Assembly (NCBI GenBank): GCA_036381035.1
Contig: DASVDQ010000084.1
Location: forward strand, 1-54,349
Source: Trueperaceae bacterium
GTDB taxonomy: Bacteria > Deinococcota > Deinococci > Deinococcales > Trueperaceae
DNA length: 54,349 bases
Direction of reading: 5' to 3'
Shown here in pieces: positions 1 to 54,349 of the stretch. Made by a program: the position numbers and the translations under genes. Under the pieces are notes generated by a model. It was not told the DNA's origin and searched no databases. It saw only the letters and a list, made by a program, of their open reading frames with translations. Position 1 is the stretch's first letter; every line of letters starts with the position of its first letter.

Positions 1-423
1 GGGGAGCGCGACAAGGCCGGCCTGCTCTTCAACGAGCTGGTGCGGAAGGGCGAGGTCAAGGCGCCCATAGTCATCGGCCGCGACCACCTCGACGCCGGCT
101 CGGTCGCCAGCCCCTTCCGCGAGACCGAGGCCATGCGCGACGGCTCCGACGCCGTGGCCGACTGGCCGCTCCTTAACTTCGCGCTCAACGCCGTGTCCGG
201 CGCGGCCTGGGTGAGCTTCCACCACGGCGGCGGGGTGGGGATGGGCTACTCGCTCCACGCCGGCCAGGTCACGGTGGCCGACGGCTCCGACGACGCCGCC
301 GAGCGCCTCGCGCGGGTGCTGCTCAACGACCCCGGCACGGGCGTGATGCGCCACGCCGACGCCGGCTACGAGCGCGCCAAGCGGGTGGCGCGGGAGAGGG
401 GCCTCGACCTGCCGAGCGCGTGA
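1..423 (+). CDS. hutU: Urocanate hydratase, C-terminal part (5'-truncated by window edge)
   Basis: The reading frame is open from the first base and ends at TGA 421-423, giving 140 residues. The sequence ([19 protein letters not shown], then a [14 protein letters not shown]-type segment and [17 protein letters not shown]) is the conserved C-terminal part of urocanate hydratase. This enzyme is the cytosolic, NAD+-dependent second step of histidine degradation, converting urocanate to imidazolone propionate. About three quarters of the protein lies outside the window. No other hut gene follows, so hutU is the last histidine-catabolism gene on this side. The family assignment is firm; the start cannot be seen. 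Confidence 0.93.
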
Positions 424-478
424 GCTCGGCGCGCGGCTCGCAGCACGGGGCTCGGAACCGGGACCGCGCGGGACAGGC

Positions 479-517
479 CTCCCGAGCGGGAGCCGGACGG
501 TCGCGCCCGCACGGGCG
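479..517 (+). terminator. Possible double hairpin downstream of hutU
   Basis: Two short GC hairpins lie in the 181-base gap after hutU: CTCCC-GAGC-GGGAG at 479-492 and CGCCC-GCAC-GGGCG at 504-517. Neither is followed by a T tract, and stems this short arise easily in such GC-rich DNA, so termination is only a suggestion. Confidence 0.25.
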
Positions 518-592
518 GCGCCGCTCCCGCGGCCGACGCGAACGTCCGCGCTCTGTCACCCGGCGTCACATAGGGGGCTGGGTGAGCCTGTC

Positions 593-598
593 TACATT
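593..598 (+). promoter_or_regulatory. -10 element TACATT, leaderless start
   Basis: TACATT ends 6 nt before the ATG at 605 and no Shine-Dalgarno sequence is present. Transcription would therefore begin at or next to the start codon. No convincing -35 box is visible. Confidence 0.55.
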
Positions 599-604
599 CT
601 CGCC

Positions 605-1129
605 ATGACCACGCCGGGTACCCCCACCGCCCGGCGCCGCTTCTCGCTCCCGCTGGCCCTCGGCGCCGTCGCTGCGGCCGCGCTCGTCCCGTTCGGGGCG
701 GCGCAGTTCGGCTCGACAGGAGACCTGAGGCTCGTCGTCACCGGCGGCGAGCACGAGGGAGAGTACGTCCTTAGCGACGTCACCTTCTTCTTGTGCGCCT
801 TCGGCCTCCCCGAGCCCGGCTGGTTCGACGTCCAGTACTTCGCCGACGACCAGACGGCCTGGCCGAGCAGCGTGCAGGCGGGTCACCGCGGACCGGACGC
901 GCCCGAGGTGGACACGCCCGACGTGGTGATCGGCTTCGGCGACATGGCCGCCGACGGCGCGGGCTACGTCGTCTGGGAGGCGCAGGGCGAGGGCACGGTC
1001 GAGAGCCGGGTCGTCGAGGAGGGCGAGACTGCCACGCTCACCCTCGAGGCCACCACATCGACCGGCGTCGCCTTCAGCCTCGAGGTCGTGTGCGACGACG
1101 TCTACCGCTTCGAGGGCGGCCAGGGCTGA
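605..1129 (+). CDS. Small secreted protein of unknown function
   Basis: 174 residues. An N-terminal Arg patch (residues 10-12) is followed by an Ala/Leu/Val-rich stretch to about residue 33 (PFGAAQ), which looks like a signal peptide with cleavage after GAA. The mature part is acidic with predicted beta strands, and its only two cysteines (in FFLCAFG and VVCDDVY) could form a disulfide, fitting an exported single-domain protein. I do not recognise the family. The start is set by the -10-like TACATT 6 nt upstream. Flanking genes (hutU upstream, a convergent epimerase downstream) give no functional hint. Confidence 0.7.
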   Translation: MTTPGTPTARRRFSLPLALGAVAAAALVPFGAAQFGSTGDLRLVVTGGEHEGEYVLSDVTFFLCAFGLPEPGWFDVQYFADDQTAWPSSVQAGHRGPDAPEVDTPDVVIGFGDMAADGAGYVVWEAQGEGTVESRVVEEGETATLTLEATTSTGVAFSLEVVCDDVYRFEGGQG

Positions 1130-1202
1130 GGGGCGGCCGACCGGACGCGCCTCACCGGGGAGCCTGGCCCGCCGCCGGGCACGGCTGGTGTCGGCGCCCT
1201 CC

Positions 1203-1267
1203 CGCCTAGTCCGGGCGCTCGGGCCGCCTGTCAGGGCGCCCGTCCCGCCTAGTCGGGGCGTCCGGCC
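1203..1267. repeat. Imperfect 21-22 bp tandem repeat, 3 copies
   Basis: Copies begin CGCCTAGTC at 1203, CGCCTGTCA at 1225 and CGCCTAGTC at 1246, each followed by a GGGCG-rich tail. The array overlaps the last codons of the convergent epimerase gene (stop at 1249). Similar short tandem repeats occur at 5474, 14051 and 33147. Confidence 0.55.
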
Positions 1268-2238
1268 CGCCACCTGGCGAGCAGCTCGCCCTCCCTCTCG
1301 GCCACGAGGCCCGTCTTGAGCTCGGGCGAGCCAGCGCCGCGCCACCACTCCAGCGTGTCGGCGGCGGTGTCCGCCAGCGGCAGGTCCGCGAGCCCGGCGG
1401 CGTGCGCACGCGAGGCGTCGAGGAGGAAGAAGTTCGAGTACTCGCCGGGCAGCCACAGCGGCAGGTCGGAGAACGGCCGCACGCCCTGCTCGAGCAGCCA
1501 GCCCTCGTCCACGGGGACTGCCCGCGTCCCGGCCGGGGCGAGGGCGAGGCACGCGTCGAAGAGGGCGCCGAGCGTGAAGCGGCCCGCCTCCGAGGTCGCG
1601 TTGTAGGTGCCGGTGAGCCCGTCCTCGACGGCGCGCACGGTCCAGCTCCCCAGGGCCCTAGCGTCGACGCACTGCAGCGGGGTCTCGAGGCGTGACGGCA
1701 CCAGCACGTCGCCGCCGCGCGCGAAGCGCACGGGCCAGTAGGTGAAGCGGTCCGTGGGGTCGTGGGGTCCGGCGACGAGCCCCGGCCTCACCACGAGCGT
1801 GGGCCCCTCGAAGCCCTCGGCGAGCGCGCGCTCGCACAGCGCCTTCAGCGCGCCGTAGGTCTCGTTCGTGACCTCCTCGACGCTCTCGTCCTCGAGCGCG
1901 GTGAGAGCGGCGTCCTCGTCGAGGTGGGGCCGCGTCTGGTCGGCGTAGACGCTGACCGTCGAGACGAGCGCGTAGCTGCCGACCCTGCCGCCCAGCGCGT
2001 CGACGAGGTACCTGACCTGCCTGGGCACGTAGGCGCTGGTGTCGACGACGGCGTCCCAGGTGCCCTCGTCGAGGGCGGAGAGGTCGGAGTCGCGGTCGCC
2101 GCGCAGCTCGCGCGCCACGCCGGTGGGCGCCGGGCGGTTCCCGCGGTTGAACAGCGTGACCTCGTGGCCGCGCGCGACGGCAGCCTCCACGATGTGCCTG
2201 CCCACGAACACGGTGCCGCCGACGACGAGGATCCTCAC
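1249..2238 (-). CDS. NAD(P)-dependent epimerase/dehydratase (extended SDR family)
   Basis: 329 residues from the GTG at 2238, chosen over the longer frame to 2268 because GGAGGG lies 5 nt upstream and the protein then opens directly with the Rossmann beta strand. The glycine-rich motif GGTVFVG at about residues 7-13 binds the dinucleotide, LFNRGNRP follows the second strand, and YGALK supplies the SDR Tyr and Lys. Relatives act on nucleotide sugars or as atypical isoflavone-reductase-like SDRs; the substrate cannot be told from sequence. It is a single gene whose C-terminus runs into a short tandem repeat. Confidence 0.85.
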   Translation of the reverse strand: MRILVVGGTVFVGRHIVEAAVARGHEVTLFNRGNRPAPTGVARELRGDRDSDLSALDEGTWDAVVDTSAYVPRQVRYLVDALGGRVGSYALVSTVSVYADQTRPHLDEDAALTALEDESVEEVTNETYGALKALCERALAEGFEGPTLVVRPGLVAGPHDPTDRFTYWPVRFARGGDVLVPSRLETPLQCVDARALGSWTVRAVEDGLTGTYNATSEAGRFTLGALFDACLALAPAGTRAVPVDEGWLLEQGVRPFSDLPLWLPGEYSNFFLLDASRAHAAGLADLPLADTAADTLEWWRGAGSPELKTGLVAEREGELLARWRAGRPD

Positions 2239-2418
2239 GAACGCCCTCCGCGCCGCGCGCGGCGGCACGTGCGGGCCCGCCGTCGCGCATCGTGTGATGG
2301 CGACACGCTACCGCCTCCCTACTCGCCCCATGGGCGTCTGTGAGGGCGTGTGGCAGCCGGCCGTGCCGCTCGTCCCCGCCGGCCGGCCCTTCCCGCGCCG
2401 GGGGCGTGTCCCGCGCGG

Positions 2419-2832
2419 CTAGCCCGACCGCCCGGTCCAGCCGTCCGCCAGTGCCCGCTTCGCCAGGCTCTTGGGCGCCTGCGCTCGCCAGGCCTCGAAG
2501 ACAAGCGCCCTCAGCGACTCCATGGGCACCTCGGGGAGGTCCCTCACGCGCAGCAGCACCCCCGGCCAGCCGTCGAAGTGCGGCGTGGCGAAGAGCGGCA
2601 GCGACTCGTCGGAGAGCCACTCCTCCTTGCCTGCCAGCCCCAGCGTGCGGAAGACGAGCACGTCGTCCATAAGCTCGCCCGTGTCGGGGTCGACGGCGTC
2701 CTTCCGCGGTGGGCGCAGGAACAGGAACGTCTTGCCGCGGACCGTGTACGCGGGCCTGTCGGAGGAGGAGAGGAACGCCTCGGCCTCGGGCAACGAGCGC
2801 GCCAGGGCGTCCAGCTCGGCGAAGGTGGCCAC
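2419..2832 (-). CDS. MmcQ/YjbR family protein
   Basis: 137 residues, the usual length for this family, whose double-wing fold is often described as DNA-binding although its physiological role is unclear. Supporting features are the N-terminal helix ATFAELDALARSLPEAE, the GKTFLFLRPP strand pair, the acidic DGWPGVLLRV segment and the C-terminal WRAQAPKSLAKRAL helix. Translation appears to begin at the GTG at 2832, with a TATCGT -10 hexamer 6 nt upstream and no ribosome-binding site, so the mRNA is probably leaderless. No operon partner. Confidence 0.82.
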   Translation of the reverse strand: MATFAELDALARSLPEAEAFLSSSDRPAYTVRGKTFLFLRPPRKDAVDPDTGELMDDVLVFRTLGLAGKEEWLSDESLPLFATPHFDGWPGVLLRVRDLPEVPMESLRALVFEAWRAQAPKSLAKRALADGWTGRSG

Positions 2833-2838
2833 GGGGGC

Positions 2839-2844
2839 ACGATA
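2839..2844 (-). promoter_or_regulatory. -10 element TATCGT, leaderless start
   Basis: On the minus strand TATCGT is followed by six bases and then the GTG start of the MmcQ/YjbR gene. Confidence 0.45.
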
Positions 2845-2905
2845 TGACGGGCAGGCCCCGGAGCCGAAGCCTGCCTGGGGCCGGCCGCCGGCGGCACCGG
2901 CACCC

Positions 2906-3604
2906 TCAGCGCGGATGGTGGTCGATGCCCTCGTAGGCCTCGATGAAGCGGCGCATGGCGGCCTCGTCGATCTCGTCGAAGCGCTGCAGCCGCTGCCACG
3001 CCGTGAGGGCGTACTTGCTGCCGAGGTCCTCGCGCGGGACGATGATCACGCGCCTGTAACCGCGCGCCACCTGCTCCAGCGCCGCGACGTTCTCGGCGTT
3101 CTCCTCGGGCGTGCCCATCTCGTACCAGATGACGACGCCGGCGTCCTCCATGTTGTGGACGAGGTACTCGTCGGCGATCGGCTCCGTGTACGAGCCCCAG
3201 GCCGCGATCGTCGGCATGTGCGGGCCGGACGTGGGCGGGTCGCTGTTGTAGGGAACGTGCTGCGTGTTGATAGACGCCAGGTGGAGGTTCCCGAGGCTGG
3301 GGAAGCGCTGCCCGGGGCGCGACACCTCCCTGACCACCTGGACGGCGATGGCCGTGACGATCACCGTGGCCAGGCCGGCGCCCACGGCGATGTTCACCCG
3401 CTGCTGCCTCCGCTTGCGGCTGCTGCGCACCTGCGCCGTGACGCTCGTCCGCCTGCCGCCGGCGGGCTTGGCCCCACCGCTGCCCGCCGCGTTCGCTGCG
3501 GCGGCCCGCTTCTCGGCGGTCGCCGCGGCGGCCGGCTCGTCGCCGCCCGCCGCTCCGACTCGCTTGTCGGCCTTCGCCCCCTTCTTGGCCTTCTTCTTCG
3601 CCAT
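2906..3604 (-). CDS. DUF3105 domain membrane protein
   Basis: 232 residues. Residues 1-70 are Lys/Ala-rich and likely cytoplasmic; one transmembrane helix follows (about 73-92, AVGAGLATVIVTAIAVQVV); the C-terminal 130 residues are a DUF3105 domain with the hallmark HVPYNSDPPTSGPH segment, then VHNMEDAGVVIWY and YRRVIIVPREDL. The domain should face outside the cytoplasm. Its function is unknown. Start at the ATG at 3604, with TAGATT 7 nt upstream and no Shine-Dalgarno. Confidence 0.85.
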   Translation of the reverse strand: MAKKKAKKGAKADKRVGAAGGDEPAAAATAEKRAAAANAAGSGGAKPAGGRRTSVTAQVRSSRKRRQQRVNIAVGAGLATVIVTAIAVQVVREVSRPGQRFPSLGNLHLASINTQHVPYNSDPPTSGPHMPTIAAWGSYTEPIADEYLVHNMEDAGVVIWYEMGTPEENAENVAALEQVARGYRRVIIVPREDLGSKYALTAWQRLQRFDEIDEAAMRRFIEAYEGIDHHPR

Positions 3605-3611
3605 GCGCCTG

Positions 3612-3617
3612 AATCTA
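3612..3617 (-). promoter_or_regulatory. -10 element TAGATT, leaderless start
   Basis: TAGATT on the minus strand ends 7 nt before the ATG at 3604 of the DUF3105 gene; no ribosome-binding site lies between. Confidence 0.5.
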
Positions 3618-3758
3618 CCCGTCGCGGCCGGCTCGCGGCGTGTCGGGTCGGTACCGTCGCCGGCCTCCCGAGGAGGCGGTGCCGCCCCTCGACCTCCTTC
3701 GGGTGGCTGGCCGCTGCGGCCACGGGATCACCGGCCAGGCCGCCGTGCGCGCGGACCC

Positions 3759-5492
3759 TCAACCTCCGCCGGCGCGCTCCGCGAGGTAGGCGAGTAGCCC
3801 GGCCGTCGACGCGTCGAGGTCGCCCTCCGCCTCCGCCTCGCCGCCGAGGCCGCCGGGGCCGCCGCCCCTCTCCGCCTCGCCCCCCTCGCCGCCGAGCCGC
3901 AGGCGCGGCAGCAGGTCCTTGGCCAGCTCCTTGCCCAGCTCCACGCCCATCTGGTCGAACGAGTTGACGTCCCACACGACGCCCTGCACGAACACCTGGT
4001 GCTCGTACAGCGCTACCAGCGCGCCCAGCGCCTCCGGCGTGAGCCTGGGCATGACGATCGAGGTCGAGGGCCTGTCGCCGGGGAACGTCTTGGCCGCCGC
4101 GAGGAGCTCGTCGCCGCCCACCTGGGCGCGCGCCTCCTCGAGGGTGCGTCCGCGCATCAGGGCCTGGGTCTGGGCGACGAAGTTCGCCAGCAGCGCGCGG
4201 TGGTGCTCGACGAGGTCGTGGTGCGGCGCGGCGAACGCGATGAAGTCGGCCGGCACCAGGACGGTGCCCTGGTGGAGGAGCTGGAAGAAGGCGTGCTGGC
4301 CGTTCGTGCCCGGCTGACCCCACACCACGGGCCCGGTGGCGTAGGTGACGGGCGCGCCGTGGCGCCTGACGCGCTTGCCGTTCGACTCCATGTCGAGCTG
4401 CTGCAGGTAGGCGGGCAGGTGCTCGAGCGACTCGTCGTAGGGGAGGACGGCGCGGCTCTGGGCGCCGAGGAAGTCGACGTACCAGACCGCGAGCAGGCCC
4501 AGCAGGACGGGCACGTTCTCCTCGAGCGGCGCGGTCCTGAAGTGCTCGTCGAGGGCGTGGGCCCCGGCCAGGAGGCGCGCGAAGCCCTCGTAGCCGACGG
4601 CGAGAGCGATCGACAGGCCGATCGCCGACCAGAGCGAGTAGCGCCCGCCGACCCAGTCCCAGAACTCGAAGACGCCCTCGGCCGGTATGCCGAACCGCGC
4701 CGCCTCGTCGACGTTCGAGGAGAGCGCGACGAAGTGCCGCGCCACCGCGGCCTCGTCCCCGGCGGCGCGCACCAGCCACGCGCGCGCCGTGCGGGCGTTC
4801 ATCATCGTCTCCTGCGTCGTGAACGTCTTCGACGCGACGAGGAACAGGGTCCTGGCGGGGTCGAGGGCCGCGAGCTCGCGCGCGATCGCGGCGCCGTCGA
4901 CGTTCGACACGAAGCGCACGCGCACGCCCGGCACGGCGTAGGGCTCGAGGGCGCGCACCGCCATCTGCGGGCCGAGGTGCGAGCCGCCGATGCCGATGTT
5001 CACGACGTCGGTGATGCGCTCGCCGGAGAAGCCGCGCCACGCGCCGGAGTGGACGCGCGCGACGAACGCGCGCATGCGCTCCTGGACGTCGCGCACGGCC
5101 GGCATCACGTCCACGCCGTCCACGACGACCGGTCGGCCCGAGAGGTCGCGCAGCGCGACGTGCAGCACCGCGCGGTCCTCCGTGACGTTGATGCGCTCGC
5201 CCGCGAACATCGCCTCCCTGGCCCGCTCGAGGCCGGAGGCGCGGGCGAGGTCGAGGAGCAGCGCCAGGGTCTCGTCGGTGGCCAGGTGCTTGCTGTAGTC
5301 GACCAGCATCTCCGTGGCACCGAGCTCGAGCCGTCGCGAGAGGCGAGCGAACCTGCCCGGGTCCTCGGCGAAGGCGCGCCTCAGGCTGAAGCCGGCCAGC
5401 GCCTCGCGGTGCCGCTCCAGGGCGCGCCAGGCGGTCGCCCAGGCGGCCTCGTCGCGCCAGCTCGCCGCCCGGCCGGGCGACCCTTCAGGCAC
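3759..5492 (-). CDS. pgi: Glucose-6-phosphate isomerase
   Basis: 577 residues from the GTG at 5492. Interconverts glucose 6-phosphate and fructose 6-phosphate in the cytosol. Diagnostic segments in order: MLVDYSKH, INVTEDRAVLHVALRD, VNIGIGGSHLGPQM, ASKTFTTQETM, WDWVGGRYSLWSAIGLS (PGI signature 1 region), MESNGKRV, GQPGTNGQHAFFQLLHQGT, and FDQMGVELGKELA (signature 2). The C-terminus carries a Gly/Glu-rich insertion (about residues 527-550) before a final helix. The GTG is the only start codon that keeps the conserved WRALERHREAL helix; no strong ribosome-binding site precedes it and it lies within a repeat array. The frame stays open far upstream into the Rrf2 gene, which is a GC artefact. GlcNAc-6-phosphate from cell-wall recycling enters glycolysis at fructose 6-phosphate. 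Confidence 0.95.
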   Translation of the reverse strand: MPEGSPGRAASWRDEAAWATAWRALERHREALAGFSLRRAFAEDPGRFARLSRRLELGATEMLVDYSKHLATDETLALLLDLARASGLERAREAMFAGERINVTEDRAVLHVALRDLSGRPVVVDGVDVMPAVRDVQERMRAFVARVHSGAWRGFSGERITDVVNIGIGGSHLGPQMAVRALEPYAVPGVRVRFVSNVDGAAIARELAALDPARTLFLVASKTFTTQETMMNARTARAWLVRAAGDEAAVARHFVALSSNVDEAARFGIPAEGVFEFWDWVGGRYSLWSAIGLSIALAVGYEGFARLLAGAHALDEHFRTAPLEENVPVLLGLLAVWYVDFLGAQSRAVLPYDESLEHLPAYLQQLDMESNGKRVRRHGAPVTYATGPVVWGQPGTNGQHAFFQLLHQGTVLVPADFIAFAAPHHDLVEHHRALLANFVAQTQALMRGRTLEEARAQVGGDELLAAAKTFPGDRPSTSIVMPRLTPEALGALVALYEHQVFVQGVVWDVNSFDQMGVELGKELAKDLLPRLRLGGEGGEAERGGGPGGLGGEAEAEGDLDASTAGLLAYLAERAGGG

Positions 5493-5590
5493 GGGTGCCT
5501 GCCCACCGGCCGGCGCGCGACCGCTCGGGCGGGGACGCCCTCCGGCTCGCGGCGCGCGACCGCTCAGGCACGCGCGCCCTCCGCCCCGCT
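5474..5590. repeat. Imperfect 39-40 bp tandem repeat, 3 copies, between pgi and rrf2
   Basis: Three units share a GGGCGACC/GCGCGACCGCTC core at about 5477, 5517 and 5556, each followed by (G/A)GGCACG and a GCCCTCC-like tail. The array covers the 3' end of the Rrf2 gene and the proposed start of pgi. Confidence 0.5.
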
Positions 5591-6076
5591 CGCGCTCGCG
5601 CCGGGGAGCTGGGCCCGCAGCCGCTCGAGGGCCGGCGGGTCGATGAGGTCGGCCATCTTCACGCTGGCGAAGGCCTCGTGCACGAGCAGCGTGGTGCGCA
5701 CCCACATGCCGTTGACGCTGCAGAAGCCCTTGCGCTGCTGGGTCGCGCAGCGCTGCCTCGTCTGGCAGGTGTCCATCAGCACCGGACCGGAGACCGTCTG
5801 GATGACGTCGAGCAGTGAGAGGTCGGCCGGGTCGACGACGAGCCTCACGCCCCCCGCGCGCCCCGGCCGGCTCTCCACGTAGCCTGCCTTCGACAGTCGC
5901 GCCAGCACCTTCGCGAGGAACGCCGGGGGGAACTCCAGGTCCTCGGCGATGCGCGAGCTGCTGGCGCCGGGGTTCTCGGCGACGTAGACGATCACGTGTA
6001 CCGCGTAGCTCTCCTCGCGGCGCAGCAGCGTCCTCACGCCGGCGCCGGCGAGGGAGTCCCGTGAGGGCTGTCCCAC
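5564..6076 (-). CDS. Rrf2 family Fe-S transcriptional regulator (NsrR/IscR-like)
   Basis: 170 residues. The N-terminal winged helix (about 15-85) has the SSRIAEDLEFPPAFLAKVLARLSKAGYV recognition region (split here by description) and the wing SRPGRAGGVRL. Cysteines at about 104-119 form C-X5-C-X8-C, so a bound [Fe-S] cluster is likely; NsrR and IscR have shorter second spacings. It is divergent from nirK with GGACA palindromes between, so a nitric oxide- or redox-responsive regulator of the nirK operon is the natural inference. A TAGCAT hexamer 6 nt upstream supports the GTG at 6076; the internal GTG at 6037 matches the usual family N-terminus and is the alternative. Confidence 0.88.
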   Translation of the reverse strand: MGQPSRDSLAGAGVRTLLRREESYAVHVIVYVAENPGASSSRIAEDLEFPPAFLAKVLARLSKAGYVESRPGRAGGVRLVVDPADLSLLDVIQTVSGPVLMDTCQTRQRCATQQRKGFCSVNGMWVRTTLLVHEAFASVKMADLIDPPALERLRAQLPGASASGAEGARA

Positions 6077-6082
6077 GGCCGG

Positions 6083-6088
6083 ATGCTA
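6083..6088 (-). promoter_or_regulatory. Extended -10 element TGC-TAGCAT, leaderless start of rrf2
   Basis: Minus-strand TAGCAT preceded by TGC (extended -10) and followed by six bases and the GTG start. The same TAGCAT-N6-GTG layout occurs at 22629-22634. Confidence 0.5.
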
Positions 6089-6183
6089 GCACCAGCCCTT
6101 CCCGCCGCCGGGTCGCCGCCGAGGGCGCCGGGAGCGCACGGTCGCCCGTGCCGGCGCGGCCGCTGCGCGCGGGACCGACGCGC

Positions 6184-6256
6184 AGGACATATGTCCTGGA
6201 CGACAATTGTCCCTTACCGAGACGCGGCCGCACACCTAACTTGGACATAGATGTCC
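6184..6256. promoter_or_regulatory. Three palindromic operator candidates between rrf2 and nirK
   Basis: AGGACATATGTCCT (6184-6197) is a perfect palindrome; GACAATTGTC (6202-6211) is a second perfect palindrome; GGACAT-AG-ATGTCC (6243-6256) is a third, nearly perfect. All share the GACA/TGTC half-site. They lie in the only AT-richer part of the 252-base divergent region, 70-145 nt before the nirK start, and are the obvious targets for the adjacent Rrf2 regulator. Confidence 0.7.
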
Positions 6257-6328
6257 GGGTTTAGGCGCGACCCGCCCCCGGACCCGAACGGGAGAAGAAG
6301 CCGGAACACCGGCCGTAGGAGGAAGGCG

Positions 6329-7540
6329 ATGAGAGACAAGAGCGGGAACCTGCATGCGGGAGCGATCGTCGGGGGCGCCGCCCTCGTCGTCGCGCTCGCC
6401 GTCGTGCTCGCCCTGTTCGGCGGGCGCGACGCGAACGCCGTCGAACCGCCCGCTGACGACCCTCGCGTCCAGCTCACGCTGGCCGAGACGCCCGCGCACG
6501 CGGCGCACGACCTGACGATCAACGCCGTCTGGGCCGAGCGCGCGCTGCGCGCCGACGAGGAGGACCAGGTCCCCGTCGCCGACCTGCCCGTGATCAAGGG
6601 AGCGCTCGGCTACGCTCCCCACGCCGCCCCGCCCGTGGACCGCGACTACCGCGCCCACGTCCAGGTGGAGCTCGAGGTCGTCGAGAAGGTCATGGAGATC
6701 GCCGACGGCGTCGAGTACCGGTTCTGGACCTTCGGCGGCAGCGTGCCGGGGCCCATGATCCGCGTGCGCGAGGGCGACTACGTGACCTTCACGCTCCAGA
6801 ACCACCCGTCGAGCCTGATGCCGCACAACATCGACCTGCACGCCGTGAGCGGCCAGGGCGGCGGCGCCGAGGCCACGCTCATCGCCCCCGGACAGCAGGC
6901 GACGTTCTCGTTCACGGCGCTCAACCCGGGCGTGTACGTCTACCACTGCGCCACGGCGCCGGTGGGCATGCACATCGCCAACGGCATGTACGGCCTGATC
7001 GTCGTCGAGCCCAAGGAGGGCTTCCCCGCCGTCGACCGCGAGTACTACGTGATGCAGGGCGACTTCTACACCAAGGGCGACTTCGGCGAGCCCGGCCTCC
7101 AGGAGTTCGACATGCTGCGCGCCATCGACGAGGACGCCGCCTACGTGGTGTTCAACGGGCGCGTCGGCTCGCTCACGGGCGACAACGCCATGCAGGCCAA
7201 GGTGGGCGAGACCGTGAGGCTCTTCGTCGGCAACGGCGGCCCGAACCTCACCAGCAGCTTCCACGTGATCGGCGACGTGTTCGACCGCGTCTGGCTCGAG
7301 GGCGGCGCGATCGTGAACCGCGACATCCAGACCACGCTGATCCCTGCCGGCGGCGCGGCCGTGGTGGAGTTCGACACCAACGTCCCCGCCTCCCTCACGC
7401 TGGTCGACCACTCGATCTTCCGCGCCTTCAACAAGGGCGCCATCGGCAGCCTGGTCGTGACGGGCGAGGCGGACCCCGTGGTCTACAGCGGCCGCATCGA
7501 CGTCAGGCCCTACCACCCCGAAGCCACCGCCGGGTACTGA
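6329..7540 (+). CDS. nirK: Copper-containing nitrite reductase
   Basis: 403 residues. Reduces nitrite to nitric oxide in the denitrification pathway outside the cytoplasmic membrane. An N-terminal hydrophobic anchor (about 11-31) is followed by two cupredoxin domains. Type 1 copper ligands: H166, C207, H215 and M220. Type 2 copper ligands: H171, H206 and H361. The catalytic Asp (D169) and His (H312) are also present, so the protein should be active. The ATG at 6329 is preceded by AGGAGG at the ideal spacing; an in-frame ATG at 6251 would start inside the third palindrome and is rejected. First gene of a nirK-nirV-sco operon, probably controlled by the divergent Rrf2 protein. Confidence 0.95.
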
Positions 7541-7567
7541 CCGGCAGGAGACCGGAAGGGACCCTCG

Positions 7568-8347
7568 ATGAGCCGCCTCGCCGCCGCCCTGCTCGCGCTC
7601 GCCGCGCTGGCCGTCGCCTTCGACGCTCGCGCCGAGACCGCGCACGTCGCAGCCGCCGCGATGGTGCAGGTGACTGGCGGCGAGGTGGCCCTGCTCTTCC
7701 CCGTCGAGGGCGAGGAGCTGGCGACCGTGGCGCCGTTCGCGATCGACGCGACCCCGGTGACCAACGCCCGGTTCCTCGCCTTCGTGCGGGAGCACCCGGA
7801 GTGGGCCAAGGGCGCCGTGCCCCGCATCTTCGCGACCGAGGGCTACCTCGCCCACTGGGGCGAGGACGGCGGCCTCGGTGCGGCCGACCCCGACGCGCCG
7901 GTGACGAACGTCTCCTGGTTCGCCGCTGCCGCCTACTGCGAGGCGCGCGGCGCCCGCCTGCCCACCGAGGCCGAGTGGGAGCTCGTCGCCCGCGCCGGCG
8001 AGCGGCTGGCGGACGGCTACCTCGAGCCGGGCTACCGCGAGCGGGTGCTCGCCCTCGTGAACGGCCGCGCTCCAGTGCCCGGACCCGTGGGCCGCGGCGA
8101 GCTCAACGCCTACGGCGTGTACGACATGCACGGCCTCGTCTGGGAGTGGGTGTTCGACGTGGGCGCCGCGCTCAACACCGCGGACAGCCGCTCCGCCGGC
8201 GACCGGCGACTCCAGCTCCTGTGCGGCGGCGGCTCGGCCGGGGCAGCGGACACCAGCGACTACGCCGCCTTCCTGCGCTACGCGTTCCGCAGCGGCCTGA
8301 GCGGCGACTACGCCGGCGGCGGCCTCGGCTTCCGCTGCGCCTCCTGA
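7568..8347 (+). CDS. nirV: NirV-like formylglycine-generating-enzyme (SUMF1) family protein
   Basis: 259 residues with a signal peptide (about 1-22, ending ARAE). The rest is a single SUMF1/FGE-sulfatase fold: FAIDATPVTNARFLAFV, VTNVSWFAAAAYCEARGARLPTEAEWELVAR, GVYDMHGLVWEWVFD and the C-terminal GLGFRCAS. Proteins of this family directly downstream of nirK are called NirV; their exact role is not settled, and a part in maturation or electron supply of NirK has been proposed. It lies 27 nt after nirK in the same direction with a GGAAGGG ribosome-binding site. Confidence 0.88.
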   Translation: MSRLAAALLALAALAVAFDARAETAHVAAAAMVQVTGGEVALLFPVEGEELATVAPFAIDATPVTNARFLAFVREHPEWAKGAVPRIFATEGYLAHWGEDGGLGAADPDAPVTNVSWFAAAAYCEARGARLPTEAEWELVARAGERLADGYLEPGYRERVLALVNGRAPVPGPVGRGELNAYGVYDMHGLVWEWVFDVGAALNTADSRSAGDRRLQLLCGGGSAGAADTSDYAAFLRYAFRSGLSGDYAGGGLGFRCAS

Positions 8348-8358
8348 GGAGAGGGGAC

Positions 8359-9114
8359 ATGAACCGCACCCTGCGCGCCCTGCTCACGGCCACCGCGGCC
8401 GCCCTCGCCCCGCTCCTGGCCGCCTGCGGCGAGGACGGCGCCGCCGGGCTGGCACCCACCGAGAACGGCCTCCACGCCTCCCATGACGACCACGTTGCCA
8501 CCGGCCACGCTGCCACCATGACCGCTTCCGGCATGCGGGCCGAGCACGTCTCGGCACGCGCCCACATCGCACCGCCGGCGGGCCACCACGAGGCCCACCA
8601 GTCGGCGCTGCCCGCGGGCGAGCTGCCCGGCACGTCGCTCTTCCACCTGTCCAGCGCCTGGACAGACCAGGACGGCGCGGCCTTCGCGCTGCCCGACCTG
8701 CGCGGCCGGCCCTCCGTGTTCGTGATGTTCTACGGCGACTGCACCACGGCCTGTCCGCTGCTCGTCAAGGCCGCCGAGGACATCGAGGGCGCCCTGCCCG
8801 CCGAGCTGAGGGGCGAGGTCCAGTTCGTGATGGTCTCGTTCGCGACCGAGGTGGACACGCCCGCCAAGCTCAAGGCCTACGCGGCGAGCAAGGGCCTCGA
8901 GCGCGACGGGTGGCACTGGCTGGTCGGCTCGCCGCTGCAGACGCGGCAGCTCGCGGCGCTGCTCGGCGTGCAGTACCGCGACCTCGGCGACGGCACGTTC
9001 GCGCACTCGAACGTCGTGACGGTCCTCGACCGCGAGGGCGTGCCGGTCGCGCGCCTCGAGGGCCTCGGCGCCGACCTCGAGCCGGCCGTGGGAGCGCTGC
9101 TCGGCGCCATCTAG
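8359..9114 (+). CDS. Sco1/SenC family copper-binding lipoprotein
   Basis: 251 residues. The lipobox LAAC with Cys23 indicates a lipoprotein; a His- and Met-rich linker (about 40-95) follows and may bind copper. The thioredoxin-like Sco domain contains the copper-binding CTTAC motif (CxxxC) and the distal His in FAHSNVV. Sco proteins deliver copper to extracytoplasmic cuproenzymes, classically the CuA site of cytochrome oxidase; here the position behind nirK-nirV suggests copper loading of NirK. Start ATG at 8359 with GAGGAGAGGGG upstream. Last gene of the operon. Confidence 0.9.
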   Translation: MNRTLRALLTATAAALAPLLAACGEDGAAGLAPTENGLHASHDDHVATGHAATMTASGMRAEHVSARAHIAPPAGHHEAHQSALPAGELPGTSLFHLSSAWTDQDGAAFALPDLRGRPSVFVMFYGDCTTACPLLVKAAEDIEGALPAELRGEVQFVMVSFATEVDTPAKLKAYAASKGLERDGWHWLVGSPLQTRQLAALLGVQYRDLGDGTFAHSNVVTVLDREGVPVARLEGLGADLEPAVGALLGAI

Positions 9115-9219
9115 CTGGCGCGTTCGGCGCGCACTGCCCTGCTGTGGGCGTACAGCAGCCGACCAACGCGAGCATCACCCGCCGCCGCGCGGCCGACCCG
9201 GCACGGGCGCTCTCTCGCC

Positions 9220-10098
9220 TCAGCCCAGCGCGTTCACGGCGGCCCTGACGCGGCCGCCGCTCGCCTCCAGTGCCGCACGAGCCGCCGCGGCGTCGACACC
9301 CGTGAGGCCCATGACGATCGCCACGCGGATGTCCCGGTCCGCGCGCCGTAGCAGCTCCCGCGCCTCCTCGACGTTCCGCCCGGTGGCGCGGGCGACGATC
9401 CCGGCCGCCCGCTCGACGAGCTTGGCGTTCAGCGGGCGCATCCCGACCATGAGGTTGTCGTACGAGCCGCCCAGGCGGACCATCACGGCCGTCGAGAGAG
9501 CGTTCAGGGCGGCCTTCTGCGCCGTCCCCGCCGCCAGGCGGGTGCTGCCGGCCAGCACCTCTGGCCCCGTGTCGAGCAGCACGCCCACCTGGGCGGCCTC
9601 GAGCAGGGGGGTGCCGGGGTTGTTCGCGATGCCGACGGTGAAGGCCCCCAGCGCCCCGGCGCGCCGCACGGCGGCGACCGTGTAGGGCGTGCGCCCGCTC
9701 GCCGCCAGCCCCACGACGGCGTCGTCGCGGCCCACGCCGGCGCGCTCCAGGTCGTCGACGGCCGCCTCGACGTCGTCCTCGGCGCCCTCCTTCGCCCGCG
9801 ACTGCGCCTCGCCGCCGCCCGCCATCAGGACGACGGCGTCGTCGTAACCGAACGTCGGCGCCAGCTCGGCCGCGTCGAGGACGCCCAGGCGGCCGGACGT
9901 GCCCGCCCCCACGTAGACCAGCCGCCCGCCCGCGGCCAGACGCGCCTCGACGCCCTCGGCGGCCCGCGTCAGGGCCGGCAGCGCGCGCTCCACGGCGGCG
10001 ATCGCTCGCGCGTTGGCAGCCGTCACGGCCGCGAGGATCCTGCCGGTGTCCCAGGTGTCGAGGCCCGCGTACCGCGGGTCGATCGCTTCGGTGCTCAC
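9220..10098 (-). CDS. murQ: N-acetylmuramic acid 6-phosphate etherase
   Basis: 292 residues, the family length. Cleaves the lactyl ether of MurNAc 6-phosphate to give GlcNAc 6-phosphate and D-lactate in cytosolic peptidoglycan recycling. Visible features: the opening STEAIDPRYAGLDTW, the SIS-domain phosphate loop VGAGTSGRLGVLDAAELAPTFG, GLAASGRTPYT, KAALNALSTAVMV and a C-terminal UBA-like helix set. The GTG at 10098 has GGAGGAG upstream and overlaps the acetyltransferase stop by 4 nt (GTGA), so the two are translationally coupled. It ends an operon led by the GntR regulator. Confidence 0.96.
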   Translation of the reverse strand: MSTEAIDPRYAGLDTWDTGRILAAVTAANARAIAAVERALPALTRAAEGVEARLAAGGRLVYVGAGTSGRLGVLDAAELAPTFGYDDAVVLMAGGGEAQSRAKEGAEDDVEAAVDDLERAGVGRDDAVVGLAASGRTPYTVAAVRRAGALGAFTVGIANNPGTPLLEAAQVGVLLDTGPEVLAGSTRLAAGTAQKAALNALSTAVMVRLGGSYDNLMVGMRPLNAKLVERAAGIVARATGRNVEEARELLRRADRDIRVAIVMGLTGVDAAAARAALEASGGRVRAAVNALG

Positions 10099-11144
10099 GT
10101 CCCTCCTCCGCTCCGCCCGGCCGGCAGAGGCGCCTGCGCCCGCTGGTAGGTGCGCCAGGCCCGCGCGCCCAGGCGGCCGTAGAAGGCGCCCAGGGTCGTC
10201 CAGTTGATGATGACGTCGGTGACCCCGCGCTGGCGCAGCGCCGCCGCCGCGCCGCGCACCATGGCGAGCCCGACGCCGCCGCCGCGAGCCTCGGGCGCCA
10301 CGCCGAGCGGCCCGATCGCGCCCAGCCGTCCGCCGGGGAGCTCGCGCTCCAGCGCGGCGGACCAGTGCAGGCCCGGCGAGGTGACGCTCTCGCGGCCCAG
10401 GAACGCGACGCAGAACCCCTCGGCTCCTGCCGAGGCGCCACCCGGATGAGCGCTCGTGCGCTCTACCGTGAACGCGGTGGCGCCGCCCGCCAGGTAAGAG
10501 GCCACCTCCTCGGCCCAGCGGCCCGGGAAGGCGCGGGTCACGAACCCCAGCGCGCCCTGGGGGTCGTCGTCCCGCAGACGCCAGCCGGTGGGCATGGGCG
10601 CCTCCGGCAGCGGTGGGCGCAGGTCGAGGTGCAGGTCGTGCTCGAGAGCGGCGAAGCGCGCGCCCCGTCGCCTCAGCAGCCGCCACGCCGCCGGCGGCGC
10701 CTCCAGCGGCACGCCGGGGAGGAGGTGGTCGGCGTCCGAGCCGAACCGCGCCTCGCGGGCGCCCGCGGCGGCGAGGCGGTCCAGGAGCGCGTCGAGGAGG
10801 GCCGAGCCGATGCCGCGGCCCTGGTGCTCGACCGGCACGGCGAGCGAGGAGACCCAGGCCGCGCCCCGTGGCTGCCAGGGCGAGGCCGGCAGCTTCCCGT
10901 GCGCGTAGCCGGCGAGCTCGCCGCCCGCGAACGCGCCGAGGAGGAAGGAGGGATCGTGATGACGTGACGCCAGGCGCTCGCGCCACAGCGCCGCGGAGAG
11001 CGGGTAGGGGTTGGCCGGCAGCCGCGCCCAGGCGGCGTTCCACAGCTCCGGCACGCGCTCGGCCTCGGCGGGGGAGAGCGGCCTGATCACGAGGGGGCCG
11101 GGCCGGTCCACGGCGCGGCCGTGCCGGTCCACCGCGCTGCTCAC
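10095..11144 (-). CDS. GNAT family acetyltransferase with two tandem domains
   Basis: 349 residues. Domain 1 (about 18-165) has the acetyl-CoA loop in VEHQGRGIGSALLDALLDRL; domain 2 (about 185-340) has a second one in APEARGGGVGLAMVRGAA. The acceptor substrate is unknown. Placement between a GntR regulator and murQ, with one base separating it from the former and a GTGA overlap with the latter, makes an amino sugar or muropeptide fragment a reasonable candidate, but that is inference from context. GTG start at 11144. Confidence 0.85.
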   Translation of the reverse strand: MSSAVDRHGRAVDRPGPLVIRPLSPAEAERVPELWNAAWARLPANPYPLSAALWRERLASRHHDPSFLLGAFAGGELAGYAHGKLPASPWQPRGAAWVSSLAVPVEHQGRGIGSALLDALLDRLAAAGAREARFGSDADHLLPGVPLEAPPAAWRLLRRRGARFAALEHDLHLDLRPPLPEAPMPTGWRLRDDDPQGALGFVTRAFPGRWAEEVASYLAGGATAFTVERTSAHPGGASAGAEGFCVAFLGRESVTSPGLHWSAALERELPGGRLGAIGPLGVAPEARGGGVGLAMVRGAAAALRQRGVTDVIINWTTLGAFYGRLGARAWRTYQRAQAPLPAGRSGGGT

Positions 11145-11145
11145 C

Positions 11146-11970
11146 TCAGTACGACCGGAGGTCGAGGGCCATGCGGTAGATGTCGCCCCGGTAGGCGCTG
11201 CGGACGAACTCGAAGGGGCGGCCGTCGTCGCCGTGCGTGGTGCGCTCGAGGGCCAGCACCGGCACGGAGCGCGCGATGCCGAGGACGCGGCACTCGTGCT
11301 CGGTCGGCAGGCGAGCGGCGATCGTCTGCCGGGCCCTCGACGGCTTGATGCCGAACTGGCCCTCCAGGGTCCTGTAGAGGCTGCCGGTCTCGGCCAGGCG
11401 CTCGAGGGAGAGGCCCGCCAGGTCGCTGCGCAGATAGGCGTCCTGCAGGGCGAGGGGCTCGCCCGTGGCGGTGCGCAGCCTGGTCAGCCTCAGCACCGGC
11501 GTGCCGACGTCGTGGCCGAGAGCGTGGGCCGTGTGGTCGTCGGCGGGCACGACCTCGGCGGCGAGGAGCCGGGCGCCCGGCTGGAAGCCGAGGTTGCGCG
11601 CCTCGTCGGTGAAGCCGAGGACGCGGTCGATGACCTGCTCCACCGGGCGCGGCCTGACGAACGTGCCGGAGCCCTGGCGCTGCTCGACGACACCGGCGGC
11701 GACGAGCTCCTCGAAGGCGCGCCTCACCGTCATGCGCGAGAGTCCCAGGCCGAGGGCCAGGCCGCGCTCCGACGGCAGGGCCGCGCCGGCGGGCAGGTCG
11801 CCGTCGGCGATGGCCCTGGCGAGCTGGTCGCGGAGCTGCAGGTAGGCGGGCGTGGGCAGAGACTTGTCGACGGTGAGCTCGAGACCGGCCGCGCGCGTCG
11901 CCGCCGCGCGGCCAGACCGGCCCGAAGGCGCCCCCGACGCCGCCCGCTCGCTCACAGTGCTGCCCGCCAT
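11146..11970 (-). CDS. GntR/HutC family transcriptional regulator with UTRA domain
   Basis: 274 residues. The winged helix at about 38-105 contains YLQLRDQLARAI, the LPSERGLALGLGLSRMTVRRAFEEL recognition region (shown in parts) and the wing QRQGSGTFV. The UTRA ligand domain follows (about 120-270), with LALQDAYLRSDL and PVLALERTT segments. Regulators of this subgroup usually sense phosphorylated amino sugars (NagR, DasR). It is the first gene of the murQ operon and divergent from the ABC transporter, so it probably controls both by way of the TGGTNTA-type half-sites between them. Start ATG at 11970 behind GAGGAG. Confidence 0.9.
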   Translation of the reverse strand: MAGSTVSERAASGAPSGRSGRAAATRAAGLELTVDKSLPTPAYLQLRDQLARAIADGDLPAGAALPSERGLALGLGLSRMTVRRAFEELVAAGVVEQRQGSGTFVRPRPVEQVIDRVLGFTDEARNLGFQPGARLLAAEVVPADDHTAHALGHDVGTPVLRLTRLRTATGEPLALQDAYLRSDLAGLSLERLAETGSLYRTLEGQFGIKPSRARQTIAARLPTEHECRVLGIARSVPVLALERTTHGDDGRPFEFVRSAYRGDIYRMALDLRSY

Positions 11971-12022
11971 CGACCAGCCTCCTCGCCACGGGCGCCTCGC
12001 TCGTCGGACGCCGTCGCCGTCG

Positions 12023-12048
12023 AGTGGTTGCGTACCACTTCTATACCA
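12023..12048. promoter_or_regulatory. Operator candidate near the gntR promoter
   Basis: AGTGGT-TGCGT-ACCACT (12023-12039) is a perfect 6-bp inverted repeat. CTATACCA (12041-12048), on the minus strand TGGTATAG, matches the half-site of NagR/DasR operators (TGGTNTANACCA). A minus-strand -10-like TATAGA (12040-12045) is embedded in it, so binding here would repress gntR. Confidence 0.55.
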
Positions 12049-12134
12049 TCCTGACGGGGCTCGTTACGTCCTGCCGCCGGTCAGGGGAGAGCACGGCCGG
12101 CCCCCGCCGGTCTCTTAATGCTCCCCGTCACCCC

Positions 12135-12163
12135 TTGTGAGTGGTACAGGGCTGGTCTATCCT
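12135..12163 (+). promoter_or_regulatory. Promoter and operator half-sites for the ABC transporter operon
   Basis: TTGTGA (12135-12140), a 17-base spacer and TATCCT (12158-12163) make a good sigma-70-type promoter 41 nt before the gene start. AGTGGT (12140-12145) and TGGTCTAT (12153-12160) repeat the elements found at 12023-12048 and overlap the spacer and -10, so the GntR protein could repress or be inducer-released here. Confidence 0.55.
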
Positions 12164-12203
12164 GGCGCAGCCGTTCGCGAAGGCGAAACCTTGGAGGTAC
12201 CGG

Positions 12204-13976
12204 ATGCACCGCAGAAACCGCTTGACCGTGCTGGTGGCCGCGCTGCTCGCCCTGGCCGGCGCGGCCCTGGCGCAGCCGAAGGTCGTGGACTACTCGAGCC
12301 TGGGCATGGAGCCCGGCACCGTAGGCGGCAGCATCACCCTGCCGCTCGGGGCGGCGCCGCCCACGTTCCTCTACTACGCGCAGATCGACAACGCCACCCA
12401 GACCCTCACCGGCCAGGTGTTCGACTCCCTCGTCGAGTTCAACCTCGAGACCTACGAGCTCGAGCCGGGCCTGGCGGCGAGCTGGGACGTCTCCGAGGAC
12501 GGCACCGTCTACACCTTCCACCTGCGCGAGGGCGTCACGTGGCACGACGGCGAGCCTTTCACGGCCGAGGACGTCGTGTTCACCTACGAGAACATCATCG
12601 CGAACCCCGAGGCGCGCGCCGGCGACGCCGCCCAGTTCACGTTCACCGTCGAGGGCGAGCAGCGTCAGGTGACCTTCGAGGCGCCCGACGACAACACCGT
12701 CGTCATGACGCTCCCGGCCCCGTCCGCCGCGTTCCTGCTGCAGCAGCGCTTCCCGATCATGCCGAAGCACAAGCTGCTGGAGTTCAGCGTCGAGGGCGGC
12801 GCCCAGCCCGGCGACATCAACAACGCCTGGCCGACCGACGTCGACCTCTCGGAGGTCGTGGGCACCGGTCCGTTCATGTACGAGAGCTACACGCCCGGCC
12901 AGCTCGTGGTCCTGCGGCGCAACCCGAACTACTGGAAGCAGGACACCGCCGGCACGCAGCTCCCGTACCTCGAGGAGCTCCGCTACCTCGTGGTGCAGGG
13001 CACCGAGGCCCAGACGGCGCAGTTCCTGGCCGGCAACCTCGACCAGCTCAACATCTCGGGCGCGCAGTTCCCGAACTTCAAGGACCTGGAGCAGCAGGGC
13101 TCCGGCTTCCACGTCGTCGTCAGCGACGCGCTGTTCGGCTCGCCGCCCCACGTCGCCTTCAACTTCGACGACCCGACCTTCGGCGAGCTGTTCTCGAACC
13201 ACGAGTTCCGCAAGGCCATGGAGTTCGCCGTCAACCGCCAGCGCGTGATCGACGACGTCTACAACGGCCTCGCCACGCTCCCCGGCACGCCTACCGCACC
13301 CGCCGACGGCACGTTCTACGAGGACACCACCGGCCTCATGAACATGTACGACCTCGAGGCCGCCGCCGCGGCCCTCGACGCGCTGGGCGTGGTCGACAGC
13401 GACGGCGACGGCATCCGCAACATGCCGGGCGGCGGACCGAACCTGCAGTTCGGCCTCACCTACGCCTCCGACTCGCAGACCTTCACCGACATCGCCACGA
13501 TCGTCCAGAACGACTTCGCGCAGATCGGCATCCAGGCCGACCTCGTCGCCGTGCAGAACGCGGCGCTGCTCTCGACGGGCCTCGCCGGCGACTACCAGGC
13601 GATCATCGTGGCGCTGGGCAACCAGCCCGACCCCGAGCTCCGCAAGCCCATCTGGCAGCCGGGCGGCGCGCTCTACTACTGGCACCGCTCCACCCAGCCG
13701 GCCGAGCCGGGCGGCGAGCCGAACTTCGACGCCATGGCCGACTGGGAGCGCCGGGTCTACGAGATCTTCGACCAGGGCACGGTCATGGTCGACCAGGCGG
13801 CGCGCGTCGCGCTCTACAAGGAGTGGCAGCGCCTCAACGCCGAGTACGCGCCCGTGATCATGATCGCCAAGCCCACCAACGTCGCCGCCGTGTGGGACCA
13901 CGTCGGCAACTTCGTCTACAGCCTGGGCGTCATCCCCGGGTACAACCCCGTCCCGCTCTACACCGTCGAGCAGTGA
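12204..13976 (+). CDS. ABC transporter substrate-binding protein, family 5 (peptide/oligosaccharide type)
   Basis: 590 residues. Signal peptide at about 1-23 (RRNRLTVLV, then Ala/Leu-rich, ending ALA before QPK). The family-5 fold is shown by GQVFDSLVEFN, ASWDVSEDGTVYTFHLREGVTWHDGEPFTAEDVVF (in parts), LRRNPNYWK, HEFRKAMEFAVNRQ and the closing VIPGYNPVPLYTVEQ. It should bind a peptide or glycopeptide outside the membrane and pass it to the two following permeases. Context beside murQ and a NagR-like regulator suggests a muropeptide. Start ATG at 12204 with TGGAGGT 5 nt upstream. Confidence 0.92.
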   Translation: MHRRNRLTVLVAALLALAGAALAQPKVVDYSSLGMEPGTVGGSITLPLGAAPPTFLYYAQIDNATQTLTGQVFDSLVEFNLETYELEPGLAASWDVSEDGTVYTFHLREGVTWHDGEPFTAEDVVFTYENIIANPEARAGDAAQFTFTVEGEQRQVTFEAPDDNTVVMTLPAPSAAFLLQQRFPIMPKHKLLEFSVEGGAQPGDINNAWPTDVDLSEVVGTGPFMYESYTPGQLVVLRRNPNYWKQDTAGTQLPYLEELRYLVVQGTEAQTAQFLAGNLDQLNISGAQFPNFKDLEQQGSGFHVVVSDALFGSPPHVAFNFDDPTFGELFSNHEFRKAMEFAVNRQRVIDDVYNGLATLPGTPTAPADGTFYEDTTGLMNMYDLEAAAAALDALGVVDSDGDGIRNMPGGGPNLQFGLTYASDSQTFTDIATIVQNDFAQIGIQADLVAVQNAALLSTGLAGDYQAIIVALGNQPDPELRKPIWQPGGALYYWHRSTQPAEPGGEPNFDAMADWERRVYEIFDQGTVMVDQAARVALYKEWQRLNAEYAPVIMIAKPTNVAAVWDHVGNFVYSLGVIPGYNPVPLYTVEQ

Positions 13977-14016
13977 CGACGGGGCGGTAGAGTCGCAGTC
14001 GGTCCAACGCCGGGTC

Positions 14017-14037
14017 GGGCGAGGGAGCTCCTCGCCC
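14017..14037 (+). terminator. Hairpin after the binding-protein gene (possible attenuator)
   Basis: GGGCGAGG-GAGCT-CCTCGCCC forms an 8-bp stem with a 5-nt loop 40 nt after the stop codon. No T tract follows, so partial termination or 3'-end protection of the binding-protein message is more likely than full termination. Confidence 0.4.
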
Positions 14038-14050
14038 GCCCGGTCGTCTA

Positions 14051-14140
14051 CGGCGGCGGCAGAGCCCACCCGGCCGCGCAAGGCGGCAGCACGGACCGCG
14101 CGGCCGTACCAGGCGGCGGCACAGGCCGCGCAGCGGAGCC
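14051..14140. repeat. 30-bp imperfect tandem repeat, 3 copies
   Basis: Units at 14051-14080, 14081-14110 and 14111-14140 each open with (C/A)GGCGGC(G/A)GC and share GGCC/CCGCG cores. They fill the gap between the binding protein and permease genes, right before the permease ribosome-binding site. Confidence 0.6.
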
Positions 14141-14161
14141 GGGCGAGGGCGCGGAGGGCCC

Positions 14162-15133
14162 GTGCTTGTCTACGTGATCAGGCGCATCGCCGTGATGGTC
14201 CCGACGCTGTTCCTGGTGTCGGTCGTCTGCTTCTTCGTCATCCAGATCGCGCCCGGGTCGTTCACCGACCGCTACCTCGAGGACCCGCGCATGAGCCCCG
14301 CCCAGGTGGCGCGCATCCAGCAGCAGCTCGGCCTCGACCGGCCCGCTCACGAGCAGTTCCTGCGCTGGGTGGGCGGCATCGTCGCGCGCGGCGACTTCGG
14401 CTTCAGCTTCTTCGCCAACAGGCCGGTGTGGAGCGTGATCGGCGAGCGCCTGTGGTGGACGGTGCTCGTGGCCGGCATCACGATGGTCTTCGCCTGGGTC
14501 GTGGCCGTGCCGCTCGGCATCTACACGGCCCTGCGGCGCAACGGCGTCACCGACTTCTTCGCCAGCTTCGTGGGCTACGTCGGCCTCGCCACCCCCGACT
14601 TCCTCGTGGCGCTGCTGCTCGTGTCGCTGGTGCTGCAGTCCGGCGGGACGAACGTGGGCGGGCTGTTCAGCCCGCAGTACATCGCCGCGCCGTGGAGCTG
14701 GGCTAGGTTCCTCGACTTCCTCAACCACATGTGGATACCGGTGCTGGCGATCGGCACGGGCAGCATCGCCGCGGTCATGAGGCAGATGCGCGCGAACCTT
14801 CTCGACGTGCTGAACGCCGACTACGTGCGCACGGCCCGCTCGAAGGGCCTGCCGGAGCGCCGGGTCATCAACAGGCACGCCGTGCGCACCGCGCTCAACC
14901 CGCTGGTCTCGCTCGCCGGCCTCAGCCTGCCCGAGCTGATCAACGGGACGATCATCGCCAGCATCGTCCTGAACCTCCCGACGATCGGGCCGCTGCTCTA
15001 CGACTCGCTGATCAACAAGGACCAGTACGTCGCGATGTCGCTCCTGTTGCTCTCCAGCGTCCTGCTGATGGCGGGCAACCTCCTGGCCGACATCGCCCTC
15101 GCCTGGATCGACCCGCGGATCCGCTATGACTGA
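14162..15133 (+). CDS. ABC transporter permease, DppB/OppB type
   Basis: 323 residues. The N-terminal helix MLVYVIRRIAVMVPTLFLVS and QLGLDRPAHEQFLRW are typical of the B-type peptide permeases. About six transmembrane helices follow; the EAA loop is DYVRTARSKGLPERRVI, and the C-terminus WIDPRIRYD is the family ending. It pairs with the next gene to form the membrane channel for the binding protein upstream. GTG start at 14162 with GGAGGG upstream. No ATPase gene follows in the locus. Confidence 0.93.
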   Translation: MLVYVIRRIAVMVPTLFLVSVVCFFVIQIAPGSFTDRYLEDPRMSPAQVARIQQQLGLDRPAHEQFLRWVGGIVARGDFGFSFFANRPVWSVIGERLWWTVLVAGITMVFAWVVAVPLGIYTALRRNGVTDFFASFVGYVGLATPDFLVALLLVSLVLQSGGTNVGGLFSPQYIAAPWSWARFLDFLNHMWIPVLAIGTGSIAAVMRQMRANLLDVLNADYVRTARSKGLPERRVINRHAVRTALNPLVSLAGLSLPELINGTIIASIVLNLPTIGPLLYDSLINKDQYVAMSLLLLSSVLLMAGNLLADIALAWIDPRIRYD

Positions 15134-15189
15134 GGGCCGCGCGAGAACCGCCGTCGTCGGGCGCCGCGCCGGAGCGACCCCGCCGCCGC

Positions 15190-15205
15190 GGGCGGGGGCC
15201 CGCCC
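15190..15205 (+). promoter_or_regulatory. GC hairpin abutting the permease start codon
   Basis: GGGCGG-GGGC-CCGCCC ends directly before the GTG at 15206 and would cover the ribosome-binding region. It may dampen translation of the second permease, or the true start may differ. Confidence 0.3.
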
Positions 15206-16318
15206 GTGAGCGAGCCCGAACGCCTCCTTCGTCGCCGCACGCGACACCGCGGCGAGGGGCGCACGCCGCTCCAGCTGGCGTGGCGCCGGTTCCGGCGCTC
15301 GCGGTCGGGCATGGTCGGCGGCGTCGTGCTCGTCGTCCTGTACCTCATCGCACTGTTCTCGCAGTTCCTCGCGCCGTACTCGATAACGCGGCAGTACCCA
15401 GCGGTCTACCAGCCGCCGCAGCGGCTGCACTTCCTCCACGAGGGCCGGCTGGTGTGGCCGTACGTGCGCCCGATGGTGCAGGAGCGCGACCCCGTGACGT
15501 TCCGCCGCCGCTTCGTCGAGGACACCAGCGAGCGGCTGCCGCTGCGCCTGTTCGTGAGGGGCGATCCCTACCGGTTCCTCGGGCTCATACCCAGCGACAG
15601 GCACCTCTTCGGCGTCGAGGGCGGCACGTTCTTCGCGCTCGGCACCGACCGCTTCGGCCGCGACCTCCTCTCGCGCGTCCTCGTCGGCTCGCAGGTGTCA
15701 CTGACCGTGGGGATCATCGGCATCGCCATCTCCTTCGCCATCGGCATCTTCATCGGCGGCCTGTCCGGCTACTACGGAGGCTGGGTCGACCAGGTCCTGC
15801 AGCGGTTCATCGAGGTGCTGCTCTCGTTCCCGCGGCTGCCCATACTGCTCGCCCTCGCCACCGTGATCCCGCCGTCGTGGCCGTCCACGTGGGTGTACGC
15901 GGGGATCGTGGCGGTCCTGGCCGTGATCGGCTGGGCCAGCCTCGCCCGCGTCGTCAGGGGCCAGGTGCTGGCCGTGCGCGAGGTCGACTTCGTGTCCGCC
16001 GCCAGGGCGCTGGGCGCACGCGACGTGTCTATCGTCGTCAAGCACGTCGTCCCGAACCTGACCTCGTACCTGATCGTCGCGGCCACGCTGGCGCTGCCCG
16101 GCTACATCCTGGGCGAGAGCACGCTGTCGTTCCTCGGCCTCGGCATCAAGGAGCCCATGACGTCCTGGGGCCTGCTGCTGAAGGACGCGCAGAGCTTCGA
16201 GGCCCTGCGGCTCTACCCCTGGCTGCTCGCGCCCGGCGCGCTCATCGTCGTCTCCGTCCTGGCCTTCAACTTCGTCGGCGACGCCCTGCGCGACGCCGCC
16301 GACGTGCGCACGCAGTGA
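15206..16318 (+). CDS. ABC transporter permease, DppC/OppC type
   Basis: 370 residues, longer than the usual 280-310. The first transmembrane helix (about 37-57) is followed by an unusually long external segment (about 60-145) before the FGTDRFGRDLL-type motif (here LGTDRFGRDLLSRVLVGS). Five further helices, the EAA loop DFVSAARALGARDVSIV and the ending VGDALRDAADVRTQ are all present. It completes the transporter; ATP hydrolysis must be supplied by ATPases encoded elsewhere. The GTG start lies beneath a strong hairpin. The stop overlaps the next gene by 4 nt (GTGA). Confidence 0.92.
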   Translation: MSEPERLLRRRTRHRGEGRTPLQLAWRRFRRSRSGMVGGVVLVVLYLIALFSQFLAPYSITRQYPAVYQPPQRLHFLHEGRLVWPYVRPMVQERDPVTFRRRFVEDTSERLPLRLFVRGDPYRFLGLIPSDRHLFGVEGGTFFALGTDRFGRDLLSRVLVGSQVSLTVGIIGIAISFAIGIFIGGLSGYYGGWVDQVLQRFIEVLLSFPRLPILLALATVIPPSWPSTWVYAGIVAVLAVIGWASLARVVRGQVLAVREVDFVSAARALGARDVSIVVKHVVPNLTSYLIVAATLALPGYILGESTLSFLGLGIKEPMTSWGLLLKDAQSFEALRLYPWLLAPGALIVVSVLAFNFVGDALRDAADVRTQ

Positions 16319-17820
16319 GCCGCGGCGAGCCGCGACGGGGGAGCTCGAGCGGCCTCCGCCGACCGAGCCGCGCGGACCTGGGACGCCTCGACGAGGCGCT
16401 GCGGTCGCTGGCCGAGCGCACGGGCGCTCCCGGCCTGGCCGTCACGCTCTTCACCCGCGACGAGGTGCTCTACGAGGCGGGCATCGGCCACCGCGACCGC
16501 GAGGCCCGCGCGCCCATCGACGCCGACACGATCTGCGGCATCGCCTCGGTCACGAAGTCGTTCACGGCCCTCGCCGTCCAGGCGCTGGCGGCGGACGGCC
16601 TGCTGCGCCTCGACGACCCCGTGACCGAGCACCTCCCGTTCACCCTCTGGGAGCACCGACGGCCGGCCACGCTCCGCCACCTCCTCAGCCACACGAGCGG
16701 CCTGCCGCCGACGCCGACGATGACGTGGCTGCGCGCCGCGAGCCAGGCCGGGGACGCGGCAGCGTCGGCGCCCACGCTGCGCGAGGCGCTGACCACGGTG
16801 ACCGGCGGCCCGGAGGAGCTGGGGCGACGCGCCGCCGAGGTCGCGACCTTCGACGGCCTGGTCGCGTACCTGAACGCGAACGTGGAGCTCCTCGGCGAGC
16901 CGGGCGAGCTCTTCAGCTACAGCAACGACGCCTACTGCCTCCTCGGCGGGGTCGTCGAGCGCGCCTCGGGCCGGCCGCTCGAGGCGTTCCTCGCGGAGCG
17001 CGTGCTGGCGCCCCTCGGCATGACGAGGACCACGTTCGACCTGGACCGGGTCATGGCCGACGCCAACGCCGCCACGCTCTACGAGCGCGACGAGGGGGGC
17101 GAGGTGCGACGCTCGCCCGCGTGGCAGACGACGGGCAGGATGCTGGGCGGCGGGATGCTCAAGTCCACGCTGCGCGACCTGCGGACCTGGGTCCGCTTCC
17201 TCATGGCGCCCGAGTCCCCCGGCGGAGACGGCCGCCCGCTCTGCGAGGCCGTCGGCGTGCCCGCCGCGTCCGTGAGGGAGATGGCCAGGGGCGAGGCGTG
17301 GTGCGGGCCCGGAGCGCGCTACGGACGCGGCCTGCGCGAGGCCCACCTCCGCGGCCTGCGCTTCGTCGGGCACAGCGGCGGGCTCAAGGGCGTCTCCAGC
17401 TACGTCGGGTGGGTGCCGGACCTCGGCGTCGGCGCCGTCGTGCTGACGAACCTGGGCGGCCTGCCCAGCGAGAAGGCCTTCACGACCGCCATCGGGGCGT
17501 ACGCGGGACTGCCGCCCGACGCCGCCGCCTACGAGCCCGCGCCGTACGAGGCCGCGCCGCACGAGGTCGAGGAGGTCCTCGGCAGCTACGCCTCGGGCGA
17601 GCCCTACGGCCGGCTGCGCCTCTTCGAGGACGCGGCCGGCGCGCTGCGCGCCGCGGTGGGCTTCCCCGCGGTCGAGGTGCCGGCCTTCATGGCCGGCCCG
17701 AGCGAGGTCGCGCTGCGCTACCCCGAGTACGACGCTCCCGTCACCCTGCTCCGGAGGGACGGCCGCGTGTGGGCGGCTCATCACGGGTCGAGGGTGCTCG
17801 AGAGAGTACGCTCCGCCTAA
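16315..17820 (+). CDS. Serine hydrolase, beta-lactamase/class C (PBP4*) family
   Basis: 501 residues from the GTG at 16315, which overlaps the permease stop. The catalytic motifs are S78-V-T-K81 (SxxK), Y-S-N in LFSYSNDAY, and HSGG in VGHSGGLKG. There is no signal peptide, so the enzyme is probably cytosolic; a C-terminal extension of about 100 residues forms a lipocalin-like strand set. Relatives act as D-amino-acid amidases, esterases or peptidoglycan-fragment hydrolases, and a homologous fold (YbbE/AmlB) belongs to the MurNAc locus of Bacillus. Translational coupling to the transporter suggests it processes the imported substrate. Confidence 0.88.
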   Translation: MSRGEPRRGSSSGLRRPSRADLGRLDEALRSLAERTGAPGLAVTLFTRDEVLYEAGIGHRDREARAPIDADTICGIASVTKSFTALAVQALAADGLLRLDDPVTEHLPFTLWEHRRPATLRHLLSHTSGLPPTPTMTWLRAASQAGDAAASAPTLREALTTVTGGPEELGRRAAEVATFDGLVAYLNANVELLGEPGELFSYSNDAYCLLGGVVERASGRPLEAFLAERVLAPLGMTRTTFDLDRVMADANAATLYERDEGGEVRRSPAWQTTGRMLGGGMLKSTLRDLRTWVRFLMAPESPGGDGRPLCEAVGVPAASVREMARGEAWCGPGARYGRGLREAHLRGLRFVGHSGGLKGVSSYVGWVPDLGVGAVVLTNLGGLPSEKAFTTAIGAYAGLPPDAAAYEPAPYEAAPHEVEEVLGSYASGEPYGRLRLFEDAAGALRAAVGFPAVEVPAFMAGPSEVALRYPEYDAPVTLLRRDGRVWAAHHGSRVLERVRSA

Positions 17821-17925
17821 CGCACAGCCTCATCGAATCGGGATGAAAGCGGGAGTATCCGGAACCTTTCGTCGAGGACCGGGGGTATCGTCAGTCTAGA
17901 TCGACCTCTACCTGGGGGGCTGAGC

Positions 17926-19320
17926 ATGGAACTTCCTGCAGGCGTCGTGTCGGGCGAGGCGGCCCGGCTGATTCCCGTGGTCGCCGACAGCAGTCGTGAG
18001 GTCAGGGCCACGTCCGTCCTGTTGGCCGCGCTTCAGTCGGTACCGACATTCGCCAAGGCACTACTGGCGACGATCGGCCAGTCGGTATCCAGCCGGTCCG
18101 TGCTGCTCGGGTACACGGAGACGAAGTTCCAGACGAAGGATTCAGAGCCCGACTGCAGGCCCGACGGCTATCTGCTGCTCATGCGTGGCGGCAAGGTCAA
18201 GTGGTCGGCCCTCGTCGAAGCGAAGATCGGTAGGGCCGAGCTCGACGAAGAGCAGCTCAGGCGCTACGTCGCGCTGGCCAAAGCCCAGCAGATTCCCGCT
18301 GTCATCACGATCTCCAACCAGTTCGTGGCGCTGCCGACGCACCACCCAGTGCGGTTGCCCAAGAGCATGGTGCGACACGTGCAGCTCCTCCACTGGTCCT
18401 GGATGCACATCCTCACGGAGGCTCTGCTGCTCGTCGACTCCGACGACCTGGAGAACCCCGCCGAGAGGTTCATCCTGTCCGAGACCATCCGCTACTTCTC
18501 GCACCCGTCGGTAGGGGCTTCGACACACGACCAGATGAATCCCGAGTGGCGCGAGCTCGTGGCCCGGGTGCAGGCGGGGGCGCCGTTGTCGAGGCCGAGC
18601 GACATGGTCGTGAAGACCGTGGAGGGCTGGCATCAGGAATCGAGGGATCTGGCGTTGCTCCTCACCCGCCAGTTGGGGCAGGCCGTGGCGTTGAAGCTAA
18701 GTCGCAAGGAGCAGCGTGACCCAGCTTTCCGCCTCAAGGAGGACGCCGAGCGCCTCGTCTCGGCGTACAAGCTCGAGACCGCCTTCGCGGTTCCCAATGC
18801 CGCTGCGCCCATATCGATGAGATGCGACCTGCGGCGCCGAACCATAGAGGTCGCCATGAACCTGGATGCTCCTTCAGACAGGCAGCGGGCGAGCAGCAGG
18901 ATCAACTGGCTCCTGAGACAGCTGAGCAAGACGGACCCCGATGGCTTCCACGTACGTACACACTGGCCGGGGCGCATCCCTCCCACCCAAGCGCCGCTGG
19001 CCGCCGTGAGGGCTGACGCCACGCTGCTGCTGCCGGAGGGGGTCACCGCCTTGCCAAGCTCGTTCGACGTGGTCCTGATCAGGGACCTCGCCGGCAAGTT
19101 CAGCGGGCGCCGGACGTTCCTAGAGGAGCTGGAGCAGGCACTGCCGTACTTCTATCAGCAGGTGGGTCAGCACCTGCGCGCTTACGCTCCCAAGCCGCCG
19201 CGAGCACCCGAAGCGCCCGGATCTCAAGACGATGCGGAGGACAGTACGGAGGGGCCCGCGGGCGCGGACGAAACCTCAGCACCAGAGCGATCCCGGTACT
19301 CGGCTCCGGGACACGGGTAA
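17926..19320 (+). CDS. Uncharacterised PD-(D/E)XK nuclease-like protein
   Basis: 464 residues. A PD-(D/E)XK core is seen near the N-terminus: E65 in YTETKF, D80 in RPDGYLLLM, E98-A-K100 in ALVEAKIG, and the helix Q110-L-R-R-Y114, with the following strand PAVITISN. The remaining 330 residues match nothing I know; the C-terminus (about 425-464) is acidic and Pro/Ser-rich, probably disordered. Local G+C is about 60 percent against over 70 in neighbours, with more varied codons, which suggests later acquisition. A single gene, convergent with the SARP-type regulator. A role in phage defence or stress is possible but unproven. Start ATG at 17926 behind GGGGGG. Confidence 0.7.
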   Translation: MELPAGVVSGEAARLIPVVADSSREVRATSVLLAALQSVPTFAKALLATIGQSVSSRSVLLGYTETKFQTKDSEPDCRPDGYLLLMRGGKVKWSALVEAKIGRAELDEEQLRRYVALAKAQQIPAVITISNQFVALPTHHPVRLPKSMVRHVQLLHWSWMHILTEALLLVDSDDLENPAERFILSETIRYFSHPSVGASTHDQMNPEWRELVARVQAGAPLSRPSDMVVKTVEGWHQESRDLALLLTRQLGQAVALKLSRKEQRDPAFRLKEDAERLVSAYKLETAFAVPNAAAPISMRCDLRRRTIEVAMNLDAPSDRQRASSRINWLLRQLSKTDPDGFHVRTHWPGRIPPTQAPLAAVRADATLLLPEGVTALPSSFDVVLIRDLAGKFSGRRTFLEELEQALPYFYQQVGQHLRAYAPKPPRAPEAPGSQDDAEDSTEGPAGADETSAPERSRYSAPGHG

Positions 19321-19358
19321 GACCCCCGTCACTTGCCTGCCGTTCCGCCAGGACGCGT

Positions 19359-22300
19359 TCAGGAAGCTGTTTCCCCGAAGGACGGCGCCCGACCCACCGC
19401 CGCCACCACGCGGTGGTAGTCGGCGGCGAGCTCGCGGCCGGCGGCGCTCCTGTCGGGACCCACGCGGGCGCGCGCCGCGGCGGCCTCGTCGAGGAGCCGC
19501 GACGCCGCGGCGGCGTCGCCCAGCTCGAACCGCGCCACGACCCGGCCCTCTAGCGCCGTGGCGACGAGGAGCGGCAGCGGCAGGGCGCGCGCGACCTCCA
19601 GGGCCGCGACGAAGCTCGCGTCCGCCGCGGACGCCCGGCCCCGCGCCAGGTGGAAGCGGCCCAGCGCCAGCTGGGTCTCGGCCAGGCCCCTGGGGTCGCC
19701 GAGCTCCCGCGACAGGGACGCGCTGCGCTCGAAGGCGACCAGGGCGGCCTCGTCGCCGAGGGCCGCCTTCACGGACCCGAGCTGCCGCAGGCAGTCGACC
19801 TCGCGCCAACGCATCCTCAGCTGGACGGCCAGCGAGAGGCACTCCTCGGCGAGGGGCAGCGCCGCCTCCGGCCTGCCTGCCTCCAGCTCGGCCTCGGCCA
19901 GGTAGCCGAGCGCGTGGCACAGCAGCGCCACGTCGCCCTGCTCGCGGTAGATGGCCGCGCTCTCCTCGTGGTGGCGCCGCGCCCCGGTCGGGTCGCCGGA
20001 GCGCCGGGCCACGATGCCGAGGCAGTCGTGCGCCATGGCCTCGCCCCGGCGGGAGCCCGCCTCGCGGTAAGCGGCCAGGGCGCGCGAGTAGGTGCCGCGC
20101 GCGAGGTCGAGGTCGCCACGGTCGAGGTAGCGGTTGCCGAGGTTCTTGAGAGCGTCGGCGACCCCGACGTCGGCCCGCACCGCGCGGTAGAGGTCGCGGG
20201 CGCGCTCGAGCGCGGCGATCGACTCGTCGAGCTCGCCGGCCTCGTTGAGCACCGACGACAGCACGAACATGGCCCGGGCCTCCTCGGCGGGAGAGACGTG
20301 CCGGCGGGCGAGCTCGGCGGACCTCTCGGCTAGGCGCCGCGCCTGCCGCAGGTCGCCGAGCGACAGGCGGAGCTCCGCCAGCGACGTCCCGGCCCACGCC
20401 CTCAGCTGCGGGTCGGCGTGCCGGCCGAGGCGCGCGTACGCGTCCGTGAGGTGGCGCTCGGCCTCGTCCGTGAGCCCCATGCGCCGCGCCAGCGTGCCCA
20501 GCAATAGCTCGACCTCGGCGCGCGCCGAGGCGCGTCCGCCGGCCATGGACAGGACCTCGCCGAGGGCTCGGTGACCGGCCTCGTACGGCCCCTCCTCCAG
20601 GTGGTGACGGCCCAAGGCGGCGGCGAGGCGCAGGGCGCTCTCCACGTCGCCCGCCTCGCGCAGGGTCGCCAGCGCCGCCAGCATGTCGTCGCGGTCGGCC
20701 GCCAGTCCGCGGTCGGTGTCCGGCGCCGCCTGCGCCAGCCGGCAGAAGTACCTGGCGTGGGCGAGCGCGGCGTCCCGCGGCGGCCCGCCACGACCTCCCC
20801 GCTCCGCGGCGAAGCGCCTGACCACGGGGTGGAGGCGGAAGCGTCCGTCCCTCTCGGGGGTCACCAGCGACCTCTCGACGAGCCCGGCGAGGACCGCCGG
20901 GAACGCCCCGGCGACCGCCTCGGCGGCGGCCGCCGTGAAGGCGCCGCTGAAGAGGCTCAGCGACGCCAGGGCCGCGCGCTCGGCGTCCGAGCACTGCTCC
21001 CAGGCCTGGTCGAGCGTCGCCCGCAGACGAGAGCCGGCGGGACCGCGTTCCAGCAGCTCGTCGTCGCGCTCGAGCCGCTCGGCGATCACCGCCAGCGGCA
21101 GGCTCCGCGCCCAGGCCGCGGCGACCTCGATGGCCAGCGGCGAGCCGCCCACCGCCCGGCAGACGCGAGCGACGGTCTCCAGGTCGTCCTCGCCCAGCTC
21201 CAGGCGCGGGGCGATGCGCCTGGCGCGGCGCAGGAACAGGAGCACGGCGTCGTCGGGCTCGCCTCCCGGCGCGTCCAGGCCCAGCCCTCCCAGCGGGTAG
21301 ACGCGCTCCCAGTCCGCGCCCAGCGGGACCCGCGAGGTGACGAGGACCCGGCACTCCGGGGAGGTCGCCAGCAGGGAGGTGAGGAAGGGGACGACGTCCA
21401 GGCGCTCCGCGCCGTCCAGGACCACCAGCGTGGGCCGGCGGTCGAGCCTGACGCGGACCGCCGCCAGCGCCTCGGCCCGTGAACGAGCCTCCAGGCCCAG
21501 CGCCGCCGCCAGGGCGGAGGGCACGGCGTCGGCGTCCGCCACGGGCTCCAACGCCACCCAGGCGGTGCCGCCCGGCAGCCGGTCCGCCGCGGCCTCCGCG
21601 ACCAGGCGCGCCACCGTCGTCTTGCCGTTGCCGCCGAGGCCCGTGATCGTGAGCTGGCGGCCCTCGTCCCCCAGCAGGAGCGCCAGGACCTCGGCCACCT
21701 CCTCCTCGCGTCCGACCACCTCGTCCGGGGCGAGGTCCCGGCCGTAGACCGCGCCGACCTCGAGCGCTCGACCCCCGCCGACCTCGAGCTCTCGCCCCAC
21801 CGCCTCGCCCCGCCGTCCAGCGGACGCGGGCGCCGGCTCGCCCACGGTGCCGACATGGGGCGACGCGCCGCGTCCGCCGCCGGCCAGCGCCTCCATGAGC
21901 CGCTCGACACGGGCGCTCGGCAGCATGCCCAGCTCGCGGCGCAGGGTCTCCTCGAACCCCCTCAGTACGCCGAGCGCCGCCGCGTGGCGCCCGGCCGCGG
22001 CCAGGCTCTCGGCCCGCATCAGCGCGGCCGGCTCGTCGAGCGGGTCGTCGGCGACGAGGTCGCCGAGCACGAGCTCGGCCCCGTGGGCGTCGCCCTCCTG
22101 GGTCAGCTCGGCGGCGCGGGCCAGGACGGCGCGACGCCACTCGCTGCGCAGCCGCTCGCGCTCGTGGCGCAGCCACTCGCCGAGCTCGGGGGACGAGTCG
22201 GCGTCGAGGCCGGCGAGCAGGTGCCCCTGGTAGAGGGCCAGCGCGGCGCGCCAGTCCCTGGCCCTGACCGCCGCCTCGAACCTGGCCACGTCGGTGTCCG

Positions 22301-22622
22301 CGCGCCAGCGCAGGCGGACGGGGGTGCTCTCCAGGTCGTCGGTCCAGCCGAGGGCGCGCGTCCGCTTGAGGAGCTGCCTGAGCGCGTGCCGCGCCTCGGC
22401 GTCGGTCCTGTCGGGCCAGAAGCCGAAGGCGACCTCCTCGCGGGGCAGCCAGTCGCCCGCCAGGGCGAGCCGCGCGAGCAGCAGGAAGCGCTTGTCGGGT
22501 GCGAAGGGCAGGGCCTCCCGGCCCGCCGGGTAGGCCACGGGCCGGCCGAGGAGCTGCACGCGTGTCGTTCCCGCGGTCCCCGGGTTCGCGTGGCCCCGAG
22601 GCGCGGTCGTCGCGGGGGGCAC
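19359..22622 (-). CDS. SARP-type regulator with BTAD, STAND NTPase and TPR domains
   Basis: 1087 residues. Order: winged helix of the OmpR/SARP type (about 20-105), bacterial transcriptional activator domain (about 110-245), linker, NB-ARC-like ATPase (about 295-560) with P-loop GLGGNGKTT (328-336) and Walker B LVVLDGAE (399-406), a winged-helix-like part with LHPVVRRFAAERG, then TPR-like repeats from about 640 to the end. AfsR-like proteins of this design bind DNA and activate transcription when a ligand or partner releases the NTPase. The GTG start at 22622 follows TAGCAT by 6 nt. The divergent lipoprotein operon, 94 bases away, is the nearest candidate target. Confidence 0.9.
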   Translation of the reverse strand: MPPATTAPRGHANPGTAGTTRVQLLGRPVAYPAGREALPFAPDKRFLLLARLALAGDWLPREEVAFGFWPDRTDAEARHALRQLLKRTRALGWTDDLESTPVRLRWRADTDVARFEAAVRARDWRAALALYQGHLLAGLDADSSPELGEWLRHERERLRSEWRRAVLARAAELTQEGDAHGAELVLGDLVADDPLDEPAALMRAESLAAAGRHAAALGVLRGFEETLRRELGMLPSARVERLMEALAGGGRGASPHVGTVGEPAPASAGRRGEAVGRELEVGGGRALEVGAVYGRDLAPDEVVGREEEVAEVLALLLGDEGRQLTITGLGGNGKTTVARLVAEAAADRLPGGTAWVALEPVADADAVPSALAAALGLEARSRAEALAAVRVRLDRRPTLVVLDGAERLDVVPFLTSLLATSPECRVLVTSRVPLGADWERVYPLGGLGLDAPGGEPDDAVLLFLRRARRIAPRLELGEDDLETVARVCRAVGGSPLAIEVAAAWARSLPLAVIAERLERDDELLERGPAGSRLRATLDQAWEQCSDAERAALASLSLFSGAFTAAAAEAVAGAFPAVLAGLVERSLVTPERDGRFRLHPVVRRFAAERGGRGGPPRDAALAHARYFCRLAQAAPDTDRGLAADRDDMLAALATLREAGDVESALRLAAALGRHHLEEGPYEAGHRALGEVLSMAGGRASARAEVELLLGTLARRMGLTDEAERHLTDAYARLGRHADPQLRAWAGTSLAELRLSLGDLRQARRLAERSAELARRHVSPAEEARAMFVLSSVLNEAGELDESIAALERARDLYRAVRADVGVADALKNLGNRYLDRGDLDLARGTYSRALAAYREAGSRRGEAMAHDCLGIVARRSGDPTGARRHHEESAAIYREQGDVALLCHALGYLAEAELEAGRPEAALPLAEECLSLAVQLRMRWREVDCLRQLGSVKAALGDEAALVAFERSASLSRELGDPRGLAETQLALGRFHLARGRASAADASFVAALEVARALPLPLLVATALEGRVVARFELGDAAAASRLLDEAAAARARVGPDRSAAGRELAADYHRVVAAVGRAPSFGETAS

Positions 22623-22628
22623 GTCCCG

Positions 22629-22634
22629 ATGCTA
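22629..22634 (-). promoter_or_regulatory. -10 element TAGCAT, leaderless start of the SARP gene
   Basis: Minus-strand TAGCAT, then six bases, then the GTG start: the same arrangement as upstream of the Rrf2 gene. Confidence 0.5.
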
Positions 22635-22716
22635 GCGCCCGCCCGCGACACGGCCGCGACACGGCGAACGCCCCAGCATCCGTCAGGCAGCGGGGGGGTC
22701 GGAGGGAGGAGGAAGG

Positions 22717-24525
22717 ATGGACGCGCAGGCTCGAGGCGTTGGGGGCGGAGGACGGGCCGGGTCCCGGGAGCGTCCGCTGCGACCTCGGGCGCCCGGAGCC
22801 GGCCCGCGTCCGCCCGGACCGCTGGACCGGCCGGAAGGACCCCGGGCCCGCTCGCCGGGACCCGGGGCGCGGCTGCCCGGCACGGCGCGCTGGGCGGCGG
22901 CGCTCTGCCTACTGGCCGCCGCCTTGGTCTCATGCGGGCAGCCCGCCCCGCCGCCCGACGGGGGCGGGGGAGGCGCCCTCGCCGTGGAGATCCTCGGGCT
23001 GCCGGCCGGGGCCGCGGCGGACGTGCGCGTCACCGGCCCTGGCGGCTACGAGCACGAGCTGACCTCGCCGGCGACGCTGAGCGCGCTGGCGGCCGGCGAG
23101 TACACGCTCGACGCCGCGGCGGTGGCCACCGCGCAGGGCGTGGCCATCCCGTCGCCCGCCTCGCAGACGGTGGAGGTCGCGGAGGGCTCCACGGCGCTGG
23201 CGCGCGTGACCTACGCGCTGCAGGACGCCAGCTACGGCGCCATCGCGGTCGACGTCAACGGCCTGCCAGCAGGCGCGGTCGCCACGTTCGACGTCGCGGG
23301 GCCGGAGGGCTTCACCGACTTCGTCAGGTCCGGCGAGGTCCTGGGCGGACTGCCGCCCGGCGAGTACCGGCTCAGCGGCAGGAGGGTCGTCGCCACCTAC
23401 GGCTACGAGCCCGCCGACGAGACGGTGACCGTGACGGTCGCGACCGGGGCGGTGGCCGAGGTGCAGGTGGCGTACGCGGCGGTGACGGGCGCCATCGCCG
23501 TGTCGATCGACGGGCTGCCTGCGGGCGTCGCGGCGGGCGTCGTCCTCTCCGGGCCCGAAGGCGATGTCGCGGTCGACGCGGCGCGGACCGTCGCCGACCT
23601 GCCCCCGGGGACGTACGACTACGCGGCGCCCGACGTGGCCACCGCCCCGGACGAGACGACCGGCCTCACGGGCTTCACCTACCAGGCGGTGCGGGCGAGC
23701 GTCGGCCCCATCGAGGTCGCGGCCGGCGAGACCGCCGAGCTCGACCTCGGCTACGAGCCCGTGACCGGCAGCCTGCTGCTGCTCGTGCGCGGGCTGCCGG
23801 CCGGCACGCCCGCGGACATCACCGTCGCCTTCCCCGGTTCGCCGGTCGTGGTCAAGGTGACCGGCACCGGGGCGCTCAACAACCTCACCTTCGAGGGAGC
23901 CGACATCGACGTCGGCAGCGTGACCGGCGACCACCTGTACGAGGCCGATCCCGTGGGCGACGTGCCCATCTCAAGCGGCGAGGTGACCGTCGTCGACGTG
24001 GAGTACCACCCGCTGACGGGCACCGTCGTCCTGCGGGCCACGGGCCTGCCCAGCGGCGTCTCCCCCGACGTGAGCCTCCTCGTGGGCGGCGTGGAGCTGG
24101 GCGGGACCATGCCGTACGAGGTGGAGCTGCGGGCCGGCACCTTCCCGGTCACGCCAGAGGACCCGGTGCAGGTGTCCGGCCAGTCGTACCAGGTCGTCCG
24201 TGGGCCCCTGTTCGTCGACGTCGTGGCCGGCGAGGTAGCCGACGTCGTCTTCGACTACGCGATCGTCGGCGACCTGACGGTCGAGATCACGGGCCTGTCC
24301 GACAGGTTCGACGGTGACGTCAGGGTCACCGGCCCGCGCGGCTTCGATAGCGGGCGCATAAGGAGCACCACGGTGTTGACAGACATACCGATAGGCGAGT
24401 ACGAGGTCGTGGCCAACGACATCTCGGTCATCTACTACGCCGACCCGCACTACCAGACCGTAGTGCTCGATGCTGACGGCGCCACCGTCACCGTGCGCTA
24501 CAGGGAGCCGGTGATCGACCCGTGA
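22717..24525 (+). CDS. Lipoprotein with six tandem regulatory-like/Ig-like repeats
   Basis: 602 residues. A long Arg/Pro/Gly-rich N-region (1-58) precedes the hydrophobic segment and lipobox LVSC with Cys73. The mature protein is almost entirely six repeats of about 75-95 residues, each opening with a strand plus GLPAG (for example VEILGLPAG, VDVNGLPAG, VSIDGLPAG, LVRGLPAG), then a VTGPEG-like turn, LPPGEY and a closing VxVxY strand. This resembles carboxypeptidase-regulatory-like or PEGA-type beta-sandwich repeats. Probably surface-anchored and binding protein or polysaccharide; function unknown. The ATG at 22717 follows GGAGGAGGAAGG; no alternative start exists before the lipobox. Confidence 0.78.
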   Translation: MDAQARGVGGGGRAGSRERPLRPRAPGAGPRPPGPLDRPEGPRARSPGPGARLPGTARWAAALCLLAAALVSCGQPAPPPDGGGGGALAVEILGLPAGAAADVRVTGPGGYEHELTSPATLSALAAGEYTLDAAAVATAQGVAIPSPASQTVEVAEGSTALARVTYALQDASYGAIAVDVNGLPAGAVATFDVAGPEGFTDFVRSGEVLGGLPPGEYRLSGRRVVATYGYEPADETVTVTVATGAVAEVQVAYAAVTGAIAVSIDGLPAGVAAGVVLSGPEGDVAVDAARTVADLPPGTYDYAAPDVATAPDETTGLTGFTYQAVRASVGPIEVAAGETAELDLGYEPVTGSLLLLVRGLPAGTPADITVAFPGSPVVVKVTGTGALNNLTFEGADIDVGSVTGDHLYEADPVGDVPISSGEVTVVDVEYHPLTGTVVLRATGLPSGVSPDVSLLVGGVELGGTMPYEVELRAGTFPVTPEDPVQVSGQSYQVVRGPLFVDVVAGEVADVVFDYAIVGDLTVEITGLSDRFDGDVRVTGPRGFDSGRIRSTTVLTDIPIGEYEVVANDISVIYYADPHYQTVVLDADGATVTVRYREPVIDP

Positions 24526-26825
24526 GGCGGCGACGTCTCGCGGACCCGGCGCGGCGTCTCCGTCGTCGCGCCCTGAAGCGGCGGCCCTCGCGAGCCCCGG
24601 CGCGGCGGCCCCGCGCGGGCCGCGCCCACCGGAGGCTCCTCGCGGCGTGGGGCCTCGCGCTGCTCGCGGCCTGCGGCGCGCCGACGCCGCCGCAGGAGCC
24701 GCCGAGCGAGCCGATCGTGCCCGAGACCACGGTGGTCCTCGGCGACCAGGAGCGGTCGGCCCTGCTCGAGGTGCGGGACGACGGCACGCTGCTCTTCGCC
24801 GCGGACGCGGCGCCGGCGCTCGACGACGAGTCGGTGGTCGTCAGCGAGCCGACCGCGGCGGCCCCCAACGGCCTGCTGCGGAAGGTGACAGGCGTGAGCG
24901 AGCAGGGCGGGCAGGTCGTCGTCGAGACCCGCCAGGCGAAGCTCGAGGAGGCCGTGTACCAGGGCGAGGCGCACGCGGAGTTCACGCTCTCCCCCGCCGA
25001 CGTGGCGTCCGCGACGCCGCTCGCCGCGGGCGTGACCCTGGGCCAGGCGGAGGCGCGGCGGCCGGCCGGTGACGAGGCCGAGAGGGTCCGTGGCGCCGCC
25101 GGCGCGGCGGGCGACGCCGCCGAAGCGGCCGAGGCCCCTCCGCCCCACGACGGCGCGGTCGAGGCCCCAGCCGGCGCGGCCGAGGCCCCGGCGCCGGCCG
25201 CCGACGCCAGGTTCGAGGTGGGCTTCGACGACGTCGTCGTCTTCGACCTCGACGGGGACGAGGCGACGAAGGACGACCAGGTGCGCGTGAGCGGCGAGGT
25301 CGGCTTCGAGGCCTCGTTCGACCTCGACATCGACCTCGACTACGACTTCCCCTTCGACGTCGACCTCGAGTTCAGCGTCAGGGCCGGCCTCGAGCAGAGC
25401 GCCGAGCTGGAGGTCGAGGGCGACCTGGAGGGCGAGCTCGCGGGCGAGGTGGAGGTCGCGCGCTACGACTTCGACCCCATCGTCATCTACCTGGGGCCGG
25501 TGCCCCTCGTGTTCACGCCGCGCCTCACCCTGCTCCTCTCGGCCAGCGGCGAGCTGAGCGCGCACGTGACCTACCAGGCGACGGAGGAGGCGGTCGCCGC
25601 CGTGGGCGTGGCGTACGACGAGGACGAGGGCTTCGAGGACCTCAGCGACCTGTCGCTCGACTTCGGCGGCGAGGGCGCCGACTTCGAGGCCCGGGCGCTC
25701 GTGAAGGGCAAGGCCAGCATCAAGTTCGACCTGTTCCTCTACGGCCTCGTGGGCCCCTACGGCCGCCTCGACGCCTACCTGGAGCTCGACGGCAAGGTCC
25801 CGCGCTCGCCCACCTGGCTGCTCTACGGCGGCGTGGACGGCTGGATCGGCATCGACAGCGTGGACGTGCTGGACATCAGCTACGACAAGAAGGTCCTCGA
25901 GTACCGCGAGGAGATCGCGCGGGCCGGCAACGGTCCCCCGACCGTGGAGATCACCGCCGGCGGCGGCGAGAAGCAGCTCGACGTGCCGGTCACGTTCAGC
26001 GCCCGCCTCGTCGACCGCGAGGACGGCAACGACTGCTGCGCGGCCACCTGGACCTCTGACGTCGACGGACAGCTCGGCACCACCTCCGGCTCGTTCCCGC
26101 GCCTCGATCACACGTTCACCACGCCGGGCACGAGGACGGTCACCGTCAGGGCCGTGGACGCGGACGGCGCGATCGCCAAGGACACCGTGGCCGTGACGGT
26201 GGTCAACACGCCGCCGACCCTCGGCATCGACAAGCCGACCGCGGGCGAGGAGGTGTACGCGGGCCTGCCTTACGTGGTGCGCGGGACGTCGCACGACCCG
26301 AACGAGCCGGACCAGAGCCTGGCCTGCGAGGCCCTCCACTGGTCGAGCAGCCTCATCACCGACGACGTGCCCGCCGCCGGCTGCGAGATCACGGCCACCT
26401 TCGACCCTCCCGGAACGCGCACGCTGACGCTCTCCGCCACCGACTCTCACGGCGCCGCCTCCACCACCTCGGTCTCGTTCGTCGTCGTCGAGCCGCCCGC
26501 GGTCACGCCGCCGGCGGTGAGGATCGTCAGCCCGCGGAACCGCGCGGTCATCGACCCGGCCGAAGAGGTCCTGCTCGAGGCGGAGGCGACAGACCCCGAG
26601 GGCGAGGCCCTCACGTACGAGTGGTCGCTGACCTACCAGACGACCTCCGGCCCCGAGACCGTGCCGGTCGGCACGGGCAACGGCATCACCTGGGTGCCCG
26701 AGGAGACCCTCGACCTGGGGTTCTGCGAGGTGAGCCTCTACGCCCAGCTCGACGCGGCGGTCACCAACGAGTCGGGGGCGACGGGCAGGGACTACGTGCA
26801 GGTCTGGATCCTGCGGATCTGCTGA
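24522..26825 (+). CDS. Large lipoprotein with C-terminal PKD/Ig-like domains
   Basis: 767 residues; the GTG start overlaps the previous stop (GTGA). An Arg-rich N-region (1-38) leads to the lipobox LAAC with Cys51. A Glu/Ala/Pro-rich linker (about 165-228) comes before a beta-rich acidic region of alternating D/E-V-D-L (about 230-460) that reads like repeated amphipathic strands. After it come three Ig/PKD-like domains (NGPPTVEITAGGG, NTPPTLGIDKPTAG, TPPAVRIVSPRNRAV), with paired cysteines. Presumably exported together with the upstream repeat lipoprotein as a surface pair; function unknown. Confidence 0.78.
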   Translation: MRRRRLADPARRLRRRALKRRPSRAPARRPRAGRAHRRLLAAWGLALLAACGAPTPPQEPPSEPIVPETTVVLGDQERSALLEVRDDGTLLFAADAAPALDDESVVVSEPTAAAPNGLLRKVTGVSEQGGQVVVETRQAKLEEAVYQGEAHAEFTLSPADVASATPLAAGVTLGQAEARRPAGDEAERVRGAAGAAGDAAEAAEAPPPHDGAVEAPAGAAEAPAPAADARFEVGFDDVVVFDLDGDEATKDDQVRVSGEVGFEASFDLDIDLDYDFPFDVDLEFSVRAGLEQSAELEVEGDLEGELAGEVEVARYDFDPIVIYLGPVPLVFTPRLTLLLSASGELSAHVTYQATEEAVAAVGVAYDEDEGFEDLSDLSLDFGGEGADFEARALVKGKASIKFDLFLYGLVGPYGRLDAYLELDGKVPRSPTWLLYGGVDGWIGIDSVDVLDISYDKKVLEYREEIARAGNGPPTVEITAGGGEKQLDVPVTFSARLVDREDGNDCCAATWTSDVDGQLGTTSGSFPRLDHTFTTPGTRTVTVRAVDADGAIAKDTVAVTVVNTPPTLGIDKPTAGEEVYAGLPYVVRGTSHDPNEPDQSLACEALHWSSSLITDDVPAAGCEITATFDPPGTRTLTLSATDSHGAASTTSVSFVVVEPPAVTPPAVRIVSPRNRAVIDPAEEVLLEAEATDPEGEALTYEWSLTYQTTSGPETVPVGTGNGITWVPEETLDLGFCEVSLYAQLDAAVTNESGATGRDYVQVWILRIC

Positions 26826-26851
26826 GGCTCCGGTGCGCTGGGCCTCTCGGA

Positions 26852-26881
26852 GCCGGCCGGCCCGTCATCGGGCCGGCCGGC
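26852..26881. terminator. Strong bidirectional hairpin between convergent genes
   Basis: GCCGGCCGGCCCG, a TCAT loop and CGGGCCGGCCGGC form a perfect 13-bp stem in the 87-base gap between the converging lipoprotein and LolA-like genes. There is no T tract on either side, but position and stability make it a likely shared terminator. Confidence 0.7.
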
Positions 26882-26912
26882 CCGCTTCCGGCCCGGCCTC
26901 CGCGCCGTCGCG

Positions 26913-27641
26913 CTACCGGAACAGCGACTCGTCGATGGGCTCGTTGATCGTGACGCTCTCGTAGCGGACGGAGCCGAACGGCGTGGCCGCCCCGCCGCTG
27001 ACCTCGTAGATGTCGGCGTCGTAGAACAGCCCGCCCTCCACCTTCGGCTCGCCGGTGAACACGTAGACGAGGTCCGTGCCCTCGGCCGGTACGACCTGGC
27101 CGATGAGGCGGCCGGAGTCGTCGAACACCCAGCGGATCGTGCTGGCGTCGATGCCGGCGCCGGGGACGCCGAAGTCGCCCGTGTACGTGACCTGGTGGCC
27201 GGCGAGGACGTCGGCGTAGCTGACCACGCCGTCGTAGGTGGCCACGGCGTCGGGGTCGTCGAGGAGGTTGGCGAGACCGTCGTGGTCGAACGCGCCGTCG
27301 AACAACGAGTCCATGCCGGGCGGGACGGGCAGCGACATGCCGTCGATCTTCATGACGGTGGCGCCGTCCTGGTGGACCATCGTCGTGGCCATGCCCTCGA
27401 TCTCCGAGACCGCCGCGGCGCGCTTGCCCGGGAAGTCGATGACCATGCGCATGGTCGTGACGAGCTCGTCGCCGTCGTTGTAGAGGGTCATCGTCATGGT
27501 CTGGTCGAGCGTCGTGACCTCGCCGGCGCCCCGCCCGGGGTTCATGCCCTCGAGGAGCTCCCTGGCCCTGTCGTCGACCTGCGCCTGGGCGAGGCCCGCC
27601 GCGAGCAGCAGGGCGACGACCGCGAAGGTTCGCTTGTTCAT
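26913..27641 (-). CDS. LolA-like outer-membrane-lipoprotein-sorting family protein
   Basis: 242 residues with a clean signal peptide (about 1-20, LLLAAGLAQA before QVDD). The mature part has the half-barrel pattern of LolA/LppX-like proteins: TLDQTMTMTLYN, a strand-rich MRMVIDFPGKRAA region, MVHQDGATVMKIDG, and the closing TINEPIDESLFR, a common end of this family. Probably carries a hydrophobic ligand such as a lipoprotein acyl chain in the envelope. The ATG overlaps the stop of the upstream VOC gene by 4 nt (ATGA), so the two are coupled. Confidence 0.75.
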   Translation of the reverse strand: MNKRTFAVVALLLAAGLAQAQVDDRARELLEGMNPGRGAGEVTTLDQTMTMTLYNDGDELVTTMRMVIDFPGKRAAAVSEIEGMATTMVHQDGATVMKIDGMSLPVPPGMDSLFDGAFDHDGLANLLDDPDAVATYDGVVSYADVLAGHQVTYTGDFGVPGAGIDASTIRWVFDDSGRLIGQVVPAEGTDLVYVFTGEPKVEGGLFYDADIYEVSGGAATPFGSVRYESVTINEPIDESLFR

Positions 27642-28567
27642 GGCCTCAAGCTAGCCGATGGGCCGAGGACCAGGAAGTGCACCTGCGTGCCCCAGGGGTC
27701 CGCGGCGGTGACCGTGTCCCCGTCGTCCCCGGGGGCGCCGGTCCCCGCGTCGGCCAGGCGCCGCCTGAGCGCCGCCAGGTCCGCCTCTTCCACCAGCACC
27801 TCGAACGACTCGAGGCCGAGGGCGGGTACCCGCGGGCCCGCGCCGCGGCTCTCCCAGACGTTCATGCCCACGTGATGGTGGTAGCCGCCGGCCGCGGCGA
27901 ACAGGGCGCCGCTCCAGCCCGCGGCCGTGACCTCGAAGCCCACGCGGTCGACGTAGAAGGCCCTGGCGGACGCCAGGTCGCCCACCTTCAGGTGCACGTG
28001 GCCCACCCGCGCCGCCGCGCCCACCGGAGCCCGCGGCTCGCCGGCCCCCTGGTGGTGCTCGCGGATGAAGGCGTTCGGGTCGAGCGCGAGGGAGTCCATG
28101 GCGACCTGCCCGTCGTCCCAGCGCCACCTGTCGCGGGGGCGGTCCCAGTACAGCTCCAGGCCGTTGCCCTCCGGGTCCTGGAGGTAGAAGGCCAGGCTCA
28201 CCAGGTGGTCGGCGCTGCCCGCGTAGCGCCCGTCGGCGCGCGTGGCCGAGGCGTAGAGCGCGGCGGCCAGGTCGGCCCGGTCGGCGAAGAGGACTGCGAC
28301 GTGGTACAGGCCGGCCGACCGCGGCGGCGAGGGAGCCAGCTCGGGCCGGTGCACGAGCGCGAGGACCGGCTCGCCGCGGCTGCCCAGCACGCGCTCGCCG
28401 TCCCGCTCGGCGACCACCTCGAGCCCCACGCCCTGCTCGTAGAAGGGGCTGACGCGCTCGAGGTCGCGCACCCGCAGACGCACCGCGCCCAAACGCGTGG
28501 CCGGCCCCAGCTTCCCGTCGGCCGGTCCGCCCGGCGCCGCTCCGCTCTCCGCCATGGCCCGCATCAT
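27638..28567 (-). CDS. Two-domain VOC family protein (CatE-like extradiol dioxygenase/glyoxalase fold)
   Basis: 309 residues with two VOC modules. Module 1 (about 26-145) opens with LGAVRLRVRDLERVSPFYE and holds His in LYHVAVL and Glu in GNGLELYWD. Module 2 (about 185-300) opens with RVGHVHLKVGDLASARAFYV and has a YHHHVGMNVW segment. The layout matches Bacillus CatE-type catechol 2,3-dioxygenases, which use Fe(II) or Mn(II). The substrate is uncertain and no aromatic-degradation genes are near. First gene of a two-gene operon with the LolA-like protein. Start ATG at 28567; a second ATG follows immediately. Confidence 0.85.
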   Translation of the reverse strand: MMRAMAESGAAPGGPADGKLGPATRLGAVRLRVRDLERVSPFYEQGVGLEVVAERDGERVLGSRGEPVLALVHRPELAPSPPRSAGLYHVAVLFADRADLAAALYASATRADGRYAGSADHLVSLAFYLQDPEGNGLELYWDRPRDRWRWDDGQVAMDSLALDPNAFIREHHQGAGEPRAPVGAAARVGHVHLKVGDLASARAFYVDRVGFEVTAAGWSGALFAAAGGYHHHVGMNVWESRGAGPRVPALGLESFEVLVEEADLAALRRRLADAGTGAPGDDGDTVTAADPWGTQVHFLVLGPSASLRP

Positions 28568-28598
28568 GGACCGGCGGAGGACGGGCCATCATGGGCGC

Positions 28599-30092
28599 GT
28601 GGACGAGCCACCCCTTGCCGTCGGCGGCGAACGCCTGCCGCTGATGATCGACCTCTCCGGACCGGAGGTGACGCCCGACGAGCGCGCCCTGCTGGCCGAG
28701 CGACGCGTCGCCGGCGTCTGCCTCTTCGGCCGGAACGTGCGCGACCGCTTCCAGGTCGCCGACTACGTAGCCGCGCTGCGCGACCTGGCGGGCGAGGACC
28801 TCGTCGTGGCCATCGACCAGGAGGGCGGCGGGGTCGTGCGCCTCTGCGACGTCCCCGTGCCGCCGGCGGCCATGGCCCTCGGCGCGGCCGACGACCCCGG
28901 CCTCACCCGCGCCGTCGCGTCGGCGGCCGCGCGCGGACTGCGCTCCGTGGGCGTGAACCTCGACTTCGCCCCCGTCGCCGACGTGAACTCCAACCCCGCG
29001 AACCCGGTCATCGCCGACAGGTCGTTCGGCTCCGACCCCGCGCTGGTGGCGCGGCACGTGGCGGCGTTCGTCGAGGGGCTGCAGGCGGAGGGCGTGGGCG
29101 CGACGCTGAAGCACTTCCCCGGCCACGGCGACACCGGAGTGGACTCGCACCTCGACCTGCCCACTGTCGCGAGGCCGCTCGAGGAGCTGCGGCGCGTGGA
29201 GCTGCCGCCGTTCGCGGCGGGCGTGCGGGCCGGAGCGTCCGCCGTGATGAGCGCCCACATCGTGGTGCCGGCGCTCGACCCCGACCTGCCCAGCACCCTC
29301 TCGCCGGCGGCGCTGCGCGGCCTGCTGCGCGAGGAGCTCGGCTTCGACGGCGTGATCGTGACCGACGCCCTGGACATGCGCGCCATCAGCGACAGGTGGC
29401 CGGCGCCGGCAGCGTCCGTGATGGCGCTGGCGGCCGGGGCGGACCTCCCGCTGACGCTGGGGACCGTACGGCAGCACGACGCCACGCTCCGCGCCGTCGA
29501 CGCGGCGCTGGCGGAGGGTCGCCTCGACGCCGCGGAGGTCGCGGCCTCGCTGGGACGCGTGGCCCGCCTGTCCGCGCGCTTCTCCGGCCGCCGCGGCGAC
29601 CCCGCGGACGCCTGGCGGGACGGCGACGAGGCGCTCCTGGCCGAGGCCGCGCGCCGGGGCCTCGTCGTGACGGGCGAGCCGCCCCGCCTGTGGCCGGGCG
29701 CGACGGTGCTGCTGGTAGCCAGGCCGCAGGTGAGGGCCTCGGCGGCCGCGCAGGTGACGGTGCGTCCGGCCGACCCGCTCGAACGGGCGTTGCGGGAGCG
29801 CGGCGTGGCGGTGAGACGCCTCGATCCCACCGAGCCGCGCGGCGACCTCCGCGCCCTCCTCGCCGGCGCCGACGCGCTTCTCTACGCCTCCACCACGCGC
29901 ACGCTGCCGCCGCGGGAGGAGCTGGACGCCGCCTCCGGCCTCGCGTCGGCGGCCGGCGGCGCGGGCGTGCCGTTCGTGCACATCGCGCTGTGGAACCCGT
30001 ACGCGGCCGAGCGCGTGCCCGGACCGGCGATCGTCGCGTTCGGCTTCCGCGACCTGCAGGCCCGCGCGGTGGCAGAGAGGCTCGTCGGCTGA
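28599..30092 (+). CDS. nagZ: Beta-N-acetylglucosaminidase, glycoside hydrolase family 3
   Basis: 497 residues from the GTG at 28599, which a CATCAT hexamer precedes by 6 nt. Family GH3 N-domain: IDQEGGGVVRL, NLDFAPVADVN, the NagZ signature KHFPGHGDTGVDSH (171-184, with the D-S-H acid/base dyad), and the nucleophile D256 in VTDALDM. After about residue 335 an extra domain is present, as in the two-domain Bacillus NagZ. There is no signal peptide, so it is probably cytosolic, removing GlcNAc from imported GlcNAc-anhydroMurNAc or muropeptides. It feeds AnmK and MurQ, both in this window. Confidence 0.93.
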   Translation: MDEPPLAVGGERLPLMIDLSGPEVTPDERALLAERRVAGVCLFGRNVRDRFQVADYVAALRDLAGEDLVVAIDQEGGGVVRLCDVPVPPAAMALGAADDPGLTRAVASAAARGLRSVGVNLDFAPVADVNSNPANPVIADRSFGSDPALVARHVAAFVEGLQAEGVGATLKHFPGHGDTGVDSHLDLPTVARPLEELRRVELPPFAAGVRAGASAVMSAHIVVPALDPDLPSTLSPAALRGLLREELGFDGVIVTDALDMRAISDRWPAPAASVMALAAGADLPLTLGTVRQHDATLRAVDAALAEGRLDAAEVAASLGRVARLSARFSGRRGDPADAWRDGDEALLAEAARRGLVVTGEPPRLWPGATVLLVARPQVRASAAAQVTVRPADPLERALRERGVAVRRLDPTEPRGDLRALLAGADALLYASTTRTLPPREELDAASGLASAAGGAGVPFVHIALWNPYAAERVPGPAIVAFGFRDLQARAVAERLVG

Positions 30093-30124
30093 GGAGCGGA
30101 GCGTCGCACGGACGCGAGGCCCCC

Positions 30125-30149
30125 CTGAGGCAGCAGGCCCGCGCCTCAG
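30125..30149. terminator. Possible shared terminator hairpin between nagZ and the MFS gene
   Basis: CTGAGGC and GCCTCAG form a 7-bp perfect stem around an 11-base loop in the 106-base gap between two converging genes. No T tract is seen. Confidence 0.4.
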
Positions 30150-30198
30150 TCAGACGGGGCGCGTGCGGCGGTCAGCCCTCACGCGGCGCGCCGGCGCC

Positions 30199-31473
30199 TC
30201 AGGCGGTGCTCGCGGTCGTCTCCGCCGCACGCCCCTCGACGCGACGGCGCTTGGCGGCGGTGACGAGCGCCGCGCCCACGACCATCGAGACGGCCAGCGA
30301 GTAGAACAGCGCCCTGTTGCCGAAGACGTCCATCATCGCGCCCACCAGCGGGGGGCCGGCGATCGAGGCCGCCGAGCCGAACAGGTAGTACATGCCGGTG
30401 TAGAAGCCAGTCTGCGCCTCGCCGCCCTGGTTCACGACCAGCGGGTAGGCCGGCACCTGCACCAGCGCCCAGGCGGCGCCGCCGAGGGCGAGCACGACGC
30501 GCGCCGAGGAGACGTCGGCGACGAGGGTGGCGAGGACCGCGGCCACGGCCATCGTCAGGGCGCCGATGCGCATGGTGCTGGCCGACCCGATCCTCCGCGC
30601 CAGCAGGCCGGCGGGCACCGCCGCGGCGACGTAGGCGATCATCGTGGCCGCGATGGTCGGCCCCGCCATGCCGGCCGAGATGCCCAGCGTCTGCGTGGCG
30701 AAGGTGCTGAACTGCGCCTCGAGCGCCGAGTAGCCGAAGAAGACGGCGAACACGGCGAGCAGCAGCACGCCGGCGCCGCCCCTCTCCTCCACGACGAGCT
30801 GCCTGACGTCGCGGAACAGGCCCTGCAGGGCCGGCGCCTCCTCGGCCGCGGCGCCGCCCGTGGCGAAGGGCGGGTGGCGGTCGGCGGCGAGCAGCACGAG
30901 GACCAGGGCGATGACGATGAGCACGCCGCCGCCGGCGAAGGGCAGCCAGTGCGCGGCGTCGAACAGCGGCGACAGCAGCAGCAGGCCGATGGCCCCGCCC
31001 GCTGCGGCCATGAGCGTGATGACCCCGTTCGCCGAGCTCCGCTCCCGGGGCGGGACGTGGTCGGGCATCAGGGCCACGAGCGGCGCCCGGAACAGCGTGA
31101 TCGTGAGCAGGAAGACGACGTCGACGGAGAGGAGCGTCCACAGGGTGGCGTCGGCCAGCGGCAGCGCCGTGAACAGCAGCGCCGAGAGGGGCATCGCCGC
31201 CAACAGGAACGGGATGCGCTTGCCGAGGCGTCCGCCCAGGCGGTCGGACCAGGCGCCGACGACGGGCAGCATCAGCACGGCGATGACGTTGTCGAGCGCC
31301 ATGATCGTGCCGCGCACCCCGGCGCTCGCCACGAACTGCGCCAGCAAGAGCGGCATGAAGGTGTTGTAGAGGGCCCACACCGCCGCCAGGCCCAGGGAGC
31401 CGGAGCCCAGGCCCATGAGCCTGAGCGTCGAGATGCTCCTGGCGCGCTCGGCGTGGGAGACGGCCCGCGGCAT
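30199..31473 (-). CDS. Major facilitator superfamily transporter (sugar/SLC45-like)
   Basis: 424 residues and about 12 transmembrane helices. The loop 2-3 motif is WSDRLGGRLGKRIPFLL, typical of GPH/SLC45-like sugar carriers; further helices carry FRAPLVALMPDHVPPRERSSANG and GFYTGMYYLFGSAAS. Substrate unknown; converging next to nagZ, a saccharide is plausible. Start ATG at 31473, with TAACAT 8 nt upstream; the open frame beyond it is a composition artefact. Confidence 0.88.
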   Translation of the reverse strand: MPRAVSHAERARSISTLRLMGLGSGSLGLAAVWALYNTFMPLLLAQFVASAGVRGTIMALDNVIAVLMLPVVGAWSDRLGGRLGKRIPFLLAAMPLSALLFTALPLADATLWTLLSVDVVFLLTITLFRAPLVALMPDHVPPRERSSANGVITLMAAAGGAIGLLLLSPLFDAAHWLPFAGGGVLIVIALVLVLLAADRHPPFATGGAAAEEAPALQGLFRDVRQLVVEERGGAGVLLLAVFAVFFGYSALEAQFSTFATQTLGISAGMAGPTIAATMIAYVAAAVPAGLLARRIGSASTMRIGALTMAVAAVLATLVADVSSARVVLALGGAAWALVQVPAYPLVVNQGGEAQTGFYTGMYYLFGSAASIAGPPLVGAMMDVFGNRALFYSLAVSMVVGAALVTAAKRRRVEGRAAETTASTA

Positions 31474-31481
31474 GCCCGGCG

Positions 31482-31487
31482 ATGTTA
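31482..31487 (-). promoter_or_regulatory. -10 element TAACAT, near-leaderless start
   Basis: Minus-strand TAACAT ends 8 nt before the ATG of the MFS gene, with no Shine-Dalgarno sequence between. Confidence 0.45.
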
Positions 31488-31721
31488 CGACGGTCGGTCC
31501 GGGCCTCTCGACCGAGGCGGCTTCACCAGGCCTTCGTCCTCGGGCCCCGGCCACCGTATGGGACGGGTCGCCGGCGCCGGGCTGGAGACCTGCCGGTGGG
31601 GTGGTCGGGGACCCCCAGGGGGGCGGGCGGCAGGCCCGTCCGGGGACCTGCACGACTCCCACCCGCGCGTCATCGTTCCCACGGGCGCGGTCCCTACGTT
31701 GGGCGGCGAACGGAGGGGGCC

Positions 31722-32603
31722 ATGAGCGAGGGCGAGACAGCCAAGCTGCGCGAGCGCGGCGGCATGCCGGCGCAGGAGCAGGACAGGCAGCCGGGACGAG
31801 AGCACGAGATGGTGCCCGCGCCCCAGTACGAGGGCGCGGAGTACAAGGCGGCCGGCAAGCTCGAGGGCAAGGTCGCCGTCATCACCGGCGGCGACAGCGG
31901 CATCGGCAGGTCGGTGGCGGTGCACTTCGCGAAGGAGGGCGCCGACGTGGCGATCCTCTACCTCGAGGAGGACCGGGACGCCGCGCAGGTGAAGGAGGAC
32001 GTCGAGGCGCTGGGCCGCCGGGCGCTGCTCATCAGGGGCGACGTGGGCGACCCGGGGTTCTGCCGGGAGGCCGTGGAGAAGATCGTCGCGGAGCTCGGCC
32101 GCGTGGACGTCCTCGTGAACAACGCCGCCGAGCAGCACGACGCGCACGCTCTCGAGGAGATCAGCGACGAGCAGCTCGCGAAGACGTTCAGGACGAACGT
32201 CTTCGCGCAGTTCTACCTGACGCGGGCCGCGCTGCCGCACCTGCAGGAGGGCGCGAGCATCATCAACTCCACCTCGATCACGGCCTACCGGGGCAGCCCG
32301 CACCTGATGGACTACGCCGCGACGAAGGGCGCGATCCTCGCGTTCACCCGCTCGCTGGCGACGAACCTGGCCGGCCGGGGGATCAGGGTCAACGCCGTGG
32401 CGCCGGGCCCCATCTGGACGCCACTGATCCCGGCGAGCTTCCCGGCGGAGGAGGTCGCCCAGTTCGGCGTCGACCAGCCGCTGGGTCGACCCGGCCAGCC
32501 CGAGGAGGTGGCGCCGGCCTACGTCTACCTGGCGTCCCGCGACTCGTCCTACGTGACGGGCCAGACGATCCACGTCAACGGCGGGGAGATCGTGGGGGGC
32601 TGA
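31722..32603 (+). CDS. SDR family oxidoreductase (YhxC/YghA-like)
   Basis: 293 residues. A polar N-terminal extension of about 45 residues (QPGREHEMVP, then AAGKLEGKVAVITGG) is typical of this SDR branch, in which several members are general-stress or aldehyde/alcohol dehydrogenases. Cofactor motif GGDSGIGRS, NNAAEQH, catalytic Ser in INSTSIT, Tyr and Lys in DYAATKGA, and the ending TGQTIHVNGGEIVGG are all intact. NADP/NAD specificity and substrate are unknown. Start ATG at 31722 with GGAGGGGG upstream. A single gene, divergent from the MFS carrier. Confidence 0.9.
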   Translation: MSEGETAKLRERGGMPAQEQDRQPGREHEMVPAPQYEGAEYKAAGKLEGKVAVITGGDSGIGRSVAVHFAKEGADVAILYLEEDRDAAQVKEDVEALGRRALLIRGDVGDPGFCREAVEKIVAELGRVDVLVNNAAEQHDAHALEEISDEQLAKTFRTNVFAQFYLTRAALPHLQEGASIINSTSITAYRGSPHLMDYAATKGAILAFTRSLATNLAGRGIRVNAVAPGPIWTPLIPASFPAEEVAQFGVDQPLGRPGQPEEVAPAYVYLASRDSSYVTGQTIHVNGGEIVGG

Positions 32604-32662
32604 GGACGGGTCCGGGCTGGCGACTTCGCGTGAGCCGCGGTCGCCGGCGGTCCCACGGCCCG

Positions 32663-33124
32663 TCAGTCCCGACCGTAGTCGGCGTCGCCGTCGCCGGCGT
32701 CGACCTCCCCTCTCGCCAGCGCGGCGGCCTCCTCCTGCGCTGCGGCCAGCGCCGCCGCCTCCTCCTCCGCGGCCGCGCGGTCCTCGGCGGCCATCGACTT
32801 GTCGTAGGCCTCGGCCCGGTCGCGGAACAGGGCGGCGCGCGCCAGGAGCATCATCGAGACGGGCAGGGTCAGGGCGACGAAGAACAGGAGCAGCACCTCG
32901 TGCACCACGGGCCGGGTGCGCAGGACGCTGAAGGTGACGATCGAGGCGAGCGCCACGCAGGCGAGGCCGAGGCTCGCCGAGAGCGTGGGCGGGTGGACGC
33001 GGTCGTAGAAGGTGCGCATCCGCACCAGGCCGGTCGCGCCGATGAGCGCCACGGCCGCGCCGCCCAGGGCCAGCACGCCCACGACCAGGGCGACGAAGGG
33101 CGGGAGGTCGGGCGCCAGGTTCAC
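32663..33124 (-). CDS. mrpG: Mrp Na+/H+ antiporter subunit G
   Basis: 153 residues. Three transmembrane helices with the subunit G core IGATGLVRMRTFYDRVHPPTLSAS (shown as one motif region, about 28-51) and VVHEVLLLFFVALTLPVSMMLLARAA. The C-terminal 50 residues are an Ala/Glu-rich helix ending in an acidic tail, longer than usual for MrpG. GTG start at 33124 with GGAGG 7 nt upstream. Last gene of the operon, separated from mrpF by 103 bases that hold a tandem repeat. Confidence 0.9.
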   Translation of the reverse strand: MNLAPDLPPFVALVVGVLALGGAAVALIGATGLVRMRTFYDRVHPPTLSASLGLACVALASIVTFSVLRTRPVVHEVLLLFFVALTLPVSMMLLARAALFRDRAEAYDKSMAAEDRAAAEEEAAALAAAQEEAAALARGEVDAGDGDADYGRD

Positions 33125-33146
33125 GCTTCGGCCTCCGCTCTCGGGC

Positions 33147-33206
33147 GCGCGGGCCGCGTCGCCGGGTCACCCCGCCGCGCGGGCCGCGTCGCCGGGTCAC
33201 CCGGCC
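33147..33206. repeat. 30-bp tandem repeat, 2 copies, between mrpF and mrpG
   Basis: GCGCGGGCCGCG followed by TCGCCGGGTCACCC is repeated exactly at 33147-33172 and 33177-33202, a 30-bp period with identical 26-base cores. Confidence 0.75.
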
Positions 33207-33227
33207 GCGACCGGCGTTCGGCGCGCG

Positions 33228-33509
33228 TCACTCGATCACCTCGCCGCGCATGAGGAACTTCGCGACCGCCGAGGTGCTGACGAAGCCCGTGAGGGCGATG
33301 ATCAGAGCGGCCTCGAAGTAGAGCTCGGTGCCGGTCCTGACCCCGAGCATGACGATCGACAGCAGGCCGTTGACGTAGAGCGCGTCGAGGGCCATGACGC
33401 GGTCCTGCGCGCGCGGGCCCCTGATCAGGCGGTAGGCGCAGAGCACCAGGGCGACGGCCAAGAGCGCCTGCGCCGCGCCGAGGACGACGGCGAGGACCTC
33501 CCGGCTCAT
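33228..33509 (-). CDS. mrpF: Mrp Na+/H+ antiporter subunit F
   Basis: 93 residues, three transmembrane helices: LAVVLGAAQALLAVALVLC, LNGLLSIVMLGV-like (here VNGLLSIVMLGV) and ALIIALTGFVSTSAVAKFL. The conserved RLIRGPRAQDRVMALDAL segment between helices 1 and 2 identifies the subunit. ATG at 33509 overlaps the mrpE stop by 4 nt (ATGA); GGAG lies upstream. Confidence 0.92.
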   Translation of the reverse strand: MSREVLAVVLGAAQALLAVALVLCAYRLIRGPRAQDRVMALDALYVNGLLSIVMLGVRTGTELYFEAALIIALTGFVSTSAVAKFLMRGEVIE

Positions 33510-34000
33510 CCGAAGATCTCCAGCAGGCGCCGCTCGTAGCGGTTCTTGATCGTCTTGACCCAGTAGGAGGGCTCGTGCAGGTCGAGGACGTGGATCGTCA
33601 GCACGCCGCTGCGCCTGTCGTAGGCGGCCCAGAACGTGCCGGGGGTCGAGGTGACGATCGTCGCCAGCGCCGCGAGGGCGTAGCGGTTCCTCAGCTGCAG
33701 CGGGATGTTGACGAACCCCGAGCGCGGAGCGCGCCTGGGGCTGAGGATCACCGAGAACATGCGCAGGTTCGAGGCGAGGATGTCGTAGAGGACGACGCCG
33801 GTGAGCGCGAGCACCTGGCGCGGCTTGCGGATCGCGGGCGGGTCGGGGTCGAGGCGCAGCATCACGCGCGACAGCGCGGCGCCCAGCGCGACGCCGAAGA
33901 CGACGTCGAAGGGAGCCACCGACCCTTGCAGCGCCAGCCACATCACGGCCAGGGCCGCGGCCAGCAGCGGGTAGGGGAAGACGCGCTCCAGGAACCTCAC
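33506..34000 (-). CDS. mrpE: Mrp Na+/H+ antiporter subunit E
   Basis: 164 residues. Two to three N-terminal helices (YPLLAAALAVMWLAL, VVFGVALGAAL), then RKPRQVLALTGVVLYDILASNLRM (a conserved subunit E region) and the soluble C-domain with TIVTSTPGTFWAAYD and LTIHVLDLHEP. GTG at 34000 overlaps the mrpD stop (GTGA). Confidence 0.92.
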   Translation of the reverse strand: MRFLERVFPYPLLAAALAVMWLALQGSVAPFDVVFGVALGAALSRVMLRLDPDPPAIRKPRQVLALTGVVLYDILASNLRMFSVILSPRRAPRSGFVNIPLQLRNRYALAALATIVTSTPGTFWAAYDRRSGVLTIHVLDLHEPSYWVKTIKNRYERRLLEIFG

Positions 34001-35643
34001 GGCATGGTCTCCAGGACGCTGCGGGCGTACTCGACGGGGTCGGCGAGGTAGGCGCTGGTGGCGTCTAGGTAGGTCACGACCGGGCCAGCGAAGACGGTGA
34101 GCGCCACGCAGAGGGAGAGGAGGATGCCCACTGGCAGCGCCTCGAGCGAGCGCACCTCGGCGACGTTGTCCTCGCCCGGACGCCAGAAGGCCTCGATGCC
34201 CTTGCGCATCAGCGCGATCAGCGTCGCCAGACCGGAGAAGATCACGACGCCGGCCAGCACCCACGCCTCGGGCGACAGCTGAGACTCGCGGGACACCACG
34301 CCCTGGACTATCGCGAACTTGGCGAGGAAGCCGGAGAGGGGCGGCAGGCCGGCGAGCACGAGGGCCGCGACGACGAACGCGCCGCCCATCATGGCCGTGC
34401 CGGCGGGGATGGCGATCCCGACCTCGTAGCCCTCGAAGTCGGTCTGCAGGCTCGTCTCGTAGTCGTCGCCGAACACGGGTTCCACGACCCCGTCGGTGGA
34501 GGGCTCGGCCGGCCGCAGGCGCGCGACGAGCTCGGCGAGCAGGAACGCCGCGCCGGTGGCCAGCGTCGAGCCGATCATGTAGTAGAGCGCCCCGCTGATC
34601 ACGCGCTGGTCGGCCGTGCCGACGGCGGCGACGAGCGTGCCGGCCGTGACCAGCGTGGCGTAGGAGGCGATGCGCGGGATCTGCGTCGAGGCCAGCAGGC
34701 CCATCGACCCGAACAGCACCGTCGCGATGCCGCCGTAGAGGAGCCAGGGGCTGAGGAACTCTACGAGGCCCGTGTCCGGAACGCCGGAGGCCAGCGCGAC
34801 GAAGCGCAGGAGCACGTAGGCGCCCACCTTCGTCAGGATCACGAACATCGCCGACACCGGCGGCGTGGCCACGGGGTACGAGACCGGCAGCCAGAACGAC
34901 AGCGGCCACACGCCGGCCTTGGTGAGGAACGCGACGCTGAGGACCGCCAGGCCGGCGCGGAACAGCGTGGCGTCGCCGGGCGAGAGCTCGGCGGCCATAC
35001 GCATCACGTCGACCATGTTCAGCGTGCCCGTCACGGCGTAGATGACGCCGGCACCCATCAGGAACAGGATCGAGGAGCCGAGGTTCACGGCGATGTACTG
35101 CAGCCCGGCCCTCACCCTGGCGCGGCCGGAGCCGTGCAGCAGCAGGCCGTAGGAGCCGGCCAGCAGCACCTCGAAGAAGACGTAGAGGTTGAAGAGGTCG
35201 CCCGTCAGGAAGGCGCCGTTGATGCCCATGACGAGGAGCAGGAACAGGCTGTGGAAGCGCGGGCTGACGATCGCCCAGCCGGAGACGGCGAAGACGAACG
35301 AGGCGAGCGCGAGCAGGCTCGTGACCATGAGCATCAGCGCCGCCAGCCTGTCGACGACGAGTACGATCCCGAACGGCGCCGGCCAGTCGCCGAGGCGGTA
35401 GACGATCACGCCGTCGGCGTCGCCGGCGACCGCGTTGAGGAGGACGAACGAGACCAGCACGAGCGTCGCCATCGTCGCCGCGCCCAGGCCGGCCTTGAAG
35501 ATGCGTCGGCGCTCGTCGAGCAGCAGCATCAGGGCCGCCACCGCCAGCGGCAGGACGATGGGCAGGACCGGCACGTGCGGCGTGAGGTCGACGAGCTGCC
35601 CGGTGATCGGACCGCCGATGCCGCGTTGCGAGAGGTCGACCAT
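33997..35643 (-). CDS. mrpD: Mrp Na+/H+ antiporter subunit D
   Basis: 548 residues, about 14 transmembrane helices of the NuoL/M/N-like antiporter fold. Conserved elements include NGAFLTGDLFNLYVFFEVLLAGSYGLL (Glu in helix 5 region), the Lys-bearing LTKAGVWPLSFWLPVSYPVATPPVSA and LAGLPPLSGFLAKFAIV. MrpA and MrpD are the proposed ion-translocating subunits. ATG at 35643 overlaps the mrpC stop by one base within ATGA. Confidence 0.94.
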   Translation of the reverse strand: MVDLSQRGIGGPITGQLVDLTPHVPVLPIVLPLAVAALMLLLDERRRIFKAGLGAATMATLVLVSFVLLNAVAGDADGVIVYRLGDWPAPFGIVLVVDRLAALMLMVTSLLALASFVFAVSGWAIVSPRFHSLFLLLVMGINGAFLTGDLFNLYVFFEVLLAGSYGLLLHGSGRARVRAGLQYIAVNLGSSILFLMGAGVIYAVTGTLNMVDVMRMAAELSPGDATLFRAGLAVLSVAFLTKAGVWPLSFWLPVSYPVATPPVSAMFVILTKVGAYVLLRFVALASGVPDTGLVEFLSPWLLYGGIATVLFGSMGLLASTQIPRIASYATLVTAGTLVAAVGTADQRVISGALYYMIGSTLATGAAFLLAELVARLRPAEPSTDGVVEPVFGDDYETSLQTDFEGYEVGIAIPAGTAMMGGAFVVAALVLAGLPPLSGFLAKFAIVQGVVSRESQLSPEAWVLAGVVIFSGLATLIALMRKGIEAFWRPGEDNVAEVRSLEALPVGILLSLCVALTVFAGPVVTYLDATSAYLADPVEYARSVLETMP

Positions 35644-35984
35644 CAGGCGCCCTCCTCCCCGTCCACGTGGTCCGTGCCGGTGAGGCCGCGTGACGTGAGG
35701 AGGACCACGAGGTAGAGGGCCGTCATCGAGAAGCTGATGACGATCGAGGTGAGCACGAGCGACTGCGGCACGGGGTCGGCGTGCTCGGCGGCGGAGGGCG
35801 CGACCACCGACTCGAGGACCGGCGGCGCCCCCACCTTCAGGCCGCCCATGGCGAGCAGGAAGGCGTTGACGGCGTAGGTGAGGAGCGAGAGCCCGAGGAT
35901 CACCTGGAACGTGCGCGGCCTCAGCACGAGCCACACGCCCGCCGCGGCGATCACGCCGATGCCGATGGCGGTGACGAGCTCCAT
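35643..35984 (-). CDS. mrpC: Mrp Na+/H+ antiporter subunit C
   Basis: 113 residues, NuoK-like with three helices: VTAIGIGVIAAAGVWLVL, FQVILGLSLLTYAVNAFLLAMG and LVLTSIVISFSMTALYLVVLL. PVPQSLVLTSIVI is the conserved part. ATG at 35984 overlaps the mrpAB stop (ATGA). Confidence 0.93.
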   Translation of the reverse strand: MELVTAIGIGVIAAAGVWLVLRPRTFQVILGLSLLTYAVNAFLLAMGGLKVGAPPVLESVVAPSAAEHADPVPQSLVLTSIVISFSMTALYLVVLLTSRGLTGTDHVDGEEGA

Positions 35985-38956
35985 CACTCCGCCTCGACCT
36001 CCTCGCGCGGCGGCTCGGCGCCCTCGCGCGACGCCGGGCGCGGCGCGCGGATCGACTGGTGGGCGAGGGCGACGAGCATCAGCACCGTCGCGCCCACCAC
36101 GAGGAGCAGGACGCCGAGGTCGAAGAGCATCGCCGATGCCACCGGCACGCTGCCCAGCAGCGGGAAGTCGACGCGCTCGTAGTACGACTTCAGGAGCGGC
36201 CGCCCGAACAGCCAGGCGCCGGCGCCGGTGGACACGGCCACCAACAGGCCCGCGCCGATCCAGCGGACCGGCAGCACGCGCAGGCGCTCCTCGACCCAGC
36301 GTGCGCCGCGCGCCATGTACTGGAGGATGAACGCGATCGCCATCGCCACCCCGGCGGCGAAGCCGCCGCCCGGGTCGTCGTGGCCGCGCACGAACAGGTA
36401 GACCGCCAGGACGCCGAGCACGGGGAACATCAGGTGCATGGCCGTGCGGGCGACGTAGAGGAACTCGGTAGCGGTGTCGCCGACCTCGCGGTCCCCGGCG
36501 GCCGCGTCGAAGGCGGCCTGGCGCTGCTGCTGCTTGGTGCCGCCGAGTAGCTCGCGCGGCGGGCGGAAGCGGCGCAGCAGGGCGAACACGGTCAGGGCGA
36601 CGACGCCCAGCACCGTGATCTCGCCCATCGTGTCGAAGGCCCTGAAGTCGACGAGCAGCACGTTCACGACGTTGTGCCCGCCCGCGCCCTCGTAGGCGTT
36701 CTCGACGAAGAAGTTCCGCAGCGAGCCGTCGCGCAGACGGTTGGCGGGGTCCAGCGTCATGCCGGCGTAGGCGAGCACGGCCACGCCGGCGCCGGCGGCG
36801 ACGGCGACGACGAAGTCGCGCACCCGGCGCGCCCGCGCCCTGATGACCTCGCGGCGCGTCCGCTCCTCGGCCGGCACCTGGCGCGGCAGCCACCTCAGGC
36901 CGAGGAGCAGCAGCACGGTCGTCACGACCTCGACGAGGAGCTGCGTCAGCGCCAGGTCGGGCGCCGAGAGCCAGACGAACGACAGGACCATGGCGAGCCC
37001 GGTGCCGGCCAGCGTGATCATGGCCGCGAAGCGGTGGAACTTCGCCAGGTAGCCCGTGAGGGACGCGCAGACGGCGCCTATCGCCCACACGGCCACGTAG
37101 GCCGGCTCCAGGAGGTCGCTGCGCACGGGCCCGAAGGGAAGGTGCCAGCCGGCGCCCCGCACCGCCTGCAGCGCGAACGGCCACAGGCCGGCGCCGAGCG
37201 CGACGAGCGTGAGGAGCAGCATCTGCGGCTGCAGGCGCGCCGTGCTCAGCCAGCGCAGGCCGGCGGTGGCCCCGCGCACGAGGGCCAGGAACGTCAGGTC
37301 GAACACGCGCCTCGCCCTCACGCGCCCCGCCCACGGCGGGCCCTCGTCGGGGCTGTCGGCGAGGTACCGCCTGAACGCGGTGTAGGCCGTGGCGCCCGCG
37401 GCCAGGGCGATGAGGCTGAGCTGGAGGGCGGGGGTGAAGCCGTGCCACAGCGCCAGCGAGTAGTCGGGCGTGGCGGCGCCGAGCACGCTGCGCACGGCGT
37501 TCTCCAGCAGCGGCCCGACGACGCGCGCCGGGAGGATGCCCACGGCCAGCACGACGAGCACGAGCAGCTCGATGGGGAGGCGCATCCAGGCGACCGGCTC
37601 GTGCGGCTCCTTCGGCAGGTCCTTGGCGGGCGGGCCGAAGAAGACCTGGTGGATGAACCTCACGGAGTAGACGACGCCGAACGCGCTGCCGATGGTCGCC
37701 AGCACGGGCAGGAGGCGGTCGAGGAACGTGCCGCTGTGCACGGCCAGCGTCTCGGAGAGGAACATCTCCTTCGACAGGAAGCCGTTCACCAGCGGCACGC
37801 CGGCCATGGCGGCCGTCGCGATGATCGCCAGCGCGCCGGTGAACGGCAGCGCGCGGATCAGCCCGGAGAGCTTGCGGACGTCGCGCGTGCCGGTCTCGTG
37901 GTCGATGATGCCCGCCGCCATGAACAGGCCGGCCTTGAACGTCGCGTGGTTGAGGACGTGGAACACCGCGGCGACCAGCGCGGCGGGCGTGGCCAGGCCG
38001 AGGAGCAGCGTGATGAGGCCCAGGTGGCTGATCGTCGAGTAGGCGAGGATGCCCTTGAGGTCGTTCTGGAAGATCGCGACGAACGCGCCGAGCAGGAACG
38101 TGATGAGCCCGGCCGTGCCGACCCCGAAGTACCAGACGTCCGAGGGCGAGAAGACGGGCCACAGCAGTGTCATGAGGAAGATCCCGGCCTTGACCATCGT
38201 GGCCGAGTGCAGGTAGGCCGACACCGGGGTGGGCGCGGCCATCGCGTGCGGCAGCCAGAAGTGGAAGGGGAACTGGGCGCTCTTCGAGAACGTGCCCACG
38301 AGGATGAGCACGAGGGTGGGCACGAAGTAGGGGTGGGCGCGGATCTCCTGCGCGGCGGCGAGCACGGCGTCGACGTCGTAGCTGCCCGCGATGCTGCCCA
38401 GGACGATCACGCCGAGCAGGAGGCAGAAGCCGCCCAGCGACGTCACGAGCAGGGCCATGCGCGCCCCGTCGCGCGCGTTGGCGTTGTGGTACCAGTAGCC
38501 GATCAGCAGGAACGAGAAGAGGCTGGTCAGCTCCCAGCCGAACACGAGCTGGATGAGGTTGCCCGAGAGCACGAGCAGCAGCATCGAGCCCATGAAGGCC
38601 TGCAGCAGGCCGAAGAACCGCGGCACCGGGTCCTCGGCCGACATGTAGTAGCGCGCGTAGAGCACGACGAGAGCGCCGATGCCGGCGATCAGCAGGGCGA
38701 AGAGCCAGGAGACCCCGTCGAGGCGCAGCGAGAGGTTGAGGCCGAGGCTGGGCAGCCACGTGACCTCGTGCTTGAAGACCGCGCCGCCGGACACGCGCGG
38801 GTAGAGCGCGATGACCAGACCGAGCGTCGACAGGGACACGAGCCCGGCCAGCGCCGCCGCGGCCTTGCGGGCGCGCGTGTGCAGGCTGGAGGAGAGCGCG
38901 CTGCCCAGGAAGGGCAACACCGTGAGGGCGGTGAGCATGGCGGCGTCTACGGTCAT
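35984..38956 (-). CDS. mrpA: Mrp Na+/H+ antiporter subunit A fused to subunit B domain
   Basis: 990 residues. The NuoL-like part (about 1-620) holds GWELTSLFSFLLIGYWYHN, TFSKSAQFPFHFWLPHAMAAPTPVSAYLHSATMVKAG, FQNDLKGILAYSTISHLG and HVLNHATFKAGLFMAAG. The middle part (about 640-815) carries PDLALTQLLVEVVTTVLLLLGLRWLP and MGEITVLGVVALTVFALL. The last 150 residues are an MnhB-type domain with DPGGGFAAGVAMAIAFILQYMARGA, so no separate mrpB exists. With C-G it forms a complete electrogenic Na+(K+)/H+ antiporter for alkali and salt tolerance. ATG at 38956; a TACAAT hexamer lies about 35 nt upstream. Confidence 0.94.
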   Translation of the reverse strand: MTVDAAMLTALTVLPFLGSALSSSLHTRARKAAAALAGLVSLSTLGLVIALYPRVSGGAVFKHEVTWLPSLGLNLSLRLDGVSWLFALLIAGIGALVVLYARYYMSAEDPVPRFFGLLQAFMGSMLLLVLSGNLIQLVFGWELTSLFSFLLIGYWYHNANARDGARMALLVTSLGGFCLLLGVIVLGSIAGSYDVDAVLAAAQEIRAHPYFVPTLVLILVGTFSKSAQFPFHFWLPHAMAAPTPVSAYLHSATMVKAGIFLMTLLWPVFSPSDVWYFGVGTAGLITFLLGAFVAIFQNDLKGILAYSTISHLGLITLLLGLATPAALVAAVFHVLNHATFKAGLFMAAGIIDHETGTRDVRKLSGLIRALPFTGALAIIATAAMAGVPLVNGFLSKEMFLSETLAVHSGTFLDRLLPVLATIGSAFGVVYSVRFIHQVFFGPPAKDLPKEPHEPVAWMRLPIELLVLVVLAVGILPARVVGPLLENAVRSVLGAATPDYSLALWHGFTPALQLSLIALAAGATAYTAFRRYLADSPDEGPPWAGRVRARRVFDLTFLALVRGATAGLRWLSTARLQPQMLLLTLVALGAGLWPFALQAVRGAGWHLPFGPVRSDLLEPAYVAVWAIGAVCASLTGYLAKFHRFAAMITLAGTGLAMVLSFVWLSAPDLALTQLLVEVVTTVLLLLGLRWLPRQVPAEERTRREVIRARARRVRDFVVAVAAGAGVAVLAYAGMTLDPANRLRDGSLRNFFVENAYEGAGGHNVVNVLLVDFRAFDTMGEITVLGVVALTVFALLRRFRPPRELLGGTKQQQRQAAFDAAAGDREVGDTATEFLYVARTAMHLMFPVLGVLAVYLFVRGHDDPGGGFAAGVAMAIAFILQYMARGARWVEERLRVLPVRWIGAGLLVAVSTGAGAWLFGRPLLKSYYERVDFPLLGSVPVASAMLFDLGVLLLVVGATVLMLVALAHQSIRAPRPASREGAEPPREEVEAE

Positions 38957-38990
38957 CGCTCGGGAAGCGCGCGCGAGGCGCGCGACCGCA

Positions 38991-38996
38991 TTGTAC
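38991..38996 (-). promoter_or_regulatory. Possible -10 element TACAAT upstream of the mrp operon
   Basis: Minus-strand TACAAT stands out in an otherwise GC-rich 219-base divergent region between mrpA and the serine hydrolase. No clear -35 is seen. Confidence 0.35.
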
Positions 38997-39162
38997 GGGG
39001 TAGGCCGTGAACCCCGATGGGGCGGGTCCGGGCGGACGCCGGGCCGCGCCGGGCCGTTCGAGCGGTGGGCCCCGGTCGCGCTCAGCGTCGGCCGGGCGTC
39101 ACCGAGGTGCCAGCCGGGCCCGGCTGCGCTCCCCCGGTCCTGGGACCCGTCCCGCACCGTGA

Positions 39163-39168
39163 TAGCGT
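39163..39168 (+). promoter_or_regulatory. Extended -10 element TGA-TAGCGT, leaderless start
   Basis: TAGCGT, preceded by TGA (extended -10), ends 7 nt before the ATG at 39176, with no ribosome-binding site. Confidence 0.5.
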
Positions 39169-39175
39169 TCGGCCC

Positions 39176-40240
39176 ATGACCCTCGACGCGGCAGCCGCCG
39201 CGCGCTCGCTCCTGGAGGACGCCGTCGCCGAGCGGGTCACCCCCGGCGCCGTGCTGCACGCCGCCGCCCGCGACGGACGCGAGCTCGTCCTCACCGCCGG
39301 TTGCCTCACCTACGACGAGGCCGCCGAGCACGTCACGCCGGACACCGTCTACGACCTGGCCTCGCTCACGAAGGTCGTCTCCTGCCTGCCGCTGCTCCTC
39401 CACCTGCTGTCGGCGGGCGAGGTCCGCCTCGGCGACAAGGTCTCCCGGTTCTTCGCCAACGCCGGCTGGTTCCAGGAGCCCTCGCTCGGCGACGTGACGC
39501 TCGAGGAGCTGGCGCTGCACAGCTCGGGCCTGCCGGCGTGGCGACCGGTGTTCGCCAACGTGAGCGTGCGCCGCACCGCGCTGGCCCACGTGCTCCAGAC
39601 GCCCCTGATCGGGGAGAGGGGCCGCTTCGTCTACAGCGACCTCGGCGTCATCGTCCTCGGCGCCGTGATCGAGCGCGTGACCGGCGAGAGGCTCGACGCC
39701 GCCTTCCGCCGCGTCGTCGCCGAGCCCCTCGGCATGACGACGGTGCGCTACGCGCCGCTGCCGGAGGGCGTGAAGGTGGCCCCCACCGAGGACGACGGCC
39801 TGCGCGGCGGCGTACTGCGCGGCGAGGTCCACGACGAGAACGCCTGGGCCATGGACGGCGTCTCCGGCCACGCCGGCCTGTTCGGCACCGCCGCCGACCT
39901 GAGCCGCTACGCCGCGGCGTGGCTGCGCCTCGAGGCGCCCTTCGCCTCCCCCGAGTGGCTGGCCGAGGCCGTGACCGACCGCTCGCGCGGCTCCGGTCCG
40001 GCCCGGGGCCTGCTGTGGCGGCTGCGGGACGACGACGACTGGCCGATCGGCGACGGCGTATCCCGCCGCGCCTTCGGGCACACGGGCTTCACCGGCACGA
40101 GCATCGTCGTCGACCCGGAGGCCGGCTGGACCTGCGTGCTCCTGACGAACCGCGTGCACCCCAGGCGCGGCGACGCTGGACCCGTGTCCCGCCTGCGGCG
40201 CGCCGCCCACGAGCTGGTGGCGCGCGCCTTCGGGGGCTGA
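39176..40240 (+). CDS. Serine hydrolase, beta-lactamase family, linked to anmK
   Basis: 354 residues. Catalytic motifs: S63-L-T-K66 (SxxK), Y-S-D in RFVYSDLG, and the GHTGFTG triad near the C-terminus. DLASLTKVVSCLPLLLHLLSAG and GTAADLSRYAAAWLRLE are typical of the class C/PBP-like fold. There is no signal peptide, so cytosolic. It ends 2 nt before anmK. Related hydrolases are found in MurNAc-utilisation loci, so it may cleave the ester or peptide part of a recovered muropeptide. It is not a close paralogue of the 501-aa enzyme at 16315. Confidence 0.88.
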   Translation: MTLDAAAAARSLLEDAVAERVTPGAVLHAAARDGRELVLTAGCLTYDEAAEHVTPDTVYDLASLTKVVSCLPLLLHLLSAGEVRLGDKVSRFFANAGWFQEPSLGDVTLEELALHSSGLPAWRPVFANVSVRRTALAHVLQTPLIGERGRFVYSDLGVIVLGAVIERVTGERLDAAFRRVVAEPLGMTTVRYAPLPEGVKVAPTEDDGLRGGVLRGEVHDENAWAMDGVSGHAGLFGTAADLSRYAAAWLRLEAPFASPEWLAEAVTDRSRGSGPARGLLWRLRDDDDWPIGDGVSRRAFGHTGFTGTSIVVDPEAGWTCVLLTNRVHPRRGDAGPVSRLRRAAHELVARAFGG

Positions 40241-40242
40241 GC

Positions 40243-41430
40243 GTGCCTGCGGCGCGCGACCTGCCGCCGGCGGTCGTAGTCGGCGTCATGTCCGGCACCT
40301 CCGCCGACGGCATCGACACCGTGACGGTCCGCCTGGCCCGCCAGGACGGCCGGCTCGCCTGGGAGGTGCTCCGCCGCGCCGCCCACGCGTACCCGGACGA
40401 CGTCGCCGCCGACATCAGGCGGGCGATGGACCCGGAGCGCTCCGACGTCCTGTTGATCACGCAGCTGCACCAGCGCATCGGCCAGGCCTACGCCGACGCC
40501 GTGGCCGCCGCTCAGACGGAGCACGAGGTCGACATCGTCGGGCTCTCGGGCCAGACCGTCTACCACGTGCCGCGCGTGGACGCTTCGCGCGGCTGGCACG
40601 TGAAGAGCACCCTGCAGCTCGGCGAGGCCGCCGTGGTGGCGGAGCGCTGCCGCGTGGTGACGGTGTCCGACTTCCGTCAGTCCGACCTGGCCGCCGGCGG
40701 GCAAGGGGCGCCGCTGGTGCCTTTCTCCGATCACCTCCTCTACTCGCGCCCGGGCGTCGCCCGGGCGGTGCTGAACGTCGGCGGCATCGCCAACGTGACC
40801 TACCTGCCCGCCTCGCAGGACCCGGGCGGCGTCGTGGCCTTCGACACCGGGCCGGGCAACTGCCTCATGGACGAGGCGGCGCAGGCCTACCTCGGCGCCC
40901 CGCGCGACGAGGACGGCCGGGCGGCAGCGTCCGGGACGGTGGACGCGGAGGCGCTCGCCCGGCTGCTGAGCGACCCCTACTTCGCCCTCGAGCCGCCCAA
41001 GACGACCGGCCGCGAGCACTTCCACCTGGGCCACGCCCTGGCCCTGGGCTGGCCCGGCGGCGCGCCCGAGCGCCCCGAGGTCCTGCTGGCGACCCTCGCC
41101 CAGCTCACGGCCGTGACCGTGGCCGACGCCATGGAACGGTTCCTGCCCTCCGACGAGGCCCTCGAGGTGCTCGTGGCCGGCGGCGGCGCGCGCAACCCCG
41201 ACCTCGTCCGCCGGCTGCGGCGGGAGACCGGCAGGCCGGTGACGACGTTCGCCGAGGCGGGCTACGACGACAAGGACCGCGAGACCCTGGCGATGGCCGT
41301 CATGGCCTACATGGCCGTGCACGGCGAGCCTAACGTGCTGCCCTCCGCGACCGGGGCGACACACCCGGTCGTGGCCGGCAAGGTCTGCGCTCCTGCCGGG
41401 GCGCGCTGCCCCTGGGCCAAAGGGGATTGA
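40243..41430 (+). CDS. anmK: Anhydro-N-acetylmuramic acid kinase
   Basis: 395 residues from the GTG at 40243. Opens and phosphorylates 1,6-anhydroMurNAc with ATP to MurNAc 6-phosphate, the substrate of MurQ. Motifs: VGVMSGTSADGID (ATP site and signature), IVGLSGQTVYH, TLQLGEAAVVAE, VVTVSDFRQSDLAAGGQGAPLVPF (in parts), LNVGGIANVT, FDTGPGNCLMDEAA and VAGGGARNP. GGGGG of the upstream gene end may serve as ribosome-binding site. Presence of anmK implies the cell handles anhydro-muropeptides made by lytic transglycosylases. Confidence 0.95.
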   Translation: MPAARDLPPAVVVGVMSGTSADGIDTVTVRLARQDGRLAWEVLRRAAHAYPDDVAADIRRAMDPERSDVLLITQLHQRIGQAYADAVAAAQTEHEVDIVGLSGQTVYHVPRVDASRGWHVKSTLQLGEAAVVAERCRVVTVSDFRQSDLAAGGQGAPLVPFSDHLLYSRPGVARAVLNVGGIANVTYLPASQDPGGVVAFDTGPGNCLMDEAAQAYLGAPRDEDGRAAASGTVDAEALARLLSDPYFALEPPKTTGREHFHLGHALALGWPGGAPERPEVLLATLAQLTAVTVADAMERFLPSDEALEVLVAGGGARNPDLVRRLRRETGRPVTTFAEAGYDDKDRETLAMAVMAYMAVHGEPNVLPSATGATHPVVAGKVCAPAGARCPWAKGD

Positions 41431-41807
41431 AGTGGAGAAGGCACCTCTGAAGAACGAGTAGAACCCGGACCCTACCTGGCTCTCGGACGCGTCCCACCTG
41501 TATCTCTAGGAGAGGCGCGCTCATTCTTAGACCGATCCACCAGTACTCGGACGAAGGCCACGAAATCCTTTGGCATCGGGGCAGGACGGCCGACCATTGC
41601 TGGCTTATGCAGGTAACGTGACCACGGCATGGGCTTGTGGGCCGGAACGTGAATTGCCCCGCATAGTCTCATGTGCGGGCCGGGACACATGGCGCGCCGT
41701 CGCTTCATGACGCCTTGTTGTCCGCAAGGCGTACGCTTGTGGTAGCGGTTTATTACGGCAGGGCTGAGGTGGTGCGCTAAGGGGGGAAACGGGCTCAACC
41801 CTGAAGG
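41431..41807. other. 377-base low-GC gap before the GHKL cassette, with two hairpins
   Basis: No gene could be supported. G+C drops sharply from the anmK end. Two hairpins are visible: CCCGCA with TGCGGG (41658-41679, 10-base loop) and ACGCCTTG-TTGTCCG-CAAGGCGT (41710-41732, 8-bp stem). A minus-strand frame of 137 codons (41472-41885) runs through but lacks a recognisable domain. The region may hold the cassette promoter, a structured leader or small RNA, or a remnant of the inserted element. Confidence 0.5.
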
Positions 41808-42674
41808 ATGGCCGAAGCTGGGAAGCTGAAGGTAGTAAACACTGACCACGACTTCTCCGGCTTCGATTACCTGGCGAGGCTTCACGCCGAGGCCGCAAGC
41901 GTCGAAACCGAGACCATCTCGCTCGAGATGGGCAACGTCAACTGGTTCTCTGCCATCATGGCCGCTCCCCTAAAGGTCATCGCGGACCACTGGGTGGCAA
42001 CCGGCAAGCGGGTCACCGTCGGTTCAGACCCGCTGCCGAGAACGTACGAGACCCTATGCAGGAACCACTTCCTCTGCTACTACGGGAGGGATCCCGTCCA
42101 GGACGGGTACAGCACATCGATACCAGTCACTCTGCTCCCGGACCGACAGGACCTTAAGGGCGCAGATTTTCTGATGGAGAAGGTCGCCAGGTCACCTTAC
42201 TTTCCAAGCCGGATGTCGCCGCGGTTCAAGAGACACTTGTTGACGAGCTTCGGCGAGGCGTTCAGCAATGTCAGACAGCATGCCGAGACTAGCAATGTTG
42301 TTGCCTGCGGGCAGTACTACGTGGCCAAGCAGCGCCTGGCGGTAATAGTGGCCGACGGCGGCGTCACGATTCCTCACAAGGTCTTGGGTCACGTGCCTTC
42401 GCGACTGTCGCCGGTCGATGCGGTCCGTTGGGCCATGGACAGGGGGAACACGACTCGGAGTGATGGTCTGGGCGGCGACGGGCTGTGGCGGTTGCGGGAG
42501 TTCGTCTCTGACAACCAAGGCTCTTTGACAGTAGTGTCCGGAAGAGTCTACTGGCGGCAGGAGGGTTCGAACGAGATCGGAAGGTTCTTGAGCAGCCCAT
42601 TTCCGGGAACCTGTGTCCACTGGGAGATCGCGGTTCGTGACGACCGCGTCTACGACACGGATGCTGTGAGCTAG
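41808..42674 (+). CDS. GHKL-fold (histidine kinase/anti-sigma-like) ATPase of the STAS-PIN cassette
   Basis: 288 residues. The C-terminal part is a GHKL nucleotide-binding domain: N-box HLLTSFGEAFSNVRQHA (about 143-159; E150, N154, H158), G1-like VIVADGGVTIP with D183, and a glycine-rich lid GLGGDGLWRLREFV (about 220-233), as in the SpoIIAB/HATPase_c_2 group. The N-terminal 130 residues match nothing I know; there is no transmembrane segment and no HisKA domain. About 56 percent G+C, far below the flanks. Start ATG at 41808, with GAAGG close upstream. The next gene is STAS-like, so a SpoIIAB-SpoIIAA-like kinase/partner pair is the inference. Confidence 0.75.
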   Translation: MAEAGKLKVVNTDHDFSGFDYLARLHAEAASVETETISLEMGNVNWFSAIMAAPLKVIADHWVATGKRVTVGSDPLPRTYETLCRNHFLCYYGRDPVQDGYSTSIPVTLLPDRQDLKGADFLMEKVARSPYFPSRMSPRFKRHLLTSFGEAFSNVRQHAETSNVVACGQYYVAKQRLAVIVADGGVTIPHKVLGHVPSRLSPVDAVRWAMDRGNTTRSDGLGGDGLWRLREFVSDNQGSLTVVSGRVYWRQEGSNEIGRFLSSPFPGTCVHWEIAVRDDRVYDTDAVS

Positions 42675-42729
42675 GTACGCATAATGGCCTTCGTCACTGA
42701 CGGGGCGGCCAGCCTGGGCAGAATGGCCC

Positions 42730-42735
42730 TATACT
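42730..42735 (+). promoter_or_regulatory. Possible internal -10 element TATACT
   Basis: TATACT lies in the 89-base gap between the GHKL and STAS genes, 28 nt before the STAS start. No -35 is evident, so an internal promoter is only possible. Confidence 0.35.
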
Positions 42736-42763
42736 AAACTGTCGGTCCTTGGAGGCGCGACGC

Positions 42764-43111
42764 ATGAGCCAGACCGCCACTATCAGGGTCGCAGACCTTA
42801 TCGGATCGTCGTTCGCGGTGGCTACGGACGACGCCATGAGGGTTCACGAGGTCATAAAGGAGAAGCTTCAGAAGGGTGAGGTGGTGACCCTGTCATTCGA
42901 GGGCATCGACATGCTCACCACCTCCTTCGTGAACCCCTGCATAGCCTACCTATACAGGACCTTCCCAGCTGAAGTGATTGAGAAGCGGTTGAGGTTCGAA
43001 GGCGTCTTCCCTGAGGACAAGGAGAAGATCGACCGGGCCAAGGAGCGTGGCCGGGAGTTCTACTCCGACCCGGCTCTATTCGAGTCGCTATTGGTGGCCT
43101 CCGATCACTAG
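42764..43111 (+). CDS. STAS-like domain protein, DUF4325 family
   Basis: 115 residues, a full-length single domain. VRVADLIGSSFAVATDD-like opening (here IRVADLIGSSFAVATDD), a helix EVIKEKLQKGE, the strand VVTLSFEGIDMLTTSFVNPCIAYLY, which is the DUF4325 hallmark and corresponds to the SpoIIAA loop with its phosphorylatable Ser/Thr (here TTS), and a C-terminal helix. Such proteins are thought to act as phosphorylatable partners of GHKL proteins. ATG at 42764 with GGAGG upstream; the PIN gene starts 2 nt after its stop. Confidence 0.8.
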   Translation: MSQTATIRVADLIGSSFAVATDDAMRVHEVIKEKLQKGEVVTLSFEGIDMLTTSFVNPCIAYLYRTFPAEVIEKRLRFEGVFPEDKEKIDRAKERGREFYSDPALFESLLVASDH

Positions 43112-43113
43112 CA

Positions 43114-43680
43114 GTGTCGGTTCGGACGGTCCGTAGCTATCGCTTCTCGAGAAGCGATGAGGTCGTTCTGGATACCAATGTCCTTGTTTTCGTATTTGCG
43201 GCGAGCTACAACATCGAACCCGATCACACTCGCCGGGGCTCCCCTTACACGAAGGCGTACAACGAGCTGCTTGTCCGCAGGGCGCAAATCATCCTTCTCG
43301 ACGTCGTCTTGGCGGAGTTCTTCGGGGTAATGGAGGCTATGGCGTCTCGCCACTGGTACAAAGTTGGCGGTGGGAGGAACCTGATTCCCGTCGAGGAGTG
43401 GCAGGAGCGCAAGCAGTTTCGCCGCAAAGGCCCGTACCCGACTCTCCTCAAAGAGTTCCGCCAGGCGACGGCCGACATCTTGAAGCACGCGCGGTTCGAG
43501 AAGGTCGCTTTAGACGAGACCTCGATCGGTCAGGTCCTGGCTGATGTGGAAGCGAAGCGAATCGGCATCAACGACGTCCTTATCGCCCGTCATTGCGAGA
43601 CGTCGGGTAGGGTCCTCTTGACTAGCGACGCCGATATGCTTCAGTTCCAAGACCGCATAGACATCGTTCACGGCGCCTAG
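43114..43680 (+). CDS. PIN-domain nuclease of the GHKL-STAS cassette
   Basis: 188 residues. The PIN acidic residues are all present: D20 in VVLDTNVL, E68 in LAEFFGVM, D154 in GINDVLIARH and D172 in LLTSDADM, so a Mg2+-dependent RNase (or DNase) is expected. Helices with many basic residues (about 95-130) may contact RNA. GTG at 43114, 2 nt after the STAS stop, so co-translated. There is no VapB-like antitoxin gene beside it; the STAS/GHKL pair holds that position. G+C is near 50 percent in its first part, the lowest of any gene here. Confidence 0.82.
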   Translation: MSVRTVRSYRFSRSDEVVLDTNVLVFVFAASYNIEPDHTRRGSPYTKAYNELLVRRAQIILLDVVLAEFFGVMEAMASRHWYKVGGGRNLIPVEEWQERKQFRRKGPYPTLLKEFRQATADILKHARFEKVALDETSIGQVLADVEAKRIGINDVLIARHCETSGRVLLTSDADMLQFQDRIDIVHGA

Positions 43681-43955
43681 GGCTCCCACGTCCCCATGGC
43701 CCTGAATGTGTGACCCGACATGAGCGTGGGCTTCTCATCGCAGGACTCCCTCACATATCTGGCTATACGACCCTGGGACCGCACTTGGGTCACAGCCCGG
43801 GCCTGTGCGGGCGGAGGCCTCACGTAGACCCATACCGTCTAGTCGAGAGCCTATAGGAACGCCGCGGCTGGGGGCGAGCCGATATGCGGTGGGCTCTTGC
43901 GCGGACCACCGCCGCCGATGCCGAACATCTCCCGGTGCCGCCTCGCCGGCGGCGC

Positions 43956-43961
43956 TAGGTT
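43956..43961 (+). promoter_or_regulatory. -10 element TAGGTT before the sbcD-like gene
   Basis: TAGGTT ends 9 nt before the ATG at 43971; no Shine-Dalgarno sequence lies between. The rest of the 290-base gap after the PIN gene shows no gene. Confidence 0.4.
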
Positions 43962-43970
43962 GGGTCCACC

Positions 43971-45245
43971 ATGAAACTGCTCTGCGCGGCTGACCTCCAC
44001 CTCGGTCGGCAACCGAGCCGGCTCCCCCGGCACCCAAGCGACCTGGCAGACCGCCTCAGGCCCGCCGCGGCGTGGCGGCGCCTGGTGGACACGGCGGTCG
44101 CTGAGGGCGTGACGGCGGTGCTGCTGGCCGGCGACGTCGTGGAGGACGAGCACGACTACTTCGAGGCGTTCGCCGACCTCAGGCGCGGCGCGCAGGACCT
44201 GGCCGACGCGGGCATCCGCCTCCTGGCCGTGGCGGGCAACCACGACGTCGGGGTGCTGCCGCGGCTCGCTCGGGCCGTCCCGGCCGTGACGGTCCTCGGC
44301 GAGGGGGGCCGCTGGGAGGCGGTGACGCTGGAGGCGGGCCGCGCGAAGGCCAACGTCGTCGGCTGGTCGTGGCCCGACAGGCAGGTGACGGAGTCGCCGC
44401 TCGGCGGCCTCGCGGACGGCCTCGCCGCGCTACCCCCCGCGCCCACGCTCGCGCTGCTCCACTGCGACCTGGACCAGTCGCGCAGCCCCTACGCCCCCGT
44501 CAGCCGCGCCGACCTCGCGGGCGCGCCAGTCGACGCCTGGCTCCTCGGGCACGTGCACAAGCCCTCGTTCTCCGCCGACGCCAGCGGCCGCTGGTGCGGC
44601 TACCTCGGCAGCACCTTCGGGGCCGACCCGGGCGAGGAGGGGCCGCGCGGCGCCTGGCTCGTCACGGTCGGCGCGGGCGTCGAGGCGCGTCTCGTGCCGC
44701 TGTCGCCGCTGCTGTTCGACACCGTAGAGGTGGACGTCACCGGCGCGGAGGCGCCTGCCGGCGTCAGCGAGCTCGTCACCGACGCCCTCGAGGCGCACGG
44801 CGAGGAGCTCGCGGGCTGGGGCGAGAACCGGCCGCTCGCCGTCGGGGTCAGGCTGCGCGTCGTCGGGCGCCACCGCCTGCGGGCCGAGATCGCGGACCAC
44901 CTCGCCGAGGAGGACCCGCGCGAGCTCGACGCGACGTTCGCGGGCGCCCGGTACTTCGTCCACGACGTCTCGTTCGAGGTCTACCCGCCTATCGACGTCG
45001 CGGCCGTCGCCGGCTCGGAGGGGCCTCGCGCCCTCATGGCGCGGCGCCTGCTGCTCCTCGACGGGCCGCCGTGCGAGGAGAGGACGGCGCTCATCGCGGG
45101 TGCCCGCGAGGCCATGCTCGAGGCCGCCGGGCAGAGGGACTACAAGGGCCTGGAGCCGCCGGAGCTCGACGACGAGGCCGTCGCCGCCACACTGCGCCGC
45201 GCCGCGTCGCGCCTGCTGGCGGAGATGATGGAGATGCGGGCGTGA
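43971..45245 (+). CDS. SbcD/YhaO-like metallophosphoesterase (DNA repair exonuclease family)
   Basis: 424 residues. The five metallophosphatase blocks are seen: DLHLG (8-12), GDVVED, GNHD, HCDLD and GHVHKP, so a two-metal (Mn2+) nuclease is expected. The C-terminal half (about 235-424) is the capping and ATPase-binding region. It overlaps the next gene by 4 nt (GTGA) and surely forms a complex with it, as SbcD with SbcC or YhaO with YhaN. Likely role: processing of DNA ends or hairpins. Confidence 0.9.
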   Translation: MKLLCAADLHLGRQPSRLPRHPSDLADRLRPAAAWRRLVDTAVAEGVTAVLLAGDVVEDEHDYFEAFADLRRGAQDLADAGIRLLAVAGNHDVGVLPRLARAVPAVTVLGEGGRWEAVTLEAGRAKANVVGWSWPDRQVTESPLGGLADGLAALPPAPTLALLHCDLDQSRSPYAPVSRADLAGAPVDAWLLGHVHKPSFSADASGRWCGYLGSTFGADPGEEGPRGAWLVTVGAGVEARLVPLSPLLFDTVEVDVTGAEAPAGVSELVTDALEAHGEELAGWGENRPLAVGVRLRVVGRHRLRAEIADHLAEEDPRELDATFAGARYFVHDVSFEVYPPIDVAAVAGSEGPRALMARRLLLLDGPPCEERTALIAGAREAMLEAAGQRDYKGLEPPELDDEAVAATLRRAASRLLAEMMEMRA

Positions 45246-48208
45246 GGCTCGAGTCAGTCCACGTGAGCACGCTCGACGGCCTCAACGGCCCGCTCGAGGC
45301 CCGCGGCTTCGTCCCCGGCGTGAACGTCGTCGTGGGGCCCAACGCCTCGGGCAAGTCGAGCCTCATAAGGGCCCTGCGCGCGGTCCTCTACCCAGGCGGC
45401 GAGGACGGCCTCGTCGAGGTCAGGCTCGGCCTCGTCGCCGACGACGGCTCGCCGCTCCTGGCCCACCGGCTGGGAGAGGGCGTCACGTGGCTGCGCGCGG
45501 GCCGCGAGGCGAGCGCGCCCCGCCTGCCGTCGCCGGACGTGCTCGGCGCCTACGTGCTGGAGCTCGAGGACCTCGTCGCGGGACGCGACGGACGACACAA
45601 GGGGGGCAGGGGCTCGGTGGACGAGCACATCGCCGAGCGCCTCCAGCTCGAGCTCACGGGCGGGGTCGACTTCCAGGCGCTGCGCAAGGGGCTGGGCACG
45701 CCCGGCAAGGGCGTCCGCACCTACGCCGCCGACCTCAGGAAGGCCGAGAAGGAGCTCTCTGACCTCAGGCGCGAGCTCTCGCGCCTCCACGAGCAGGAGG
45801 AGGCGCTGGGCGCGCAGGAGGAGCTGCTCGAGGCCCAGCGGAGGCTCGCCGCGCGCGGGGCCGCCGTGCGCGCGGCGCGCGACCTCGCGGCGGCCGTGGC
45901 GGAGGCCGCCGCCGCGGCGGCGACGCTGCGCGACCTGCCGCCCGCGCTGGCCGAGCTCGTGCCCAGCGACGTCGAAGCCGTCGAGGAGTTCGCCCGCGAC
46001 CTGCGCGCCGCTCTCGAGGAGGCCGAGGAGAGGAGGCGTCGCCTGCGGGAGGCCGAGGACGTGGCGCGCGGCGGCAGGCTTCCGGCCGTGCTCACGCTGG
46101 CGTCCGCGCGGGAGCACGTCGCGCTGGCGGAGGAGCTGTGCGAGCTGCACGAGCAGGCGGCGGCCACGGCCGCGGACCTCGCCGACCAGCGCGACGCCGT
46201 CGCGGAGTCGTGGCGCCACATGGGCGGCGTCGCCGGCCACGCAGGCGCCGAGCGCATCGACCGCGCCGCGGTCGACGGCGCCGCGTCGGCGGCGCTGGAC
46301 GTCCACGCCGCCGGGCTGGAGGAGGAGAGGCTCTCGCGCCGGCTGCGCGAGGTCGAGGAGCGCCTCTCGGCGCTCGACGAGCCCTTCGCGGCGGAGCGCG
46401 TCCCGGCGCAGCGCCGCGCCGCGCATGAGCTCGCGCGTTGGCTCGAGCTGCCGCCGCCGGCGCCGAGGCTGCCCGGCTGGGCGTGGGGCGTGACCCTGGC
46501 GCTGGCGGCAGCGGCGCTCGCCGCCGCCCAGCTCCTGCCCGCCCCGTGGCCCGCCGTCGGCGCCGGCGCTCTGCTGGTCTGGCTGCTCGTGGCGTTCGCC
46601 GTGTGGCGCCGTCCGCGCGCGCCCGGTCGCGACGTCGCCGACGCCGCGCTGAGCCGGGCGCTGGCCGCCGCCGGCGTATCACCGCCGGCCGAGCTGACGC
46701 ACGAGGCCGTCGCGCGCCTCCTCGCCGACGTCGTCGAGGCCGCCTCCGCGGCCGAGCGGAGGCGCGAGGAGCGCGAGAGGCTGGAGGAGCTGTCGGCTCG
46801 CCTGCGGGACGAGCTGGCCGAGGCGCAGCGCCGCCGCCAGGACGCCGCCGCGCACCTGGCGAGCCTCCGCGACGAGCACGGCTTCACGGCGCGTGGCGAC
46901 GCCGGCTTCGTCCAGTGGCTGGCGCTGGCCAGGGAGCACGCGCTGGGCCTCGTCAGGCTGCGCGGCCTGGAGGCCCGCCTGGGCGAGCTCGAGGCGCGCC
47001 GCGCGGCGGCCTGCTCCCGCGTGATCGACCACCTCGTCGCGGCTGGCGAGCCCGCGCGAGCCGACGAGGCGGCCACCGTGCTCCGCGAGCGCTGCCGACG
47101 CGTCTGCGACGCCGTCGCCGCCCGCGACGCCGCCGCGGCCAAGGTCGCGGAGCTGACGCAGGGCATCGAGGCGTCGCTGGCGAAGGCTGCCGCGGCCGCG
47201 CGGCGTCTGGCGGCCCTCTCCGAGAGGCTGGGCTACCGGCCGGAGGACCTAGAGGACGGCATCCCCGCGTCGGCCGAGGCGTGGACGCCGGAGCGGGTCG
47301 ACGGCCTGCGCCGGCACGTCGCGCGTCTAGTGAGCCTGCGCTCCGAGTACGAGCGCGCCCGCAAGCGCCTGGCCGACGCCGAGGCGCAGGCGGAGCTGTG
47401 CCGCGGCTCCCTGTCCCCGGAGCCCGAGCTCGTCGCGGCCGCGGAGGCCGGGGATCTCGCCGCCATCGACGCCGTCCAGGCCGAGGCCGAGCGGGCGGAG
47501 GCCGAGGTCAAGCGCCTCAGCGAGGCCATCGGCGCCCTCAAGGGCCGCCTCGAGACGGCGGGCAAGGAGCGCGCGCTGGAGCGGGCGGCGGCCGCCGCCC
47601 GCCGCGCGCGTGACGACCTCGAGGCGCACCGCGAGGCGCGCATGGAGCACGCCGCGGCGAGCTACCTCCTCGACGACGTGGAGGGCGAGCACGAGGCCGT
47701 GGCGAAGCCGGCGGCGCTGGAGCGGGCCAGGGAGTGGTTCGGCCGCGTCACCCGGGGCGACTTCGAGCTCACGTTCGAGAGGTCGTCGGCCGGGTGGCGC
47801 TTCGGCGCCGTCGACAGGCGCGACGGCGCGGCCGATCGGCACCTGAGTCTCGAGGAGCTCTCGACCGGCACGCGGGCACAGCTTCTGATCTCGGCGCGGC
47901 TGGCCTTCGCCCTCACCGCCGAGGAGGCGGCGACCGACGAGACCGTGGAGACCCTGCCGTTCGTGCTGGACGAGGCCCTCACGACGTCCGACCCCGTCAG
48001 GTTCGCCCAGGTCGCCGCGGCCGTCCTCGACGTCGTCGAGGCGTCGGGCAGGCAGTTCGTCTACCTGAGCGCGCGGCCGGAGGACGCCGAGCTGTGGCGG
48101 AAGGCGGCGGCGACGCGTCCCGGCGTGCCGCTCGCGGTCATCGACCTGGCGGGCAGCGCCGCCGCCGTCGAGCGGGCGACCGCGCCAAGCCGCCCGGGGC
48201 TGAACTGA
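45242..48208 (+). CDS. SbcC/YhaN-like AAA ATPase with coiled coils and a central membrane hairpin
   Basis: 988 residues. Walker A GPNASGKSS (about 33-41); ABC signature LSTGTRAQ and Walker B LPFVLDEAL near the C-terminus; between them long Arg/Glu/Ala coiled-coil segments. About residues 410-457 form two hydrophobic helices (WAWGVTLALAAAALAAAQLL and AVGAGALLVWLLVAFAVW) in place of a zinc hook, which is a feature of the YhaN branch and would tether the complex to the membrane. GTG start overlaps the nuclease gene stop. The partner is the upstream phosphoesterase. Confidence 0.9.
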   Translation: MRLESVHVSTLDGLNGPLEARGFVPGVNVVVGPNASGKSSLIRALRAVLYPGGEDGLVEVRLGLVADDGSPLLAHRLGEGVTWLRAGREASAPRLPSPDVLGAYVLELEDLVAGRDGRHKGGRGSVDEHIAERLQLELTGGVDFQALRKGLGTPGKGVRTYAADLRKAEKELSDLRRELSRLHEQEEALGAQEELLEAQRRLAARGAAVRAARDLAAAVAEAAAAAATLRDLPPALAELVPSDVEAVEEFARDLRAALEEAEERRRRLREAEDVARGGRLPAVLTLASAREHVALAEELCELHEQAAATAADLADQRDAVAESWRHMGGVAGHAGAERIDRAAVDGAASAALDVHAAGLEEERLSRRLREVEERLSALDEPFAAERVPAQRRAAHELARWLELPPPAPRLPGWAWGVTLALAAAALAAAQLLPAPWPAVGAGALLVWLLVAFAVWRRPRAPGRDVADAALSRALAAAGVSPPAELTHEAVARLLADVVEAASAAERRREERERLEELSARLRDELAEAQRRRQDAAAHLASLRDEHGFTARGDAGFVQWLALAREHALGLVRLRGLEARLGELEARRAAACSRVIDHLVAAGEPARADEAATVLRERCRRVCDAVAARDAAAAKVAELTQGIEASLAKAAAAARRLAALSERLGYRPEDLEDGIPASAEAWTPERVDGLRRHVARLVSLRSEYERARKRLADAEAQAELCRGSLSPEPELVAAAEAGDLAAIDAVQAEAERAEAEVKRLSEAIGALKGRLETAGKERALERAAAAARRARDDLEAHREARMEHAAASYLLDDVEGEHEAVAKPAALERAREWFGRVTRGDFELTFERSSAGWRFGAVDRRDGAADRHLSLEELSTGTRAQLLISARLAFALTAEEAATDETVETLPFVLDEALTTSDPVRFAQVAAAVLDVVEASGRQFVYLSARPEDAELWRKAAATRPGVPLAVIDLAGSAAAVERATAPSRPGLN

Positions 48209-48224
48209 GAGAGGCACTGCGCCC

Positions 48225-49238
48225 TCACTCGCCCGACCACGCCGCCGGCAGGCTGCGCTCGCCGGTGGCCAGGCGGCGCGCCAGCTCGGCCGCGGCGGCG
48301 ACGGGCGGGGCCGTCGACACGGTGAGCCGGGTGCCGGAGGGCAGCGCGCGCTCCAGGGGATCCACCAGGGCGGGGCCGGCACCGGCCACGCCGCCGGCGA
48401 GGGCGACGGGCATCAGCTGCCCGAGGCGGCCGCACACGACCGTGGCCAGGCGGGCGAGCTCGCGGCCGGCCTCGGCCAGCACCTCGCGCGCCACGGCGTC
48501 GCCGCGGGCCGCCGCGAGCGCCACGGCGGGCGTGAGGGAGGCGACCCGCGCGCGCCCGCCGCCGTACACGGCGTCGCGCACGGTGGGCCAGTCCGAGCCG
48601 CCCAGCGCGCCGAAGACCGCCGTCGCCAGACGCCCCGTGGGCGGCGCTCCCGCCTCGTCGGCGGCGCGCAGCAGGCGCTTGAGCGCCTCGCGGCCGATCC
48701 AGTAGCCGCCCCCGGCGTCGTCGATCAGGTAGCCGTGGCCGCCGGCGCGCACGATGGCGCCGTCGCTCGCCACGTGCACGGCCACGCTGCCCGTCCCGGC
48801 GTACACGAGCACCCCGGCGCCGGGCTCGAAGGCCGACAGGTACGCGGTCACGACGTCGCCCAGCACCGTCACCGCGCCATCGCCCAGGCCCAGTCGCTCG
48901 CGCAGGAACGCCTCGAGCCGGCGCGCCTGCGGCGAGCCCGTGTCGAGGCCGGTGACGCCCGCCACCACGCGCTGCGGCCGGGTGACGGTCAGCACCTCCT
49001 CGGCCAGGGCGCCGAGGTTGGCGAGCGCCGGGCTGGCCTCGCGGCCGAGCTCGATCGCCGACACGGGGCCCACGCGCCCCTGCGCCACCGGCGAGCCGTC
49101 GACGCCGAGGAGCAGCCACCGCGCGCTCGAGCCGCCGGCGTCGATGCCGAGGACCGGGGCGCCCGCGCCGGTGCCCTCGCCGCGCGTCTCCCCCTCGGCC
49201 ACGGCACCGCCCTGGGCCCCGAGCACCGGAGCCGTCAC
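48225..49238 (-). CDS. BadF/BadG/BcrA/BcrD-type kinase (N-acetylglucosamine/MurNAc kinase-like)
   Basis: 337 residues. ASKHA fold: phosphate-1 VLGIDAGGSSARWLLLG (about 29-45), GVTGLDTGS, phosphate-2 VLVYAGTGSVAVH, GGHGYLIDDAGGGYWIGREAL (the family signature region, in parts) and adenosine motif VALAGGVAGAG. The family includes eukaryotic NAGK and bacterial MurK/NagK, which phosphorylate GlcNAc and MurNAc. In this window it would supply GlcNAc-6-P or MurNAc-6-P for MurQ. The GTG at 49238 overlaps the LysR stop, so the two are co-translated; the N-terminal 27 residues are a low-complexity extension. Confidence 0.88.
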   Translation of the reverse strand: MTAPVLGAQGGAVAEGETRGEGTGAGAPVLGIDAGGSSARWLLLGVDGSPVAQGRVGPVSAIELGREASPALANLGALAEEVLTVTRPQRVVAGVTGLDTGSPQARRLEAFLRERLGLGDGAVTVLGDVVTAYLSAFEPGAGVLVYAGTGSVAVHVASDGAIVRAGGHGYLIDDAGGGYWIGREALKRLLRAADEAGAPPTGRLATAVFGALGGSDWPTVRDAVYGGGRARVASLTPAVALAAARGDAVAREVLAEAGRELARLATVVCGRLGQLMPVALAGGVAGAGPALVDPLERALPSGTRLTVSTAPPVAAAAELARRLATGERSLPAAWSGE

Positions 49239-50149
49239 GGCGCCGCCGGTCCCGAAGCCACCGGCACCAGCCTGGCGAGGCCCAGGGCGGCCCGCACCTC
49301 GTCGGCGACGGCGGGCGGCAGGCGGTCTGAGACGACGAGCCGTGGGCGCAACGCCCCGGGCGGTCCGAGGCGGACCGCCGTCAGCCAGCCGGCGGCGACC
49401 TCGGCCTCGAACGCAGACGCCAGGCCCACGCCGAGGCCGGCGCCGGCGCTCACGGCGTAGCGCACGGCCGCGGCGCTGCCGAGGGTAGCCACGCGCGCCG
49501 GCTCGAGCCCCAGCGCCCGCAGCTCGGCGCGGGCGCGCCCCGCCACCTCGCTGCCCTCCGGCGGCAGTAGCAGCGTGGCCTCGCGCACGGCGACGGGGTC
49601 GACCTCGCCGTCCAGGAGGAGCCGCGCGCCCGCCGGGGCGACGAGCACGAGGTCATCGGCTGGGAGGTCCTCGGTCCGCAGGCCGGGCTCGGCGCCGGCG
49701 GGCGCCCACAGCACCGCGGCGGCGTCACGGTCGCCGCGCCTGACGGCCTCGACGAGGTCCCGGGACCACGCCTCCTCCACGTCGAGCGAGGTGTCGGGCC
49801 CGGCCAGGGTCGCGAGCCGGCCGGCCAGTCGCGGCGCGAGGTCCGGGTCGAGCCCGAGGCGGAGCGGCGCGCCGGAGAGCGACCCGGCGGCGAGCCAGCG
49901 CGCGGCGCCCTGGAGGGCGGCGCGCGCCTCGCGGGCGAACGGCAGCAGGCGCTCCCCGACGGGCGTGAGCTTAGTGCCCGTGGCGGTGCGCATGGTCAGG
50001 GGCTCAGGCGTCAGCCGCTGCAGCGCGGCGATGCGCCGGCTCACCGACGACTGCCCGATGCCGAGGAGCTCGGCCGCGGCGCTCTCGCTGCCGGTCTCGT
50101 GCAGCGTGAGCAGGGTGATGAGCGGTTCGGCGTCCGGCAGCTCGGCCAC
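49235..50149 (-). CDS. LysR family transcriptional regulator
   Basis: 304 residues from the GTG at 50149. Helix-turn-helix: LHETGSESAAAELLGIGQSSVSRRIAALQ (about 16-44, in parts), then TKLTPVGERLLPFAREA and a periplasmic-binding-protein-like effector domain. The GTG is chosen because it gives the standard LysR length and N-terminus and has CATAAT 6 nt upstream; ATG codons at 50164 and 50173 are alternatives. It is coupled to the sugar kinase downstream and divergent from the persulfide dioxygenase; a palindrome lies at its promoter. Confidence 0.88.
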   Translation of the reverse strand: MAELPDAEPLITLLTLHETGSESAAAELLGIGQSSVSRRIAALQRLTPEPLTMRTATGTKLTPVGERLLPFAREARAALQGAARWLAAGSLSGAPLRLGLDPDLAPRLAGRLATLAGPDTSLDVEEAWSRDLVEAVRRGDRDAAAVLWAPAGAEPGLRTEDLPADDLVLVAPAGARLLLDGEVDPVAVREATLLLPPEGSEVAGRARAELRALGLEPARVATLGSAAAVRYAVSAGAGLGVGLASAFEAEVAAGWLTAVRLGPPGALRPRLVVSDRLPPAVADEVRAALGLARLVPVASGPAAP

Positions 50150-50155
50150 GCGGCC

Positions 50156-50174
50156 ATTATGCATGAAGCGCATA
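50156..50174 (-). promoter_or_regulatory. LysR-type palindrome over the lysR -10 region
   Basis: TATGC-N7-GCATA (50158-50174) is a perfect inverted repeat of the T-N11-A kind bound by LysR proteins. The minus-strand -10-like CATAAT (50156-50161) overlaps its edge, 6 nt before the GTG at 50149, so autorepression is likely. Confidence 0.5.
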
Positions 50175-50366
50175 CTGTGGCGCGCGGCGTTCGTCCAGCC
50201 ACCTATCGCGCGGCGCCGCCTGGTTAGAGTGTCTCGCCCGCCGCCGGCGGTCGGGCTGGTCCATCGGACCAAGGGGCCGGCCGGAGGGCGCCCCCAGGTC
50301 CGACGGACCGGTCGAGGAGCGCACGGCCGGGCTCGCCGCCTCGGTGCGCGGTCTGTCGGGAGGGTG

Positions 50367-51746
50367 ATGGGGAGCATGATCCTGCAACGCTTCTACGACG
50401 AGGACCTGGCGCAGGCCAGCTACCTCATCGGCTCCGAGAGGACGGGCGAGGCGATCGTGGTGGACCCGCGGCGCGACGCCCACGTCTACCTCGCTGCCGC
50501 CGCGGCGAAGAAGCTCAGGATCGTGGCGGTCACCGAGACCCACGTGCACGCCGACTACCTCTCCGGCTCACGCGAGCTCGCGTCGGCCGCCGGCGCCGAC
50601 CTCTACCTCTCGGCCGAGGGCGGACCCGACTGGCGCTACCGCTTCGACCACCTGCCCCTGCACGACGGCGACGTCATCGAGGTGGGCGAGGTGACCCTGA
50701 AGGTCATGCACACGCCGGGCCACACGCCCGAGCACGTCTCGTTCCTCGTCACCGACGGACCGCACGGCCAGCCCGGCTACCTCCTCAGCGGCGACTTCGT
50801 GTTCGCCGGCGACGTCGGTCGCCCCGACCTCCTAGACGAGGCCGCCGGCTACCGCGACACCAAGTACGAGGGCGCCAGGCAGCTCCGGCGCAGCCTGCGG
50901 CGGCTGCTCGCCGAGGTGGGCGATCACGTAGCGGTCTGGCCCGGCCACGGCGCGGGCAGCGCCTGCGGCAAGTCGCTGGCGGGCGTGCCCAGCACCACCG
51001 TCGGCTACGAGCGGCTCACGGCCTGGTGGGCCGGCCTCCTCGACGACGAGGACGCGTTCACGCGCGAGCTGCTCGCCGGACAGCCGGACGCGCCCAGCTA
51101 CTTCGGCCGCATGAAGCGCCTCAACCGCGACGGGCCGCCCCTCCTCGGCCAGAGACCCCCGCTGCAGCGCCTCGAGGCCGCCGGACTCGCCGGGCGGGTG
51201 AACCGCGACGTCGTGCTCATCGACACCAGGCCGCTCGTCCAGCAGCGACGCGGCGTCGTGCCCGGCTCGCTGTCGGTGCCGGGCGGCGGCTCCTTCGCGA
51301 CCTACGCCGCCTACGCCATCGACCCCGACACCGAGCGCCGCCCCCTGGTGCTCCTCGCCCGCGATCAGGAGCACGCCGAGAGGCTGCGCGAGCGCCTCAG
51401 CTACGTGGGCATCGACGACGTGATGGGCTACGTGACCGACCTGAACGGCCTCCCCACGCGCCCGGTGCCCATGCTGAAGCCGGAGGAGGCGCGCGCCAGG
51501 TCCTCGGAGCTGGCCTTCCTCGACGTGCGCACCGCCCAGGAGCACGCCACCGGCGCCGCGCCGGGCGCCGTGAACATCCACGCCGGGCGGGTGCTGACGC
51601 GCATCGCCGACGTGCCCAAGGGCCGCACGCTCGTCGTCTACTGCCACGCCGGCGGCCGCGCGGCCGTCGTCGCCAGCCTGCTGCGGAGCCGAGGCTTCGG
51701 CGACGTGGTGGAGCTCTCCGACTCGGAGGGCGCCTGGACGGCATGA
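50367..51746 (+). CDS. Persulfide dioxygenase-like MBL protein with two rhodanese domains (CstB-like)
   Basis: 459 residues (456 if the second ATG at 50376 is used, which fits the family opening MILQRFYDEDLAQASYLIG better). MBL domain with THVHADYLSG, HTPGHTPEHVSF, SGDFVFAGDVGRPD and WPGHGAGSACGKS, typical of ETHE1-type Fe(II) persulfide dioxygenases. First rhodanese domain (about 275-360) lacks the catalytic Cys (LVLLARDQEH); the second has it at about C426 in VVYCHAGGRA. It should oxidise glutathione or other low-molecular-weight persulfides to sulfite/thiosulfate. Part of a sulfide-detoxification pair with the next gene. Confidence 0.9.
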   Translation: MGSMILQRFYDEDLAQASYLIGSERTGEAIVVDPRRDAHVYLAAAAAKKLRIVAVTETHVHADYLSGSRELASAAGADLYLSAEGGPDWRYRFDHLPLHDGDVIEVGEVTLKVMHTPGHTPEHVSFLVTDGPHGQPGYLLSGDFVFAGDVGRPDLLDEAAGYRDTKYEGARQLRRSLRRLLAEVGDHVAVWPGHGAGSACGKSLAGVPSTTVGYERLTAWWAGLLDDEDAFTRELLAGQPDAPSYFGRMKRLNRDGPPLLGQRPPLQRLEAAGLAGRVNRDVVLIDTRPLVQQRRGVVPGSLSVPGGGSFATYAAYAIDPDTERRPLVLLARDQEHAERLRERLSYVGIDDVMGYVTDLNGLPTRPVPMLKPEEARARSSELAFLDVRTAQEHATGAAPGAVNIHAGRVLTRIADVPKGRTLVVYCHAGGRAAVVASLLRSRGFGDVVELSDSEGAWTA

Positions 51747-51790
51747 TGTACGTCGGGAACGCGGGTTAGCTGAGCCGCTCGGAGGGGTTG

Positions 51791-52111
51791 ATGTTCGACG
51801 AGATCGGGCCTGAGGACGTGGCCGCATGGCTAGCGGGCGGCGCCGTGCTGGTCGACGTGCGCGAGGCCTGGGAGTTCGAGAGGGGGCACGTGCCGGGCGC
51901 CGTGAACGTGCCGATGAGCGAGATCACCAAGCGGCTGGGCGACGTGCCGGACAACGTCGTGGTCGTCTGCAACTCGGGCTCGCGCTCGGCCCACGTGGCC
52001 GGCTACCTCGCCCTCAACGGCTACAAGAGGGTGGCCAACCTCGCCGGGGGCACGGCCGGCTGGGTCGAGGCCGGCTTCGGGATCGAGCTGGGGTCTGAGA
52101 CCGCCGACTGA
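51791..52111 (+). CDS. Single-domain rhodanese (sulfurtransferase)
   Basis: 106 residues, one complete rhodanese fold: VLVDVREAWEFERGHVPGAVNVPM, active-site loop VVVCNSGSRSAHVA with the catalytic Cys, and LAGGTAGWVEAG. Transfers sulfane sulfur from a persulfide to an acceptor. The ATG at 51791 has GGAGG at 51781-51785; the preceding in-frame TTG is rejected. It lies 44 nt after the persulfide dioxygenase gene in the same direction. Confidence 0.9.
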   Translation: MFDEIGPEDVAAWLAGGAVLVDVREAWEFERGHVPGAVNVPMSEITKRLGDVPDNVVVVCNSGSRSAHVAGYLALNGYKRVANLAGGTAGWVEAGFGIELGSETAD

Positions 52112-52115
52112 CGGC

Positions 52116-53276
52116 GTGACCGCGGCGGGCGGCGGCTCGGCGAGCACCGCAGCCTCGTCCTCGCAGCGAAGCGGAGCGGCCTCGTCGCACGGGGTCCGCC
52201 TCGCCTGTGCCGGGCGACCGCGCCTCACGGGCGCGCTGCTCCTCCTGCTGGCCGCCCTGTCCCACGCCGCGGCCCAGCCGTTCGACCCGCCGCGCGGCGA
52301 CACGCGCCTCGTGGTCCTCGGCGACTTCAACGGACCCTACGGCTCCACCGACTACCCGCCCCCGCTCGCCCGCGTGATCGACGCGATCACTGGCACTTGG
52401 CTCCCCGACGCCGTCGTCTTCCCCGGCGACGTGATCGCCGGCCAGAGCCGCGACCTCACGCGCGAGGACCTCGACGCGATGTGGCGGTCGTTCGACGAGC
52501 ACGTGGCCGCGCCGCTGCGCGCGGCCGGCATCGCCTACGCCCTGGCCGTGGGGAACCACGACGCCTCGAGCCTGCGGAGCGGCGGCGCCTACGCCTTCCC
52601 GCGCGACAGGGAGGCGGCCGCCGCCTACTGGTCCGACCCCGTGCACCGGGCGGGCCTCGAGGTGCACGACGACGCCGACGTGCCGTTCCACTACTCGTTC
52701 AGCGTGGGCGGCGTGTTCGTGGCGGTCATCGACGCCTCGAGCCCCTTGGTGCCGGAAGAGCGCCGCGCCTGGCTGGCGGAGCAGCTCGCCAGCGAGCCGG
52801 CGCGGCGGGCGTCCGTGCGGCTCGTGGTGGGTCACCTGCCGCTGGTCGCGTTCTCGGTGGGCCGCGAGGCGCCGGGAGAACGCCTCGCCGACGCCGAGGA
52901 CCTCGCCGACCTGATGCGGGAAGGGTGCGCCGCCGCCTACGTCTCCGGCCACCACGCCGCGTACTACCCCGGCGTGTGGCGCGGCCTCGAGCTCTTGGCC
53001 GCCGGCGGCATCGGCGCCAGGCGGCTCCTCGGCTGGGACGGCGCGCCGCGCTCCACCGTGACCGTCGTGGACGTCTGGGAAGCGACGGGCGAGCTCACCT
53101 ACACGACGTTCGACGCCGTGACGCTCGCGCCGCTCACGCCCGACGACCTGCCCGCCGCCCTGCCCAGCGGGGTGACGCTGTCGGCGCGGGCGGGAGGGGC
53201 GGTGGCGGCGACGGCGGGAGGCGGTGGCACGGCCGCGACCTGCGCCGGCGAAGGCCGGCTCGCCGCGGACCGGTGA
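52116..53276 (+). CDS. Secreted calcineurin-like metallophosphoesterase
   Basis: 386 residues. A 37-residue N-region leads to a hydrophobic core LTGALLLLLAALSHAAA and a probable cleavage site before QPFD. The metal-binding blocks are GDFNG, PGDVI, GNHD, VVGHLP and SGHHA (final H-x-H region with GHH). The protein is predicted to be exported and hydrolyse a phosphoester, substrate unknown. The C-terminal 35 residues are low complexity. GTG start 4 nt after the rhodanese stop. The sulfide genes upstream may be co-transcribed but are not related in function. Confidence 0.82.
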   Translation: MTAAGGGSASTAASSSQRSGAASSHGVRLACAGRPRLTGALLLLLAALSHAAAQPFDPPRGDTRLVVLGDFNGPYGSTDYPPPLARVIDAITGTWLPDAVVFPGDVIAGQSRDLTREDLDAMWRSFDEHVAAPLRAAGIAYALAVGNHDASSLRSGGAYAFPRDREAAAAYWSDPVHRAGLEVHDDADVPFHYSFSVGGVFVAVIDASSPLVPEERRAWLAEQLASEPARRASVRLVVGHLPLVAFSVGREAPGERLADAEDLADLMREGCAAAYVSGHHAAYYPGVWRGLELLAAGGIGARRLLGWDGAPRSTVTVVDVWEATGELTYTTFDAVTLAPLTPDDLPAALPSGVTLSARAGGAVAATAGGGGTAATCAGEGRLAADR

Positions 53277-53303
53277 GGGGCGCCGGAGTAGCGGCCGCGA
53301 GGC

Positions 53304-54197
53304 TCACTGCCCCCGCATCCGGGGGTCCAAGGCGTCGCGCAGCACGTCGCCCATGAAGTTGAACGCGATGACGACGACCGCGATGGCCAGGCCGGGGAAG
53401 ACGCTGATCCACCAGGCCGTGGTGAGGTACGACTGGCCGTCGGCGATCATCTGGCCCCACGACGGCGTGGGGGGCTGGACGCCCAGGCCGAGGAACGACA
53501 GCGTGGCCTCGCCGATGATCGCGCCACCCACGCCTATCGAGTAGATGACGATGAGGCTGGGCAGCACGCCGGGGAAGACGTGCCTGAAGAGCAGCCGGGC
53601 GCTGCGCGAGCCCAGGGCCCGCGCGCCCTCGACGTAGTCGGCGTGCTTGAGCTTCAGGGTCTCGCCCCGCACCAGCCGCGCCACGCCCGACCAGCCCACG
53701 ATGCCGAGGGCGATGTAGGCCGTCACCAGGCCGGGCCCGATCGTCACCGACAGGACGATGAGCAGCAGCAGGCTGGGGAACGCCTGGAGGATCTCGATGA
53801 GCCGGGAGATGAGCACGTCCACCCAGCCGCCGAAGTAGCCGGCCATGAGCCCGAACACGATGCCGAGGGCCAGCGACAGGAGCTGGGAGCCGAAGCCCAC
53901 GGCCAGCGACACGCGCGCCCCGAAGATCAGGCGCGAGAGGACGTCGCGCCCCGCCCTGTCGGTGCCGAACCAGTGCTCGGCCGAGGGCGGCGCGGCCCTG
54001 AAGCTCACGGCGCGGTCGGGTCGGGCCGGGTCCCACGGCGCGATCTGCGGCGCGAAGACCGCGACGAGCACCAGCACGAGGATCACCGCGGCGGCCAGGA
54101 TGGCCCCCGGGTCGCGGCGGACGCGCCGCCAGGCGATGCCCCAGGCCGAGATGCCACGCTCATCGGGCCCGGCTCCTTCCACGGCGACCAGCGCCAT
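53304..54197 (-). CDS. ABC transporter permease, DppC type
   Basis: 297 residues. N-terminal RRVRRDPGAILAAAVILVLVLVAVFAP anchor (in parts), WFGTDRAGRDVLSRLIFGARVS, the EAA loop DYVEGARALGSRSARLL, ATLSFLGLGVQPPTPSWG and the end FMGDVLRDALDPRMRGQ identify the C-type dipeptide/oligopeptide permease. ATG at 54197 overlaps the upstream permease stop by 4 nt (ATGA). Distinct from the C-type permease at 15206, which has a long insert. Confidence 0.93.
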   Translation of the reverse strand: MALVAVEGAGPDERGISAWGIAWRRVRRDPGAILAAAVILVLVLVAVFAPQIAPWDPARPDRAVSFRAAPPSAEHWFGTDRAGRDVLSRLIFGARVSLAVGFGSQLLSLALGIVFGLMAGYFGGWVDVLISRLIEILQAFPSLLLLIVLSVTIGPGLVTAYIALGIVGWSGVARLVRGETLKLKHADYVEGARALGSRSARLLFRHVFPGVLPSLIVIYSIGVGGAIIGEATLSFLGLGVQPPTPSWGQMIADGQSYLTTAWWISVFPGLAIAVVVIAFNFMGDVLRDALDPRMRGQ

Positions 54198-54349
54198 CAG
54201 TCGTACCTGATCCGCGGGTCGATGACGCCGTAGAGGACGTCGACCACGAGGTTCGCGAGGATGTAGAGGGTCGCGGTGTAGATCACGAGCGGGATCATCA
54301 CGGGCAGGTCGCGGTCGAGGAGCGACTCGAGGCCGTAGCGCCCCATGCC
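54197..54349 (-). CDS. ABC transporter permease, DppB type (N-terminal part outside window)
   Basis: Fifty C-terminal residues, open to the window edge: a hydrophobic helix LVIYTATLYILANLVVDVLY and the B-type permease ending GVIDPRIRYD before TGA at 54197-54199. It is the first half of a permease pair with the gene that overlaps its stop. Its binding protein and ATPases, if encoded here, lie outside. Confidence 0.85.
   Translation of the reverse strand, partial: GMGRYGLESLLDRDLPVMIPLVIYTATLYILANLVVDVLYGVIDPRIRYD

Follow-up and report, generated by a model that had tools for sequence, protein, structure and literature searches.

What does a GHKL-type kinase do when it is encoded beside a STAS-like protein and a PIN nuclease? 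The question is raised by positions 41808–43680 of a 54,349-nt stretch of DNA from a Trueperaceae bacterium (the whole of this stretch is called the window below), where three ORFs on the same strand encode a STAS-GHKL kinase, a DUF4325 (STAS-like) protein, and a PIN nuclease. The preliminary description had picked out these three genes, with the PIN gene starting 2 nt after the STAS stop, and had proposed a module for phage defence or of toxin-antitoxin type, in which the GHKL/STAS switch gates a PIN RNase rather than a sigma factor. The gene arrangement is confirmed, and the proposed gating finds support in experiments on the vapKSC operon of Escherichia (PMC13373217). That operon has already been described, from diverse bacteria, by Chambers et al. 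(EMBO J, June 2026; Escherichia sp. E4736; PDB 9Z7O; PMC13373217), who proposed that VapK phosphorylates VapS and the VapC toxin is then released; vapKSC is named in no other paper of the literature searched. The window locus is very probably a vapKSC operon, in which a kinase gates a toxin-antitoxin pair as a defence against phage. It is a further, divergent member of a published system, and the idea had appeared in print before. We computed here the genes, their joint conservation, the intact catalytic and phospho-acceptor residues, and the homology to the solved VapS and VapC; toxicity, antitoxin action, loss of binding by a phospho-mimic, and phage protection come from the published homologue (PMC13373217). 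The features on which the argument draws are as follows.

41808..42674, + strand: vapK, STAS-GHKL protein kinase, 288 aa (structure model; family alignments of 30–34 members)
41808..42089, + strand: N-terminal STAS domain of VapK, residues 1–94 (fold match to TM1442)
41943..41945, + strand: codon of W46, aromatic column, putative ssDNA site (alignment)
42255..42281, + strand: GHKL N-box, E150-x3-N154-x3-H158 (invariant in 34/34 kinases)
42764..43111, + strand: vapS, DUF4325/STAS antitoxin, 115 aa from the ATG (Pfam; family profile against 9z7o_A)
42920..42922, + strand: codon of T53, phospho-acceptor equivalent of Escherichia VapS S48 (alignment)
43114..43680, + strand: vapC, PIN-domain RNase toxin, 188 aa, GTG start (Pfam; profile against 9z7o_C; structure model)
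43171..43635, + strand: PIN active-site codons D20 (43171), E68 (43315), D154 (43573), D172 (43627), and D174 (43633) (alignment)
41431..43970, strand not applicable: low-G+C island, 57%–67% versus about 75% outside, between anmK and sbcD (composition)

The first gene has no match in Pfam. Its structure model, built on 30 relatives (pLDDT 89.8), has two domains. In the model, residues 1–94 match the STAS protein TM1442 (Z 10.9 over 92 residues, 2.2 Å), and residues 101–279 match the anti-sigma kinase SpoIIAB (Z 13.7 over 133 residues, 2.5 Å), which is the best match to this part among the chains listed. The N-terminal part had been suggested as a possible sensor; it is instead a STAS domain, with alanine (A49) aligned at the phospho-acceptor place, that of the serine in the TM1442 DS motif, in a column that is mostly alanine across the VapK family. 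In the published model, ssDNA would bind in the cleft between the STAS and GHKL domains of VapK (PMC13373217). The N-box read earlier from E150, N154, and H158 holds up in every one of the 34 kinases aligned. The column of W46 is W or F in 31 of 34, and W46 is probably the equivalent of VapK F54 and CapK W68, as judged by alignment column. PADLOC 2.0.0 matched the kinase to DrmA (1e-4), an assignment we rejected as likely reflecting only the common GHKL fold. The same program did not recognise the trio, and neither NCBIfam nor PHROGs gave its genes a functional name. Because Pfam does not detect the kinase and PADLOC 2.0.0 does not detect the trio, surveys of defence systems can easily overlook operons of this type.

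The second gene matches Pfam DUF4325 over the cut-off (E = 4.3e-13), and its family profile matches Escherichia VapS (PDB 9Z7O, chain 9z7o_A) at 1.4e-20. Of 34 family members, 33 have T or S in the phospho-acceptor column, which holds T53 in the window copy and the serine of the ASPFFN motif in 9z7o_A. In Escherichia, VapS and VapC form a 2:2 complex, and VapS S48E fails to bind (PMC13373217). The antitoxin of a VapKSC system is expected to have a C-terminal region reaching the VapC active site, and window VapS has a C-terminal tail of similar length. A TTG at 42749, upstream of the ATG, is a possible alternative start. One relative, L036, has the Escherichia-type ASPFFN motif in its VapS; its vapK frame (5527–6484) is split into two ORFs and has a type I restriction system upstream of it.

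The third gene matches Pfam PIN over the cut-off (E = 6.6e-7). Its family profile matches Escherichia VapC (9z7o_C, PDB 9Z7O) at 2.4e-10, and together with the VapS match this supports homology of the window trio to Escherichia vapKSC. The structure model (pLDDT 91.5) has VapC toxins as its nearest folds (Z up to 13.7). 9Z7O is missing among the structural matches listed for VapC, from a structure library that ends on 8 April 2026, so the link to that entry is one of sequence. The acidic residues D20, E68, D154, and D172, previously read as a complete PIN set, are invariant in 34/34 PIN proteins, and so is D174. A single-sequence search with the window PIN protein against 100 related genomes and plasmids found no relatives, because the PIN sequence is too divergent.

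The trio recurs widely. Three hits came from an initial tblastn search with the kinase: a plasmid of Deinococcus gobiensis, a Streptococcus phage, and a phage contig from the gut. In each, the kinase gene is followed by a STAS-like gene and then a PIN gene. Scans of genomes and viral contigs gave 38 loci when seeded with the kinase alignment and two more with the PIN alignment. By profile searches, STAS and PIN genes directly follow the kinase in all scanned loci except L028, L037, and L041, the last of which stops at a contig edge. With duplicates removed there are 38 non-redundant trios, the window included, in the order kinase-STAS-PIN, from searches seeded mainly on the kinase; four of these have one gene broken or cut by a contig end. 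The genes are mostly 0–20 nt apart or overlap by 1–29 nt. The hosts span many bacterial phyla (record titles include Desulfobacteraceae, Desulfovibrio, Neorhizobium, Nitrosomonas, Streptococcus, Butyribacter, Bacteroidales, Planctomycetota, Verrucomicrobia, and Spirochaeta), archaea (Methanothrix, Methanosarcinales, and Thermoplasmata), a plasmid, and temperate phages, and the window proteins share only about 13%–36% identity with the other family members compared. The K, S, and C distance matrices correlate at r = 0.83–0.89 (best of 2000 shuffles, 0.30), far enough above the shuffles to indicate that the trio is inherited as a unit. The trio is a conserved unit, not a chance neighbourhood. 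In the record of Streptococcus phage Javan172 (L002), vapC at 5224–5751 is unannotated.

These results bear on the idea that the locus is a transcriptional switch of the CapK-CapS kind with a PIN gene downstream by chance. Such a switch has the same kinase/STAS logic, and CapK and CapS regulate downstream immune operons (PMC13373217). However, window VapS, at 115 aa, lacks a winged helix and the kinase lacks an HTH at its N terminus, and a PIN gene regularly completes the trio, usually touching or overlapping vapS. We consider this explanation extremely improbable.

A census of DUF4325 genes, in which neither the kinase nor the PIN gene served as query, covered about 1400 genomes in five groups and 86 loci (for Bacteroidota, the best 30 loci only), with VapS-like loci defined by E < 1e-20. 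A PIN gene (vapC) adjoins 20 of the 24 VapS-like loci versus none of the 62 other DUF4325 loci (Fisher p = 6e-16, the loci being not fully independent since related genomes are included), which indicates that the PIN association is specific to one DUF4325 subfamily. At many of the other 62 loci, DUF4325 occurs together with other GHKL proteins, either as a fusion or as a pair. It had been expected that the three families, if they form a module, would recur together in other genomes; the 38 trios and the census count uphold this.

The census also turned up relatives of other make-up. Five archaeal loci (L133, L134, L136, L137, and L138, in genomes G1365, G1370, G1346, G1332, and G1355) have a VapS-VapC pair without vapK, and a VapK profile search of the five whole genomes found no kinase. 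These pairs adjoin a small ferritin-like gene and a gene that by eye resembles a LigD-type 3'-phosphoesterase. The finding of VapSC in genomes without VapK suggests, as a speculation, that the pair can also be driven by some other trigger, and it poses the question of how the toxin is released there. Six loci (L073, L075, L097, L099, L090, and L092) encode DUF4325 proteins of ~100 aa without a PIN gene; most are paired with a STAS-GHKL-like kinase, which in five cases carries an acidic C-terminal tail containing W. They are possibly a sister partner-switch family with a different output. At four further loci (L089, L091, L104, and L142), a VapS-like gene stands alone, lacking both vapK and vapC as neighbours, and is perhaps an orphan antitoxin.

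The surroundings of the relatives speak to what the module is for. Their flanks hold integrases, phage-type repressors, type I restriction enzymes, and BREX-, Septu-, and PARIS-type genes, in agreement with the published figure of 36% of vapKSC operons within 10 kb of a known immune gene (PMC13373217). In Javan172, vapKSC is flanked on one side by the repressor region and on the other by the integrase, whose frame starts 126 nt after vapC. The window copy could be vapKSC by descent and yet serve here mainly in addiction, in the manner of a plasmid or other element, or as a growth checkpoint for DNA damage, and not in phage defence. It forms a free-standing island with anmK and sbcD as neighbours, there is a plasmid copy in Deinococcus gobiensis, and the published trigger model concerns DNA damage in general (PMC13373217). 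Against this, relatives often lie near type I restriction, BREX-, Septu-, or PARIS-type genes, others sit in prophages beside integrase and repressor genes, and the studied homologue gives phage protection (PMC13373217). On balance we think a main use in addiction or as a checkpoint rather unlikely.

The low-G+C cassette noted in the preliminary description is indeed lower in G+C than its flanks, although not to the 50%–57% given there: the three genes have 57.5%–60.1% G+C versus 75%–76% for anmK and sbcD, and their GC3 is 75%–80% versus 96% in those two flanking genes. From these differences we infer that the segment was probably acquired horizontally, from elsewhere. Scans around the island for flanking repeats, promoters, terminators, and Rfam families gave nothing convincing. 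In the stretches fetched from relatives, the orthologous sbcD has no anmK beside it, so that no clean pre-insertion site can be defined.

Within the island, the gap between vapK and vapS is 89 nt, versus about 0–20 nt in most relatives; vapC starts 2 nt past the vapS stop. This long gap contains, at positions 42728–42763, the sequence TATACT and a GGAGG that resembles a ribosome-binding site. They could mark a separate vapSC promoter; a promoter scan gave nothing there at its threshold. Window VapK lacks the C-terminal aromatic tail (...DIF) with which 35 of 47 VapK homologues end. The missing tail and the long gap mean that the window copy could be altered or decaying, and in the extreme the cassette would be a non-functional remnant. 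However, each of the three genes has an uninterrupted frame of normal length, no invariant catalytic residue has been lost, and the tail is also missing from 11 other homologues; we judge a decaying remnant very unlikely. The absence of the tail, the W in place of F at the putative ssDNA site, and the position beside sbcD have also led us to consider that the divergent window VapKSC is attuned to damage in the chromosome of its host, where it would serve as a checkpoint on growth, instead of to infection by phage, a speculation to which we give little credence.

As a vapKSC operon, the window locus would work as follows. VapS would bind the PIN RNase VapC and keep it off. In the published model, ssDNA that appears when a phage infects or DNA is damaged would lodge between the STAS and GHKL domains of VapK and switch it on; such activation has been demonstrated for CapK and is inferred for VapK, which was insoluble (PMC13373217). 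The GHKL domain would then phosphorylate VapS at T53, phospho-VapS would release VapC, and free VapC would cleave RNA, probably tRNA or rRNA, and halt growth. For the window copy, the phosphorylation itself, the ssDNA trigger, the RNA target, and the activity of the operon in its host are extrapolated. In the homologue, Escherichia VapC is toxic unless mutated (D28A) and is neutralised by VapS, and the operon protects E. coli from phage Bas42 by about 2 logs, an effect lost with VapC D28A, VapS S48A, or VapK F54A (PMC13373217).

The range of the module takes in archaeal genomes, a plasmid, temperate phages where it lies next to an integrase, and the high-G+C genome of the window. Its spread in archaea and temperate phages, together with the kinase-less archaeal pairs, goes slightly beyond the main text of PMC13373217, and so divergent a copy narrows down which residues matter. 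In the DefensePredictor study (PMC13092281), PIN systems are reported, with no STAS or DUF4325 in the text.

Among known systems, Escherichia VapKSC shares with the window copy the gene order, the domains of all three proteins, the S/T phospho-acceptor, the PIN active site, and probably, by alignment column, an aromatic at the putative ssDNA site (W46 here and F54 there), and its solved VapS and VapC are matched by the family profiles. The window copy differs in its low sequence identity, long vapK-vapS gap, lack of the VapK aromatic tail, and host group. CapK and CapS likewise pair a STAS-GHKL kinase with a STAS substrate bearing a conserved S/T acceptor, but CapK has an HTH and CapS a winged helix, and CapS acts on transcription instead of on a directly bound toxin; the window kinase model starts with STAS at residue 1, and window VapS is DUF4325 only. 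The SpoIIAB/SpoIIAA/sigma-F system also combines a GHKL kinase with a STAS protein, and the VapK GHKL fold is closest to SpoIIAB. Its output is a sigma factor, however, whereas the third gene in the window and its relatives is a PIN nuclease, and in the published model of VapKSC the STAS protein itself, once phosphorylated, releases the toxin. VapBC type II toxin-antitoxin systems have the same kind of toxin, a PIN RNase, and VapC folds are the nearest structural neighbours; unlike them, the window PIN gene has DUF4325/STAS on one side and sbcD on the other, with no VapB, and its antitoxin would be a STAS protein under kinase control.
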